From assembly GCA_019787685.1 (NCBI GenBank), contig JAHNUO010000002.1:1798001-1862000 (forward strand): a stretch of 64,000 nt of DNA. Direction: 5' to 3'. A model generated the notes under the pieces. It did no database searches, had not been told where the DNA came from, and saw nothing but the letters and a program-made list of their open reading frames with translations. Below are positions 1 to 64,000 of the stretch, one piece after another. This stretch comes from Chiua virens. Taxonomy: Eukaryota; Basidiomycota; Agaricomycetes; Boletales; Boletaceae. The translations under genes were made by a program, and so were the position numbers. Position 1 is the first letter of the stretch; every line of letters starts with the position of its first letter.

Positions 1-186
1 CAAGGTGCGCCGTTCTATCTTGGCGTGGGTCTCGGAGCGACCCAGCTCGCCCGAGTTCTTTGGTCTACGGACTTTGATAGCCGACCAAGTTGCTGGCGGG
101 GCTTTGTCGGTTGCGGATGGTCCGGATTGTGGGTATGGATGGGGGCTTTTGTGGATCATGCCATCGTGGCGGCAGGCATGGTCTAG
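1..186 (+). CDS. COQ2: 4-hydroxybenzoate polyprenyltransferase, 3' end only
   Basis: The window opens inside a coding exon read in frame 1 that ends at a TAG at 184-186. The roughly 61 visible residues contain GVGLGATQLARVLWSTDF followed by SCWRGFVGCGWSGLWVWMGA. This resembles the C-terminal end of UbiA-family para-hydroxybenzoate polyprenyltransferases, with its hydrophobic last helices and the Asp/Arg/Ser-Cys-Trp loop. In this family the enzyme attaches the isoprenoid tail to 4-hydroxybenzoate in the inner mitochondrial membrane during ubiquinone synthesis. The Asp-rich catalytic motifs lie upstream and are not visible, so the assignment rests on the C-terminal segment alone. It converges on the next gene. 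Confidence 0.7.
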   Translation, partial: QGAPFYLGVGLGATQLARVLWSTDFDSRPSCWRGFVGCGWSGLWVWMGAFVDHAIVAAGMV

Positions 187-500
187 TGAAACAACAAATT
201 GATTTGGGAGTAGCAATTATACGTAAAGACGACTAATTATGCACTAGAGATGAACTGCGAAGATACATATTTTGTACAGCGTAGTAGCACCAAAAATTTA
301 CCGTATGCCTGACGAGCGGGAGAGACTAGGAAATCAAGCCACCGGTTTTCGAGATTTGAGCCACCCGTTGAATGCCACAACGCAGAACGTCCAACAAAAC
401 GCAAAACATGTAATCGCAACTGCAACATTGAGGAACATCATCATGTCTGTTGATAAAAATTCCGATCAAAGCGTGTCCATCACGAGGCAAAGACAAGCGA
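187..500. other. Convergent intergenic region
   Basis: About 314 bases between the stop of the COQ2-like gene and the stop of the YTP1-like gene. It is A/T-rich and should hold both 3' ends. I see no coding exon, RNA gene or repeat in it. Confidence 0.6.
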
Positions 501-2409
501 CTAACCGTCACGTCCTTTACGCATGGCAGCAAGCGTAACCTCTTCTGTGCTTAATATAAACATCAGGCCACCACAAGCCAGGAAAAAACTGCCCAAGGCT
601 TCCGTCGGAGGTCGAGATGGGAGTAGGGAATTAGGCGGCCCAAGCCAAACAAAAAAGTACGTCAGACACCTGAGCACGGAAAACCCGAGCAGGAGCCAAC
701 CCCATAATTGGTGGATCTGGACCTATCCGCTTATCAGATATACAACCTATTAATAGCAATAACAACCTCCATACCTGAAACACGTAAGCTTGTGCATGAG
801 CACTCATCGCAGCGCCCGTGACACCAATGACAAGGGCAGGGAAAGGATTGAAGCTGGCTCTGTAGCTGGGTGGTTCGGGAATGCTGCTGGGCCGTGCTGA
901 CCCTAGGGAAGCGGTCGCGGAAGCTGCCAACCAGCGACGCACGCGCCTGGACTCCATGCCCATCCCTATGAGACCAGCGAACCAAAACATGACCTTGAAA
1001 TGAGTGGTCATTCAGCAGGGAAGCTAACAGGGAAATGACACTACGTACCGCAATGCTAACATGCTGAACTTGTTTCGTAGTGTAGGGATCTCCCGCTTTC
1101 GCCCCAAACCTCTCCATCCAGGTATTGGAAATTCCATACAAGAAGATAACGGTAGATTCGACGAATTCTGCCGAGATGGTGTTCCCGATTGGCGAAATGT
1201 TCCAAGCCCAACCCATCTCCGAGTGCGAGCCCAAGAAACGAGCGAACGTAAACAATCCATAGCACCAGAATATTCCACCCTCTTGAAGTAAGGGTCAGGA
1301 AGAAGTCAGAAAAACGTTGATTGATTTCGAATCTTACTGATGAGGTGAGCGAGACAGTTATTGATATAGCTGTCGCGGCAACCACCGGTGTAGGTGACAA
1401 TGCCAGATAAAACCATGCCAAATGCAGCGAACACGAGGACTCTCTCGAGGGTGGCATATGCTCCCTGAGCGATACGACGGAGTAAAGGTTGCTTAGCACG
1501 CGGGATAGGGTTGACTACGATTTCGCGAAGAGTGTCGTCAGAATGCCTTGGAGGTTGTGGGGATTCGGTATCGAAAACAATCTGCTCAGATAGGGAAGAA
1601 TCCGCGATTGTGTTCTTGAGGGGACATTAATTTGATGTTCTCGTATTCGTCAACGTCATCTGGGACAAGACCGGAATAGCCTGATGAAGAGGTGTAGGTG
1701 TCTTGGTGCCCTAATACCACTGAATGCCAAAATTGGGACAATGAGATTTTGGAAGGAGCTCTCCAAAACGTATAAAGACGGGTGAAAAATGCAAGGAATG
1801 TCGACTACGGACAAAGTCAGGCTGAGAAGCAGAACGATGTAGCCATGAGTAGAATGGGATGAGGCTTCATACCTAACGAAGTAGGGGTGAGTGGGTGATG
1901 CGGCGCGGGATTACGACAGACGCCGCTTACATGTCAGGCGTGAGTTTGTTGTAGAGGCCACTAGGTAGCACAGCCAAGTGCAGCAAGGGCATAGAATGAG
2001 ACGACAGCAAAGGCATGGTAGGGGTGTTTCGCAGAGCGAAGCGCAATACCTGCAGATCAGGGAAAGATGTGGGAAATTGAACGGTGGTGATAGGTGACGG
2101 AACATACCGGCAGGGAGTGCGACAAAGAAGGCGAAGGACATGAAGAGGGCATGGAGTACGATGAGTGCAGGGTAACGCGTGACGTTGGGATCACGATCCT
2201 CTATATCTATGGACCAATAAGAGGGTGGTGTAGGGGCGATGCCACTGGAGAATTTCAGTTTCGTTAATCTCAGACGAGGGCTGGCCAGAATGCATGTGCA
2301 TATCGTCGCGGACATGAAGCACTGCGGGACTGGCATGTGCTGATAGGGGGATGAGGAGGAGGAGGATGGACAGAGGAAGGAGAGCGAGCGCGGCTATGGA
2401 GGATCGCAT
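501..2409 (-). CDS. YTP1-like multi-pass membrane protein (DUF2427 plus Ytp1 domain), frame broken in the N-terminal half
   Basis: The start at 2409 gives a clear signal sequence (MRSSIAALALLPLSILLLL) followed by a His-rich MHMHSG segment. A DUF2427-like helix (VLHALFMSFAFFVALPAG) follows. The C-terminal half reads cleanly through short introns and holds the Ytp1 hallmarks: GIVTYTGGCR, NNCLAHLIS, SEMGWAWN, MGMESRR and a final GSFFLACGGLMFILS helix. The family is a fungal multi-pass membrane group of unknown function, perhaps related to electron transport. Between about 2260 and 1600 the conserved reading switches frame about four times, for example at an extra base near 1950 between GCAT and the GLYNKLTPDM segment, with no credible intron. 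Either the assembly has indels here or the gene is decaying. It is divergent from the MFS gene, with 95 bases between starts. Confidence 0.75.
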
Positions 2410-2504
2410 CGCTAGTAAGGAGGAGAAGAGAGACACACCAGGGAGATGCAACGGAAGCGACGACGTGCTTATGAAGACAAGAACTCAAGTACTCATCATA
2501 CCAT

Positions 2505-4807
2505 ATGACTCATATCCATGACGTCAGCTCGCTCGCTTTACCGATTTTTTGTAATTCCCTTTCTTGGAAACTCACCTCGACCCGACTAAGCATGTCAGAG
2601 CGGAGGCTTTTGCTCAAAATCGACTCGTTTATCTTGTCTTACTGCTGTCTCATGGTGTGCAATTTATCCTTTCTCTTAGTGCACGTTCTCACTAACCATC
2701 ACAGTACTTTACAAACTGTACGTCTCTTCTTTTTTATACCCTCCCATCTTTACCACTCCATCCTCAGATCTTGACAGATCCAATGTAAACAACGCATATG
2801 TCTCTGGAATGAAACAAGACCTCAACATGCAAGGAAACGAATTCAACGTTCGTATCCATTTCTTCTCTCCCAAAACTTAATCACGTCCCCCCATTCACAG
2901 ATAATCAATACCATGTTTACTTGCGGTTATATCATTGGAATGATACCAAGTAATGTCTTTTTCATTGCTTCCTCCATCGCTTTTGACGTATGCTTTCATT
3001 TAGACAACTTGATGCTCCAGCTCGTGCCGCCTAGAATCTGGTTCCCACTCATGCAGATAGTGTGGGGTGTCCTCACGTTTTGGTACGATCCCCTCTCCAG
3101 AGATACTCATCCCTACAACCATTTTACCCAGTACCAGCGCGGTACAAGACGTTCAACAGGTCTCTCTATTTCCTCCGTCACTGCTTCATCCTCATAACCT
3201 TTTCCTTAGCTTTACGCAATCAGATTCTTACAAGGTGTAGCAGAATCGTCTACCTTCGTCGGTACACACTATATTCTCGGCTCGTACGTATTTCCTCTCT
3301 GTTCGGAGCAGTAAAGCTACCACATCCGATAGTTGGTATAAACCCGGTGAACTGGGAAAGCGGTCTGGAATATTCACCAGCTCTGGGCTAGCTGGGACAC
3401 TGTAAGCCATCGATTGATATCTATATCCTAAAACTTACATCCATTTAGCTTCTCCGGCGTTCTCCAGGCTGCTGTATACCAGTAAGGGTCAGCCTATGCT
3501 ATCTATAATGACAATATCCCGAGGCTCTTGTAGACACCTCGGTGGCATTACCGGACGCAGCGGCTGGAGGATGGCTGTGCGAGTTCTTCTTTGCTTCTAC
3601 GGGTCATCTATTCACTAATCTATATCAGTTTCATCATCGACGGTGTGATTACTTTGCCAATAGCCCTCTACGGGTTTCTCGTGTTCCCCGATGTCCCCGC
3701 GACGACAAGGGCATTCTATCTAACCGAAGAGGTAATCTCGCCAATCTGAGTAATTACGAACTTGACTGATCATCGATCGTTTCGCCAATCGTCAGGAGCG
3801 CTTGCTGTCATATGATCGTTTGAAACTGGATCACGATATCACTCGGCGTCCACTCTCCTGGACCTTAATCAAGCGAGTTCTCACCCGTTGGCGTTGGTAT
3901 GGATGCAGTCTCTTGGTCAGTTCTCATGACTCCATGTCCATACGTGACAACTGATGATGCGTTTCGCGCAAGTTCGCCATTTCCGGGGAAACTGAGAGTT
4001 TTGGTTCAAACAACTTGATGGGCCAATGGCTATCCGCCGTTGGAGGATACGCTGTTGAACAAGTTGGTCCGTTCAGACTCCAAGGCGACGACGTGTCATC
4101 GTTAATTGCTGACTCAATACAGATTATTACCCGTCAGGCGTGACGGCGTTTGGAATCGCCTCCACGCTTGTCTGCGCAACTTGGACAGACCATACCCGTG
4201 CACGTTGGCCGGTCCTCGTGTACATGTGCGTTTGCTGTACCACCGCCTGCCAGTCTGCATCCTCGTGTGGAGTAGCCCCACCTGGCCTCAAGTTCTTCGC
4301 CTATTGTGCGTCCGAGAATTAGTTTTTCTTTTTTTTGTTTGTTTTTTTGCCTTGGCGCTCGCGCGCTAATATAAGCAACGGGATCACAGATATTGCGGGT
4401 GCTGCATATTCCGGACAAGCGACTACATTTGCGTGAGTCAGCGTCGGCACTACCCTGATCGTGCCTTACTCATGCCACGCGTAGTTGGGCTAATCAGATA
4501 TGTGCGGATGACGACCAAGAGCGTGCGATCGTGTTGGCGTCGATGAAGTAGGTGTCTTGCTTGTCTATTTTGGCCGGTTTCGGTTGCTCACATGTGCACT
4601 TGGTTTGCGCGTAGCATGTGGAACAATGTGGTGAATGCTTGGTGGCCACTGCTGTTTTATCCGGCGACTGACGCACCCCGATTTAAAACGGGGATGATCA
4701 CTATGATATGCACGTGTGCTGCGACCCTGGGTATCACCTGGGTAGTGTGGTACTTGGAGCGGCGGGAACGCGGCAAGGGAGACAAGGAAACGTCAGAACA
4801 CACGTAG
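2505..4807 (+). CDS. MFS anion:cation symporter, allantoate/pantothenate permease (Liz1/Dal5) type
   Basis: At least nine introns interrupt the gene. The spliced reading gives ERRLLLKIDSFILSYCCLM, then YLDRSNVNNAYVSGMKQDL, QGNEFN, the IINTMFTCGYIIGMIP helix, LVPPRIWFPLMQIVWGVLTF and FLQGVAESSTFVGTHYILGS. It continues with [34 protein letters not shown] and the C-terminal SMNMWNNVVNAWWPLLFYP. These are hallmarks of the fungal allantoate permease family of the major facilitator superfamily, proton-coupled plasma-membrane importers of small carboxylates such as pantothenate, allantoate or nicotinate. The pattern is closest to the pantothenate carriers, but the substrate cannot be fixed from sequence. 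The tail is basic and ends at 4807. I chose 2505 because it is in frame with the first conserved residues; an in-frame ATG at 2592 is possible. Confidence 0.85.
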
Positions 4808-5339
4808 CCGCTCGGCCAGTGACTTGAGTCAAATCAAGGCACCACACTCGATCATCGTTTGCCACACGTCTGGAGATAAAGACATTGATAAATCCAACGT
4901 TCAAACTACCGATACACACAACGTTGATAACTACTTCAGTTCGAACAAATAAACAAGCTATGAGAAGAAATTAAGCCCATAGCTGGTCCGCACAGCAGAC
5001 CAAGGAATGGCACTGGCTGTCGTCTAGTTTCCAAGAAAGTAAATATAGGAAACAAGAGGAAAAGGATAGCAATATCTCGCTCGACAACACGAGGAATTAT
5101 TGGTGCGGCGGGATCAAAGGACCGGCTTCAACACCGACCGGAATGGATAAACCGTAAAGGGGGTATATGAGTGAGGAAACTTGAGCCAAGGATGGGCGTG
5201 AAGCACTGCACTTCTTTCCCCGTAAAAAAATGCAAAGTACATGTCACCAGGTCATGTTGCCACACGGAACATTCCGCGAAGAGGTTTTCCCGTCGTGTCC
5301 AGCATCAAACGGCCCACCCACTTTCCCTCGGCAACTTTG
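4808..5339. other. Convergent intergenic region
   Basis: About 530 bases between the stops of the MFS gene and the minus-strand surface protein. Open frames here are antisense or random. I see no conserved exon, structural RNA or repeat. Confidence 0.6.
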
Positions 5340-6713
5340 TTATTGGTAAAACTGCGGGGGAACGGAAGAATGAGCATAGGTGGGATCATACGCTGGATCG
5401 GGAAGGTGAGCCGGTACGGGTTTGCGATCGGAAAACTTGCGGGTGAGATTCGTACCCCCCTGTGCGGCGGGCTGTGGCACAGCAAGCGGCGACGTTTGGT
5501 ATGGGAGCGGCCTCGGAGACGGTGGACGATACGCAGACGCTGGATATTGTCCGTACCCCATCGGACCATGATACTCCTGTGGAGGCGCATACGCTGGCTG
5601 AATGCCATAACCATAGCCATGTCCGTGACCGGAGGAAGTCCCGCTAAAGCGACGTTTCTCGAGCATGTCTTCTTGACGTTCATATCGCTCCGTCGCGCCG
5701 GGATCAAAGCTGACGGCGACGGCGAGATCGTGCTCGAGACGAGCACGGCGGCGTTTGCGCATGATCCACGTGACCACAACGCAGATGATGGCGAGGACGA
5801 CGATACCGACGAGGGTGAACACGCCGCTCTCCATGGACGGGTTTTGCAGGAATGCTGTATGAGGCGCGACTGTTTGAGAGGCTACGGGCACCGTACTGGT
5901 GATGTAGACGACGCTCGCACCCTCGGATGAGGTAAAAACGACATCAGAGGCCGGCGATTGAGTAGGCGTGGAACCAGGAGTGTCCGTAGCGGATGTGGCG
6001 GACGTGGTGGAGCTGGAGGTCGTCAATCGCGTCCTGGTACTCTTAGCCGAGAGTCGTCCGGATCACGTAAATAACTTACGAGGTAGACGAAGCAGAACTA
6101 GTCGAGCCAGCCGAACTAGTTGGGCGTGTCGACGAGACGGTTGGTGTCGCAGCGGAAGAAGTTCCCGACGATGGCACGGTGGCCGTTGGAATATTGCCAA
6201 TGAGACTGGTGATACCACTGACGATCGATCCACCACCTCCCGAGTCAGCGCTGGTGGGTTGCGAAGATGCAGGCGTCGTTTGACCCCCGCCCACGGCGTT
6301 CGATGAAGCACCAACAGGGCTTTCAGAGACATGAGAACGGCTTCCCCTTAGATAGCTGAGATAGTTGAGACTCACTTGAATAAATTACTGAAGACTATAC
6401 AGTTGAAATACGGCAGAGTCAGGGACGCCGACCGTAACGAGAGCGCGTGGCGTCGGGACACTCACCTCCGCCTAAGCCCTGCCTTTTATTGAGGAAACGA
6501 TGATGGAAGCCACGGGGTGCATCCATGGCTAGGCTGCTGAAATGAGCGAGAAAGAAAGAGTGACTTGCAAGCTATCAATGGAACCTCAAACACGACTTGT
6601 TGACGCCAGAGAAACCACGTCGTCAGAGCATGGATATGGACAAGACAGAGATGAGGGATGAGGGAAGGAAGGAAAAAGACTAGAGGAAGGTAACGACGTG
6701 GAATCAATCCCAC
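5340..6713 (-). CDS. Single-pass Ser/Thr-rich surface protein with a Pro/Tyr-rich cytoplasmic tail
   Basis: The last exon, up to about 6030, encodes a Ser/Thr-rich stalk, one transmembrane helix (FTLVGIVVLAIICVVVTWIM), a basic stop-transfer stretch (RKRRRARLEHD) and a long tail rich in Gly, Tyr and Pro. The tail ends PPQFYQ at 5340. The exon before it (about 6080-6340) adds Ser/Thr/Gly-rich sequence. This layout resembles fungal Mid2/Wsc-like sensors and similar basidiomycete glycoproteins, but I see no WSC cysteine domain. The 5' part is uncertain. A signal-peptide-like exon at 6713 (MGLIPRRYLPLVFFLPS) is the best start, but its joins to the stalk exon are not resolved. The role is unknown. 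Confidence 0.6.
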
Positions 6714-6886
6714 TCCACGTTTGATGTGAGTTTCCCGTTGGCATCACGACAGCAACTTGTCATTAATATACATTCAAGGCAACGCGCCCGCCGTGTACAT
6801 TCGAGTACAAGGTATACCAACACCATCATGCTAAGCACAACTTTTGTCACAATAGATCACAAGAAAATACACCTTACGCCTCCATT

Positions 6887-8486
6887 TCAGCGACTCGACC
6901 TTGTCCCCAGGCCGTAGCTCTCCCCTGCGGTTCTCTCCATGATCTCCCTCAACGGCCCAAGGAGTCGCGTGAAGGAAGGCGCATCCAGTGCCGCAACCTT
7001 CAGCCTAGACTGGCTCTGGTCAGCCCGGTATACTGCGCTTACCGTCGCAGCTCTCGGTTGGAGTTTGAGCAAAGATAGTTCTTCCCAAATAGATCAATTC
7101 CAATACACACTTCAGTGTACCAGCTAAGAACTCACCTCCAAAGTAATCCCCTTTCTTGAGGTGACCAACAGTAATCTCGCGCCATTCATCTTCCTCGCAC
7201 CGCTGCTTTTTGGTAACAACAGCCTCCCCTTCCTCCACAAAGAAGAATGTATCCCCCATCTCGCCCTGCCTAACGACCGCCTCACCGTCAGCGTGCACTC
7301 TACTCACAAGTGCATCCGCGATCTTGCTTCTTTCCCCAGGCTCAAGGGAGGAGAGCAGTGGGACCGTGGATAAAAAGTGCTCGTACATGGTCCGCCGCCT
7401 GTGAGCCGCCTTCAAAATGATCGTGCGGAACGTGATACGATCCAATGACCACACGGTCGACGGCTCTATAGCCTGCACGGTCGCTGCACGAGGGTGTCCG
7501 TACATCAGCGCGAGCTCACCGAACGAGTTCCCCGGCTTGCACTCCATGACCTTGCGGCCATAGACTGGATGTTCACCAGGCAGTAGGAATTTGTCAGGTT
7601 TGGATGACATCGTTGACGACGGGTTGTCCGCAAGCCACGTCGGTGGCAAGGGCTCGGGATGGATGTAACAGTAGAAAAGTCCAAATTCGACAACGTAAAA
7701 GTTATCTCCTACGTCCCCTTGTCGAATGACCACTTCGTTTTTGCTGACGTGGCGCTCTTGCATAGCATTCAGTACTCCTGTTTCCTGCTCTTCGTCCAGG
7801 TCCCGGAATATAAAGTTGTTCGCAATAGACGCCTTGATACGGCGAAGTTGGTCGGGTGTTTTTGGATAAATGGGTAGAGGATCGTCGTAGCCACTGTCAA
7901 CAGCTATTGGCTCTGCACTAACAGATGTACGCCGCGCCAAGATAGTGACAGAGGGCGTTTGTAGGTAGTCGCTTGCACCCAAGGGGATAAAATTGGACAT
8001 GGTGGGAGTGGATGTGGCATCATATCGCGCAAAAGAGTTGGAGGGATCGGCGGAGAGTGGAGAAGTGGGAGGAAGTTCACGGCCGTCCAGCGTGAAGGTA
8101 GGGGGACCCATACCATTGCTAGCACCGTTGGTATCCATGGTGAGCAATGCATTTCCAGGGACATTGAGTGTGCCAAAGGGGCTATGAGAGAAGTTGGGGT
8201 GGAAGAACGATGTACGGCGCTGTAAGGTAACGTTTGAGAAGGGGGAAACGGGTGTCGGGGTTGCATTGCGGGGTGCGAGATTGACGGGGATGTCGACATA
8301 AAAATCGGTAGGGAACTGTTCCTGTATAGACGAGAGGCCACGGTGGACTAGCGCGTCCCGCGTACGAGTGCGCTGCTCTTCCAAGCGCGACTGGAACCAA
8401 TTAGCGCAGAACTGGAGGGCATCTTTTGGTTGTGCACGATGCACGTCGCGAGTCAAGTCGGCGACGAGCGCATCAAAGGTTGACAT
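6887..8486 (-). CDS. PKAR: cAMP-dependent protein kinase regulatory subunit
   Basis: Two exons encode roughly 510 residues. An N-terminal dimerisation/docking segment (about residues 1-45) is followed by a Ser/Pro-rich linker and the inhibitor site ARRTSVSAEP near residue 215. That site has the phosphorylatable R-R-x-S form that occupies the catalytic subunit's active site. Two cyclic-nucleotide-binding domains follow. The first contains VIRQGDVGDNFYVVE and GNSFGELALMYGHPRAATV, with the E and R that hold the cAMP ribose phosphate. The second begins VVRQGEMGDTFFFVEEGEA and continues across the intron at about 7075-7135 to FGELSLLKLQPRAATVSA. Both phosphate-binding cassettes are complete, so the protein should be a functional cAMP-released PKA inhibitor. 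ATG 8486 is preferred over 8537 because it starts the conserved docking region. PHO85 lies directly upstream on the same strand. Confidence 0.93.
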
Positions 8487-8691
8487 TGTCGGGGACAACG
8501 AAAACGAGGGTGTGCTGCGATGTTGTTTTTGTTTCAAGTATGAGAGTACGACGATATCGGAGTCGCACGTTCATAAAGGTACAACACCGATAACTTATGT
8601 GGGTCGTGTACAATACATCGATCGAAAAGACAACAAAACAAGCGAGATACGATGCATGTCATGAAAAGAATTCCTCCAGATAGAGTAGAGA

Positions 8692-10288
8692 TCACCTGGG
8701 GTGCTGATACTGTGCAGGATACCCACCATTTCCGTAGCCCTGTTGGCTAGCGTGCACCGCTTGCGCCTGTGCATGAGCGTGAGCAGCCTGCGCCTGCGCC
8801 TGCGCGTGAGCATGGGCTGCTTGTGCTTGCGCCTGTGCCATTGCCTGAGCCTGCTGTATACGTGCCGCGTCCTGTGCACCAAACATCGACTGCGGGTGAG
8901 AAGGGTACCCAGGCTGCTGAGGGACGACCTGTTGTCCTGGCTGCTGAACTATAATTTGTTGTGGCTGCTGTGCTTGTTGCTGCTGCTGTACTTGCTGTTG
9001 TGGTTGATGGTGTCCATGTGGGTGGGGATGAGGGAAGTTGAATTGTGGCGGCGGCATCGATCCTGGTGTCGGAGATGGACCATACGAAGGGCTAGCTGTA
9101 GATGTGAAGTAGGGATGGGACAATGCTTCTGTAGCGGTCATTCTCTTGCTGGGATCGAACTGGAGCAGGCGCTCAAGCAGGTCGATTGCTACCAATATCG
9201 AGTCAGTCGACAGCCCACTGGCAGGATTTGTTGTTTTCTCAAAGACGTACCCTGAGGCGACGCTTTAGGAAGAACCTGCTGGAAAGACAGTTTAGGGTAC
9301 TTTGGGTATTGCTTAATAGTAATCTCTGGCTGTTGGAGCGGTGAGACGACAATGGCAACTTGGCGCATATACGATCACGTACAGAATCGGTAGCTATCTT
9401 CCTCAGCACACGATCGTCCGGGGTGCCTATAATCCGCATGATGTGGAGTAGTTGATCTTGGTTGTCGCGACCACGGAACAGCGGTACACCCGAGATCATC
9501 TCTGCGAATATACAACCACATGACCAAACATCGATGGACGTGTTATATGTCCGCGAACCCAAGAGGACATCTGGGGCACGGTACCATAGGGTAACAACCT
9601 GATGCAAACTTAAGCTGAAATCCAAAGTGCAAAATTTCTGATACATGCCTCGTTCGAGAAGGTGTTGACGGGAACACCAAAGGCCCGCGCCAACCCAAAG
9701 TCACCTAGCTTCAGCTCCCCTTTGCGATTGATAAGAAGATTCTGAGGCTTGAGATCACGATGCAATACACGGTTCTCGTGACAGAAAGAGGTGCCTTTCA
9801 AAAGCTGGTACATGAAACTTCGGACTGTCGCGGGGTCGAGAGCGCCGCGATCACCATGTTGATCCATATATTTCTTGAGATCTTGGTCACAATACTCGAA
9901 GATGAGGACGAGTTTTGTCTCTGTGTGAATAACATCGTGGAGGCGCACGATATTGACGTGCTTCAGTTCCTTCATAAGGGAGATCTCCCGGATGGCAGTG
10001 GATGGTGTGCCTTCCTCTGCGTCCAGGTGGATCTCCTTCAAGGCGACGATTTCATTGGTAGTTCTCGAGCGGCCCTGTATCAAACATGATAAGAAGCAGA
10101 TTCCAGGACGGGAGCGGGCTCGATATACCTTGTACACCGTGGCGTATGTGCCCTCGCCTATGCCGGGTTTTATAAGCGCGATAGACATCAGAATCAAATG
10201 AGGCGACTATACCCAATTTCTCTAGCTATTCCATGTCAGTAGAGAGAATGGCGAGACGATGATTAGTTCTCACTTGAATGTAGTTCAT
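8692..10288 (-). CDS. PHO85: PHO85-type cyclin-dependent kinase with a long Gln/Ala/His-rich tail
   Basis: The spliced start is [20 protein letters not shown], using small first exons and introns at about 10225-10270 and 10095-10205. The kinase domain carries the catalytic lysine in [10 protein letters not shown], the exact PSTAIRE helix ([19 protein letters not shown]), [12 protein letters not shown], the DFGLA motif and [22 protein letters not shown]. These identify the CDK5/Pho85 branch, a cyclin-dependent kinase acting in phosphate and nutrient signalling, polarity and glycogen control. After the kinase core (about 300 residues) comes a tail of about 140 residues. It is rich in Gln, with His/Pro stretches and alternating Ala-Gln and Ala-His runs. 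Classic Pho85 ends soon after the kinase domain, so the tail is an unusual extension. It is divergent from the UTP5-like gene. Confidence 0.93.
8740..8860 (-). repeat. Ala-Gln / Ala-His low-complexity coding repeat in PHO85
   Basis: A degenerate hexanucleotide-like repeat encodes alternating AQ and AH dipeptides near the C-terminus of the PHO85-type kinase. It includes two nearly identical copies of [12 protein letters not shown]. Such tracts can vary in length between strains. Confidence 0.7.
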
Positions 10289-10571
10289 CCTGAGATGTGA
10301 AATCCGGAGACGAATAGGTGTTACCGACTACTACAAGCTTTGAGAACGGTACCGCCCAGAAGGCAAGCGGCGGAGGCTTTAAACACTGGAGAGAATCTGT
10401 TTCAAGCTGGGTTGACTCGAGATGCGACCCAAGTACCGATCAGGTAATCGTCATACAGACAACTCTTTTATATACATCAAAACTGGACCTCGACCAAATC
10501 TCGAACTCGTCCTTGTCGAAGCGCATACTCCAAAAATACTCGGACAGGCCGACGTCTGCAAGTTTTACACG
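10289..10571. promoter_or_regulatory. Divergent promoter of PHO85 and the UTP5-like gene
   Basis: The two start codons are 283 bases apart on opposite strands, so this interval must serve both. I see no obvious shared motif. The short distance leaves no room for further N-terminal exons of the UTP5-like gene unless they overlap the kinase. Confidence 0.6.
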
Positions 10572-11811
10572 ATGGACTCTGCCCCGAAATCCAAAAAAGC
10601 ACGTACAAAATCGTCCACGCGGAAGAATACACTCCCTACGTCCCAACCCTCTGTCGACGAAATACGAATAGAAAACGACGCTGTGACGGTGGTGAGTATA
10701 CTCGCATACTTTGACCACTGCTCGCATGTCTTATAGTTGCAGATCGCACCCAAAAATGCTCGCTATGTAGAGTCCTCAGCCTTGGCCATACACTCCGGTG
10801 CGGAACTCGGGCAGGATCAAGCTCTCGAGGATCTCGCCGCACGCCAAGTAGAGGGAGCGCTCGACGCCGATCTCGCTGAACTAAGTCTCGGCCAACGGTT
10901 GTCGGCCTTGAACGGGAATGGCGCCGTAAACAAAGGCTCAGATTCCGACGACGACGACCAAGCAGGCGCGTCTTCGAGGCCAGGCAAACGGCCAGATTCC
11001 TCACATGTCGTGCCTGCACATTCCCTGACACGAACACTCATACAAGCTCTACATTCATCCGATTCACGTCTTTTGGAGACCTGTTTAGCACACTCTGACA
11101 CGGCGCTCATTCGAAATACCGTTAGACGGTTGCCTCCCCAACTTGCGCTTCCGCTTCTCTTGGCTTGCATAGAGAGATTAGGAAGAGGCGCGAGAGCAGC
11201 GAATATGAAGGGCGGCGGCGGCGGCGCTAGTTCACAGAGGGGCACAGTCTTAATTAATTGGATAAAAACGACGCTCACTGTTCACAGCGGGCATCTCATG
11301 ACAGTGCGTTCAAGTCTTCTGCACCGTTCGTTCCTCAACTCACCAATTCCAGATGCCGGACTTGGTCGCAAGGCTGGCCGGCTTGCATGCTACGTTGACA
11401 ACGCGACTGGCACTACACGACAGCTTGTTGTCCTTGAACGGGAAGCTCGATATGGTGCTGTCCCAGATCGAAATGCGATCTTCCTCGGCCCCCGCATCAT
11501 TGGCATCAAGAGACCGCAATCCTACCCATCCTGACAATGCTCGACGGCCAACCCGATATGTAGAGGGCGAAAGCGAAGACGAAGGGGATCAGATGGACAC
11601 AGAACCCCCAATAGAGAGCGGTGACGAAGAAGGTAGCATAGAAGACGTCGAGCTGGGAGGAGAAAGCGAAGATGAAGAGGACGGGGACGAGGACGAGGAT
11701 GGAAATGTGGAAGAATCTGGCGGTGACTATGAATCCGATGGTAGTGGGCCTGCATTAAATGAATTCCCCGACGAGGATGAGGACGATGAGGACGACGACG
11801 GAAGCGAATGA
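10572..11811 (+). CDS. UTP5: UTP5/WDR43-like SSU processome protein, Utp12 domain only
   Basis: Three exons encode about 380 residues, with introns at about 10694-10737 and 11301-11350. A basic Ser/Lys-rich N-terminus is followed by ENDAVTV and LQIAPKNARYVESSALAIHS. The Utp12 domain comes next: SLTRTLIQALHSSDSRLLETC, NTVRRLPPQLALPLLLACIE, then TVLINWIKTTLTVHSGHLMT and MPDLVARLAGLHATLTTRL. The tail is a long acidic Glu/Asp run. Utp12 domains assemble the t-UTP/UTP-A complex that binds nascent pre-rRNA in the nucleolus and links rDNA transcription to processing. Full-length UTP5/WDR43 also has N-terminal WD40 repeats. None are visible here and there is no space upstream, so this is a short form or a Utp12-only relative. 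Confidence 0.8.
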
Positions 11812-11948
11812 CAGCTATCTTAACTGCACATACTTTAACCAATTCATGACGGTTAGATCGTGTGTAATCGGGATACATAGATACCTAAGTGTCTAAGTCC
11901 GATAGTGATATCGTGAGGGACGCACAAAGGAAGGTATTAAATAATCAT

Positions 11949-13742
11949 CTACTCCTCTATCCAATCATCCTGTCTCACACGTCCAACATACCGCTTAACC
12001 CATGCCGGCCGCTGAGCATGTTGAGCCTGTAGTTGTTGTCTAGATGCACGACTCCGATGCTCTTCCTCACTTGGCACTTGTTCATCGTTTCTCACATCCA
12101 CATCCCGTTCAATGCTGTTCATTTCCGTACGTAGCCGACTTTCCCGCTGACGAAGGGCAACTCTTCTCCGGTTATACACCTCTGGGTGCAAGGTAACCAA
12201 GAGGAGAGAGAAGAAGGTCATCACTTTGCGAGTGAAAGTCGGTGGTTCAGGAACTATGGTGGATTGTTGCAGGGGCCACAGTAGTTTGTTCTCCGAATGG
12301 ACATTTGCAAGAGCGAGGCTATCCACGATCCCATTCGACTGCCTTGGTATTGGAGGTCCTTGCATTTGCTGAGCGTCACGGATGTGTTCGGCATTCGGAG
12401 TGCGAGCCGGTGATTGCTGAGGATTGCGATCTCCAGCATGGTCGTTGTCTCGACCAACGGGAGCAGCAGCTGGAGCAGCATCAGCGGCACCTCCAGCCTG
12501 CGCGCCATTCACTCCAACCCCCACCCCATTTTCGCCAGCCCTGTCACCCGGTCGTAGAATAACGATGCGGACATGGGTCCACATCTCGTAAATGATCCAC
12601 GCAATAAGACACAATCCAAGCAAGGGCTTGCGTGTCGGGGAAAAGAAATAGAGTAGGAGCACCGTTCGAAAAACGACCATCAACAACGGAGCGAGGAGCG
12701 CGCGCATGGGTATCTCTCTGATAACATTTCCTTCGGCTTGCTCCGGGTTGGCAGGTGCTCCGGCGGCATCCTGTTGAACGGTGATACCGACATTGGCATT
12801 CGGCACAGCTCGAAGGGGCGGAAGACCAAGCTCTTGGAGGAGATCGTTCACATGCGGAGGAACGGACTGGAGTGTTTGGATCCGACGAGGTAGGAGTGGG
12901 CAACGGTCTCGTTGATGGCGAAGAGAGGATAGAGAAGGTATAGGTGAGAACATGAAGAGCATGCAACTGCAAAGGAGAAGGAGCACCCCTGGGGGTTTGA
13001 AGGGATAGATATCGTTTTCCTCTACAAGCATAATTAGAACAAAAAGAGACATTAGGTGAAGCTTTCATACTCAATAATGGTAATTTTGTAGTCAAGGGGG
13101 TCGGTAGTGGGACTCGCCAACGGAGGGATAGCGTCCAAGACATCAGGCCAAAGATACCCCATCCGTTCGAGGGTAAGTCTTGCCTCACTCCGCTTGACAT
13201 CCATGTCTTCTAGTGGACTAGGAGCAGCCAGCCGAGAGCTGGAAAGCCAGGAGAGTGCCTGTGAGTGCTTGAAGTGAACGAATGCAAGACTACCATTCGA
13301 GTGCAAGGTAGTAGTAGGAGTAGCGAACGAATGTTGTTGGGATTCTGACAGAGGACTTTGTAGAGTTGGATAAGGCGCGGCATGCGAGGAAGGAGTCATT
13401 GTAGCATTGGCACTTGGTGGGTCACTCGTCCAAGCGGACGGTCGTACAGACAGATGGACAGTACGTTGATCATCCTGATGCTAGGCGGACAGCAAAGGTG
13501 AGTGCTTGAACGGGACACCCTTATACTCATCTTACCGGCCATAGTTCGCTGATTTTCTCCTGCTCGTCCAAGGAGCGACCTCTCCAAATCACACGCTGGC
13601 CGTCGGGTCGAGGATGCCCAATGCACACGGTGGATATGGCCTGTTTGACATCTAGCACAGTTGCACCTTCAAATACTTGGATGTCGAAAGAACTCGAATA
13701 CGCGGGCAACTCGACGCGAATGACCACAGTGGGGACGGACAT
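11949..13742 (-). CDS. Ubiquitin-like-domain membrane protein, HERP/USA1-like (ER-associated degradation)
   Basis: The N-terminus from ATG 13742 reads as a ubiquitin-like fold: VVIRVELPAYSSSFDIQVFE, ATVLDVKQAIS, then PRPDGQRVIWRGRSLDEQEK. A Ser/Pro linker exon follows. A C-terminal part of about 350 residues holds hydrophobic segments (VLLLLCSCMLFMFS, LLMVVFRTVLLLYFF, LLGLCLIAWIIYEMW), an Ala/Gly-rich spacer, a further helix (VMTFFSLLLVTLHP) and a basic cytosolic end. A ubiquitin-like domain followed by paired helices is the architecture of HERPUD1 and yeast Usa1, which scaffold the Hrd1 ligase in the ER membrane. The overall match is by layout more than by diagnostic residues. At least two introns are present. 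An in-frame ATG at 13769 is an alternative start. Confidence 0.65.
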
Positions 13743-13844
13743 GGTGACAAGCATGGACGATGGTAACAAGTTAACCCCACATTAACTTCTGTATACGTGG
13801 AGGTCACGTGATACTTACTTCAGATCAGTAGTAGGACTAGATTT

Positions 13845-15173
13845 CTATAGTAGAGAAATCTCCAGTGTACGTCCTTCCTTGGAGCTTTGGTATGCTAGCT
13901 CGATCATCTCTATGACCTGTGTAGTCTCTGCCCATTTAACCTCCAACTCCTTGTTCTCTCGGATAGCTTCAGCTAGGTTCTTGAACAATCCAATATATTG
14001 GCCTGGCGCTTCCGAAGGCCAGCTTGGATACAAATCAATACTAGTGTATTGAAGTAAGAAAGAATTTTCTTACATGGCTTTAGTAATGGTCTTGTCGTCT
14101 GCCGCGATGTTTTCAACCGTGCCATAGATTTCCTGGGGTTCCAGACCATAACCGGGCTCAAAGATACCTTGTACAGTGGGCATAGCCTTGAGCTGTTCTT
14201 CTTGCGTATCCAGGCCATACTTTGTAAACACTCCTCTGGTGCCACGGACAAGGTAACGTAGCTGTGGCGCCTTGGCAGACAGGATGTGCGAGCGAAGCAG
14301 CACAGTGAATGCATTGGGGAAAGGATGTCCAGCGTTGTAGTGCAAGTAAATCGTGAACTGTGGTTGCATATCCGTTAATACTTTTTCCATGAGATATAAC
14401 TAGTACGTACAATATCATCAACTTCAGGTTTTGTGACCCCTCGTATGTTCTGGATAAACGCAGTGATCTTGGCTGGTCGGCCGAAGAGATTTAATGCTTG
14501 ATCCAGAAGGTGCGATCCAAGATCATAAACAGCACCTGCACTGTCCTTCCAGGATGACCTGATGCCCTGGCGGTATCTATCATAGCTGGAATTCGTTGCT
14601 CATTACTGGTGATCTAATCATCGGGTGATCTGGCCTACTCACTGGGATTCAAACTCAAGCAGATTCCCAAGATATTGTGGAGACGAAGAAGGAAGCGCTA
14701 AGAGCTGTTTGAGCGCAATATGATCGGAGTCCCATCGCCTGTTCTGGTATCCGTACAAAATCAGACCCTTTGATTTTGCGATTGCGCCAAGCGCTTGGGC
14801 CTGCGTCACAGTTTCGGTGACCGGTTTATCGACAAGGACTATTGGGAAGTCAGGATATTTTGGAAATGGGAATGAGGATTCACTTGCCATGTTTTCCAGC
14901 TTCAAGGGCGGCCTTTGCTAAGGGATAGTGAGTGTCATTGGGAGTACCAACAATGACAAGTTCAATTTCTTGATCGTTAACGACCTCTTCGATGGTCCTG
15001 TATATCTTCATTTCAACGCCGAAACGTTCTTTGACTTTTCCCCCAGGAGACTGCGGGTTGCGTTCTAGCACGGCATAAAGGGTGAATAGCTCGGGAAGAG
15101 CAAGGACGAAGGGGACATGAAAGGTTAATCCTGCGAGGCCGACGCCGAGTACACAAGTCTTGATTGGTGCCAT
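13845..15173 (-). CDS. Gfo/Idh/MocA-family NAD(P)-dependent oxidoreductase
   Basis: Five or so exons encode about 370 residues. The N-terminal Rossmann fold reads KTCVLGVGLAGLTFHVPFV and ELVIVGTPNDTHYPLAKAAL. The family signature VLVDKPVTETVTQAQAL holds the conserved lysine of the E/D-K-P motif, and NRRWDSDHIALKQLL follows. The C-terminal alpha/beta domain contains GAVYDLGSHLLDQALNLFG with the conserved Asp and His, then GTRGVFTKYGLDTQEEQLK and a final EMIELAYQSSKEGRTLEI. This is a complete member of the family that oxidises sugars, inositol or other polyols. The pattern is typical of the fungal and bacterial YdgJ-like group, but the substrate is unknown. Its start codon is only about 190 bases from the transposon, so its promoter is probably affected by the insertion. 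Confidence 0.85.
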
Positions 15174-15361
15174 CGACAGACACTTGAGATACCTGAGATT
15201 GAAAACTTGAATCAAGGGAATATCTATGCCATACTACCATGCGGTCGTCGAGCTTATATAGACCACTTCACTGGCAGATGGTCATCGACGGGCCGCTCCA
15301 GGTATACAGCCACTGATCTGTCCGTCGTTTTGATTTGTTCCGATCCGGTCCGGTCGATCCG

Positions 15362-15570
15362 TTACTGTCCTTTTCAGGAAGGTTGGCACCGTGGGAATTT
15401 TAGTACAAAACTTCGCTCGCCCCTGGCCAACGAATAACTCCTCAATACCTGAATGGAACGCTTCGGTGACAACACCATTCGACTCGGAATGGGTGATAGA
15501 ATGTCTTCCAAGTGGTCCGATACCAGAAAATTAAGTTTTGAAATTTCGTGTTTTCCGGCCTTCGGCGTTG
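15362..15570 (+). repeat. Left terminal inverted repeat of the transposon
   Basis: Bases 15362-15402 match the reverse complement of 20207-20247 at every position. Matching islands continue to 15570, including the blocks GACAACACCA, GTGGTCCGA, GAAATTTCG and TCGGCGTTG in the same order. It starts with TTACTGTCC, of which TA is the likely target duplication. Confidence 0.88.
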
Positions 15571-15689
15571 TAGTGTGTAGTCACACTTTCAATTTCTCGG
15601 TACAATAGAATGATCAATCGATGTATATTGCGAACACAAACGACTAGACGTGATATGAGAAGCTTATACTGTAGATACTTGACTACTAG

Positions 15690-18068
15690 CTAAAGTTCGT
15701 CGGGTATAATTAATCTTCCTGCCTGTATAGCCTGTATGTCGCACTCTACACGCTGGAAAATAAAAATTGCTGTCCCGAGTTGGATCCCCAGCAGTTGCTG
15801 AAGCTTGGGGACCTCGATCCAGTTGGTTGAAATCTGGGAAATGTCAATAAACCCTTCGCTCTCCAATTTCAACCCCAATTCTACCCAATCAACACCGGGC
15901 GGAGACTTCTTCATGCGTTTCGCCGTAAATTTGAACCAGCTGGCAATGCCAGGGAGTGATAGCATAGGATCAATGGACTTGGTGTTTGACATGACATCTG
16001 CAGGATTGCTTTCAGAGCGGAATATGCTTGCATTAGAACTGCCAGTGGGAGTGTTGGTCGGTTGTGGAGATGGAGTACGGTATGGCAAGGTGCTGGGCGC
16101 AGGAGGACTGAGATTTGTCAGCTGTGGCAGTGGTGTGTATGTGACTGGTTGCGAGCTGGGCACATTCCACGGTGGAAAGACATTGATGACCGGCTGAGTA
16201 GCAGCATGCATGGAAGGATGTCCACATGCAATGTGAGCTGTGGCGGCGTGTTGAACTGTCTGATCAGGATCTGTGACAGAGCTGTCGCTGTTCATATTAC
16301 GTGTACGTGGCCGTGCTTGGTGAGTACGTATAGCATCTGGCTTTTCGTCAACTGTTGTCCTTTTGTCCATCTAATAATATATATGTTGTCAGGGAGGAAA
16401 ACGGAGGAAAACGGAAGACTTACAACTTCAAATGCCCAGTATGCGAGGTTGCTTTGAGTCAAGGGATAGCAAACATTGCTTTCGTTGTGGTGATAGCAGT
16501 ACACAGGCATTTTGGAGGCCTTTGAATGTGCGTCACACCTCCACCGTTCTTCAAGCAACTTTACAACCTCTTCTTGTTCAGCAAATCCCTGGATTTCTTC
16601 TGTGGACGGCTTCTGTTTGGACGATGATCTTGATCCAGAGGCTTTCGTGCCCTAAAAAGATGTGAGGAACATTAGGAAAAGTTGGCGTATTTGTGTACAT
16701 ACCAGTTTAGCGCTGTTGCGATCAGATGTGTCGATTGGCCCATCATTGTTCTCTGTGCTCGCATCTTCAAAGATAATCTGCACATTCTTCAAAGCTCGGG
16801 TAGATACCCGTCCACTTGGGAGGCGCTGGGGAACAATGAGTAGTCGCATTCTTTGCATGAACAATTTGAGTTCTTCGTCCGACTGAAGTGAAGTAAAGGC
16901 AGCCTTTGCCTTGTCAGAATCCAGACGATACTGGAGCTGCACTAGTCCTGGGAATCGATGGAGTTTCTGTGCGACAATCCTGCGGAGCTTGTCGAGAGTA
17001 ACAGAGGATGATATCTGGAAGGGAGCCAGGGATACTTTTCCTTGACCACGCTGAACGGCACATTGACATTGAATCTCGAATTCTAACACAAAAAAAAACG
17101 GTCAAAAGGAGCACCACAGATGAAGAGATGACTTACTGCACGTCGCAGGATCATCGGGGTCACTTTCAAGCTGTGCTGATGCCATGCTTTTGCCCATAGC
17201 TTTGGGAAGGCACTTCGGTGGCTTCATGCTCTGGCTACGCACGTAGAGCCCTTCCATGTCATCTTCTGAGTCCTCATCCTCGATCTGATCAATAGCCATC
17301 CCAAATAACTCTGCTTCATCTGGGCTCGCCGCTTCATCCTCGCTATGCGCCTCCATGTCTTCATCCGAAGCCATGACACCTACTTGCTTGCCAGTGATGA
17401 CGCTCAGGACCTCAGCTGTATCGGGAAGCTGGCTTGAGCCTCGAAACTGCCAGTGAGCAGCATTGAGATCATCGCTGGACTCGTCAAGTTCAGGAACGGC
17501 CTCAAGGGCACCAAAAGCTGGTGTGCAGACCCAAGGTTCTTCTTCAGAGGGTGAGTGACGTTGACGCTTGAGCACAGGCTGATGGATAGTAGGTTCTGTT
17601 GCTGTGGGGACTGCCTTCCGTTTACCTGCCAGTGCTTGTGAGGTCGATGCTGCAGTAGTCGCTTGGGGCTTAGATTGGAGAGCCTGGCCGCCCTGGCCGC
17701 TGGTAGCTTTGCTAGCATGACTAGTCATGACAGGCCTGCTTCTCACATTGCAGCTGGATCCTAGTACTAAGGGTGCAGGTGGTGCACTCTGACTGCGCGA
17801 ACGAGTACCAGTAGTAGAACTCTCTTCGAAGATGCACGGCAAGGATTTCTTGGCACATAGACTGCACAGAGTGGAGCCCTCCTCGATAACACAGGCTGTC
17901 TTGCGTGCATGACAGTTTGTGCACGCCCGCTTTCCTGGTAGTGCCACAAGTCAGTGGCAACTCGGAGGTTGTCGTTTGAATTCTAACCCTACCTTTCTTG
18001 ACAGCCACGTGTTCTACAGCCTCTACAGTAGGTAAAGGGTTGGTCTTCTTGTGTTTTCTAGGGGACAT
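15690..18068 (-). CDS. Transposon-borne Zn2Cys6 protein with PB1/ubiquitin-like, Cys/His and SAM-like regions
   Basis: Starting at ATG 18068, the spliced protein has about 690 residues. After MSPRKHKKTNPLPT and one intron comes KRACTNCHARKTAC, eight residues, then CSLCAKKSLPC. This is an exact fungal Zn2Cys6 pattern (C-x2-C-x6-C-x8-C-x2-C-x6-C). A long acidic Ser/Pro-rich middle follows. Next is a region of about 120 residues starting FEIQCQCAVQRGQG that looks like a ubiquitin/PB1-type fold. A Cys/His segment (WRCDAHSK, then YCYHHNES and CYPLTQSNLAYWAF) is next. The C-terminus (IASWFKFTAKR to QLLGIQLGTAIFIFQ) resembles a SAM-like helical domain. Such domains recur in large agaricomycete gene families, but I cannot name this one. 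All joins keep the frame. It lies inside the inverted repeats, in the same orientation as the transposase, and may be an accessory or regulatory protein of the element. Confidence 0.8.
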
Positions 18069-18767
18069 TGAGAGACAGGCGAACAGTGAAGCTCAAGCCC
18101 AGGTCGTGAAGAAATGCTGTGTCAAATTTATCGTCAAATACACGTTGTCGCTTCGCTTGCAGTCGCAGTCACAATGACAAAATCAAGTGATCAAGCAGTT
18201 CTCTTAGCCGACTTTTGTCAAGACTCTCACTGGAAAGACCAAGATTCAGGACGAGGGAGGCATCCCTCCCGACCAACAACGTCTATGCTCCATTTTGGTA
18301 TGTTGATCACTCAGATTTACTACGTCTGTTTTGATTCACTCCAAACTTGAAGTCCTTCATCTCCGTGGTGGTATGCAAATCTTTGTCAAGATCCTAGGTA
18401 AGATTATCACTGGTGTTTCACAGTTTCACCGTGAAGCTGCCCCACTTCATAGCATATGCTCTCCACAGGCCCGGGACCAAGCCCCACTCTTTCATTTGGA
18501 ATTGTTTCCGGAGTATCCCCTTGTTCCAATTCCACTGCGAAGTTGCCCCATTTCATAGCCTACACTTTTCACAGGACTGAGCGTCACTCTTAGTGTATCA
18601 TTCGTGCCATGTACTATAATTTCTATCTCAATTTTCAATGCACCACGCATTTTCACCTTATATTTTGCGGGAAGCAAGCAATGCAGCCACATTCAAACAC
18701 GACGCTGGCACCAATGATGAGGACAATGGGTTGTTGTGCATACAAGACGAATACAAAGACAGTAGTA
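18069..18767. other. Intergenic segment between the two transposon genes
   Basis: About 700 bases lie between the start of the Zn2Cys6 gene and the stop of the transposase gene. It should contain the promoter of the former and the 3' end of the latter. Apart from one direct repeat (18429-18468 and 18536-18575) I see no coding exon. Confidence 0.6.
18429..18575 (+). repeat. Pair of imperfect 40-base direct repeats inside the transposon
   Basis: Two copies, starting near 18429 and 18536, share the order GAAG-TGCCCCA-TTCATAGC, then CACAGG about 15 bases later. Their period is about 107 bases. They may be subterminal or promoter binding sites of the element. The function is not shown by the sequence. 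Confidence 0.6.
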
Positions 18768-19976
18768 TTAGATGTATCCACAATGAGAGAACCAGCCATA
18801 CGAATCCTGAGGAGTGATATCATGTAGCGCCCTAAGCAATGTAATATATACCTCCCGATCACTCATCCTCGTCATTGCCATCCGTATATAGTCACCATTC
18901 CTACGGAGGTGATACTTCATTGCCGAGAAAGCAAGCTCGATTGGATTCAGGTCAGGGGAATACGGTGGTAAGAATTCACACCGCATTCCTCTACAAAGAT
19001 AGTCAGTCCGTAAATCAAATAATGAAACAGAGCCATGGCATACCTTGAGTGAATGAGATTCTGGATATCGGGATGCTTGTGAATCCGGCAGTTGTCCATT
19101 ACGATCACAGAGTTCGCGGCGGGAAATGGTTGCATGTGATCGAGAAGTTGCATAACAAATCGCGTAAAGTTTTCAGTACAGAATGATCCTTCAACGATGC
19201 TGCAGTGTAGGATACCATCCTGGAGTGAAAGCGCAGGGAGAACTGAGAATCTGTATAATAGTCGGTATTGATTGTACTGTACCATCAAATCACTTACCTT
19301 CGACCGCGTACAAAAAATGCCTTGCGCTGTGCCTTGGTTCCTCTAATTGACCATGCACGGCCACGATATGTGGTTCGACGGTCAACAGAACTCTCGTCGA
19401 CAAAGACAAGCTGCTCAGCTGTATATTTTCCAATGCGAGTATGGTAATCAAGCCGCTTTTCAGCAGACCGCTCTGCTGCAACACGTGTAATCTGAACGAA
19501 TGCAGCAACGATCAATACATTGAATCATGTACTATACACGAACCTACCTTTTTCATTGTGAAACCTGCGTTTTGCAGTGTTCTCCATATGGTTGCACACG
19601 AAACCTGAACACCAGAGGATGCAGCTAGCATTTCCCGAAGCTCATCTAGATAAACATCTGGCATTTTCTCCACCGTACCCAAAAGAAACTGCAATGGTAA
19701 ATTCAATTCGCGATACTGTACGGACAACATGGTACATACCTCAACATCTACATCGCGAAGATGCCGATTTCTCACTTTCTCATGGGCCTCAGGCTTTTGG
19801 TCTGAGTCTTTGCCCGGGTTGGGAACAGATCCATGCACACGAAAATGAGTCATTACCCGATGGATGGATCGAACTGACACATCTAAGCTTGCACCAATTT
19901 GTTCATAAGTGAGGAGTTTAGAGAGGCGCACAATGCCCCACTGAATCTCGGGGCTTGATTGCTGACCGTGTGGCAT
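18768..19976 (-). CDS. Tc1-type DD34E transposase
   Basis: Five exons keep one frame from ATG 19976 (MPHGQQSSPEIQWGI) to the stop at 18768, about 335 residues. The N-terminus is a helix-turn-helix region (YEQIGASLDVSVRSIHRVM), then CATIWRTLQNAGFTMKK. The catalytic DDE domain shows the first Asp in VFVDESSVDRRTTYRGRAW, the second in VIVMDNCRIHKHPDI and the Glu in PPYSPDLNPIELAF. Exactly 34 residues separate the second Asp from the Glu, the Tc1 spacing, and this fits the TA target duplication. The introns lie at about 19692-19741, 19497-19551, 19254-19304 and 18989-19044. No stop or frameshift breaks the gene, so the enzyme could be active. It should cut and join DNA at the element's inverted repeats. 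Confidence 0.9.
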
Positions 19977-20037
19977 CACTGCGACACCGTTTTGAATGTC
20001 AGAACAGCATACAGAGTATAAAAACTTACCAGGCTCG

Positions 20038-20247
20038 CAACGCCGAGGCCCCGAAATACCGAAATTTCGAAATGTCGTTTTCTCCCTTCGGACCACCTGA
20101 AATCTCTTCTCCCAAGTATTCCAAGTCAAGTGGTGTTGTCTCCGAAAGATTCTGAGTAACCGTTGAGGAGATAAAGGCGACCGAAAGTGAGACATGTTTT
20201 TAGAAGTAAAATTCCCACGGTGCCAACCTTCCTGAAAAGGACAGTAA
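20038..20247 (-). repeat. Right terminal inverted repeat of the transposon
   Basis: This is the inverted partner of 15362-15570. It forms the leader region upstream of the transposase start codon. The transposase frame happens to stay open through it, which gives a misleading upstream ATG at 20252. Confidence 0.88.
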
Positions 20248-20260
20248 GCCATTTATAAAA

Positions 20261-20313
20261 CACGTGACCTTTTTATGACATCACGACACGTGATCTTATA
20301 TGTCCGCCACGTG
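20261..20313. promoter_or_regulatory. Cluster of three CACGTG sites upstream of GH9
   Basis: The palindrome CACGTG occurs at 20261, 20287 and 20308, each followed by A, within 53 bases of the 109-base stretch between the transposon end and the GH9 start codon. CACGTG is the core E-box of bHLH factors such as Cbf1 and Pho4. Three copies in so short a space suggest a real control element, but binding is inferred. Confidence 0.5.
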
Positions 20314-20355
20314 ATCGCGTGTTGAGAAACGTTCACTGTTCCGTGACTCAACGGT

Positions 20356-22758
20356 ATGACACCTGCATTTCCAATGTGGTCTATTTCGCCCCTTCTCCTT
20401 CTTGCTGGGTATGCCTTTGCCCAGTTACCACTCCCACAACCGTCTTTTATGCCGCCGAATGCCTCAGCCGGCGCAGTCTCCTCCACTGGTGGCACAATAC
20501 CAAATTCCCAATGGTCATCGTTACTTGGCGATCTTATTTACTTTTACGAAGCACAACGCAGTGGGAAGCTCCCCGCGGACAATCGTGTCAAGTGGCGAAA
20601 TGATAGTGCACTCTCCGACGGCTCAGATGTCAAGCTGAACTTGACGGGCGGGTATTATGATGCAGGAGGTAATGTATGACACAAGCGATAGGAAATCATT
20701 TTTAATCCATCTCACAGATTACATCAAATGTACATTTCCCCTGGTTAGCGTTTATCTGCTCCCCTTTGGATTTGTTGTTCACCTTTGGTTAGTCCTTCAC
20801 GCTGATGTCAGTATGTTGGGGAGCCACAGATTACGGAAAGGGTACGACTTGAGCCTCTACATATTATTTATCTCGTTGACTGCAACTTGCTTGGTATAGG
20901 CTATGACCTCGCAAATCAAACGCCATACCTTGATGCAATGTTACGATGGGGCCTAGATTGGCTCATAAAAGTGTGTACTTGCTGTTATTTCTCTCAAAGA
21001 TCCAATTCAAGTACATTTAAAGGCACATCCCAACAACAATACTCTTTACGTTCAAATCTCCAGTGGTATATCGCCTTTCCTGCCCTTCTTTTCGTGATCT
21101 GTTCATCAGTTGCCTAGTGGAAGTGGACAACAATTATTGGGGAGGTGATCAGGGCATACCTGGCCCACGAACATCATATCAAATCAATACAACTAGGTAG
21201 AGTCTTATGCGTAGATTCGATTCTCCATCCTTCCTGATTTCACGTAGCCCTGGAACGGATGCTGCTGCCGGTGCTGCAGCAGCTTTTGCAGCATGCTCTA
21301 ATCTTTACCAGAATCGCGTCTTTTCAGATTCCTACTCAGGACCAGCAACACTTCAGAACTCCACATATGCAGCGCTGCTTCTACAACACGCACAAGGATT
21401 GTATACTTTCGCTACGAGTGCTCGCAAAATTGAGTATCAGGATTCCGTCCCCGATGCCGGCAAAGCGTATGCGTCTTCAGGGTTCGGCGACGAATTGGCT
21501 ATTGCGGCATTGTTCCTTTCTCTGGCGACGAACTCCTCTTCACTATACAAAGTGGCGCAATCTTACTACGGGGAATATAATCTTTCTGACTACCAGGGCC
21601 CCTTTAATTGGGATACAAAAACCCCTGGAATTCCTGTATTATTCGCACAGATCGCTCAATCTAATCCCGCCTTTGGCAATCTCTCCACTTGGCAGAGCGA
21701 GGCTGAAACGTACTTCGATCAAGTTGTATATGGAGGTGGGAAAGGGTATTCCACTGCAGGTAGGGTATCTCAGCTCATATTTGTACGGGGACCTAACCAG
21801 TCAATAGGCGGACTGCTCTATTACCCGGGAGACTCCGATACCGCTAGCATCAACCCTGCACTTAATGCAGCAATGTTGCTCAATCGATACGTCCCGCTTG
21901 CTTCGTCCCAAACGAAGAAGCAGGACTATTATGTGAATACCGTTTCTTCCTGTTCCATTTTCGGTAATTGATTGTAGGATATTAGAACTTCGCGAAGAAC
22001 CAAGTAAAGTATGCCCTGGGCAGCAATCCCATGTCTAGTGAGTATCATGTTAAAATCGCCCATGCGGCTTGTTCGTGGTTCATGTGGGCCGTTCGCAGTA
22101 CCGTACGTTGTCGGTGTCAACCCCAATTCACCGCAAAATCCGCATTCGGCGATGGCGAGCGGTGGCAATAACATTAGTGATATCAACAACGATCCTCCCC
22201 GAGAAGCCTACGTGCTATATGGCGCTGTTGTCGGAGGGCCAGACAAGTACGACCGCTTCTTTGACATCCGCGCTGACTGGCCAGAAACCGAGGTTGGTTT
22301 CTCGAGGTTGATGACAGCGTTTTGAAGCTTACACCTGTCTTCCAGCCTGCCCTGGATTATAACGCTCCTATGTTGACCCTGGCTGCTATGCATGTCCTCA
22401 ACGATTCTTCAGATCCCTTTTACACATCTCTGCAAGCTGGTGCATACCAGTCGAAACGGCCTCAGGGTATGCCATGCGACGCGGCGTACCAAGAAGGCTG
22501 TGCTGGTCCACAGATGAGTCAAGCCGGACAGATCGCGATGGGAGTCATTGTTGGTCTTGCGGGTGTTGTTATCTTTTCATTGATTGGGTGGTGGGGGTGG
22601 TTAGTATACCGAGGAAATTATACTCCATGCTATTAGTAGTCTATGATAACTTATCGCGTCACGCATATATGGAACACAGGAATGATCACAATGATAAAAT
22701 GAGTCGGGACGAGGAGCTGTTTGATGCACAAATGAATTTGAAACGACACCCCATGTAA
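20356..22758 (+). CDS. GH9 endoglucanase with a C-terminal membrane anchor
   Basis: A signal peptide ([20 protein letters not shown]) precedes a glycoside hydrolase family 9 domain interrupted by several introns. Key motifs are the GGYYDAGG loop with the catalytic-base Asp region, [52 protein letters not shown] and the C-terminal [18 protein letters not shown] with the expected proton-donor Glu. After the catalytic domain come about 60 residues and one transmembrane helix ([19 protein letters not shown]). An intron (about 22602-22681) then leads to a short charged tail ending KRHPM. The enzyme would hydrolyse beta-1,4-glucan while tethered at the cell surface. Most fungal cellulases are secreted, so an anchored GH9 suggests a wall-related or retained role. 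The transposon lies about 110 bases upstream. Confidence 0.88.
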
Positions 22759-22896
22759 CTTAAGTATGCAGACTCTATCTCTATTGCTCCTCCAAACGCT
22801 TGACTGAAAAAAACAAACAGAACTCGGGAACTTGAACCGACGCAGTATGAATCTATCCCACCAACGACCCCCTATCCCTTGCATTTTTCAACAGGC

Positions 22897-25800
22897 TCAA
22901 TAAACCTTTAAAGAAGACGTAAGTGAACTACTTGAATGTAGACATCAGCCGAATTACCTCGAGCACATAACGTTCCTCTTCCTTCAACGACTCGAGGAAC
23001 TCGCCCGCTGATTCTCTCGTCATGTTTTCATTCTTCACCAACGCGCCCACCAAGGCTTCGTAGACGTCCGGCACAGGCCAGGTAGGCCCGCAGAGGTAGA
23101 ACACGCCGTTTTGATTCTTCAGCATCTCCGCCAGCGTCTGGGCGTCCTCCAGCATCTTGTGTTGGATGTACACCTTCTTGGGGCCGTCGCGAGAGAATGC
23201 CAGGCCGGCCTTGGTGATTGTATTGTCGAGGATATATGTCTCGATCTCCTCGCCGTACAAGTATTCTTGGTGTTGGTGACGAGAACCGAAATAGTAGTAT
23301 GTTGGGCCGACATCAGTTCCCTGCTGAGAGAGCCATGCACGATGTTGGAGGAACGCGCGGAACGGTGCGGCACCGGTACCGAGACCCGCCATGATAATAG
23401 GCTGGGCATCGTTCTGCGGCAACTGTAGCGTATGTGAGCAATGAGAAGAGGTGATGATGACATGGTTCGCACCTTCATTACACTGGGCTTGATGGAGACC
23501 GTCACCTTTTGCCCAACCTTTAGGCCGGCAAGATACCGGGTACATTGACCGTATCGAAGTTGCCCTGGCAAGACCGATTTAGTATCTCATAATGGCAACA
23601 AATAAAGTATTCACCGTTCGGGGCTGTCCACTCGACTGTGACAACCAATAAGTCAACCCGGTTACCCACGACACTTTGTGCACTCGCAATACTGTAGTGC
23701 CTCGGTTTGGTGTCACCGATCATCTCGCAAAGCGTCTCGATGCCCGGTTTGGCACTGGGATATCGTTCGAGTACCTGCGCAAAAGAGATCGTATCCTTCT
23801 CGTTAAGCTTCTTAAACGTCGCCGAGCCTTCTGGCGAACCAATAAATTGCAAAGCCAATCTCTCTACGGGTTCAGTGGCGTACGGTGCGATGTCGGTATA
23901 AAATGACTTGGGTGGCTCTCCGAAAAGATCGATCTGTTGTTGAAGAACCTGGAATATTGTACGACTGTGCATTTGTTCTCCGCCATGACAAGGAATGGTG
24001 ATCACCCGATCGGGGTCAAGGCCGTACCATGTACAGAAGTCCAGCACTTCTTGCGCATCGTTCCAGCCGTGGACACCAAGCGCTTCTCCAATAGCATACT
24101 TGAGACCCGTACCCTCAGTGTTGAACTCGAGATGGAACACATTACGGTCGTAGTCGAGGGGAGTGAGGCGGCGATTGACAGTACACGTCACCAGATACGT
24201 GCGTTCTGCGGCTTCGGGATGGAGAGAAGGGATCTGTGGGAACTCTTCGGTTTCTGGAGGGACAGGAAGCAGGGGAGTGAAAACTGAAGGAAAGAGAACG
24301 TGTTTAGCGGCCTCATGCCACGAGGCTACCTTTGAACCATTGTAAACGGTTTGCCCGGAACCAGTTTCAACAGCGACGGTGTTGAACTCGAAGCGTCTAA
24401 CTGTGGAAAAGCTATTTGCAGCTGCATCGGGTATGTGGGAGGCGACATCATGATCTACAGGCAATTCGACTCGGTGAAGTAATTCCCAGGTACGCGTACT
24501 GATGCCGGAGAAAACATCATCGCGTAGTCCGCCAGGAACCAAACCCAGAGCTAATTTGCGCACAACATCTTGGTTGGAAGCTTTCCCGAGGTATAACCTC
24601 AAAAATGCGAGGTACATTATCAAGCCTTCGACAGTCTCCATGTTCGTGACATCGCCACATAGCTCCGATGCTATCGACTTTGCATCAATTGTAAACAATC
24701 TTAACTCCCGTTGCAGAGCTAATGCCAATGCTTGAGGGGGAATGTTTTCCAACAATTCCGCGCTCGATAAAGATGTGATGACGAGGACAGGCGATCCAGG
24801 TTTAGCGTAGTCAAGGATGGAATGGGACTTGAGTAGGCTGGGCTCGACGCACATGAAATCCGTCAAATTCTCGCCATTCAATGGAAGTGCCAGAGAGACG
24901 GGGAGGTAATCGTCTTCACTCTTCTTTGGGGAGAGGATGATTCGATCTGCAGTAATCCCGCCCGCTTTACTAATGACGTCGTAGTCGGTTAATCGACGGA
25001 CGGAAATGCCACGAGAGAACGTGTCAGTGAGGAGCTGATGGAAGAAAGAGAGGTGGTTTGACGGGGTGCTGAGGAACATGAGTTTCGCCCCTGTGTGCTC
25101 CAGACTAACGTCGGCTAGGCTGTGATCGAAGAGAGACATCAAGTGGGAGCAGAACAGGGACGGGTTAGAAATGAATTCCTTGCCCTTGTCTGGCGTGACT
25201 CTTTGAGAGCGGATAATTTGTCTGGGGCGAGTGGGATCATAGAGAGACGCGAACACGTCGGCAAAAAGGGGGCCTCTAGTGGCTTCATGAGGCACGTCGT
25301 CGAAGACATGAATTGTTTCTGCGGTGGAAGGAACGACCTTCTGAAGTTCATCGGCCGCCCATGGACGGAGAACTCTTACGATGACGAGCGCTACCCCCGC
25401 GATCCTAGATACCAAATATTTGGCAATGAGGGCAGCCTGACTATTCAAAAGAACAAAGACGGTGCGCGCATTCTTGTCGCCGACGAATTCGAACGGCGCA
25501 TAGCCAGTCATCCGAACAGCTTCTAAATGGGCAAGTCGGAAGTATCCTTGACATGGTTCAGGACAAAGTTATGTCCAACCTCGCGAGCAGCACTGTGGTG
25601 GTCAAAGATGTGGACCACATGCCAGTCAGTGAGCTTGTATGCAAGGAGGGCGAAGTCGACTGCTTCCTGCGGGGTCGCAGACAGTAGGATTGCCAGCGAG
25701 TCAGGAAAGATTGTGAACGACGTGGCGAGCGAAGCAAGGGTGGGGGAAAGCGTGAAAGTGTCTCCCACGGGGGTGAGTGCGGGTACTTGAATGATCAACC

Positions 25801-26227
25801 TGCTCCGAGCGGAAGCGGGGGGCAGATGTGTCAGAGAAGCCGACATGGCTGCCAGGCCCACCGGAGTAGTGTAGGCAGTGAGGATAGAGCCATTGATAGC
25901 ATCCTGGCTGGTACCCTCGGACAGACGCCCGACGAGACCGAGACCGGCGCCTGCCCGGGTTTGGATGGGTAATACAGGGGCAAAGTGCTCGAGAGAGGCG
26001 GCCCACGATTTTGTGAGGGTGCCAAAGCCGATCTGCTCTGCGAGATCATAGACATAGACAAAAGAGCTGACTGCCGCGCAGGATGCGAGGAACTCGATGA
26101 GGTCAGAAGCGGATGCGACCTGAGATGGAGGAGCGGGGAGGGAGAGGAGAGACTTTAGATCATCGGGAGGAGCGACGAGGGTGGGGGAGGGAGAATAAGA
26201 GGAGGAGGAGGAGGAATGGGAAGCCAT
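22897..26227 (-). CDS. MET10: Assimilatory sulfite reductase (NADPH) flavoprotein alpha subunit
   Basis: Roughly 1,040 residues. The N-terminal exon (from ATG 26227) and the first part of the long exon form a pyruvate-ferredoxin-oxidoreductase-like region, typical of fungal Met10. The FAD-binding part follows: VFHLEFNTEGTGLKYAIGEA, PRHYSIASAQ with the R-x-Y-S flavin motif, and GQCTRYLAGLK. The NADPH-binding part reads IIMAGLGTGAAPFRAFLQHR, YYYFGSRHQHQEYLYGEE and FYLCGPTWPVPDV. A final intron restores the classic ending YVLEVY at 22897. The enzyme supplies electrons to the beta subunit (MET5), reducing sulfite to sulfide in the cytosol. Near 25525-25532 the frame is broken by one base, between SDLP and the following EAVRMTGYAPFEF, with no intron signals. 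This is probably an assembly indel at a run of three G. Confidence 0.92.
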
Positions 26228-26458
26228 GCGGAGAAATTTTGGAGGAATGCATTCTGACTTGTCAAAGATTATAGTGGATTGTGTGTGGGACACGATTGTG
26301 CCATGGTCGTGCAATACCGGATCACGTGTCAGCGGAACGCATAAATTATGACGCGTTTGAGCGTCATCCAACTTGTTACAAAAGTATCTGTATCAATATA
26401 ATCACTCATACACGTACAACTACACACCCCGTTCGGTTTCACGACTTGTCGGCTTCCT

Positions 26459-27561
26459 CTACTCACGTACCGTGTTGAACAACCTGTCACCCTGTAACCG
26501 ACATCAAACCCGACCTTCGCTCCGGTATTTATATAACTTACCGTGTCTCCGAGTCCAGGCGAGATCAATCCATCATGCGTCAGGTTCGGGTCCACAGCGG
26601 CAACCCAGATCTGCAGTAAAAGTCTTAGTTGACCGTCGACGACACATGACTTTATTACCTCGAGATCTGGATAGTTCTCCTCAATGTTCCTGAGGCCAGG
26701 CTCTGACCCGAGCACGACCAGCAGCTTTATCTTGTTCACTGTCACAGTTGTGTGTCTCCCACAACGGCTGCCGCAACGGATGCTACTCACAAGGAATTCC
26801 CCAGTCAAGAAGCATGGCCAACGCAGCGCATGCCGTCCCGCCCGTAGCAACTAGTGGGTCCAAGAGAAAGACTGCATCGACCGCTGGGGTGGATGGCAGC
26901 TTGGAGTAATCTACCAATCCACCCTCAGCATCCACGTGGCTCTCCGGAAGCGTGACACGCACATTCAACCGGCTGTAAGCTAACTTTCTCCCGGAACAAC
27001 CCAAGGTGGTAGACGGGTGCAGTCCTATGAATAGGTCGGACGAGTATGAGACTCATTCCACGACGCGTACATTGTTTCACATACGGGAAGAGTTTCAGCA
27101 GCGCGTCGGCCATACCCAAACCAGCCCTGAGAATCGGGGTCAGGCCAATCCGCCGTTTGATGGCGGTGCCCGTGAATGGCCCAATGGGAGTTTGCTATCA
27201 ATGACCATGAGCATGCACAATCTCAACGACTGTGTTCTCACCCCATGAAAGGGCTCTTCTTCGAGATCCCTCGAAGCCTCCACTCCTAAAATAAAACTGA
27301 TATCGTGGATTCCCTGCATATCCATATCCTCAGCTAATGCCAATGCTCGCTTGCTGTCTTGCAACCCACCTCGCGGAAATCCTTGGGATTGGTCGTCGTC
27401 AACCGAAGTTGGGACAACCGTGCGTTTATAATAGGGTGCGATAAAACATGTCGTTTTCCTGGCATTACGGCGAATGCGAGACGGCGTAGTATGTACAAAG
27501 TCACTTGACGTAGTCCAATAACCAAAGCACCAAGAGTATCCACAGATAACGCACTTCCCAT
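26459..27561 (-). CDS. Uracil phosphoribosyltransferase of the bacterial (Upp) type
   Basis: Seven or more small exons give about 225 residues. Segments in order are HVLSHPIINARLSQLRLTTT, FILGVEASRDLEEEPFHG, QTPIGPFTGTAIKRRIGLTP with ILRAGLGMADALLKLFPYV, VYHLGLFREKVSLQPVEYYS, the PRPP-binding loop VFLLDPLVATGGTACAAL, and the uracil-binding end PGLGDTGDRLFNTVRE at 26459. The order and the GLGDxGDRLF end match bacterial Upp enzymes, which turn uracil and PRPP into UMP. The usual DPMLATGGSA reads DPLVATGGTA here, and the following loop is LGSEPG instead of the common AAPEG. It could be the salvage enzyme or a divergent paralogue. Splicing is consistent throughout. ATG 27561 is only 14 bases past the RRP8 stop. 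Confidence 0.82.
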
Positions 27562-27575
27562 ATTAGGTCAGGCGC

Positions 27576-28954
27576 TTATCGTCTTTTATATTCGCAAGGA
27601 CTCAAAACGCGCCCGCGGGACATAACCCTCGTCCACTCGTCTTCTGAAATCATTGGTCTCGCAATTTTTTTGAATCGGAACAGCGTAAAGTGGCTGTTGC
27701 AATCATCCTGTGGTGGTTGTCACCCATGAGCAACTGATGGTACGGGAAACAACTACCTTGTACGTGAGCATAAAACCAATGGAGTTGATCAATGAAATGA
27801 AGTCAGGTATATTCGAAAAGCGGCTCGCAACCTCGGCGATCTTCAGTTCACCCCTACGACCTTTGTTAGTATCCAAATTTAGCAAGGTCTCCATACGATA
27901 CGCACCCCGGTCGGAGGATTCTCCAAGCCTCGCGTATGCACGTGGGCCAGTTGGTGCTCATGAGGCTGAGCGCACAGACAACAACATCAACGATCTGGGC
28001 CTCGCCTTCATTAGACACCGCAGATTGTGGTTCAGACCCTGGTAACGGTACCCGAGAGCAGATGTCCGCATCGATCACATAGCTCCCATCAGAAACTAGA
28101 TCGAACGACAGGACTGTAAATTTCTTCGCAAGGAGGGCCCGGGCAAGTGCAGCATCACCACATCCCAGATCTGCGATCACTGTCTTGGCAGGATACGATG
28201 ATAACTCCCGAATGTAGTGCCTAACCGGATTCGATGGCCAAGATTGCACTTGGCTTCTGAAGCCGACATGATACTGCGTATCTGAGTGAGTTAACATCAA
28301 GGTTGCAGGCGGATGCACTGACGTCCTCAAAAGTCTGCGGGTCTTCCTTCATCATCTTGACCGCTTCATGACTACTAGACTTGTATAAGGTTTCGTTTAG
28401 AAGTCTGGGCCATAAGACAGTTTAACCCGGTATCAATGTATCTGTAGCAAGCCAAAGACACACCTGAACCGAGCCCCACCCAAACTTTTCCTTAGGTTTC
28501 GTTGAAGCAAGGTCAGACCAGGCGTGTCGGCAGCGGGAGAAGGTTCAGGTGCGTTTGTGGGTTGAGCAACATGCTGTTCCACGTTCTTTTTTGCTTTCTT
28601 TTTTGGCAAAGCGACCTTATCAGAAGTGCTGGGAGCATCCGTAGGGACTGCTTTTGACTTGTTTTTCGACCTTCGTTGGGGGCGAGAGCCCCCTTGAGGC
28701 TGGTCATTAACACGGCGGGATGGAGACTTCTTTGACTTGGTCCTTTTATTAGATGTACCATCGCCTGAGTCGTTGCTAGGGCCAGCGCTGCCACCGAGAG
28801 ATTCTACGAGTTTGTCGAGGTTAACTTGAGCACTGCGGAGTAGATCCTGTTCTTCTGAAGAGGCAGCAGCGCGTTTCCGTTTCTTCGGTTGGCACTGGGT
28901 AGAGACTGGAGCAGATGGAACAGACCAGCCGGGAACGTCAAACAAGGCAGACAT
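27576..28954 (-). CDS. RRP8: 25S rRNA adenine-N1 methyltransferase RRP8
   Basis: The N-terminal 190 residues from ATG 28954 (MSALFDVPGWSVPSAP) are basic and Lys/Ser-rich with nuclear-localisation-like runs, as in fungal Rrp8. The linker LNETLYKSSSHEAVKMMKED and EDYHVGFRSQVQSWP are family hallmarks. The Rossmann methyltransferase follows: VIADLGCGDAALARALL (SAM motif I), VLSFDLVS, VVVCALSLMSTNWP and EAWRILRPG. After an intron come GELKIAEVASRF and SIGFMLTYKDDCNSHFTLFR, ending at 27576. The enzyme would methylate one adenine of 25S rRNA in the nucleolus. The stop is 14 bases before the downstream UPRT start on the same strand, so the two transcripts must overlap or be very tightly spaced. Confidence 0.9.
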
Positions 28955-29323
28955 TGAGTTGAATGAAAGTATAGAATTTATACGGTGGTTTGGTCCAAGT
29001 AGGAGTGATTCCGAGTCCGCGACACTGACTACTATACTGTCCACTTTGCAATGTGCCCTGAATTGTACATAGCCCTTGAAGCCAACCACCAGAAGGAATG
29101 ATGCTGCCGCGATGGGACACCAACGCGGACGTCGCGTTTTTATGGTGCTGCTCTGCACTATCAGCCACTCGCAAGCCTCACACGCCGCCTCATTGAAGTT
29201 CTTATCATCGCATCATGCATCGTGTTGTGTAAGTATAAAGAGACTTCCCACTGACACACGCCTCACTTTCCCTTTCGTCTCTGCTCGCGATCCATCCGCT
29301 TGTATCATCTTTCTTTCAAGCAT
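28955..29323. promoter_or_regulatory. Divergent promoter between RRP8 and the P-loop ATPase gene
   Basis: About 370 bases lie between divergent start codons. The side toward 29324 is pyrimidine-rich (for example TTTCCCTTTCGTCTCT at about 29266-29281), as is common before fungal transcription starts. I see no conserved motif. Confidence 0.5.
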
Positions 29324-31710
29324 ATGAACGGGACAGGCATCAAAGAAGCGACCCCTCCCCTGACAACCACAGGGCAGAAGCAACCTCACAGGATGGGCAA
29401 GTCTCAGGTATCGTCCGGTTCTCTCTCATTATTATAATCTGCCATTGGTTCTCTTTCGGATCCTCGCCAACACGAGTGTTATATACACCATTCTCACCTG
29501 CACTCTGGCACGGTCATGATCAGCCATGTAACTCTAACTCAATTGCAGAACGGAAATACCCCATCTTCGATGTTTGCGAATGGTACCCACGACGACCCGA
29601 CTCCTAGATCCGTCAAATATTTATCTCATTCTCCGGCGGAGGCGGCAACGGTGGCTGACTCTCTTTATCCTTGCCTTTATATATCACTGAGTCGATCCAG
29701 TCGTCGGTCTCTACTTCCACATTGATACCACCAGTCGTACAAATGGCAATTCCCAAGCGTATTGGCCTATACCCTACCGCATCTGTGCGTAGCTTTGTTG
29801 TCGACAACAATCTGGTGGCTGACATGCAGTTTGGACTCTTTTTTTCTTTCCCATCGACTATATCTAGGTTTCGGAAACTAACGCGAACGGCACATCGTCT
29901 CTCCCTCCCACGGACTCGGCTACTGTCTACGTTCGTGTTCGAGATGTTTCTCATCGAACCCTTCCTGCTAACATGCAGTTTCAGGAAGAGTTGGTACTGC
30001 TTCACGACAGCACAAATGATACCAAAGGCCGTTCAAAGGACCATGAACTTAGAACCGCTCCTATAGTCACCCGCGATGCCTATGTTGCCGCGGGATACCG
30101 CGATAACTTGACTCAGTACGGCGTGTTGGGCCGTGCACTGACTATCTTGTATGTCGCCACACGGTTCTCTATCTTCGGCCACTAGATCACACTCTATACA
30201 GCAATAAATCTCAGGGATATTCTCCTGCTGATCCTCGTCTGTACATCAACACGGTGAGATCATATCCGCTTATGTTCTTCAAGCCAACCTTCTCTCGTGA
30301 TTACAGAATGCGCCATTCTCTGCCGTCGTCTGTGGCGTTCAGGGATCTGGAAAATCACACACCGTTTCGATATTGCTAGAGAGTATGTTCATCCCCAAAT
30401 TGCGTCCTCTGGGCTTTTTGCAAAAGCCTCTCTCGGGACTTGTACTTCACTTTGGTGAAGGTGGGCCAAGCGCCAGGCCAAGCGAAGCTGCTTGGGTGGC
30501 CTTGTCCGACCTCCCCGAGGTACAGACCCCGCGGGTCAAAGTCTACGTTTCAAAATCATCACTCAAGACGATGACCGCCGTTTATGCCCCTCTCGGGAAT
30601 CGGGTAACAGTCGAACCACTTCTTTTCGGCAAGGACGAGCTGGATGCGCAAGCATTCCTGTCCATGATGGCGGTCGGTTCCTCCGAGTCCGCACCACTTT
30701 ACATCCAAGGCGTCCTCGTAAGTATCTGTTCTCGTTTCACCCTTCTGCTCGTGGCTGACTAAGCGCGCTAGTCGATTCTCCGTGATCTCGGGGAAGATTT
30801 TCGCTACGACGAATTCAAGAAACGACTGGACGAAAAGAAAGAATCCTTCAACCCGGCTCAGGCTGCTGGTCTTGAGCAGCGCATGGCGTTGCTAACATCG
30901 TTCTTGGATGTCCGCAGCCGCGCTACTCCACGCATCGATCGGTTCGCCGCCGGTCAGCTCACCATCATTGACCTATCGGACCCGTTCATCGACCCCGCAT
31001 CCGCATGTGGGTTGTTCGAGATCATCACGCGTCTGTTTGTCAGGGCAGAAGTCGGAACAGGCAAGCTGCTCGTCGTGGACGAAGCCCATAAAGTAGGTGT
31101 CCATTGCCAAGGTGCCGCACGTTGTTCTGACCAACCCTGCTATCAGTATCTCTCCTCACACAAGACTGTGACAGGTCTGACGAAATGTCTGCTCACGCTC
31201 GCACGAGAACAGCGGCACCTCGCGATGCGTCTGATCATCAGTACTCAAGGCAAGCGTTTCCGCACATCCCGCTTCCGCCGTTCCTTGACGGGCCTTTTAG
31301 AACCGACCGTCGTCCCTCCCGTCCTGCTCGACCTGTGTACCGTTGCGATTCTACATCGATTCTCCTCCCCGTCTTGGTGGGAACATCTCGCGAAGCACGT
31401 CTCGGCCGACATTTCTGCGGAAGACGCGTTCGACCGCGTGGTCAGACTTGAGGTGAGACTATGTGCACAGTGAATATTCTGGCTTGTTGACTGTGTGGTA
31501 CAGACTGGGGAGGCTATCGTGCTCGCGCCTTCTGGCTTTGGCGTGTTTCCGGACGGCCCAGCAGTGTCGCCTGCCCAAGGCGTTCAGAGGAGTGGCGCTG
31601 TCAACCAGATCCCGAAATTGAACCAATTCGGAAGGCGCTACATTTTGATGAAGACACGTCGTCGAGTCACCAAGGATGGAGGTGCTTCTATACTCGCAGT
31701 AGAGGACTGA
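29324..31710 (+). CDS. P-loop ATPase of unknown function (HerA/AAA-like)
   Basis: About 630 residues from several exons. An Asn/Thr/Ser-rich N-terminus precedes a middle region (VYVRVRDVSHRTLPANMQFQ and TRDAYVAAGYRDNLTQYGVL). The ATPase core carries Walker A (AVVCGVQGSGKSHTVSILLE) and, about 270 residues later, Walker B (LLVVDEAHKYL). In between lie QLTIIDLSDPFIDPASACG and FEIITRLFVRAEVGTGK, and after it CLLTLAREQRHLAMRLIIST, a typical sensor segment. This order resembles HerA/FtsK-superfamily ATPases that appear in fungal genomes as unnamed P-loop proteins. I do not recognise a named orthologue. A role in DNA or membrane handling is possible but not shown. The exon joins keep the frame throughout. 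Confidence 0.75.
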
Positions 31711-32176
31711 AGAGGTGTTCCCAATCTAGCATACGTATATCGACACGACTTTTATTTACACCTGCCGGGGAATCGATTGGATTGAGCATAATATGAAAAG
31801 CGGTCTAGTGAATGAGTCATGTACTGTATACAAAGATATGTAGTCTAGGTACAACACACAACAGTAACGTTAGAATAGAGTACATTGCGTGTGGTTCGAT
31901 AGAAGCTTGGCTGCAAGTCGTGTGTCCGTAGCCATATTACACTACGCACGATTATGTTATCCTATGGGCGTACAGCATGCAAATGAGAGAGATATGCATC
32001 GCGGAGAGGTATGAACACGGATGGTGGGAGTCCGAACAGGGTGGGGTGACTGTCGCAAAGACGAGAATAGACTGAAGGGGCTGTGGTGGCATAGGAGAAT
32101 AGAAGGGACGTGCCCGGCTTAAAATGTCCATCGGAAACCAGGTCGGATGAAGGCCGGAAGTAGGGGGCAAGGAAAA
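31711..32176. other. Convergent intergenic region
   Basis: About 470 bases between the stops of the P-loop ATPase and SRK1-like kinase genes. It is A/T-rich with no supported exon, repeat or RNA gene. It should hold both 3' untranslated regions. Confidence 0.6.
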
Positions 32177-34535
32177 CTAATCGACACGGATGGGACTTCC
32201 TGGAGGAATGTTATTCTGCATGATTGCATTTGCGACCACCTTTGTTTCCGCCTTCTTGTTGCGACGGCCGAGAAGCGTTGCGTTGTCAATGTCCAATTCG
32301 AACCCTTTTGGTCCTCCTGTGCGGCGGCCGCGATCGCGGGGTCCCGCTCGACCATCCCATAGATTTTTCTCCGGAATGACTGCAGGAATGCCGTTCAGGT
32401 CCGCGTTCTTCGTTGCAACCACCCTCGTGTCTGCTGCAATCCCACCGTGTTGACCTCGACGGTGGCGGGCCTGATTGACCAGGCTTTCATCATCGGCTTC
32501 ATTGTCTTCGTCGTCCTCGTTGAGCCCATGCAGGAATCCTCGAGCTCCTGCGCCGCCCCGTCCGTTGTACGCGCGGCGACGCGCGCCTTCTTCCTCCATA
32601 CGATGCACCGCATAAGTGATGTCGAAGGCTTCCTTCAAAGTCGCAAGACCGGGAGAGCGTGCTGACTCGATTCCACCATGTGCGGCGCTCAAGAGGGGTG
32701 AGTCGAGAGGTGGGGTTAGAGCATAAGAGGCAGGAATTGGTAGAGCTAGCGAGACTGGGTCCGTATTACACCATGGATGTGCCAGAAACTCGTCTATGGT
32801 ATATCGTTGAGCTGGATCCACACAAAGCAGGTGCTCAATGAGATCCTTGGCTAAAAATGCAATGAGATTTGAAGGTTACACGCGTAAAAGCTCCGGAAAT
32901 ACCTGAACTATTGATGTGATCCCAGAAGGGGCTCAAGAACGTATAATACCCTCGGGCAACTTTCTCCGTCAGGACATTGATACTCTCGTCATAAAAAGGA
33001 GGGAATCCGCAAAGGAGCGTGTAAAGAACGCAACCGAGTGCCCACATGTCGACACTTTTAGAGTAGCGCTCATCCTTAACGATTTCAGGAGCTGTATAGC
33101 CAACGGTTCCACATGGCGTCATGGTTTCCTCATTCCACACCACCTTCGATAAGCCGAAGTCCGCGATCTTGACTCGTCCGATACCGCCACCGCCGACCCC
33201 GGGTATGAATTCACCTTCATCCTCTTTGTCCTCATCATAGGGTCGTCGTACAACGGCTTTGGATGGGATTATGGGTGTTCGTTCAAAGAGTAGATTCTCT
33301 GGCTTGATATCCCTGTATGATCCAGGCATTTTGATAAGGGCTTAACGGCACTGTTTGCTGAAATTCTCACCGATGAACCACACCACGCTCCTCGTGCATA
33401 TAACGGATACCGTGGGCGACCTGAAGGATAACGTGTCTCGCAAGATTCTCGCTGAAATAAGTGAGTTTAACAATCTGATGGAAAAGTTCCCCTCCCTCCA
33501 TGACTAAAAAAGGTCTACGTGAACCGATACAATCAATCTGGTGAAACTTGATCGCACTTACGTTCGAGTATAAGGAAATAGTAATCCAATGATTCGGAGA
33601 ACGATATTAACTTGACTATCGATGGATGGTTCATACCGCGCATGATTTGGACCTCTGCAAGCGATTAGGGAGCGTTATCTCGGGGAGGTCGCACATACCC
33701 TTAAGAATATTTGCACGCTTGAGTCCGAGAAAGTATGATCAGTGTCACAGCTTCAGACTTGGAGTAGAAAGTAAAGATGTCACCTCTGTGACGCGCGGCT
33801 TTTTCTTAAACTGAGGGTTGAGATGTTTTTCGCCGGCCTTACAGAGGGACGATATGGTGGATAGATGACATATGCACGAGTGGAGACCAGGAAGAATGAT
33901 GAAAGGGAGCAGGGTAGGGTAATATGAACTACTGGAGTATGAGCTCGGGCACGGGTATTTACCTGTGATGCATTCAGTTCGTGCTTTCGAACGACTTTGA
34001 CTGCAAAACGTATTCGAACACGAGGATGACTTGATACCAAAGCCGATGTGCTTACCAGCCACTTTTTCGCCGGTCGTAAGGTCAATAGCCTTGTACACGT
34101 TTGAAAAGGCGCCACTGGGACGGCGATGTTATGTTAGATGATCGAATGCGCATGAAGTTCGTACTGACTCTCCCATCTGCGCTACGAGCCTGAAGTTTTC
34201 AAGCCCCTTGTATGTGGGTAGACTCGACTTTGGATGATGTGCATCCACCATCTCTTCTTTCATCTCTGCTTTCGTAGTGGTGTCAGCAGGAGGGTGAGGA
34301 GCTGGGGATTGCTCTATGGGAGGCAGTGCGGGTTCTGGCTGTGGTGGCTGTTTGATGGTATCCTGTGGTGGTGGTGGGGATGATTTGGTGTATTCCTGGG
34401 GGTCAGAGTCGGCCTGTCGGTGGTTTTGGTGTTTGCGGATGAGATCTGGTCAACGTGGTGGTCGGAGTTAGATTGCGGTAATTTAAGTAAAAGCGAGGTG
34501 GACACACTCTTGAAGGCTGCTACGACGGCGGGCAT
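32177..34535 (-). CDS. SRK1/RCK2-like MAPK-activated protein kinase (CaMK group)
   Basis: Starting at ATG 34535 (MPAVVAAFK), a Pro/Gln/His-rich N-terminus leads into [15 protein letters not shown] and the kinase N-lobe ([12 protein letters not shown]). Several introns later comes [18 protein letters not shown], then the catalytic [12 protein letters not shown], an acidic Gly-rich insert of about 45 residues, [33 protein letters not shown] and [20 protein letters not shown]. The insert between the catalytic loop and DFG is a feature of the Srk1/Rck2 family, which acts below the stress MAP kinase Hog1/Sty1. The C-terminal 215 residues are low complexity, with [20 protein letters not shown] resembling the family's regulatory segment. 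The exon joins in the N-lobe (33.5-34.1 kb) are only partly resolved. Confidence 0.82.
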
Positions 34536-34790
34536 TGTGAGTGCTGTCGACGAGGAGGAGGAGGGAGAGGAAAAGGTGAGAGAAATTGAGAGAGATGGAA
34601 AGATGACTGTATGCACCACGCAACCTTTTTGTCACGCCAGCTGGTTGGAGCTCCGCTATGTGACGTCATAAGAGCATCTGGACCCAATTCCTTTTTAGAA
34701 ACTGTGAGAAAATAAACCTTTTTGATAAATACTTTGATTAATTATCCGATCTGTATACGAGGGTGCATAGTATGAACACGTCAACTCCTT

Positions 34791-36721
34791 CTAGACTCGC
34801 TCCCACTGTGGCATTCGATCCCTCGGCGGTGTGTGAACCAGCAACATGTTCTGCACAGGTGTGTACCCCACCAGACTCACCGTGCTTTGTTTGTGCCTGA
34901 GCACCGGGATATCGCGCGCACTCACTCTTGGCATCCCTTGAGTTGATTGACTTTGTGCTCCTAGCGAACCAACCCCGTCCATCCTCGAGGCCGCCTCTCG
35001 TCTGCCTCCTGCATCATGACGTTCCTCACCATGCTCCGATTCATTTGCCTTTCCACCTGGACCACTCGCAATAACGAAAACGCCCGCAAACTGTAGCCGC
35101 ACAGCCATAGAGGAATGTCACCATCTCGTGGAACGAGGCCCGTCGGAAGTCGCCATAAAGTACCGCAGATCCGACGACGGCAGACAACGTGAAAAATACA
35201 AATTGGGTTGGAATGACAGTTTTGGAATCAAAACGTTTCAGTGCTCGGTTAAGATATCGAATCTGGAGGATACCAGTGACGACAAGCACCTACAAGGGCC
35301 ATCAGCACAAGGTGTGCACGCAAACGACTGGGCTGACCTACTATGATCGGATACGTAATCCATTCGGCGATCACATTAACCCATTCTTTTGTCAAAAGCG
35401 TGGAGATCGCTTTGGTCGCCAGCACTGTAAAACCTCCTGCCGAAATCATCAGCCTGCGATCACATCGGACGGTCCAAAGTACCCCACCAAAGAGAGCACA
35501 TAAGCCAACGTCGACGACAACCAGGCGCTTTCCTATACTACCTTCGCTCAGACCACAAAGGATGATAGCAAGCACCAAGTATACAATCGAAAAGATCACA
35601 AAGGGCCGTTGTGTGATCGCCGCGATTAGGGCGTCGGAGGTCAGCACCGGTGGTGGACTATCCGACGATGGAGTGGAAAGTACCACGGTCGTCGCCCCAA
35701 TAATGGCAAGTAGGATTCCGAATATGTCACGCTAATTATACACATCAATGACCCTACTCTTGGATTGCACTGAATATAATTTACCGGGCGGAACCGTTCA
35801 TTTAGTAATAGCGGTGCGAAAAAGCAATTTGCAACCAAAGCGAACTGAAACTTAAGTCAGAAGGTGATCACCGCAACGGGGTGGGTTGTGCATCATACCG
35901 TCCCTAGCGGCGCGACGATCGAAGCAGGTGCGAACCCGTAAGAAATAAAGTTCCCCGTCTCGCCAATATTCATCAGAATGAAACCAGACCACCTGCGTGA
36001 ATAAGTGAACTCAAGTAGTCAGGATCAAATGAGTGACAAACCATAGTTTAGACCGTAGATAATCACTTTCTTTTTGATCTTTAGTCTTTCCCTGAGCGGC
36101 CTTGCCTTGACCCTGATCAGCCGTTCGAGTGGATCGTTGAGGGAAAGCATCCTTAACTGAACTATCTGCACGGAAATTTCGCGAATCTGAAGAACCAGAA
36201 CCCAACAACGATTGCAAGAGCAAAAACCGGGAAACGAAGGAGCGCTGTCGCGGACACCGTCTGGACCGCGCAGTGTTGGTGCTTTTTCGACTTCCACCAT
36301 CGTCCCCAACGACGGCAACATTGTATTCGGCCACCCCATAAGACGATAGAGGAGATTGGCTGGAGGATCGGTGGGATATCAACGGTTGTGCCTCAAAGTG
36401 GCCATTTTCTTCGGAGGCCTGTTGAGTTGCGCTGAAACGAGAGGTATTGTCAGGTCGGACGATGTGCCTCGTGCTCGTATCGCGCCCTGGCAGTCCGCCC
36501 TCCCTTTCTCCGTTGGTCAGGCCACTTTGACGCCCGTGGTCGAGTCGTTGATGAGCGAGCTTTTGGAGGTTAAGAGCCAAGGATATCAGCACATTGCCAG
36601 CGATTGCTACGCTAATACCGATGACCGTCTGGAGAGTGAGATGGGGGAAGACGATTCTCGGGTCATCCAGGGGGACCCAGGACATGGAAGAGCTGATTTG
36701 GAGTCCGGATTGTCCTGGCAT
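34791..36721 (-). CDS. NIPA-type magnesium transporter
   Basis: From ATG 36721, the first helix (VIGISVAIAGNVLISLALNL) is followed by a long hydrophilic loop. Then come the family helices: WSGFILMNIGETGNFISYGF and APASIVAPLGT, FALVANCFFAPLLLNERFRP, RDIFGILLAIIGATTVVLST, FVIFSIVYLVLAIILC, ILQIRYLNRALKRFDSKTV and TQFVFFTLSAVVGSAVLYGD. The ending is a hydrophilic tail. These are the hallmarks of NIPA magnesium transporters (DMT superfamily), which move Mg2+ across the plasma or endosomal membrane. In the last helix the frame shifts by one base at about 35091, between FLYGCAAT and FAGVFVIASG, with no intron possible. The tail continues normally in the new frame. The gene is divergent from SEC12, with 116 bases between starts. 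Confidence 0.85.
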
Positions 36722-36837
36722 TGAACCGACTTACTAAAGTGACACATCAACCTTACGAATATCAAGATATGGAATGTCTTTCCCACGCATGCTTGTCCAT
36801 ATGATACCGTGACTGACTTGAAGTCATTGTTCCGCTC
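36722..36837. promoter_or_regulatory. Divergent promoter of the NIPA gene and SEC12
   Basis: Only 116 bases separate the two start codons, so both genes must be driven from this interval or from within each other's 5' ends. No distinctive motif is seen. Confidence 0.55.
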
Positions 36838-38574
36838 ATGCGCGCACAACACACCCCACACTCCTTCCCCGCCTTCCCTGTTTATTCATGCGCATTCATT
36901 GCAGATGACAAAGTCATCGTCGGTGCTGGAGGTGGTGCTTCAAGAACAGGCATAAAAAACAAATTGGTATTTCCACCATGTGTCGTGACCACGCTCAATC
37001 CACTCATGTTCTGCTAGCGACTGTTCCATGTATCCGATGATAGACAGTTGCATACTCTCGGCGAGCTAGAACTCGGAAAGGATGAAGATGCGCCAATGAG
37101 CATGGCCGCCCACTCCCAGGTACCACATATCTAACACGCTTCTACGGGCTCTTAGCAATCCATAATTGCAGAGTAGGACATTCGTATGTGGCATAAATAG
37201 CAGCGCGGAGAAATCAGAAAAAGGGAAGAACGAAAACTGCAGGAAGTTCTCGGTCAGCACAGACGAGCACAAGTATGTCTCACTACCCACTCATTGTTTG
37301 CCATTGACATGGTCACCAAGGTTTGCACAGCTTGCCACTTGTAGCACGCTCGCCTCTGGCGACTTAGACGACTACCAGGTCCGTCGTTCGACCTCCACAG
37401 ATTGTCTCTTATAGACTGGACCTTTAGCGCGTGACGGTTGTCTCGTCGGATGGCAAATATTTGGCTGTTGCTGGCGCTCGTGATGTAACGCGTTCCTCCC
37501 TCATCTTTTGCACTGCCGCTCAACTACACCCTTTAGTTCTCTCTCCTTCACTACAACTCCCTTTCACCTGTGATTCCCTCAATACACATACACGATGGAG
37601 AAGTGTACGACGCGACCCTCTCTTCGTCGCACGTACGTCAACTCCTTTCCTTTTCTGTTATTTCCTTTGCAACTCAATCGCTCCAGCTCTTTCTTGCCAC
37701 CAGCTCAAATATATCGGTCTATACTCTCCCCACGCCCAGTGGCAGCGAACAGGATAGCACAACAAATGGTGGTATACCGCAGACTTCGGATCATTCCCCC
37801 GAAGGACTCGACGTGGTCAAAACTATCGAACTTCCCGCCGTACCTGGAGTTCCTTCTGGATCGCGTGTCGCATTTCGTGCTGCACGGTGAGTCCACGCGC
37901 AACTTACTCCATTCTAATCATCGTTCCTGTAGTCTGCACCCTGTACGTCAGGACACGTTGTACACCGTGGTTAATGTCACCCTTCCTCGTGCTAAAAATG
38001 CGAAGCTTGCTAAGAAACAAGCGTATGTCTTGAAGTGGAAGATCTTGGGGAAAGATGGTTCCTTGGATGCCTGTGTGGAGATTACCAGGAAAGCCTGCGA
38101 TGCTAACTTGACCTGCTTTGACGTTAGGTGCGTTTGCTCTTTGACACGTGGCGGCCAGGTGGCCAACTGAAGTTTCACAGTTCGGACGGTAAGCTACTTG
38201 CGTTTGGTGCATCCGACTACAGCCTCGGTGTTTTGGATTCCAACACTTTGAAAGTAAGTTGGACAGTGCAAATTCCGTGCATCGTGACACTGATGGCTCC
38301 AAATTGTTAGCCCTTGCTGTCCATCTTGAAAGCGCATGAGTTCCCAATTACTACCCTTCGATTCAGTCCTACCTCGAAGCTGCTCGTGTCAGGTGGCGTT
38401 GACAGCTCCATGCGTGTGATAAGCATTCCTCCAGACTTCAGAAGTCAATGTTGGTTCCTTCACCTCTTACACCCCCCTGTGTTGACCTCATGTTACTCTG
38501 CAGCATGGAACACCATCATATTTATTATCATCGCCATACTGGTTATCATCGTTGCAGTTTTGATGCGGCAATGA
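36838..38574 (+). CDS. SEC12: SEC12-type guanine nucleotide exchange factor for Sar1
   Basis: About ten exons. The first (MRAQHTPHSFPAFPVYSCAF, then IADDKVIVGAGGGASRTGIK) contains the GGGGxSxxG-like loop typical of the Sec12 beta-propeller, where potassium and Sar1 contacts lie. Later exons give LHTLGELELGKDEDAPMSM, CGINSSAEKSEKGKNENC, LASGDLDDYQ, VTVVSSDGKYLAVAGARD, VIPSIHIHDGEVYDATLSS and LSILKAHEFPITTLRFSPTS, WD40-type blades. The end is one transmembrane helix (TIIFIIIAILVIIVAVLMRQ) that almost reaches the C-terminus, so the propeller faces the cytosol. Sec12 loads Sar1 with GTP at the ER to start COPII vesicle budding. Most joins fit GT-AG rules and keep the frame. Confidence 0.88.
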
Positions 38575-38717
38575 GGAGGATATGCAATAATCTATGAACT
38601 CTTCCGAATCTACAACTTTTGTTCGGGCTCCTCGCACCTCGTTGTATTTATAACGCGTGTTAGATTCTTCTAAACTACACTCGAGACACATTTTTGTTGA
38701 TACCCCTCAGTCGATGA

Positions 38718-39559
38718 TCAATCATAATCTTCCTCCTCCACTAATTTCCGCTTGACACCACTGGAAGGTGTACTTGCCTGTACCTCCTCCATCGCCTCGT
38801 CCGCGTTGCTCTCCTCGTCCTCATCATCCACACCGCCTCCAAACAAATCCGCCTCCTCTCCATTCTCGCTCCCCTCATCCGGTACCTCACCTGCAATGAT
38901 CGGCCCAGGCGTTCCTCCCATATCCACATCCGTCGGCGTAATCGGCGCATGCGTCACCGGAATCGCAGCAGGCTCCATGTCCGCATCGTCTTCCTCGTCC
39001 TCCTGCACCCCCATGCCCGCTTCCTCCTCCTCGTCATCGATGATCTCCTCAATCTCCTCGTCGTACAGCTTCACCGTCGGCGAGGGCTTGTTCGGGACGA
39101 GGTCAAAGTTGATCGACGTGAGCGTCTCTTGGGGGGGTGGGAGGCGGACGCCAAAGACCTCTGGGACGGCGGGGAGGGGGGTCGCGTTCGTTTGGGAGGC
39201 GAGGGAGAGGAGGTACTACGACATGGCGGGTGAGTGGTCGAGGGGAGGCGACGAGGGGGACGTGGACGCACCTCCTTTGGAACGCGTCCACCAAACTCCC
39301 ATCCGACGCGCGCCTGGATCGCTAGGATGATGTCGTCCATCTCGATTTTGGATACGCCGGGGCGTCCAGCGTGTTCGGCGTACACTTGTGCATCCGACAA
39401 GACTTGGGTGGTGTAGCGGTGCGCAAACTCGAGTAGCTGGTGCAAGACGCCTGGTTGGGCATCTTGAACGGTGGGGGTTGACGCGAGCAGGAGAGCAATC
39501 GCTCTGGCTGTAGGCGGGAGGGTTTCTGAGGGTGCTTGGGCACCTTGAGGTCGTGACAT
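38718..39559 (-). CDS. TAF9: TFIID/SAGA subunit TAF9
   Basis: Two exons joined at about 39220-39276 encode about 260 residues. After MSRPQGAQAPSETLPPTARA comes the histone-fold segment: AIALLLASTPTVQDAQPGVL, HQLLEFAHRYTTQVLSDAQ, VYAEHAGRPGVSKIEMDDI and ILAIQARVGWEF. The TAF9-specific continuation is YLLSLASQTNATPLPAVPE and then FGVRLPPPQETLTSINFDLV. The C-terminal half is very acidic. TAF9 pairs with TAF6 through the histone fold in TFIID and SAGA, contributing to RNA polymerase II promoter recognition. Length and motifs match the family. Confidence 0.92.
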
Positions 39560-39793
39560 TGTCACCGTAAATGAATTCAAGTAGGAAAGCCGAATGTTAG
39601 CCCAGCAGTCCAGTCATCAACTACAGGTATTACAGGCAAGCGTATTATGCACCTCGTCCAAGACATACGTCTCGGGTAATAACAAAGAAAGAAAATAATA
39701 CAGAGGGCTAGCTAGGAACGAATGTCATAAAGATCTAGAATATAACTGTCATCATGATCTTCCCAAACATCCGGGCATATCCAGGGTTGAATG

Positions 39794-41836
39794 TCAATCA
39801 GCATATAAGACATGTTTTTCCGCACTTTCTAACCAGTCGCGCAAATCATGATTACCCTCGAGTCCTACGAACTCGTGGTGCAGGCTATCGCGATAACGAA
39901 GATTGGATATGCTCGTACCAAGGCGACCCTGGATTTTACTCATGAGCTCAGAGTGCGTCACCCTGGGATGAACGCGAATGGCAATCAAGTCATCGGTGAC
40001 ACGATCAAAGATCTTGATCTTGACGAATGCGATTTGAGGGTTGCCTGCAGACACGGGAGGTGCATTCATGTTAGTAGTAGCCGAGGAGTGTGACCGCGAA
40101 CGAGATGCGAGGGATGGTTGAGACGAGTGCAGCGACGATGGCGACGGCGTAGTGTAATCACCCCATTGACCATTCGAGATATTCGAGCCATGCGATGCTC
40201 GCGAAACATGTGCAAGGCCGTTTGACCGTTGAGGCGATGATGCTTCGCCATTTCGATAATGGAGCGAATCGGCCTGGCGAATGGAAGCGAACGTATCAGA
40301 TCGTTTGTGGGCCGCACCGCTCGTCTTGGAATAGACATGCGAAGATGGAGTAGGATCCTCGCCGTAATCCGAGCCGTCACTTCGGTCATCCCTGTCGGAT
40401 AGTTTCATCTCGCCAAGTGTATCGCGAACCTCATCCTCGAATTGGCGTGTAATTAAATCTCCACGTGCCAACCCCGCAGCCTCCTGTTCACCAGCGTCAG
40501 AAAATAGTGCGCTAATTTCGTCATAGCGAGGTTCGATCTCATTCTCTACGTCGCCTGGTTTTAGAGAGAGGAAGTTGCGAATGAGCTGGTGCTCCAAGAT
40601 GTAGGATGCGCCGATGGAGTTTAAGGCGCAAAGTTTGCGGATGTACTGATCGAGCTCAACCCGTCTGAGAGCAGTGACCTCATCGTCGACTTTGTCTGCA
40701 GGTCCAGGCATGAAGGGGAGAATGCGGGTGGAACCCGATTCCCGGCCAGCTTCTTGGGGGAAAGTCTCCAAGAGGTTGACTTGGAAGTCGTAAAAGTCGT
40801 TGTAGGGCCGGAAGAGGACAAGTTGTTTGGCTTTGGGCAAGACGTGAGGGTCATGTGGATCATACGGTTGAAAGATGGCATCAATTCGGAACCAGTATTC
40901 ATCCATCTCGTAATGGAATGAGACGACGTCAGCGGAAAGGAGAATGCCATCTGGGAGAGGGACAGGGGAAGGAGGTCGCGGCGCAGGGGCCGGAGCGGGG
41001 TCCGCCGGAGGGGGAGAGGGAGCTTGATCTGGAAGAGGTAAAGGATTAAATTGAGTGTAAGGGCTGATTGGTATGGAGGGTTGGGTGTCCTCGATTACAC
41101 CGAGAGAGATGCTGTTCTGTTTGTAGTTAATCATGGCTTTCTTCCAGTCCTCGACTTTTGGGAGATCGCCATGATCCATAAGCACATCTACGTCTTCGAT
41201 GGGGAGGTTGGAGGCGGGATCCCGGAGTTCGACAAAAGATGCCGGAATTAATCCAGGGCGGCCAAGTCTGCCAATAGGTTTGGCAACAAACCATTCGCGA
41301 TTGGACTGGGCGACGACGGAGATGGGATCGCCGGCTTTTGCATCGAGCTCGTCGGCGCGCTCTGCGAGGAAGTCGTGAAGGACGACAGCGTAGAAGACGC
41401 GTGTCTTTTGTATCTTTGGGGAGACGAGGGGGATAGATGGACTGTTGAGAGGGAGGGGGAAACGGGAGTCGCGGAGGCTATTAGGGCAAGAGGGGGGGGT
41501 CAGATAAGAGAGTGGGAAATGAAGAAGGACTGACGCGGAGGAGGGACTCTTAAGAAACTCTTCAAACAGGTTCTTTGGGACGAGACCACGCGCACCGGTT
41601 ACAGGGTTGTGTGCCTCATACCAGGGACCATCGGTGTCTGGATCGCCGGTTACGTAGAAGAAGTCGCCCTTTTGAAATGCAAGCTGCTGCTCGGGGCCAT
41701 CGGGGGCGTAAGAGGCGATTGCACGGATGACTTTTTGTGGGGGTAGGGATGAGGAGGGGGGTTTGGGGAGGGGGATGGGTGTTGATATTTGGAGTCTGTG
41801 ACTCTGAGTGCGGTTCTTCCGTAGAGACTTGATCAT
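39794..41836 (-). CDS. BEM1: BEM1/Scd2-type polarity scaffold (two SH3 domains, PX, PB1)
   Basis: ATG 41836 begins a basic N-terminus (MIKSLRKNRTQS). SH3-1 follows (VIRAIASYAPDGPEQQLAFQ to ARGLVPKNLFEEF), then an in-frame intron near 41490-41545. SH3-2 (RVFYAVVLHDFLAERADELD to PGLIPASFVEL), a Pro-rich linker, and a PX domain (MDEYWFRIDAIFQPYDPHD, then LFRPYNDFYDFQVNLLETFP with the basic pocket region) come next. A Ser-rich stretch leads to a C-terminal PB1 domain (FVKIKIFDRVTDDLIAIRVH). This order is diagnostic of Bem1/Scd2, which links the Cdc42 exchange factor Cdc24 to PAK kinases at sites of polarised growth. The protein is complete at about 665 residues. Only 89 bases separate its start from NOT3. 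Confidence 0.94.
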   Translation of the reverse strand: MIKSLRKNRTQSHRLQISTPIPLPKPPSSSLPPQKVIRAIASYAPDGPEQQLAFQKGDFFYVTGDPDTDGPWYEAHNPVTGARGLVPKNLFEEFLKSPSSASVLLHFPLSYLTPPSCPNSLRDSRFPLPLNSPSIPLVSPKIQKTRVFYAVVLHDFLAERADELDAKAGDPISVVAQSNREWFVAKPIGRLGRPGLIPASFVELRDPASNLPIEDVDVLMDHGDLPKVEDWKKAMINYKQNSISLGVIEDTQPSIPISPYTQFNPLPLPDQAPSPPPADPAPAPAPRPPSPVPLPDGILLSADVVSFHYEMDEYWFRIDAIFQPYDPHDPHVLPKAKQLVLFRPYNDFYDFQVNLLETFPQEAGRESGSTRILPFMPGPADKVDDEVTALRRVELDQYIRKLCALNSIGASYILEHQLIRNFLSLKPGDVENEIEPRYDEISALFSDAGEQEAAGLARGDLITRQFEDEVRDTLGEMKLSDRDDRSDGSDYGEDPTPSSHVYSKTSGAAHKRSDTFASIRQADSLHYRNGEASSPQRSNGLAHVSRASHGSNISNGQWGDYTTPSPSSLHSSQPSLASRSRSHSSATTNMNAPPVSAGNPQIAFVKIKIFDRVTDDLIAIRVHPRVTHSELMSKIQGRLGTSISNLRYRDSLHHEFVGLEGNHDLRDWLESAEKHVLYAD

Positions 41837-41925
41837 GAGGGCGACATACAAACGACTCGCAAACTAACTCGTTTCGGACCTTGTCTATGATTACGTAACA
41901 AATAACAACTCTCTCTCCTTCACCG
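41837..41925. promoter_or_regulatory. Divergent promoter of BEM1 and NOT3
   Basis: The 89 bases between the two start codons must contain promoter elements for both genes. The interval includes a CT-rich run (CTCTCTCTCC at about 41909-41918) just before NOT3. Confidence 0.55.
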
Positions 41926-44767
41926 ATGGCGGCACGAAAACTACAAAGTGTGTCTTTCAACATGCCATCGTATACTTTATACTTATCACTACTTCACAGC
42001 CGAAATAGACCGCACCTTGAAAAAGGTCGCAGAGGGCGTAGAGCTCTTTGAAAGCATCTATGACAAGATGCAAGCATCCACAAACCAGACGCAGAAGGAG
42101 AAGCTCGAGACCGACCTCAAGACACAGATAAAGAAGCTCCAGCGTCTCCGTGACCAGATCAAGACTTGGGTCGCAAGCAACGACATCAAGGACAAGTCCC
42201 TCCTTCTCGAGAACAGGAGATTAATTGAGACAGTACGTCCTCTTCCTTCTCCTTTCAACTGATAGCTACATCATCCGGAGTTGTCTTCACCTCTGTATGC
42301 TGTTGCTTCTGTCTCACGCGCATCTGACCTCCCTGGTATAGCAAATGGAAAAGTTCAAAGCTTGCGAAAAGGAAATGAAGACAAAGGCCTTTTCCAAAGA
42401 GGGCTTGACCCAGTCTGCAAAGCTGGATCCAAAGGCGCAGGAGAAACTGGAGGTCACCTCTTGGCTACAGCAGTCTGTCGAAGACCTTACGCTTCAAGTC
42501 GAGCAAGCAGAAGCAGAGATCGAGTCTCTACAAGGTAGTGGAAAGAAGCGCGGAAAGGGCCAGTCCTCCGCAGCAGGTCGTTTGGACGATCTCGAGCATC
42601 TCAATGAACGCCGGAAATGGCACATCAGTCGTCTGGAACTTATGCTTCGCTTACTTGACAATGGTTCCCTCTCCACCGACCGCGTGCTTGCTCTCAAAGA
42701 GGACGTGACATATTTCGTCGAGAGTAATACGGTCCGTCAACTTGTTTCTTACTGACAATTTCTCATCCCTCCACCAGGAGGAGGACTTTGACGAAGATAT
42801 GGGTCTCTATGACGACCTTCGCCTTGAGGAAGAGGAAGAAAAGTTTGGTTTGGCCAATGACGACGACGATTCCGACGATTCCGACGCACAGAGCGAAGGC
42901 AAGTTCCCCCATATTCTTCTCTGACACTTCCTGACTCTTTAAAAGATCCACCACAGAGAAAAAAGCATGACAAGGACGAGGAGAGTGTTGCAAGCGGTAG
43001 CAAACGAGATGATAGTCCTATTCAGAAGAAACCCGGGGTGGGGCTACAGCTGCGGAGTGAGTTTTAACTTGCTTGCACGTTCCTCTGTCTGAATGACGGT
43101 CTCCAGAGCCTTCGCTAGCAACAGAGTGTAAGTGCCTCGATTGCGTCACATGCGTGTTTTAATGAGCTCGAACCAGCCAAACCACCACCAAATCCAAATT
43201 TTGCACAACAGCCAATGTCCAGCATATTGAAAGCAGGTTTACCTCCGGCCCCTCGTCCTCCGGCAACGCTGCCTCCTATCAGGTATGCTGCCGCTGCCGC
43301 TGCTGCGGTCTCGTCCACTTCTCCAGCAACCTTGGGTCCATCAACACCGACAACCCAGACAACACCAAATATACTAACAACCCCAGCACCAGTACCACTG
43401 ACAGCACCCTCAATAGCAGCTTCATTATCGCAGAACATGCCAGAGTCACAGTTCTTATCATCGCCAAGTCTCACTCACCCGTCAGTGACGAGTCCGATGT
43501 TGTCGTCTGCCTCTGTATCACACCAACCAGATGGTTCTTTTTACTCGGGCCAAGACTCTCCAGCAATATCAGAAGCAGTGTCGAGTTCTGTTGGTGCACC
43601 ACCTGTATCCTCATCCCCACAACGTACGACACTGCCCAAAGGTACGACCGTCGTAACTTAATACACGTGCTGTACTTCACATAATCACATTTATAGAGCC
43701 TGTAACGTCACCTACGCTGCCAAGGGCTGGCTCACCTGCTATCCCAGTACGTCTTCCGTCAACCACCTACTCGGAATAAATGAAATTAACATGTGTGCGT
43801 ATGCAGCCAGTTGTGCCCTCAGAAACGCAACAGCCTCAAGCCAATGGCACCGCTCAAACAGCTCAGTTCACCGCACCACAACCTCCCCCAAGTGGACCCT
43901 CTCCTCTTCCTCGCCAGGTCCAGCAACCTTCCACCCCTGGGCTTCCAGGACCTTCCAGCACATCCTCGCAACCTCCCCAATTTCCTCCGGGCGTCAAAGT
44001 TCCGCTGTCCACTGAGCAACAACCAACTATCCAGGAACAACCTAGTACAGGGATGCTCAGACCCCCTTCAGAAAGTCATACTCAACAAGCTCCAAGTCGA
44101 CCTGCGACAACCACGTTCCCCGGATCCTTGTCAGATCTTGTGGCATCCTTTGAGACCGTGAAACAGAAAGGTAAGTCGCGAGCTTGCTCGGTTATATGTC
44201 TTACCTGGACGTTCGTAGCTCCTCATCGCATGAACAATCTGGGAGAAGTCCACAAGCTTCTGGAGGGTGGTTACACTCATGCACCGCAGCCGATCGACAC
44301 GGAAAAGTAAGCTCAGATTTATGCGACGAGGTAACAGCCACTCAATTTTATCCAGGCCAAAGTATTATGTCCCTCGACACCCTTTCAACACACCATCGTT
44401 TTACCCTCAAACACCACATCCTGTCCTGAGCTCTCCTGCTCTGTTCTCACAGATCGATGTCGAGACATTGTTCTATATTTTCTACTACCTTCCGGGAACG
44501 TATCAACAGTCAGTTATATTATCTCTTCCTGCGTGACTGGAGGACCCATCATATTGTGATAGGTATCTTTCTGCCAAAGAACTAAAGCGCCAATCATGGC
44601 GGTTCCACGTCAAATATTTGACATGGTTCCAACGACACTCTGAGCCTCAGGCAATCACTGAGGAGTACGAGCAAGGAGTATACGTCTACTTTGACTGGGA
44701 GGGTTCATGGTGCCAGCGCAAGAAGAGCGATTTCCGTTTCGAATATCGATATCTTTCGGAAGACTAA
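41926..44767 (+). CDS. NOT3: CCR4-NOT complex subunit NOT3
   Basis: Around ten exons. The N-terminal coiled coil reads [59 protein letters not shown], then [20 protein letters not shown], diagnostic of Not3/Not5. A central helical part ([20 protein letters not shown]), an acidic run and a long Pro/Ser/Thr/Gln-rich linker follow. The C-terminal NOT box holds [37 protein letters not shown] and [20 protein letters not shown], ending at 44767. Not3 is a core subunit of the CCR4-NOT deadenylase and mRNA decay complex. No internal defect is seen. It is divergent from BEM1 and convergent with the mitochondrial L7/L12 gene. Confidence 0.94.
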
Positions 44768-44895
44768 TTTCATCCCGAGTGCTTTTTTTGCTTGCGTTCG
44801 GTACTCAATGTAATTCTACCGCAGCGTACCTAGTCACTTTCATACTGCTCCTCGATGTAATGAATAGCATGCATTGCTAAAAGTCTATTATTCAA

Positions 44896-45732
44896 TTATT
44901 CGAGTGCCACTATTGCCCCAAGAGCCTCGAAGGTTGACTTTAGTTTATCAGCGTCTTCTTTCGAAAGATTCTCCTTGAGAACTTTTGGTACAGACTCCAC
45001 AAATTTCTTTGCCTACAATGAAGAAACGCGTTCATTGGCACGTCAGCCCAACCTCGTCATGACAGTACTTACGTCGATAAGGGTGAGGTTTGGTACCAGT
45101 GCCTTGACCTCGCGAATGATTTTGGGTTTTGCTGCGGCATCAAATGACTTCAGCATGACGTTAAAGATTGTCTTCTCCTTGGGTTTCTCCTGCAAAGGGA
45201 TGATCATATACAAATTCAGAAACGGATCACTCTCGCTATCTCACCTCAGCGGCAGCTTCCTCTGCGGGTACAACGGTCGGTGCAGGTGCAGAAGCTGCAG
45301 GCATGGCAATCTCTTGGATATTTAGCCGGGACTATGAAAAGTAGTTCGGAGTGTCAGGAAACGTCCACGTTCGACCGCGGAAAATGGCTCTCGCCTTGAG
45401 CAGCGACACGAGGTCTGCAGCTTGCAAAAGGGTCAAACCGGAAATATCATCCACGATACGTCCAATCTTGGGATCGACAGGTGCGGGGCTTGGGGATGGC
45501 GAGGGTTCAGCTGCCGTAGCGAACCATCTCGAGCGACCGGTTCGTGAGGGAAGCCTGAGGGATTTCAGTGCAAGGAAACGAGTAAGGACGGGACTGGGTT
45601 CATGAGACACGTCGGGTTGGACATACCGGGGTGTGAAGGTAGACCGGGAAGCCCGAAGAGTGAATAAACAACGGCTCTGTGCAGTGCGGTGAGATCCCGG
45701 GAGCGACGTTCGACGTGGACACTCACCGCCAT
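44896..45732 (-). CDS. MNP1: Mitochondrial large-subunit ribosomal protein bL12m (L7/L12 family)
   Basis: The spliced start MASRCLFTLRASRSTFTPRL is a basic, Ser/Arg-rich presequence from three small exons, ending near WFATAAE. The mature part reads VDDISGLTLLQAADLVSLLK, RLNIQEIAMPAASAPAPTVV, EKPKEKTIFNVMLKSFDAAA, PKIIREVKALVPNLTLIDA, and the C-terminal ENLSKEDADKLKSTFEALGA. This is the bL12 stalk protein, which recruits translation factors to the mitochondrial ribosome. At the join around 45338-45392 the frame only works with a GC donor or another unusual splice between LLKAR and SRLNIQ, which should be checked in transcripts. The start at 45732 is fixed by the presequence. Confidence 0.88.
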
Positions 45733-46546
45733 GGCGTCGTTAAACCCGTGCAAATGTATGTAATTTTGCAAGTGTCTTTGACACGCACAAATTTGGGAGG
45801 CGTTATTGATGGTTGTTTGTGTTGTCACGCCAATGTCATCAACTGGCACTCACGTCGCAATCAATGAGTGGCATCTTGACATGAAATCTCAAAATACTTG
45901 CATACTACTTTGTGGCAGATCTGGTAGGTTTCACTATCAACACGCGGAAGAATGAGGCTTCACTGTCTGAAGTTTACCCTGTCTTCCATCACTGTGTGCT
46001 AACCACGCTCAGAAGGTGCACTATTCTTCCTTTGTTTGTGGTGTCGTCCGGTGAAATACGTGACAGGACCTGCAAACCAATTTCAGTTAACATCGACATC
46101 TTTGTCATGTGGATTGTGGTCTACCCCTTAAACCTTGATCATCCTGACCGTCATATGATGATTGTCGAGTTCACTAAAATAGGTGTAAGACGCCTAGCAT
46201 CTTCGCAGAATCCATGAACTACCGGCCATTCCTCCGGCATTCAGACCCAGCTGTAGAAATTTTGGCGGTGGCAGATTATAGCATCCCGACCCGCGTCGAC
46301 CTCCGTTCTGGCCGAGCAGATCGTAGAGCTTGTCATTTTCGAAAAGTGTCCTTATGTCATTCCGAGGATACCTCAGGTTCACGCTTAAGCTGCGAGTTTG
46401 AAACGACCCGTCACCCTTCGAACGCACAGCAAGCGTGATCGATCGGGAAGGTGTGGACAACATACCTGTCTCGAGGCACGGATAAATAGTAGCCTGTGAC
46501 TTTAGGCTGTTTTCATCTCCATCCCATCACTCTCGACTGTTTCTCT
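45733..46546. other. Upstream region of the first seven-helix gene, partly duplicated
   Basis: About 810 bases between the L7/L12 start and the ATG at 46547. From about 46093 onward it resembles 49443-49961, so the 5' flank belongs to the tandem duplication. No exon is supported. A CATCACTCTCNACTGTTTCT block just before both ATGs is conserved between the copies. Confidence 0.6.
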
Positions 46547-48820
46547 ATGGCAGCCCTTGATAGCACGTGCGTGCATCTACATTCTTCTTACCTTCTCCTC
46601 GTTTGATCATCAACCACAGCTTTGGTGCTCTTCTCATCGGCGTTATCTTCGCAGCGGTGTGCGTATATGTTATATTTCTGCCCCACTGACTGTACTCAAT
46701 ATCTCTCCTATAGTCTTTATGGATGTGTGTCTCGATATTTTTTACTTTGTGTCTTGTTTGCTTGACAAGCAAACACTAGTCACCTGCATACAGACATGGT
46801 ACTATTTTGTTCACTATCCTTTGGATCGGTGGTACATCAAGCTTCTCGTAAGTATATGCATTTATCTCTCGGAATCATCCCAACTCTGCGTTTACAGGCA
46901 CTTGTCGTCCTTTTCGTAGACACTACCCATCAAGCTATTATTACACATGCAAGCAAGTGTAATCATCCTGCGCTGGTATACTTATGTTTATCCACCTCTA
47001 GTCTATACATATCTCGTCACCTACTGGGGAGTGCCTAGCTTTCTTGAAACGATTGCTTGGTGAGTGGATATTCTGCCCAGTATCCCTTTGTGCTCATCCC
47101 CCCCCCTCAGGAGTCTGGTCGTGAGTGGTGTGTTTTCTTCACCGGTCGCCATTGACCTGTTATACGACTCAGGTAGAGGTCATCTTCAATGTACGTGATT
47201 TGTAAAGTTTCAGGTCGACTCTGGATCACCATACGTGCTAGTCGTTAACTACACTCTTGGTTCAATGCTTCCTGGTGATGCGTATCTATACACGTGCGTT
47301 TTTACCTTTGTCAGATTTGAGTCCCGTTATCGACACTTCTCATAGTCAGCAATAAAAGTTGGATCCTTGTTGGCATCGCCGTAAGTCATAATTCAGTGCC
47401 CGAAATTTGATCTTTATCGGTTCTTTCTTCTCCTCAGAGTATATTCGTTGCTGCTCAATTCCGTGAGTTACATGCTTCCCACTCCCTTCCCTCCACTAAA
47501 AGAGTCTGCCCCCAGTCGTGGCCATAAGTGAGCTAGCAAACTCTCTTTTGTCGGTAAACGTTATTGACACTTTACGCCACGTAGTCTTTTCTGGGAAGAC
47601 GTATGTGTCTGCTTGACACCTGATTCCGTGGTCTCGCTTATTGTTGTGCTTAGTATACGTCTCACGGAGTTCTCGCAGCTTGGGTCCGTTAGGGTGAGTG
47701 GCGTCGTAGATAACTTTGTCTATTCTACTTGACAGCTTCTCAGGCTCTTTCAAAGTCGATTAATGGCACCACCGCCGCAGGGGACACTGTTATCGCCTTG
47801 ATCCTCTGTGTTTTGTTGCAGAGATCACGGACCGGTTTTCAGAAGTAAACACCTTTTGCACACTCGCTAACCGCATGTACTAAACATGTCCTTATTGCTC
47901 AGATCCAACACGTTGATAAATAAGTTGGTAAGTAAGTGTCTTTCCAAACGGGTTCGTGTTTGGTGAAAGCTTCGCGTGGGTCTAGATCATCTTCAGCGTC
48001 AACACGGGTCTTTTAACAAGGTGAGTTTCCGTGATGGTCTCGTCAGATCACGTGTTGCTGAGGTTGCCAAGTGTGTTTGCCCTCGCCTCGTTGATCAGCG
48101 TAAGTGTATCGCGTACCTCTTGCGATCACTCGTTGTCAATCACGCAATAGATTTCTGTCTGGCCAAACGCGTTTGTTTATACGACATTCTACTTCTGCAT
48201 GGGCAGACGTAGGTTCCGTTTCAAGAGCCAAAGACACGCTATTGATGCCCTTGCCTCACAGTGTACTGCAACACTCTCCTGGCCACCTTGAACGCCCGCA
48301 AAATATTGAGGGGCGAGGGTCTTGATGACATGGCACTTACCAGTACAAGTGGGCAAAAGACGACAAGCAGTAGGCTTGCAACGAGATCGGGAGTAAGTGG
48401 CTTGAGAATTGGCTGAGTACAGTCCAAGGTCTCATCACTTTACAGCACATACCAAACAATATTTCCATCATGGTCGACACGACACGAGAGTGCACTCATG
48501 ACGAGGTGAGTAGATGGCGTAACGGGACAAATTATTACTTCGCTAACGCGGTGTCCAGCGATACTCCCCAACATGTGATGTCAAGACTTCCGTAGTTTGA
48601 ATGAACTCACAACACATAGGTTGAAAAGGGAATCAAATCACTCGTCGAGCTGATCGTATACCGTGACGTACCCGTCTCGTCCCATCCCATCCGAACCAGT
48701 CCCCTACGGCAGCCCACTTGGCACCTAGAAGTTGCTTCCTCTGACATTTACCCGTCGCGTTCGTTATTTTCTCTATTTATGATCGTATCAGTCTGCTGCT
48801 CGATGTCAGTCGTGACTAAA
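46093..48820 (+). repeat. Tandem duplication, unit 1
   Basis: It is similar to 49443-52163 in the same orientation, covering the 5' flank, a complete seven-helix gene and about 200 bases of 3' flank. The two start codons are 3,415 bases apart. Exons are better preserved than introns, as expected for an old duplication under selection. Unit 1 carries about 110 extra bases after the stop codon (about 48605-48720). Confidence 0.75.
46547..48600 (+). CDS. Agaricomycete seven-helix membrane protein (DUF6534-like), copy 1
   Basis: More than ten tiny exons. The spliced protein reads MAALDST, FGALLIGVIFAAVLYG, FTCIQTWYYFVHYPLDRWYI, LVVLFVDTTHQAIITHA, VYTYLVTYWGVPSFLETIAW, VEVIFN, LTTLLVQCFLVMRIYT, SWILVGIASIFVAAQF, and YCNTLLATLNARKILRGEGL. 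The last exons end SIMVDTTRECTHDE, then RYSPTCDVKTSVV at 48600. The short N-terminus, the W-Y-Y-F-x-x-Y-P-x-D motif after helix 2 and the LLATLNARK motif after helix 7 are typical of the DUF6534 proteins that are greatly expanded in agaricomycetes. Their function is unknown; a receptor-like role is only a guess. No stop or shift was seen in the exons I could join. Confidence 0.78.
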
Positions 48821-49961
48821 TATGATACCCGGATAACTAGTGCGGCAATTACATCCAGTGTTGCCCCGAGCTTGAGTACGATAGGCTCCCTCTTTGGGTG
48901 AGACAGTGTTCTAGTCACTTTGTTTCCACTGGTATAGCCGAATCAAGAGATATTGAGTGGGGGGGATATGATATCTAAGCTCAAGAAGACATCTTTGAGA
49001 AGGCTCGGAAATTGTCCAACTTGTTCCGTGTTCTCTCGCGTACCTGGTAGTGACTGTCGGGGTTTTTTTACAAGTTTTTGACACCCATGGTTTTCGGGTC
49101 CAGATTCGTTGTAACTTAACATTTCAAACCCGAAAACTTGGACAGGGGCAGTTTGGCAGCTTCCACATGCTTTTCCAACTTGAAGTTCCCCTTTAGTTCG
49201 ACCTCGATCATGTTGCTATGCAATTGGCGCATGAAAGCAAATTACCGACTCGTATACAACTTTGCGACGCTGGTATTTTCATCGCACTGGCTTGGCCTAA
49301 CCACATTCGATCCATTCAGATTCGTCTACCCTCACTGCGAACCAACCAAGTTCTGAAGATGCACTGGCACTTCTAACCTTCATTTTCGATGTTGAAAGAC
49401 CACTGGCAGTGGAATCAATATTTGACATCGTCATTCGCAAACATGGACATCTGTCATCTTAATCACGGTGTCCACCCTACTATCCTCGAACCTTCGATAT
49501 GATCGTCTCAACCGCGATAAAATCAAATTACAATATTAATGCAATTGTCGAACTCACTGAAACAGGGGTAAGACGGTGTGCAACTTCACCGCTTGGCATC
49601 TCTTTTTTGCAGAATTCATGAGCTACCGTTATCAATGGTCATTCCAACGTCATTCGGACCAAGTTGTAGGGAAGCCTTCGGGGTTGCAGACAGTAGCATC
49701 CCCATCAGCGTTCCTCCATTCTGATTGAGCAGCTCGTGCTAGTGGAAGGTGCCCAATTTATATGGAAGGCAGGCTAAGTTGAATATACTACCTTCACGCT
49801 CAAGCGCTGCTTGTCATGGTGGATTTGAAACAACCCGTCACCCTTCAAAGATGCGAAGGTATCGGAGGGATAAACGCACGCATCCCGATGCACGGATAAA
49901 TAGCCTCTTGTAACTTCTAGACTGTCTTCATCTCCACCCCATCACTCTCTACTGTTTCTTC
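48601..49961. other. Spacer between the tandem seven-helix genes
   Basis: About 1,360 bases. Both ends match the corresponding flanks of the other copy (48724-48820 to 52066-52163, and 49443-49961 to 46093-46546). The middle, about 48830-49440, is unique. It holds an inverted repeat of ten bases (GTTTTCGGGT at 49090-49099 with its complement at 49128-49137). No exon is supported. Confidence 0.6.
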
Positions 49962-52163
49962 ATGGGGGCCTACGATAACTCGTAAGCGCTTCTTCTTCTG
50001 CTCACCCCCTTCCCTCCATCGTTCATCCATTACAGCCTCGGTGCTCTTCTCATCGGCGTTATCCTCGCAGCGGTGTACGTACTATGTATCATATTTCTGG
50101 CCCACTGACCATGCCCATCACATTTCCGATAGTCTTTATGGATGTATGTCTCGCTACTTTTTTTCTCTATTGACAAGTTAACGACTTGCAAACACTAGTC
50201 ACCTGCGTACAGACATGGTACTATTTTGTTCACTATCCTTCGGATCGATGGTACACCAAGCTTCTCGTATGTATACGCAATTGCCAGTGTCTTTCGGCAT
50301 CCTTCCATCTCGCGTGTACAGGTACTCGCCGTCCTTTTTACAGACACTAGCCATCAAGCTATTGTTACACTCGCAGGCAAGTAAAATCATACCTGTGCGG
50401 TATACTTGTGTTCAATCACCTCTAGTCTATACATATCTCGTCACCTACTGGGGAGTGCCTAGCATTCTTGAAACAATCATTTGGTGAGTGGATATCCTCA
50501 CAGCACCCGTTTGTGCTCACTTTCCCCCAGGAGTCTTACCGTAGGTGGTTTGTTTTCTTCACCGACCATCGTTGACCCTTTACGCGACTCAGTCAGGAGG
50601 TCTTCTTCAATGTATGTGGTCCGTTTGGATTCAGGTCGCTCTCTGGATCACCGTACATATCAGGCGTTCACTGCACTCTTGGTTCAATGCTTCCTGGTAT
50701 TGCGCATCTACATGCGTACGTTTTTGCCCTTTGCCGGATTGGGTCCCGTGATCGACACTTTTCATACTAGTCAGCAATAAAAGTTGGATCCTTGCTGGCG
50801 TCGTCGTAAGTTGTGTGATTCAGAGCACGAATATTGATCTTCATCAGTTCTTTCTCCCCTCAGAGCACATTGATTATTGCTCAATTTGGTGAGGTACATG
50901 CTCCCGAGCTCGCTTCCCTCCACTCAAAGAGTTCTACTTCCAGTTCTGTCTATGAGTGAGTTAACGGATTCTTTTGTCAGTTAAACGCTGTTGACACTAT
51001 TTGCACCACGTAGTCTATTCTAGCAAGGCGTATGTGTCTGCTTTATATTTGACCCCACGGTCTCCTTATAGCCATGCATAGTGTAACTTTCACGACATAT
51101 GCGCAGCTTGCGACCCTGAAGGTGAGTGGTCTTATAGATGATCTTGTCTGCTCCGCTTCCTGACTGCTTCTCAGGGTCTTTCAAAGACGGTCAATGGGAT
51201 CACCGCCGCTGGGGACGTTGCCATCGCCCTCATCCTCTGCGTTTTGTTACAGAGGCGGCGTACTGGTTTCGAGAAGTAAACAGCCTTTGCGCGTTTGCTT
51301 CCTGCATGTACTGAATATGCTCTTGTTAGGTCCAACTTGCTAATAGACAAATTGGTAAGTGTCTTTCCGAAAGGCATTGTGTTCGGCGAAAGACGCGGGT
51401 GGTCTAGATCGTGTTTAGCATCAACACGGGTCTTTTGACAAGGTGTGTTTCGTGATCCGATCAAATCACCCTGTTGCTGACAGTGCCTAGTGTGTTTGCG
51501 CTCGCCTCATTGATCAGCGTAAGTAGATCGCGTACCTCTTGCGATTACTCGTTGTCAAGCTCGCAACTTGAATAGATTTCTGCTTGGCCTCACTCGCTCG
51601 CTTATGTGACATTCTACTTCTGCATGGGCCGACGTAGGTCCCACTGTCAGGAGCCAAAGCCAAATCGTTGATATTTTGTCCCAATAGTGTATTGCAATAC
51701 TCTCTTGGCTACCTTGAACGCCCGCAAAATTTTGAGGGGCGAGGCTCTTGACCGTGACAATGAAATGCCACTTACTTATCTAAGTACGCAAAAGACGACA
51801 AACAATAGGCTTGGAACGAAATCCGCGGTAAGTTTCTCGAGAAATGGTGTAGTTCGATTATGGTCTCATCACTTTAACAGCACTCTGGGATACCGAACAG
51901 CATTTCCATCATAGTCGACACTACGCGAGAGTGTACCCATGACGGGTCCAGGGTGAGTAGCTGGCGTAAGGAGACATTGCTTAACTAACGCGGTTCTGAG
52001 TCCCAGTACTCTTCGACATGCGATGTCAAGGCTCCCGAAGTAGCCGTAGTTTGAATAGATTAACTAGAAGTTGCTTGCTCTGATATTTATCCATCCAGAT
52101 CGCTCTTTTTTTTCTACTTGGATTGTGTTGGTCTGCTATTCTTTGCGATGTCAGTGACTGAAT
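49443..52163 (+). repeat. Tandem duplication, unit 2
   Basis: It is the counterpart of 46093-48820 in the same orientation. The conserved blocks include the promoter-proximal segment, all exons and the 3' flank with CTAGAAGTTGCTT and CGATGTCAGT. Confidence 0.75.
49962..52054 (+). CDS. Agaricomycete seven-helix membrane protein (DUF6534-like), copy 2
   Basis: Tandem paralogue of the previous gene, with the same exon layout. The reading is MGAYDNS, LGALLIGVILAAVLYG, FTCVQTWYYFVHYPSDRWYT, VLAVLFTDTSHQAIVTLA, VYTYLVTYWGVPSILETIIW, EVFFN, FTALLVQCFLVLRIYM, and YCNTLLATLNARKILRGEAL. It ends SIIVDTTRECTHDGS, then YSSTCDVKAPEVAVV at 52054. All recognised exons keep the frame. Substitutions from copy 1 are mostly conservative in the helices, so both copies look functional. 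As with copy 1, the family is known only as a multi-pass membrane group of unknown function. Confidence 0.78.
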
Positions 52164-52420
52164 TTCAAAGTTGTATTTGGTGATTTTGATACCATCGCGG
52201 GCGCGATCTGTCGCTAAACTGCATCTACGTCAATTGACTCAATGGGTTCAGCAGTTCGAGATGAGTTTGTGACTTGTATATACACAGGGAGTTGTGTTGC
52301 TATCATCGTGCATCAAGTACATACGAAGTGCTTCAAGTCAAGATTCATGCAGATTGTTGATGGTTGTTTACCTGTACCCTTCGTGTGTTCACTGGCTTCG
52401 AGTTAGGATCGGGCTCGACA
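52055..52420. other. Intergenic region before the MRP-S34-like gene
   Basis: About 365 bases. The first 110 belong to the 3' flank of duplication unit 2. The rest should contain the promoter of the next gene. No exon is evident. Confidence 0.55.
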
Positions 52421-52797
52421 ATGAACCAAGCAGCGACGCGTGCTTTCCTCAAGTTACTCCCATCACCTCTTCCACCCTCGCTCCGCACTACTCCAGCGAA
52501 CCTTTACAAAGTTCTCGCTCGTTACCCCAATGATGGCGTCGGTCAAAACGTTCATCAAATCAGATGGACAGAAAAGGGCATCGAGAACTGTTACTGGCAG
52601 GTGACTAAGACACGCCTCAAACACGAGGGTGTCCACGGCAAGGCTTGGGGCAAGCTTATATGGAGGGGTGAGTGTCGACTTCATGATGTTCGGAGCGTGT
52701 GCTAAACGAGACGTAATCCCAAGGCAAAGTCGTGAGCCAGCACGAAGAGAGGATACCAGGGTCGCTCAAATACAAGTGGTGTACGGGAAAGTCATGA
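52421..52797 (+). CDS. Small protein with an MRP-S34-like domain (mitochondrial ribosome)
   Basis: Two exons joined across an intron at about 52668-52722 encode about 106 residues. The sequence reads MNQAATRAFLKLLPSPLPPS, NLYKVLARYPNDGVGQNVHQ, IRWTEKGIENCYWQVTKTRL, HGKAWGKLIWRG, and KVVSQHEERIPGSLKYKW. The GVGxxVxxxRW, YWxVTK, HGKAWGxLxWRG and EERIxGxxKxxW pattern matches the mitochondrial small-subunit S34 domain. The basic N-terminus fits mitochondrial import. The identification is by motif recall and the protein is short, so the name is tentative. Confidence 0.68.
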
Positions 52798-53088
52798 CGC
52801 GTAGTGAACTGACTGACTGGTAGCTGGCTGCAACTCGCTGATAACGTCTCAGATCTCAGCTGAAGGCGAGCTCGGCGCTGTTAATTAGAGTTTTTTACCT
52901 AGTTTTTGTACTTGGTCGTGCGACTCTGTCTACTGTGACGAAATGCTACGTGACATGCTGTCACTATCCATGCTGTCACGCACATTGCGACATATCTCTT
53001 CCTTTCAAGTGCTCAGTATTTCTGGCCATTGCAAGCAGTGTGCAGTGTCTATTCTGACCACCTTCACGTGTCAAACGGGCCCTTCAGA

Positions 53089-54841
53089 ATGGACTCACTC
53101 CAGCTCATAGACGCCCAGTTTAATCGTGCGGTCGAGATCATACAGGGTCTTCCGAAGACCGGTCCCATACAAACCGGGTATGAGGAGAAGCTGACGATGT
53201 ATAGGTTCGTATTTCCATTCGCATAAATCCTATTGACAGGCATTGATACCTTCATTTCCTGCTATCTAGCTTGTATAAACAAGGTCCTGTCTTCTTCGGC
53301 TCAGTTAATCCGCAGTCTTGGCTCACTTATTTTGCTATCTCCAGCCACTACTGGCAACGTCACAGGCTCCCGACCAGGATTATTTGACATGCTAGGGCGA
53401 GCAAAATGGTACGCTAATTCACACCCTTCCTCGTCTTTCCTCAATCACCGTGTCAAAAGGGATGCCTGGGCGAAACACCGGGATTTAGATCAATATGAAG
53501 CAAGGTGGCTTTACGTCGATGCTTTGTTGAAGGTATTTGGCACATCTCTCTGTCTCATACTCTGGATGTGACTTGACTCAAGGCTTTGAGCAAATATTCG
53601 GACAAAACAGTTGCAAGGGACCTTATAGACGAACTGCACTCCTATGGTGGGGATACCAGCAACCTCGTCTCGAGTTGTGCGTCGTCGAGAACTTCTCTCC
53701 AACTCGCTCTAATTTCATGTCTTCAGACACGTTGACTAGAGCCGGATCCAGGGGCTCGTCCTCGAGTTCTGCAGCCACTGAAGATCATGCGCTTTTGTCT
53801 CCATCCCACTTACTCCATGATTTCCGGAATCAGTCAGCCCAGCAGCATACCATTGCCGTTAATGATGATGAAGGTTCTGAGGACGGGGAAGCGGGGGACG
53901 AAAGTTGCGATCTCCCGGTTGTGCACGACGTCTTGCAACATCAACGCCCCCTTTCCTCTGCCTCGTTTTCTTCGCGGTACAAAACACCTCTTGCGGGCTC
54001 ACATACCCTTTCGTCTCCTCCACCACGACGACCAAGTGTGCCCCCAACGCAACCCCTTCCGAATTTTGAGACGATATCTGCGTTCGGAGATCCGGCCACA
54101 GGGACCTTTTGGATACGCGTCTTCCGCTTCCTTTTCGGGGTCGACGCGCGATTTAACACAGAATATCCAGTCCACAGGTCCCCCTTACAGAAGCCTTATG
54201 ACTTCACGACCCAGCACTATAACTGGGGCACATCCGAGACCTCCTTCGCGAGCCATATCAGTGTCACTCGAACATGCCATGGAGAATATGCAAGCACATC
54301 TCGCAGCCCTTACTGAACGCATCGATACCCTCGAGTCGTCCCTCGTAACTCCTTCCCACCCGCACACTCAAGGCACTGTTCCTGGGTCCTCGCACAGTTC
54401 ATCTGGTCGTGGTAGCCCCGCAGACTCACGGTCTGTGTCTCAGCGCAATGAATGGGACGTCAACGACATGGGTCTTTGGACGCTTGTTCTAAAGCCCTTA
54501 CTTCACAATCTCTCGTTTCTACACCGCCTCCTTGTATTTTCCCTCGCGAGTGGCCAGGATAGATCCCCACTACAGATCGTAGTCAGGAGGCTCTGCTTAG
54601 ATATATCCTTCATAATGGTGGTGGTGGGAGTCCTGAGGACTGCCTTGGAAACAATCGGGGACGAGGCGAAGGGAAGTTGGAGCCTGCTCTGGTCGTGCTC
54701 TGGGGCGCCATCATGGGAAGAGGGAAATCCCTGGAGGAAGATATCTGCGGCTGTAACGCCAGCATGTTACTATCTTATAAGATTATACCGAGTGTCCTAC
54801 TCTTCAATGACGGGTGGAATTTATTATCAAATTCTTGGTGA
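53089..54841 (+). CDS. Acyl-CoA-binding protein with a C-terminal membrane anchor; frame broken near the 3' end
   Basis: The first exons encode a complete acyl-CoA-binding domain: DSLQLIDAQFNRAVEIIQGL, then YSLYKQATTGNVTGSRPGLF, DMLGRAKW and DAWAKHRDLDQYEARWLYVD, with the conserved Y-K-Q and K-W-D/x-A-W ligand contacts. A Ser/Pro-rich middle is followed by a coiled segment (EHAMENMQAHLAALTERIDT) and a hydrophobic helix (LCLDISFIMVVVGVLRTA), which should anchor it in a membrane. Such proteins bind long-chain acyl-CoA at the ER or peroxisome. The conserved reading shifts frame near 54095 (between DPATG and PFGYASS) and again once or twice between about 54640 and 54700 (toward VLWGAIMGRGKSLEED). 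No introns explain this. The 3' end is therefore uncertain. Confidence 0.75.
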
Positions 54842-54901
54842 AGATAATGGTACAATGGTACACTTCTTCGACTCATATACGTTGGTTAGGCGGCTGGCCG
54901 C

Positions 54902-56908
<2,007 letters not shown>

Positions 56909-57547
56909 ATGACCTTTCCAAACTTCTACTACAAGCGCGTACGTTTCCACGTTTCAAACACTAGCCGTCGTGACTTGTAACATCCATTTCTCACCAGACC
57001 GCCGCGACCGCCAAAGCGTGCTACATCTGCTACAAACCCACGGTGACCGTCCTCGCGACGATCGACACGTCCGATTTCTTTTACACGTGTCCCGTCCATC
57101 TCACCGACCGTGGGTTCGCGACACGTGCGCCAGATCCAGAGCCAGACGTCAAGAAGGACAAGGGTGCTGTGAGTGCCGAGGAGATTGCCAAGGTGAAGCA
57201 GGAATGGGAGGAGAAACAGCGCTTGAAGAAGGAGAAAGAGAAAGAGAAGAAGGCGGACGGAGGAAAGAAGGATGATACGGATGGCGAACGCAAGGATGCG
57301 GGGGAGGAAAAGGACGTAGACGCTCAGAGGGCGAAAGCGGAGGGACAGTCAAGAGCCAAAGACATCTGAAGAATCAAACACGCCCAAGTCATCCTTATCG
57401 GAGCCATCCTCGAGACCGACACACGAACGATACGTGTTGCACCGAGACATTTTCGCGCTCAGAACTGCCGATCATCGCAGAAAAAGACAGGCTGCTCAGA
57501 CAAAGGACCTCGCCACTCGTTTGCTCTCTCCATATCCGAAAACATGA
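56909..57547 (+). CDS. VFA1: VPS4-associated protein 1
   Basis: Exon 1 ([10 protein letters not shown]) joins across an intron at about 56939-56998 to [20 protein letters not shown] and [20 protein letters not shown], the Cys-rich N-terminal domain of Vfa1 (two CxxC-like pairs). A Lys/Glu-rich coiled stretch follows ([20 protein letters not shown]). The C-terminal end, [20 protein letters not shown] and [18 protein letters not shown], is the family's Vps4-binding end. It is in another frame from the coiled part. The shift is near 57345-57360, with no intron signals, so one base is probably wrong. In yeast, Vfa1 binds and stimulates Vps4, the ATPase that recycles ESCRT-III at endosomes. The stop is 28 bases from the ENT stop. 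Confidence 0.82.
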
Positions 57548-57575
57548 AGCAGCATTCTAGGATATCGTCATGTTA

Positions 57576-59180
57576 CTATAGTTTACCGGATATATACAAC
57601 CTCATATCATAGCCTGAACGAATGAAACTAGAGAGTGCCCCAGCAGCAAGCCCAACATTCATAAATGATCCACCCAGGGTGGCAGCGACATCCACGTCTT
57701 CGTGGCGCCCCTCCAGTCTAGGATTATGCGCGAGAGATGAAACAGCGAGCATGGATAAGGATACGACATAGCCAGTCGTGTATCCCAATGCCAGCAATAT
57801 TATCATGTAGAATATGTCGGAATTGATGAGTGGAGAAACCAGCGGAACCGTTGAAGATGGATGGAAATTGCAAAGAAGGATCAGAGGAATAAATAGCGTC
57901 CGTAGAAGAGACATGACTAGAATCTTCCTGCCGGACCAGACGACTAGGCAAGGGAACGAGCAACTCCATCGCCCGATGAGGTCGCCGACGTTGAAAGCCA
58001 GGAAATGGAGCGAGGTGAAAAGTAATGGATGGATATGGTCCACGGATTGCACGCGCACTGTGACCGCGGGGTATACCGCCTTATTGAAGACATTCTCAGT
58101 TGGAGAGCAATTGCGGTAATGGAACGGACACCTACTAGAGTGACACAAAATGTATACGCGACAGAGAAGAAAAAGATCAAGTTGCGTTTGAGAACGTAGA
58201 AGACACGCGAGTCGGCGGCCGCCTTTGGAGAATTTGAGTCGGCTCCAGTAACCAGTCCGGTTAGCTCATTTGCGTGTCCAGTTTCGTGGTGTCGTTCCAA
58301 AGTGCCGACAATCGATTGATAAAAAGGTTGCCTGTTCAACCACGCGTAGGCAGTGAACGTGACGACGAGAAAGATTGTGGAAACAGCAAAAAAGATTCGT
58401 GCAGCCAATGCTTCGGCCTGATCGTCAGAAATAGACCTTGGCGACTCGGGGGATGAGCCCCAAAGGGAAATGATGGCACTAATGACCTGTACAGCACTGA
58501 CCGCGACCGCGACAGCAGCTTGACCTGATAATACGATTTGTAGGAACGACTGGCCAAGTAGTGCTGCCCCAGCTAAGACAGCTGTACAGAGATAGCCAGT
58601 CACGACTGCAAAGATCGCCATGCTGAGGAGGGTATAGGAAAAGAACAGCGATGGAGTGCCTCGAAAGAACGTGCTGAGACATAGAGACGAGACGAGAATG
58701 GTCGAAACGATGATGGATGTAAATATACGACGAGACGGAGATGACTGTCAGAGCGATAGCCTAGATGTGAGCACTCGTTATCGCAATGACGTGTACGAAC
58801 CTGTTTCAAAGTGATCGTACAGTAGAGTTGGGAGAACATGTTAGTCAAGGTATAGACGGTGGATAACGACGGGCTGAAGGTCGTATAGAAGGAGGAGCCA
58901 TCTAGTCGGGACAAGAAAAACGATGTGGCATTGATCATAGCTTTGGACAAATGAGCATACGTGAGGAGTAGTTCGGCGAGAAATGGCATCACCATTCCAA
59001 GGTAACAATATAGCACAACCCAGAAGGAAATATGTCCATTCAGTTCGAATACGAGCGGGTATCAATTCGTCTGCTGGCCCAAAATTGTCTCCACCGACTC
59101 CATCGTCATGGCTGTCAGATTGGTAGACTTGGTGCTCGGAAGATGGAAGGGGGCGATACTTGACGGTAGGAGTCAGTCAT
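57576..59180 (-). CDS. Equilibrative nucleoside transporter (ENT family)
   Basis: Clear ENT features run from IRTEWTYFLLGCAILLPWN, across an intron, to AMINATSFFLSRLDGSSFYT. Later helices are TLLSMAIFAVVTGYLCTAVL, SFLQIVLSGQAAVAVAVSAV, YVLKRNLIFFFSVAYTFCVT, VYPAVTVRVQS, LHFLAFNVGDLIGRWSCSF and FYMIILLALGYTTGYVVSLS. The FNVGDxxGR motif and the LLPWN and SGQAAxAV segments are diagnostic. Proteins of this family, such as yeast Fun26, move nucleosides across vacuolar or plasma membranes. The N-terminus is unclear. ATG 59180 (MTDSYRQVSPPS) is in a different frame from the following KYRPLPSSEHQV segment, so either a small intron or another single-base error lies between. Confidence 0.85.
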
Positions 59181-59265
59181 GGAGGGTATCGAGACACTGG
59201 AGGGAGTAATGAGACGCGAGCACGGCCTCTTGGCAGTATTCGCTTTGAAATAGGACGCTCAGGCA

Positions 59266-60549
59266 CTAGTGCTGTTGCGGGTTCATTTCGGTTACAATTC
59301 GGTCAAATGACGATGTAACTACTCTGTACCTGGGAATGACTTGGTTGGTACTCTCCTTCAGCACCAACTGAGTCAGTTTCTCTTTCTGCTTCTCCGCTTT
59401 CCTCTGCTTCCGCTTCACCTTCCTCTCTATCTTTGCCTTGCGTTCCGCCGTCAACCACCGCCTCTTCTTCTCTGCTTTGCGCTCCTCTTCTAGCTTTTGT
59501 CTAAACTTGAACACCCCTTCAGCGCGTGCCACCCTCGCCGGTCGACCGTTCAACTTCAAGAGCTCTCGTTCGACAAACTTCTTAAGAAGCTCGGCTCTGC
59601 GAACCCTTGCAGCCTGCCACCGTTTCTGCTTCTTGGCACGACTGTGTGGGTTTGAAAGCTCCTTGGCAAGATGGTCTTCCATTGGCATCGACTCGTCAAA
59701 CGTCCTTGGTTGAGGGCTGAACAACGCTTTGATATAAGCGTTTTCATCCGCCGGCTTGGGTTTCTTGACGTCCGGTGGTTGGTAGGTAATCTTGAGAACC
59801 GTGTCTTTGGCAGTATCATAGAACTGGTTGGCTAGTCCCTGTCAGCACCAAGTTCCTAGGTACTCATAGATATGCGACATACCTCCTGGTCGTTCCGGTA
59901 ACGTGTATTCCGGCCACGGTATCACAAGCGGGGTCCTCGTTGTTTTATCGTAAAATGCAGGCACTGTCGCAAGAGCGATACGCTTCCAGTCGAAACGACG
60001 AAGTCCGGGATGCCAATAAGGGTCTCTCACACCCACACGTCGCGCAAACACGCTACCATTGCAGCTCATTCATGACCGGGTAGCGAATGCGAAAGAAACG
60101 TGCTTACCTGATTTCCCGTTCTCCTCCTTGCGGTCGTGAGACTTTATGGGTGCCCAGGAAGAGCTGACACCTCGAATAATGCACGCTTCGGTTGATTGGC
60201 ACCTTGTTGGTACCTGCTTCCTGTAGCAATGATTGATTATGCGAGGTTTAGGTCAACCCGACGTAGGACGCACCTTTATAGTGGAACCTTTGATGTAGAC
60301 GCGATTCGAGAACCTGTTTATACTCAGGACTTCGTGCAGTTTGCGTCCTTCACCGCGAATGCGTATTTTATCGCCAGGGACGACGTTCCAGTATTTGATA
60401 CGATGCTTGAACGAAACTGCTTTAACGCCGGTATCATAGCGCGAGCGTTTCTCTTGCCAATGTTTCGGAACAGGGAGAAGGTGTCGAAAATTCGTGGTCC
60501 ATGGAATCCTGGTAGTGGCTTTGAGGACTTGTACGCGTGATAACGACAT
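59266..60549 (-). CDS. MRPL40: Mitochondrial large-subunit ribosomal protein uL24m
   Basis: Three or four exons encode about 360 residues. After a presequence-like N-terminus from ATG 60549 (MSLSRVQVLKATTRIPWTTN) comes the KOW domain: IKYWNVVPGDKIRIRGEGRK, LHEVLSINRFSNRVYIKGS, a short VPINRSVHYSRCQLFLG segment, then VGVRDPYWHPGLRRFDWKRI. The C-terminal half is strongly basic and coiled (KIERKVKRKQRKAEKQKEKL), as in fungal MRPL40. The protein sits near the exit tunnel of the mitochondrial ribosome. The long Lys/Arg/Glu-rich tail is a usual fungal extension. No defect is seen. Confidence 0.85.
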
Positions 60550-60660
60550 GGAGCAACGCACAACTGAGGAGAAATGAACGGCAGAAAAGCCAGAAATTCG
60601 CTGACTAAGCAATTCTGTCTGTCTCAAAGTACGATACAAGAATCTTTCTCTAGTACAACA

Positions 60661-63129
60661 TTAGCCCGCTGGCATAGGTCCTGCTTTTGTTCCTGTCCAT
60701 GCACCCGTCGCCATACTAGGTTCCTCCGACTCGAGCGTCTGAGATTAGGCACGATTGAGTCAACAGTCAACATTAGCAACAGAGTGTCTTACCTCGAGCA
60801 ACATTCCAATGACATTATCCACCTCTGAAGGTGGTACACCTCCACACCCAGCCCCAATAAGCCGTCTATACTCAGCCATCCGTCCACCAGTCCCCGCCTC
60901 CGCCTGGAATGCAATCAGTTGATCGAATAATTCCTTCCTCCGCTTGCGACTATGTCCTAGGTCTTCCCTCATCGCTTCACTGACAGCCTTTATCGCATCT
61001 TCGCTGTTCGAAACATCAGCATACAGTGCAAGAAGATCCGTGAGATCTTCTTTCTGGGGCAGCGCCTTCCGTTTCCCCTTCCCCTTATCTCTGCTCCCTG
61101 ATTCCGCCGACGCCTCGCCGTCAATGTCAACGTCCGTTCGGTAGGGTACGGTGGAAGGGGTGATCCTGAGCTCCCCTTCTGCTGCATCTCTGATCAACTT
61201 TTCTCGGTTCTCTTCGTCTTTGATCCACTTTTCCCATCCCAATCGGTATCGTTTCCCCATCTTGTCTGACAGCTGACTCTCGAGCTCCGACAGCATCCCT
61301 TTCGCTAGTTGTAATCCCTCTGCCTGCGTCTTGAGCTGGTTGACCGCTCGGTGGCTTTCGAGAATCTCCTGCTGGATATTCTGCAAGAGTGCATGGGCTT
61401 GGTTCATGTCGCGTTCTTTATCCTGGAGCTCGCGATCGAAAGATGCAGCCAGAGTATCAAGCATGCTCGTGATTTCATTGACGCATTTCGTGCCCGCCTT
61501 CTGACCGGATACTGAATAATGTAGTGGCAGGCGATCATTGCCCATGGGGATGGGGGGAGCGACCGGCAAGGAATACGCAGCTTGCGCATTGCGAAAAGAC
61601 ATGCCCGAAACACGGGAAATTGGTCCCGGAGACGACCGGAAGCGCTCATCCTCGAGGATATAGTCCTCAGTACTCTTTCCATCGCGGTTCACAAGCTTGG
61701 GGTCTGCTCCGTGATCGATGAGGAGTTTGACGAGGCGCTTGCTTCGGCATCGGGCAGCCATTGTCAATGCGGTCTCGCCATCCTCATCTTGGAAATTGAT
61801 CACGTCGGCAAGTTCCTTGGGATAGTCGGCCAAGCGATTGAGCACTGTCTCCATATAGTAGCGCGCGGCATGCGTCTTGCCTTTGGACATGGCGACATCG
61901 ACGATGTGATGAAAGACGGTACGATTGTAATTGTCGATATTAAGAGTGGAATCGATGGAGAAGCTCGTATAGCTCCGGGAACTTTCGTACGTCGTAATTA
62001 TTTGCGAACATAACACTGCGCATCATGGCAGTTTGGCCCGCCTTGTTCACTTTGAAGATATCGGCGCCTGCTGTGAGCAGTAGTTTCACGATGCGGAGTA
62101 CGGCCCATTGCGGAAGCCCAGTGTAGTGCAGTATGGCCGTCGTCATCGATGGCCATGTTCGCAGTCAAAATCGGGGGGAGGTGAGATGAGAATCTGAGGG
62201 ATCTGGTTTGTGTCCGAAATGAAATATTCAAGGATCTGATCGCTATAGGCGCGCGGATCATCAGTGCCGTTGGGTTGTGCGGCGATCTCATCTTCTGAAG
62301 GGTCATCGAGGCGGTCGTCGAGATGACGTCGCGACGGATTTACGTCGTGTAGTATGTCTGCGGTCCTCTGACGCGTCAATTTGGTCATAGGCATCAGCGA
62401 TGGGGGAGGGTGTGCGTGAGCTAGAAGACCCGCGTGAGGGAGATGATGTCATTGAACCATCCTCTGAACCGGGTTCTGTGATAATTTCTGGTTCCGATTC
62501 GTCTTCGACATCCGCATGACGGCGGGAGCGGGTGGAAATGAGAGCAGGGGGGGGCTCGACGGCTGGGGTTGGGGCCGGAGCGCGACGGGCGGGTCTTGTG
62601 ACGGACGCGGTGGATACAAGATGTTTCGGAGCGAGGGGTGGGCTCTTGGCCGCGGGCTGAAACTCGATAATAGGACGGAGGGCCACTTCACAGTTGTACT
62701 GCCTTGCCAGTGTAAGACCTCGTTCGAGGGGAATCCATGTGCCTGCGGGGATATGGAGTCTCGAAGGATATAAAGAGAGAGGCGGATTTACCCTGATACT
62801 TTCCGTAACCGCCTTGAACTTTCTCGTGCTCGCCCTTCTGGACCTCTCGTTCGAGGACGCGGGTGCGCTGGGGTTTGTCAAAGCCAGCGACCTTGAGTAT
62901 TTGTGTCGCGTTGAGCCACGAATCTGAGCGGCGACGCATTACAGCGACGCCTTTGCACATCCTACGCGTGTCAAAGAGATGAGGATACTGTCGAGCATGG
63001 TGGAGAATCGCACGTACATTTCGTACACGGGTATCCCGCTGTAGGTGGCCTATTGAGGGTGTTTGTGAGCAACACGCAGATGAGAAGAAGAGAAAAGAAG
63101 AAGACCTTGAAAATCTGGTTGTCGGGCAT
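60661..63129 (-). CDS. MBP1: MBP1/RES-type APSES cell-cycle transcription factor; frame broken in the ankyrin region
   Basis: Small exons give [19 protein letters not shown], then [20 protein letters not shown] and [20 protein letters not shown], the KilA-N/APSES DNA-binding domain. A Ser/Pro-rich linker leads to ankyrin repeats ([55 protein letters not shown]) and a C-terminal coiled region that pairs with the Swi6-type partner. A last intron adds [14 protein letters not shown], ending at 60661. The factor drives G1/S genes at MluI boxes. Between about 62350 and 61945 the conserved reading changes frame about four times, including one extra base at 62163 (between PPDFD and ANMAIDDDG). No introns fit. 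The 418-residue C-terminal exon is clean. Confidence 0.88.
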
Positions 63130-63694
63130 TGTGAGAGTCACGTCGACCGAGTGTGCTGAGGATGTAGAGTCGGGCTACGCGTGGGCTAACAAGGACAAAC
63201 AACGCGATTCGTATTGGCCCCTGTTGCGCCTCGTCTCTACCTTGAGCTTGATCTTACACGCGTGGATGGCATGCATCTTATCCTCCGACGAAACTCCCTC
63301 TGGACCTCCACCTTGCCTCGTGCACGACACGCCGTTCTTACGACCTCGCCATGTGTTTCTTACCCCATGCCCTACGATCAGTCCCACTCACTTCTTTACA
63401 GATTCTTTGCAGTGATCTCCCTCGGACGGTGCGTACGTTGTGTCCGTAGACGTTGTCCGTCGTGCGATCCAAACCCTAGATTGTGGTTTGTATGGTGATT
63501 TTTTGGCAGAACGCGACGGTCACGGGACCTGTTTCCTTTTCCAAAGAGCTCTTCTTGGCTTCCAAACGCCTACCTCGAGGCACGTTGCCACCGCTCTTTA
63601 TTGTCCCGCTCCCTCTGCCACTCATTCTTCCTCCTTTCTTCCATCTCCTATCTTTTCGCGTCTCATACCCCCCCTCTCTCTTAACAGGCCCGTC
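63130..63694. promoter_or_regulatory. Divergent promoter region between MBP1 and CDC14
   Basis: About 565 bases between the two start codons. The side near CDC14 (about 63600-63690) is strongly C/T-rich on the plus strand, the usual form of a fungal core promoter. I see no supported exon in it. An upstream in-frame CDC14 start cannot be excluded. Confidence 0.5.
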
Positions 63695-64000
63695 ATGCCT
63701 CCGAAGTGCGAACCGCTCTGCCATTTCGGAGACAGGTATATCCCGGCACAAATCATCTCTACCTATCATCTCAACATTTCCCATCAGGCTCTACTTCACC
63801 ACCTTTCCCCACCCTCCCCCGGGCCCACACATCCTCAATAATCAATCCTCCGACCAGGCCGACAATCCCCGTGTGCGCGCGAGACCCAGAGGTGGCCCTT
63901 CCGCGTCTCCCGACGACGATGCTACCTACTACTACTTCACGATCGACGACCAGCTACTCTATCTCTCTTTCTTCCAGGACTGGGGCCCACTCAATCTGGC
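63695..64000 (+). CDS. CDC14: CDC14 dual-specificity phosphatase, 5' end only
   Basis: From ATG 63695 a short first exon (MPPKCEPLCHFGD) joins across an intron at about 63739-63787 to RLYFTTFPHPPPGPHILNNQ. An Arg/Pro-rich insert follows, then YYYFTIDDQLLYLSFFQDWG and PLNL at the window edge. The IDD-x-LLYLSFFQDWGPLNL segment is the highly conserved N-terminal pseudo-phosphatase domain of Cdc14. The catalytic HCxxGxxR motif lies outside the window. Cdc14 reverses CDK phosphorylation at mitotic exit and in cytokinesis signalling. The gene runs off the right edge. Confidence 0.85.

Follow-up and report, generated by a model that had tools for sequence, protein, structure and literature searches.

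The window, a stretch of 64,000 nucleotides from the genome of Chiua virens, contains a 4.9-kb insertion in which a DD34E transposase gene and a gene for a Zn2Cys6 protein lie between long inverted repeats (Table 1). The element proper spans positions 15365-20244 and abuts TA on either side (15363-15364 and 20245-20246), flanked in turn by T15362 and A20247, the outermost letters of a TTAA target. Exactly 41 terminal bases are identical between the two ends, which are of the TTACTGTC type. The repeats extend to about 210 bp; of 205 aligned positions, 153 are identical, and the local score of 177 compares with a maximum of 54 among 155 random pairs of 700-bp window pieces. Each repeat also holds an inner block, picked from these same element ends. 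Paired half-sites of the CGG type showed no concentration within the repeats.

Table 1 Features of the insertion, in window coordinates
Feature	Position	Strand	Remarks
Whole insertion, TTA...TAA	15362..20247	-	Both genes on minus strand; target rule taken from sister copies
Terminal inverted repeat, Zn-gene end	15362..15570	+	First 41 bases match other end
Inner conserved block ACCATTCGACTCGG	15474..15487	+	112 bases from end
Zn2Cys6-PB1-SAM-like protein, 720 aa	15690..18068	-	Introns 17992-17935, 17136-17083, 16702-16652, 16423-16371
C-terminal five-helix SAM-like domain, aa ~633-713	15714..15956	-	Weak assignment
Conserved C/H-rich domain, aa ~435-497	16362..16603	-	Spans intron 16423-16371
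PB1-fold domain, aa ~294-400	16757..17077	-	Pfam PB1 below cut-off
Zn2Cys6 cluster, aa 30-59	17834..17923	-	C-x2-C-x6-C-x8-C-x2-C-x6-C
DD34E transposase, 333 aa from ATG 19976	18768..19976	-	Introns 19739-19689, 19547-19492, 19297-19251, 19043-18991
Terminal inverted repeat, transposase end	20038..20247	-	First 41 bases match other end
Inner block, other repeat, ACCACTTGACTTGG	20121..20134	-	2 mismatches; 113 bases from end

The transposase reading frame is free of internal stops and encodes a D..D(34)E triad with spacings of 84 (D-D) and 34 (D-E), matching Pfam DDE_3 with E=2.1e-28. Starting instead at an upstream ATG (20195) would bring in a fifth intron (20029-19979) and lengthen the protein by 56 aa, most of them encoded within the repeat. 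Below the curated cut-offs, the transposase also matches HTH_Tnp_Tc3_2 (E=7.3e-6) and HTH_33 (E=6.2e-5), and it appears to possess a helix-turn-helix region of its own. The large-database matches to the transposase are the best 120 of 460.

In the second protein of the window copy, Pfam Zn_clus is matched above its cut-off (E=1.8e-5). The spacing C-x2-C-x6-C-x5-12-C-x2-C-x6-8-C, which we take as the criterion for a Zn2Cys6 cluster, is present in all nine sequences scanned; Zn_clus itself scores below cut-off for P0124 and P0002 and is silent for P0127. The splice model for the sister copy on contig C25 is identical letter for letter to its NCBI model (P0123, counted as the same protein in the scan), and for the window copy, the NCBI model (P0001) starts 212 aa later than the 720-aa splice and agrees exactly with the remainder of it. 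The protein is also assigned a PB1 fold by a second structure aligner, on which this call depends, Foldseek alone having returned no PDB match at E <= 0.001. PB1 and SAM folds are often self-associating. No fungal transcription-factor middle domain was reported by Pfam at E up to 1. Searches with the family profile matched RSC3 (E 3.5e-4, profile positions 17-177) and RSC30 (E 0.021, profile positions 17-199), a region made up of the zinc cluster and the residues that follow, with HAP1, LEU3 and PUT3 next in the list; all of these share the Zn2Cys6 cluster with the Chiua protein, which differs from them in the PB1-fold, C/H-rich and SAM-like domains that follow it.

A search with the end pattern, which passes over copies with altered ends, recovered seven paired-end copies from the Chiua genome. 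Six contain both genes (both intact in two of them) and the seventh is a 426-bp derivative with neither, so that the transposase occurs alone in none of the seven. A second full copy of the element is 96-98% identical to the first, and this copy, together with the empty sites of sister insertions, rules out an artefact of assembly or of a single locus. The copies fall into two subfamilies, whose transposases are 68% and whose Zn2Cys6 proteins are 36% identical, and which have gene order, orientation and all eight intron phases in common; judged from these sequences, transposase and partner are a pair that has diverged together as a family. The host genome was searched twice for the family, with only the best candidates scored: all 11 family loci adjoin a transposase or a transposase fragment, and no copy of the Zn gene was found among those candidates away from one. 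One locus (C23) retains a transposase remnant with no Zn gene within the 3.3 kb examined. Within 1.9-2.0 kb at each of five single ends (C5, C8, C9:1170k, C11 and C13; the check left out C9:1935470 and C83:18019), neither of the two genes was detected at E <= 0.01. The single end on C11 looks like a chance match.

Empty sites were identified for three sister insertions and read TTAA, the occupied sites reading TTA...TAA, and a T precedes the TA at all 14 ends inspected. Since the occupied sites have this form, only TA is duplicated, and a TTAA duplication of the piggyBac type is ruled out. One empty site is 99% identical over 303 bp, which indicates a recent insertion. The sister copies thus target TTAA and leave a TA duplication, a rule assigned by extension to the window copy, for which a search for its own empty site found none.

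These results can be set against the initial annotation, which had described a Tc1/mariner-like element whose repeats run to about 210 bp, 41 terminal bases being identical, with TA at both ends and two intact genes in one orientation. Each of these points was borne out, the element call by the DDE_3 match, the repeats, the second copy and the three sister empty sites, and the gene call by a transposase and a 720-aa Zn2Cys6 protein that are both spliced and intact. It had also proposed looking for other copies, for homologues of the second gene beside transposases and for an empty site: every transposase-bearing paired-end copy (6/6) has the Zn2Cys6 gene, intact or damaged, all 11 Chiua loci among the best candidates adjoin a transposase or fragment, and empty sites exist for three other insertions, though not for that of the window.

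Pairwise comparisons indicate purifying selection on the second gene in three of four cases. The transposase has the lower ratio of the two genes in two of the four pairs; in one pair (C2-C45) its dN/dS is 1.27 (5 synonymous and 22 nonsynonymous changes, p 0.82), and in the absence of purifying selection there at least one of the two lines may be decaying. Neither gene reached significance in the C25-C6 pair.

The textbook case of a transposon that works with a single protein is the Tc1/mariner element. The DD34E transposase, the terminal inverted repeats and the TA duplication, as read from the sister empty sites, place the Chiua element in this superfamily, for which TA duplication is the rule (PMC8533490, in the part available). 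At 4.9 kb with two genes it departs from the typical, non-defining form of a single gene in about 1.3 kb, and also from the Tc1/mariner elements of Sclerotinia sclerotiorum, which likewise have a transposase between inverted repeats but measure 1.8-2.3 kb with repeats of 36-70 bp (PMC4188875, whose main text does not contain the terms 'two ORFs', 'second ORF' or 'accessory'). The earlier statement that such elements normally have one gene needs qualification, as the TBE (Oxytricha) and Tec (Euplotes) elements of ciliates have three open reading frames (PMC7325037, as excerpted). These share with the Chiua element a DD34E transposase, inverted repeats (about 700 bp in Tec, about 80 bp in TBE) and extra reading frames, and differ in having three, one of them in the complement, instead of two genes on one strand, and in the partner protein, the available text describing none with Zn2Cys6, PB1 or SAM. 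PIF/Harbinger, ISL2EU and other PHIS elements similarly have two genes, one for a DDE transposase and one for another protein that binds DNA (Myb/SANT or YqaJ), and give rise to MITE derivatives (PMC4482050 and PMC2836001, in extract). They belong to another superfamily, with its own transposase, its own target duplications such as TWA and no Zn2Cys6 partner, where the Chiua element has a Tc1-type transposase and TA. Multi-gene Tc1/mariner elements are thus known in ciliates, and the combination of DD34E transposase and Zn2Cys6 partner was not found for fungi in the titles and abstract openings searched, a scope that excludes subscription papers and Repbase.

The second gene looks like an integral gene of the element rather than a chance passenger, because every paired-end copy with a transposase keeps it, in both subfamilies, purifying selection is detected in three of four comparisons and all 11 loci found lie beside a transposase or a fragment of one. 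Chance capture of the Zn gene was considered and is rejected on the pairing at the best-candidate loci of the genome, the two subfamilies and the six paired copies. We consider it probable (about 0.6) that this is a cut-and-paste Tc1/mariner transposon that normally carries two genes, with the Zn2Cys6 partner acting as the element's regulator or assembly factor. Taken together, its zinc cluster, PB1 fold and SAM-like domain point to a factor that would bind DNA at the element's own ends and associate with itself. Such a protein would be made for the element, act in the nucleus, contact DNA by its zinc cluster, most likely at sites within the element's ends, and form multimers by way of the PB1 and SAM-like domains. 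It could then raise and time transcription from the transposase-promoter end, help to draw the two ends together, or both. The block some 112 bases in is a candidate binding site, and could equally be a second site for the transposase. A regulator or assembly factor is more likely than a sole end-recogniser, because a helix-turn-helix region seems to be present in the transposase itself.

By analogy with ORF1 of PIF/Harbinger, the partner might instead be an obligate cofactor for transposition, the transposase being inactive on the ends without it. The stable pairing, the purifying selection and the PB1 and possible SAM folds would suit such a role, and PIF/Harbinger requires both element-encoded proteins (PMC2836001, in the portion at hand); those transposases, however, have no obvious DNA-binding domain according to the same extract, unlike the Chiua transposase with its below-cut-off Tc3-like helix-turn-helix, and ISY100, a related superfamily member, excises with its transposase alone (PMC2170065, as far as its available text goes). 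We consider this reading possible but less likely than not. It is improbable that the protein serves to counter host silencing with no part in transposition: rapid divergence would fit a conflict with the host, and RSC3/RSC30 are Zn2Cys6 subunits of a chromatin remodeller, but the profile match to them is likely due to the cluster, which is common to many regulators. A further reading is that the gene began as a host transcription factor, was captured a single time and now travels as cargo, to the host's benefit or as a means of manipulating it. In its favour, Zn2Cys6 proteins are typical fungal regulators, and divergence is faster in the second protein (36% identity) than in the transposase (68%). 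Against this very improbable origin stand a pairing that predates the subfamily split, retention of the gene in all six transposase-bearing paired copies and the finding that none of the family members among the best candidates in the Chiua genome stands apart from a transposase or fragment. Of the two alternatives first proposed for the second gene, the tests suggested with them favour an element factor over a captured host gene.

Two large-database searches, each scoring the roughly 8,000 candidates that had the most words in common, revealed relatives of the Zn protein in Boletus (B. edulis, B. coccyginus and B. reticuloceps) and Pisolithus (P. marmoratus and P. microcarpus), represented by P0125-P0128, P0130, P0131 and P0002; the match in Amanita is shorter. 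The gene pairing is presumed to extend beyond Chiua. None of 27 pattern matches in IMG/VR was confirmed as a relative. A more distant lineage in Chiua (C64/C65/C36) is represented by an element that measures 2.93 kb in C64 and has 58-bp repeats, and whose partner gene lies tail-to-tail with the transposase. The C64-type partner shows a distant match to the C/H-rich domain; no Zn2Cys6 cluster was found in any of the six frames of the C64 copy, and for its PB1-like stretch hhalign gave a probability of 0.2 against the family profile, which is no match. It is conceivable, if rather doubtful, that mushroom-forming fungi harbour a branch of two-component Tc1/mariner elements, this lineage included, that require a Zn2Cys6-PB1-SAM protein; two-protein transposition would then have arisen in Tc1/mariner independently of PIF/Harbinger, with the partner gaining or losing its DNA-binding part.

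With a fungal lineage that retains a second protein, under selection and probably a self-associating DNA binder, it becomes possible to test why a transposon able to work with one protein would take on a partner, candidate reasons being control of transcription, pairing of the ends and escape from silencing. Regulator counts in mushrooms may also include transposon genes, because the second gene stands unlabelled as such in public bolete gene sets, where it is entered as 'hypothetical protein' and, for P0130, as 'Zn(2)-C6 fungal-type domain'.

The element boundaries proposed in the initial annotation were exact to the base, and its description of the terminal inverted repeats held: the 41 outermost bases are identical and about 210 bp can be aligned, with identity at 153 of 205 aligned positions. 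This alignment scores 177; the highest score among 155 random pairs was 54. The insertion lies on contig C2 of the 48.3 Mb genome, flanked by a GFO/IDH/MocA-type gene and a glycoside hydrolase family 9 gene. On the basis of its transposase, repeats and TA duplication, the element is a two-gene variant member of Tc1/mariner, and the second protein (Zn2Cys6-PB1-SAM-like; hereafter the Zn protein) belongs to it. Among public Chiua virens proteins, JVU11DRAFT_1819 is identical to part of the window Zn gene product and omits the first 212 residues of our model, the Zn2Cys6 cluster among them. JVU11DRAFT_11094 matches the Zn gene of the copy on contig C25, and the NCBI model of that gene (P0123) matches our splice model exactly.

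A 15-base outer-end pattern yielded 23 matches in the genome, compared to 2 for its reversed control. Facing ends were paired by hand into seven copies (see table); copies with altered outer bases escape the pattern. Six of the seven contain both genes, part of the content of the C1 and C6 copies being inferred from coordinates, and no transposase-only copy was found among the seven. The C7 element is the sole short paired copy retrieved by the pattern. Neither gene contains internal stops in the window and C25 copies; in C45, C6, C16 and C1, both genes are interrupted by one or more premature stops. Gene content was covered for seven of the nine unpaired ends: C14 retains remnants of both genes, its far end not being found; C23 retains a transposase remnant, with the Zn gene absent from the 3.3 kb examined; and five further ends showed neither gene within 1.9-2.0 kb each.

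Coordinates, content and empty sites of the elements and associated features
Feature	Position	Length	Content	Empty site
C2 copy (window)	15362-20247	4,886 bp	both genes	
C1 copy		29.9 kb	both genes, other DNA inserted	
C6 copy		8.1 kb	both genes, other DNA inserted	
C7 copy	935621-936046	426 bp	same ends, no gene	
C16 copy		4,453 bp	both genes	91% identity
C25 copy	324628-329094	4,467 bp	both genes	C22:186505-186806, near-identical (99%), allele-like
C45 copy		11.3 kb	both genes, other DNA inserted	C3 at 89%; C4 at 94% over first 213 bases, junction included
Four insertions nested in C45 copy	10751-11434; 12262-12889; 13028-13757; 14549-18889			
First Zn-gene intron	window 17935-17992; C25:326396-326443			
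C64 element (distant type)	C64:13238-16167	2.93 kb	transposase, distant partner gene	

Empty sites were located by joined-flank search for the C45, C16 and C25 insertions; the same approach found none for the window insertion. Alignment shows TTAA in all four empty sequences and TTA-element-TAA at each occupied site, and a T precedes the TA at 14 of 14 ends in searches that did not require it. Therefore, TA is duplicated and TTAA is selected as the target. For all five copies with both flanks read, the joined flanks would give TTAA, compared to 99 of the 2,768 TA steps in the window. The C25 copy and its empty site differ by a 1-bp indel within the 124 columns compared; judged from sequence, this insertion is recent and its empty site allele-like. 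The assembly may thus contain both haplotypes in places, in which case it could serve to survey insertion polymorphism across the whole genome.

The pairing of transposase and Zn gene is old. Manual grouping of 67 transposase matches in the genome defined 26 loci, and eight of the nine nearest to the window or C25 transposase (C2, C45, C25, C6, C16, C1, C14, C12:1022k and C23; mean identity over matched pieces 43-86%, window excluded) have the Zn gene or its remnants downstream in the same orientation. Three of the other 17 (C64, C65 and C36) carry a distant partner gene, and no Zn-family match was found near the remaining 14 among the matches listed (E <= 0.1, best candidates). These Zn-family searches returned at least 11 loci when the split genes of C1 and C6 are each taken as one and the weak C64 and C65 matches (E 0.04-0.08) are counted in. 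Ten of these 11 listed loci adjoin a transposase; the eleventh (C12:969k) has a transposase fragment of 36 residues beside it, oppositely oriented. The window and C25 transposases are identical at 222/328 residues and their Zn proteins at 239/660; intron phases agree for all four transposase and all four Zn gene introns, and seven of these eight introns occupy identical aligned positions. The exception is the first Zn-gene intron, phase 1 in both, which is displaced by 6 aligned residues within a poorly conserved leader. In both subfamilies it closely precedes the zinc cluster, by a few residues, an arrangement that would fit the fusion of a short basic leader to the cluster exon.

Among the candidates it scored, a profile search recovered 14 Zn-family proteins, including both Chiua copies, with Boletus, Pisolithus and Amanita as named other sources; a separate first search provided a Boletus coccyginus relative (P0002). 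The Zn2Cys6 cluster is kept in 7/7 scanned hits with an N-terminal part (window and C25 models apart), and the Amanita match is short and confined to the PB1 region. Transposase relatives show 53-71% identity in Amanita and up to 74% elsewhere, among the matches listed. Outside Chiua, both families were compared at the level of the proteins.

The repeats of the C64 element are 58 bp long and 96.6% identical to each other; over the part compared, C65 and C36 match the element at 94-97%. With the window and C25 transposases, the transposase of this element shares about 33-39% identity, and its second gene runs from the far end, convergent with the transposase. In hhalign, a piece of this gene matches the Zn family's C/H-rich domain (E 2.3e-5, probability 76); its PB1-like stretch shows no match to the family, and a Zn2Cys6 pattern that recovers the C25 cluster found none in six frames of the element. 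The comparison is suggestive of a second, distant two-gene Tc1-type architecture with a related partner.

Selection was assessed from changes counted on projected codons in four copy pairs, which are not independent, as three share C25. Each gene has the lower dN/dS in two of the four pairs; significance is reached in three of four pairs for the Zn gene and in one of four for the transposase, on fewer codons.

dN/dS of the two genes between element copies
Pair	Zn gene dN/dS	p	Transposase dN/dS	p
C2-C45	0.378	2.2e-4	1.271	0.82
C25-C16	0.611	0.012	0.682	0.23
C25-C1	0.484	4.7e-4	0.433	0.0051
C25-C6	0.465	0.11	0.381	0.098

Alignment of 14 ends revealed about 36 conserved outer bases and, at constant distance, an inner block resembling ACCATTCGACTYGG. 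Of 19 ends, 14 match this block at 111-116 bases from the end with up to 3 mismatches and 16 with up to 5 (C16TP, C5 and C11 failing), compared to 35 of 4,572 random 75-bp stretches with up to 3 mismatches. The motif was derived from the same ends scored, many of them closely related; more weight therefore falls on its distance from the end, which stays constant across subfamilies. Long-repeat Tc1 elements have a second transposase site, and the inner block may be such a site or a site for the partner protein.

Judging from its parts, the partner could be a factor that acts on the ends of its own element, either in transcription or in end pairing, since a DNA-binding cluster and often self-associating domains suit such a role. 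In PIF/Harbinger elements, DNA binding is described as supplied by a partner protein (PMC2836001), whereas the present transposase has a helix-turn-helix match of its own, below the cut-off, which argues against a strict division of labour of that kind. No fungal Tc1/mariner element with a Zn2Cys6 partner was found in open-access literature titles and abstract beginnings, which is not proof of novelty; like the present fungal element, Tc1/mariner superfamily members recorded in ciliates can be multi-gene (PMC7325037, PMC4724952).

Two of the insertions nested in the C45 copy (684 and 730 bp, with ends near GTTACGAT) are related members of one family in opposite orientations, and the largest (4.3 kb) has CCGG at each edge.
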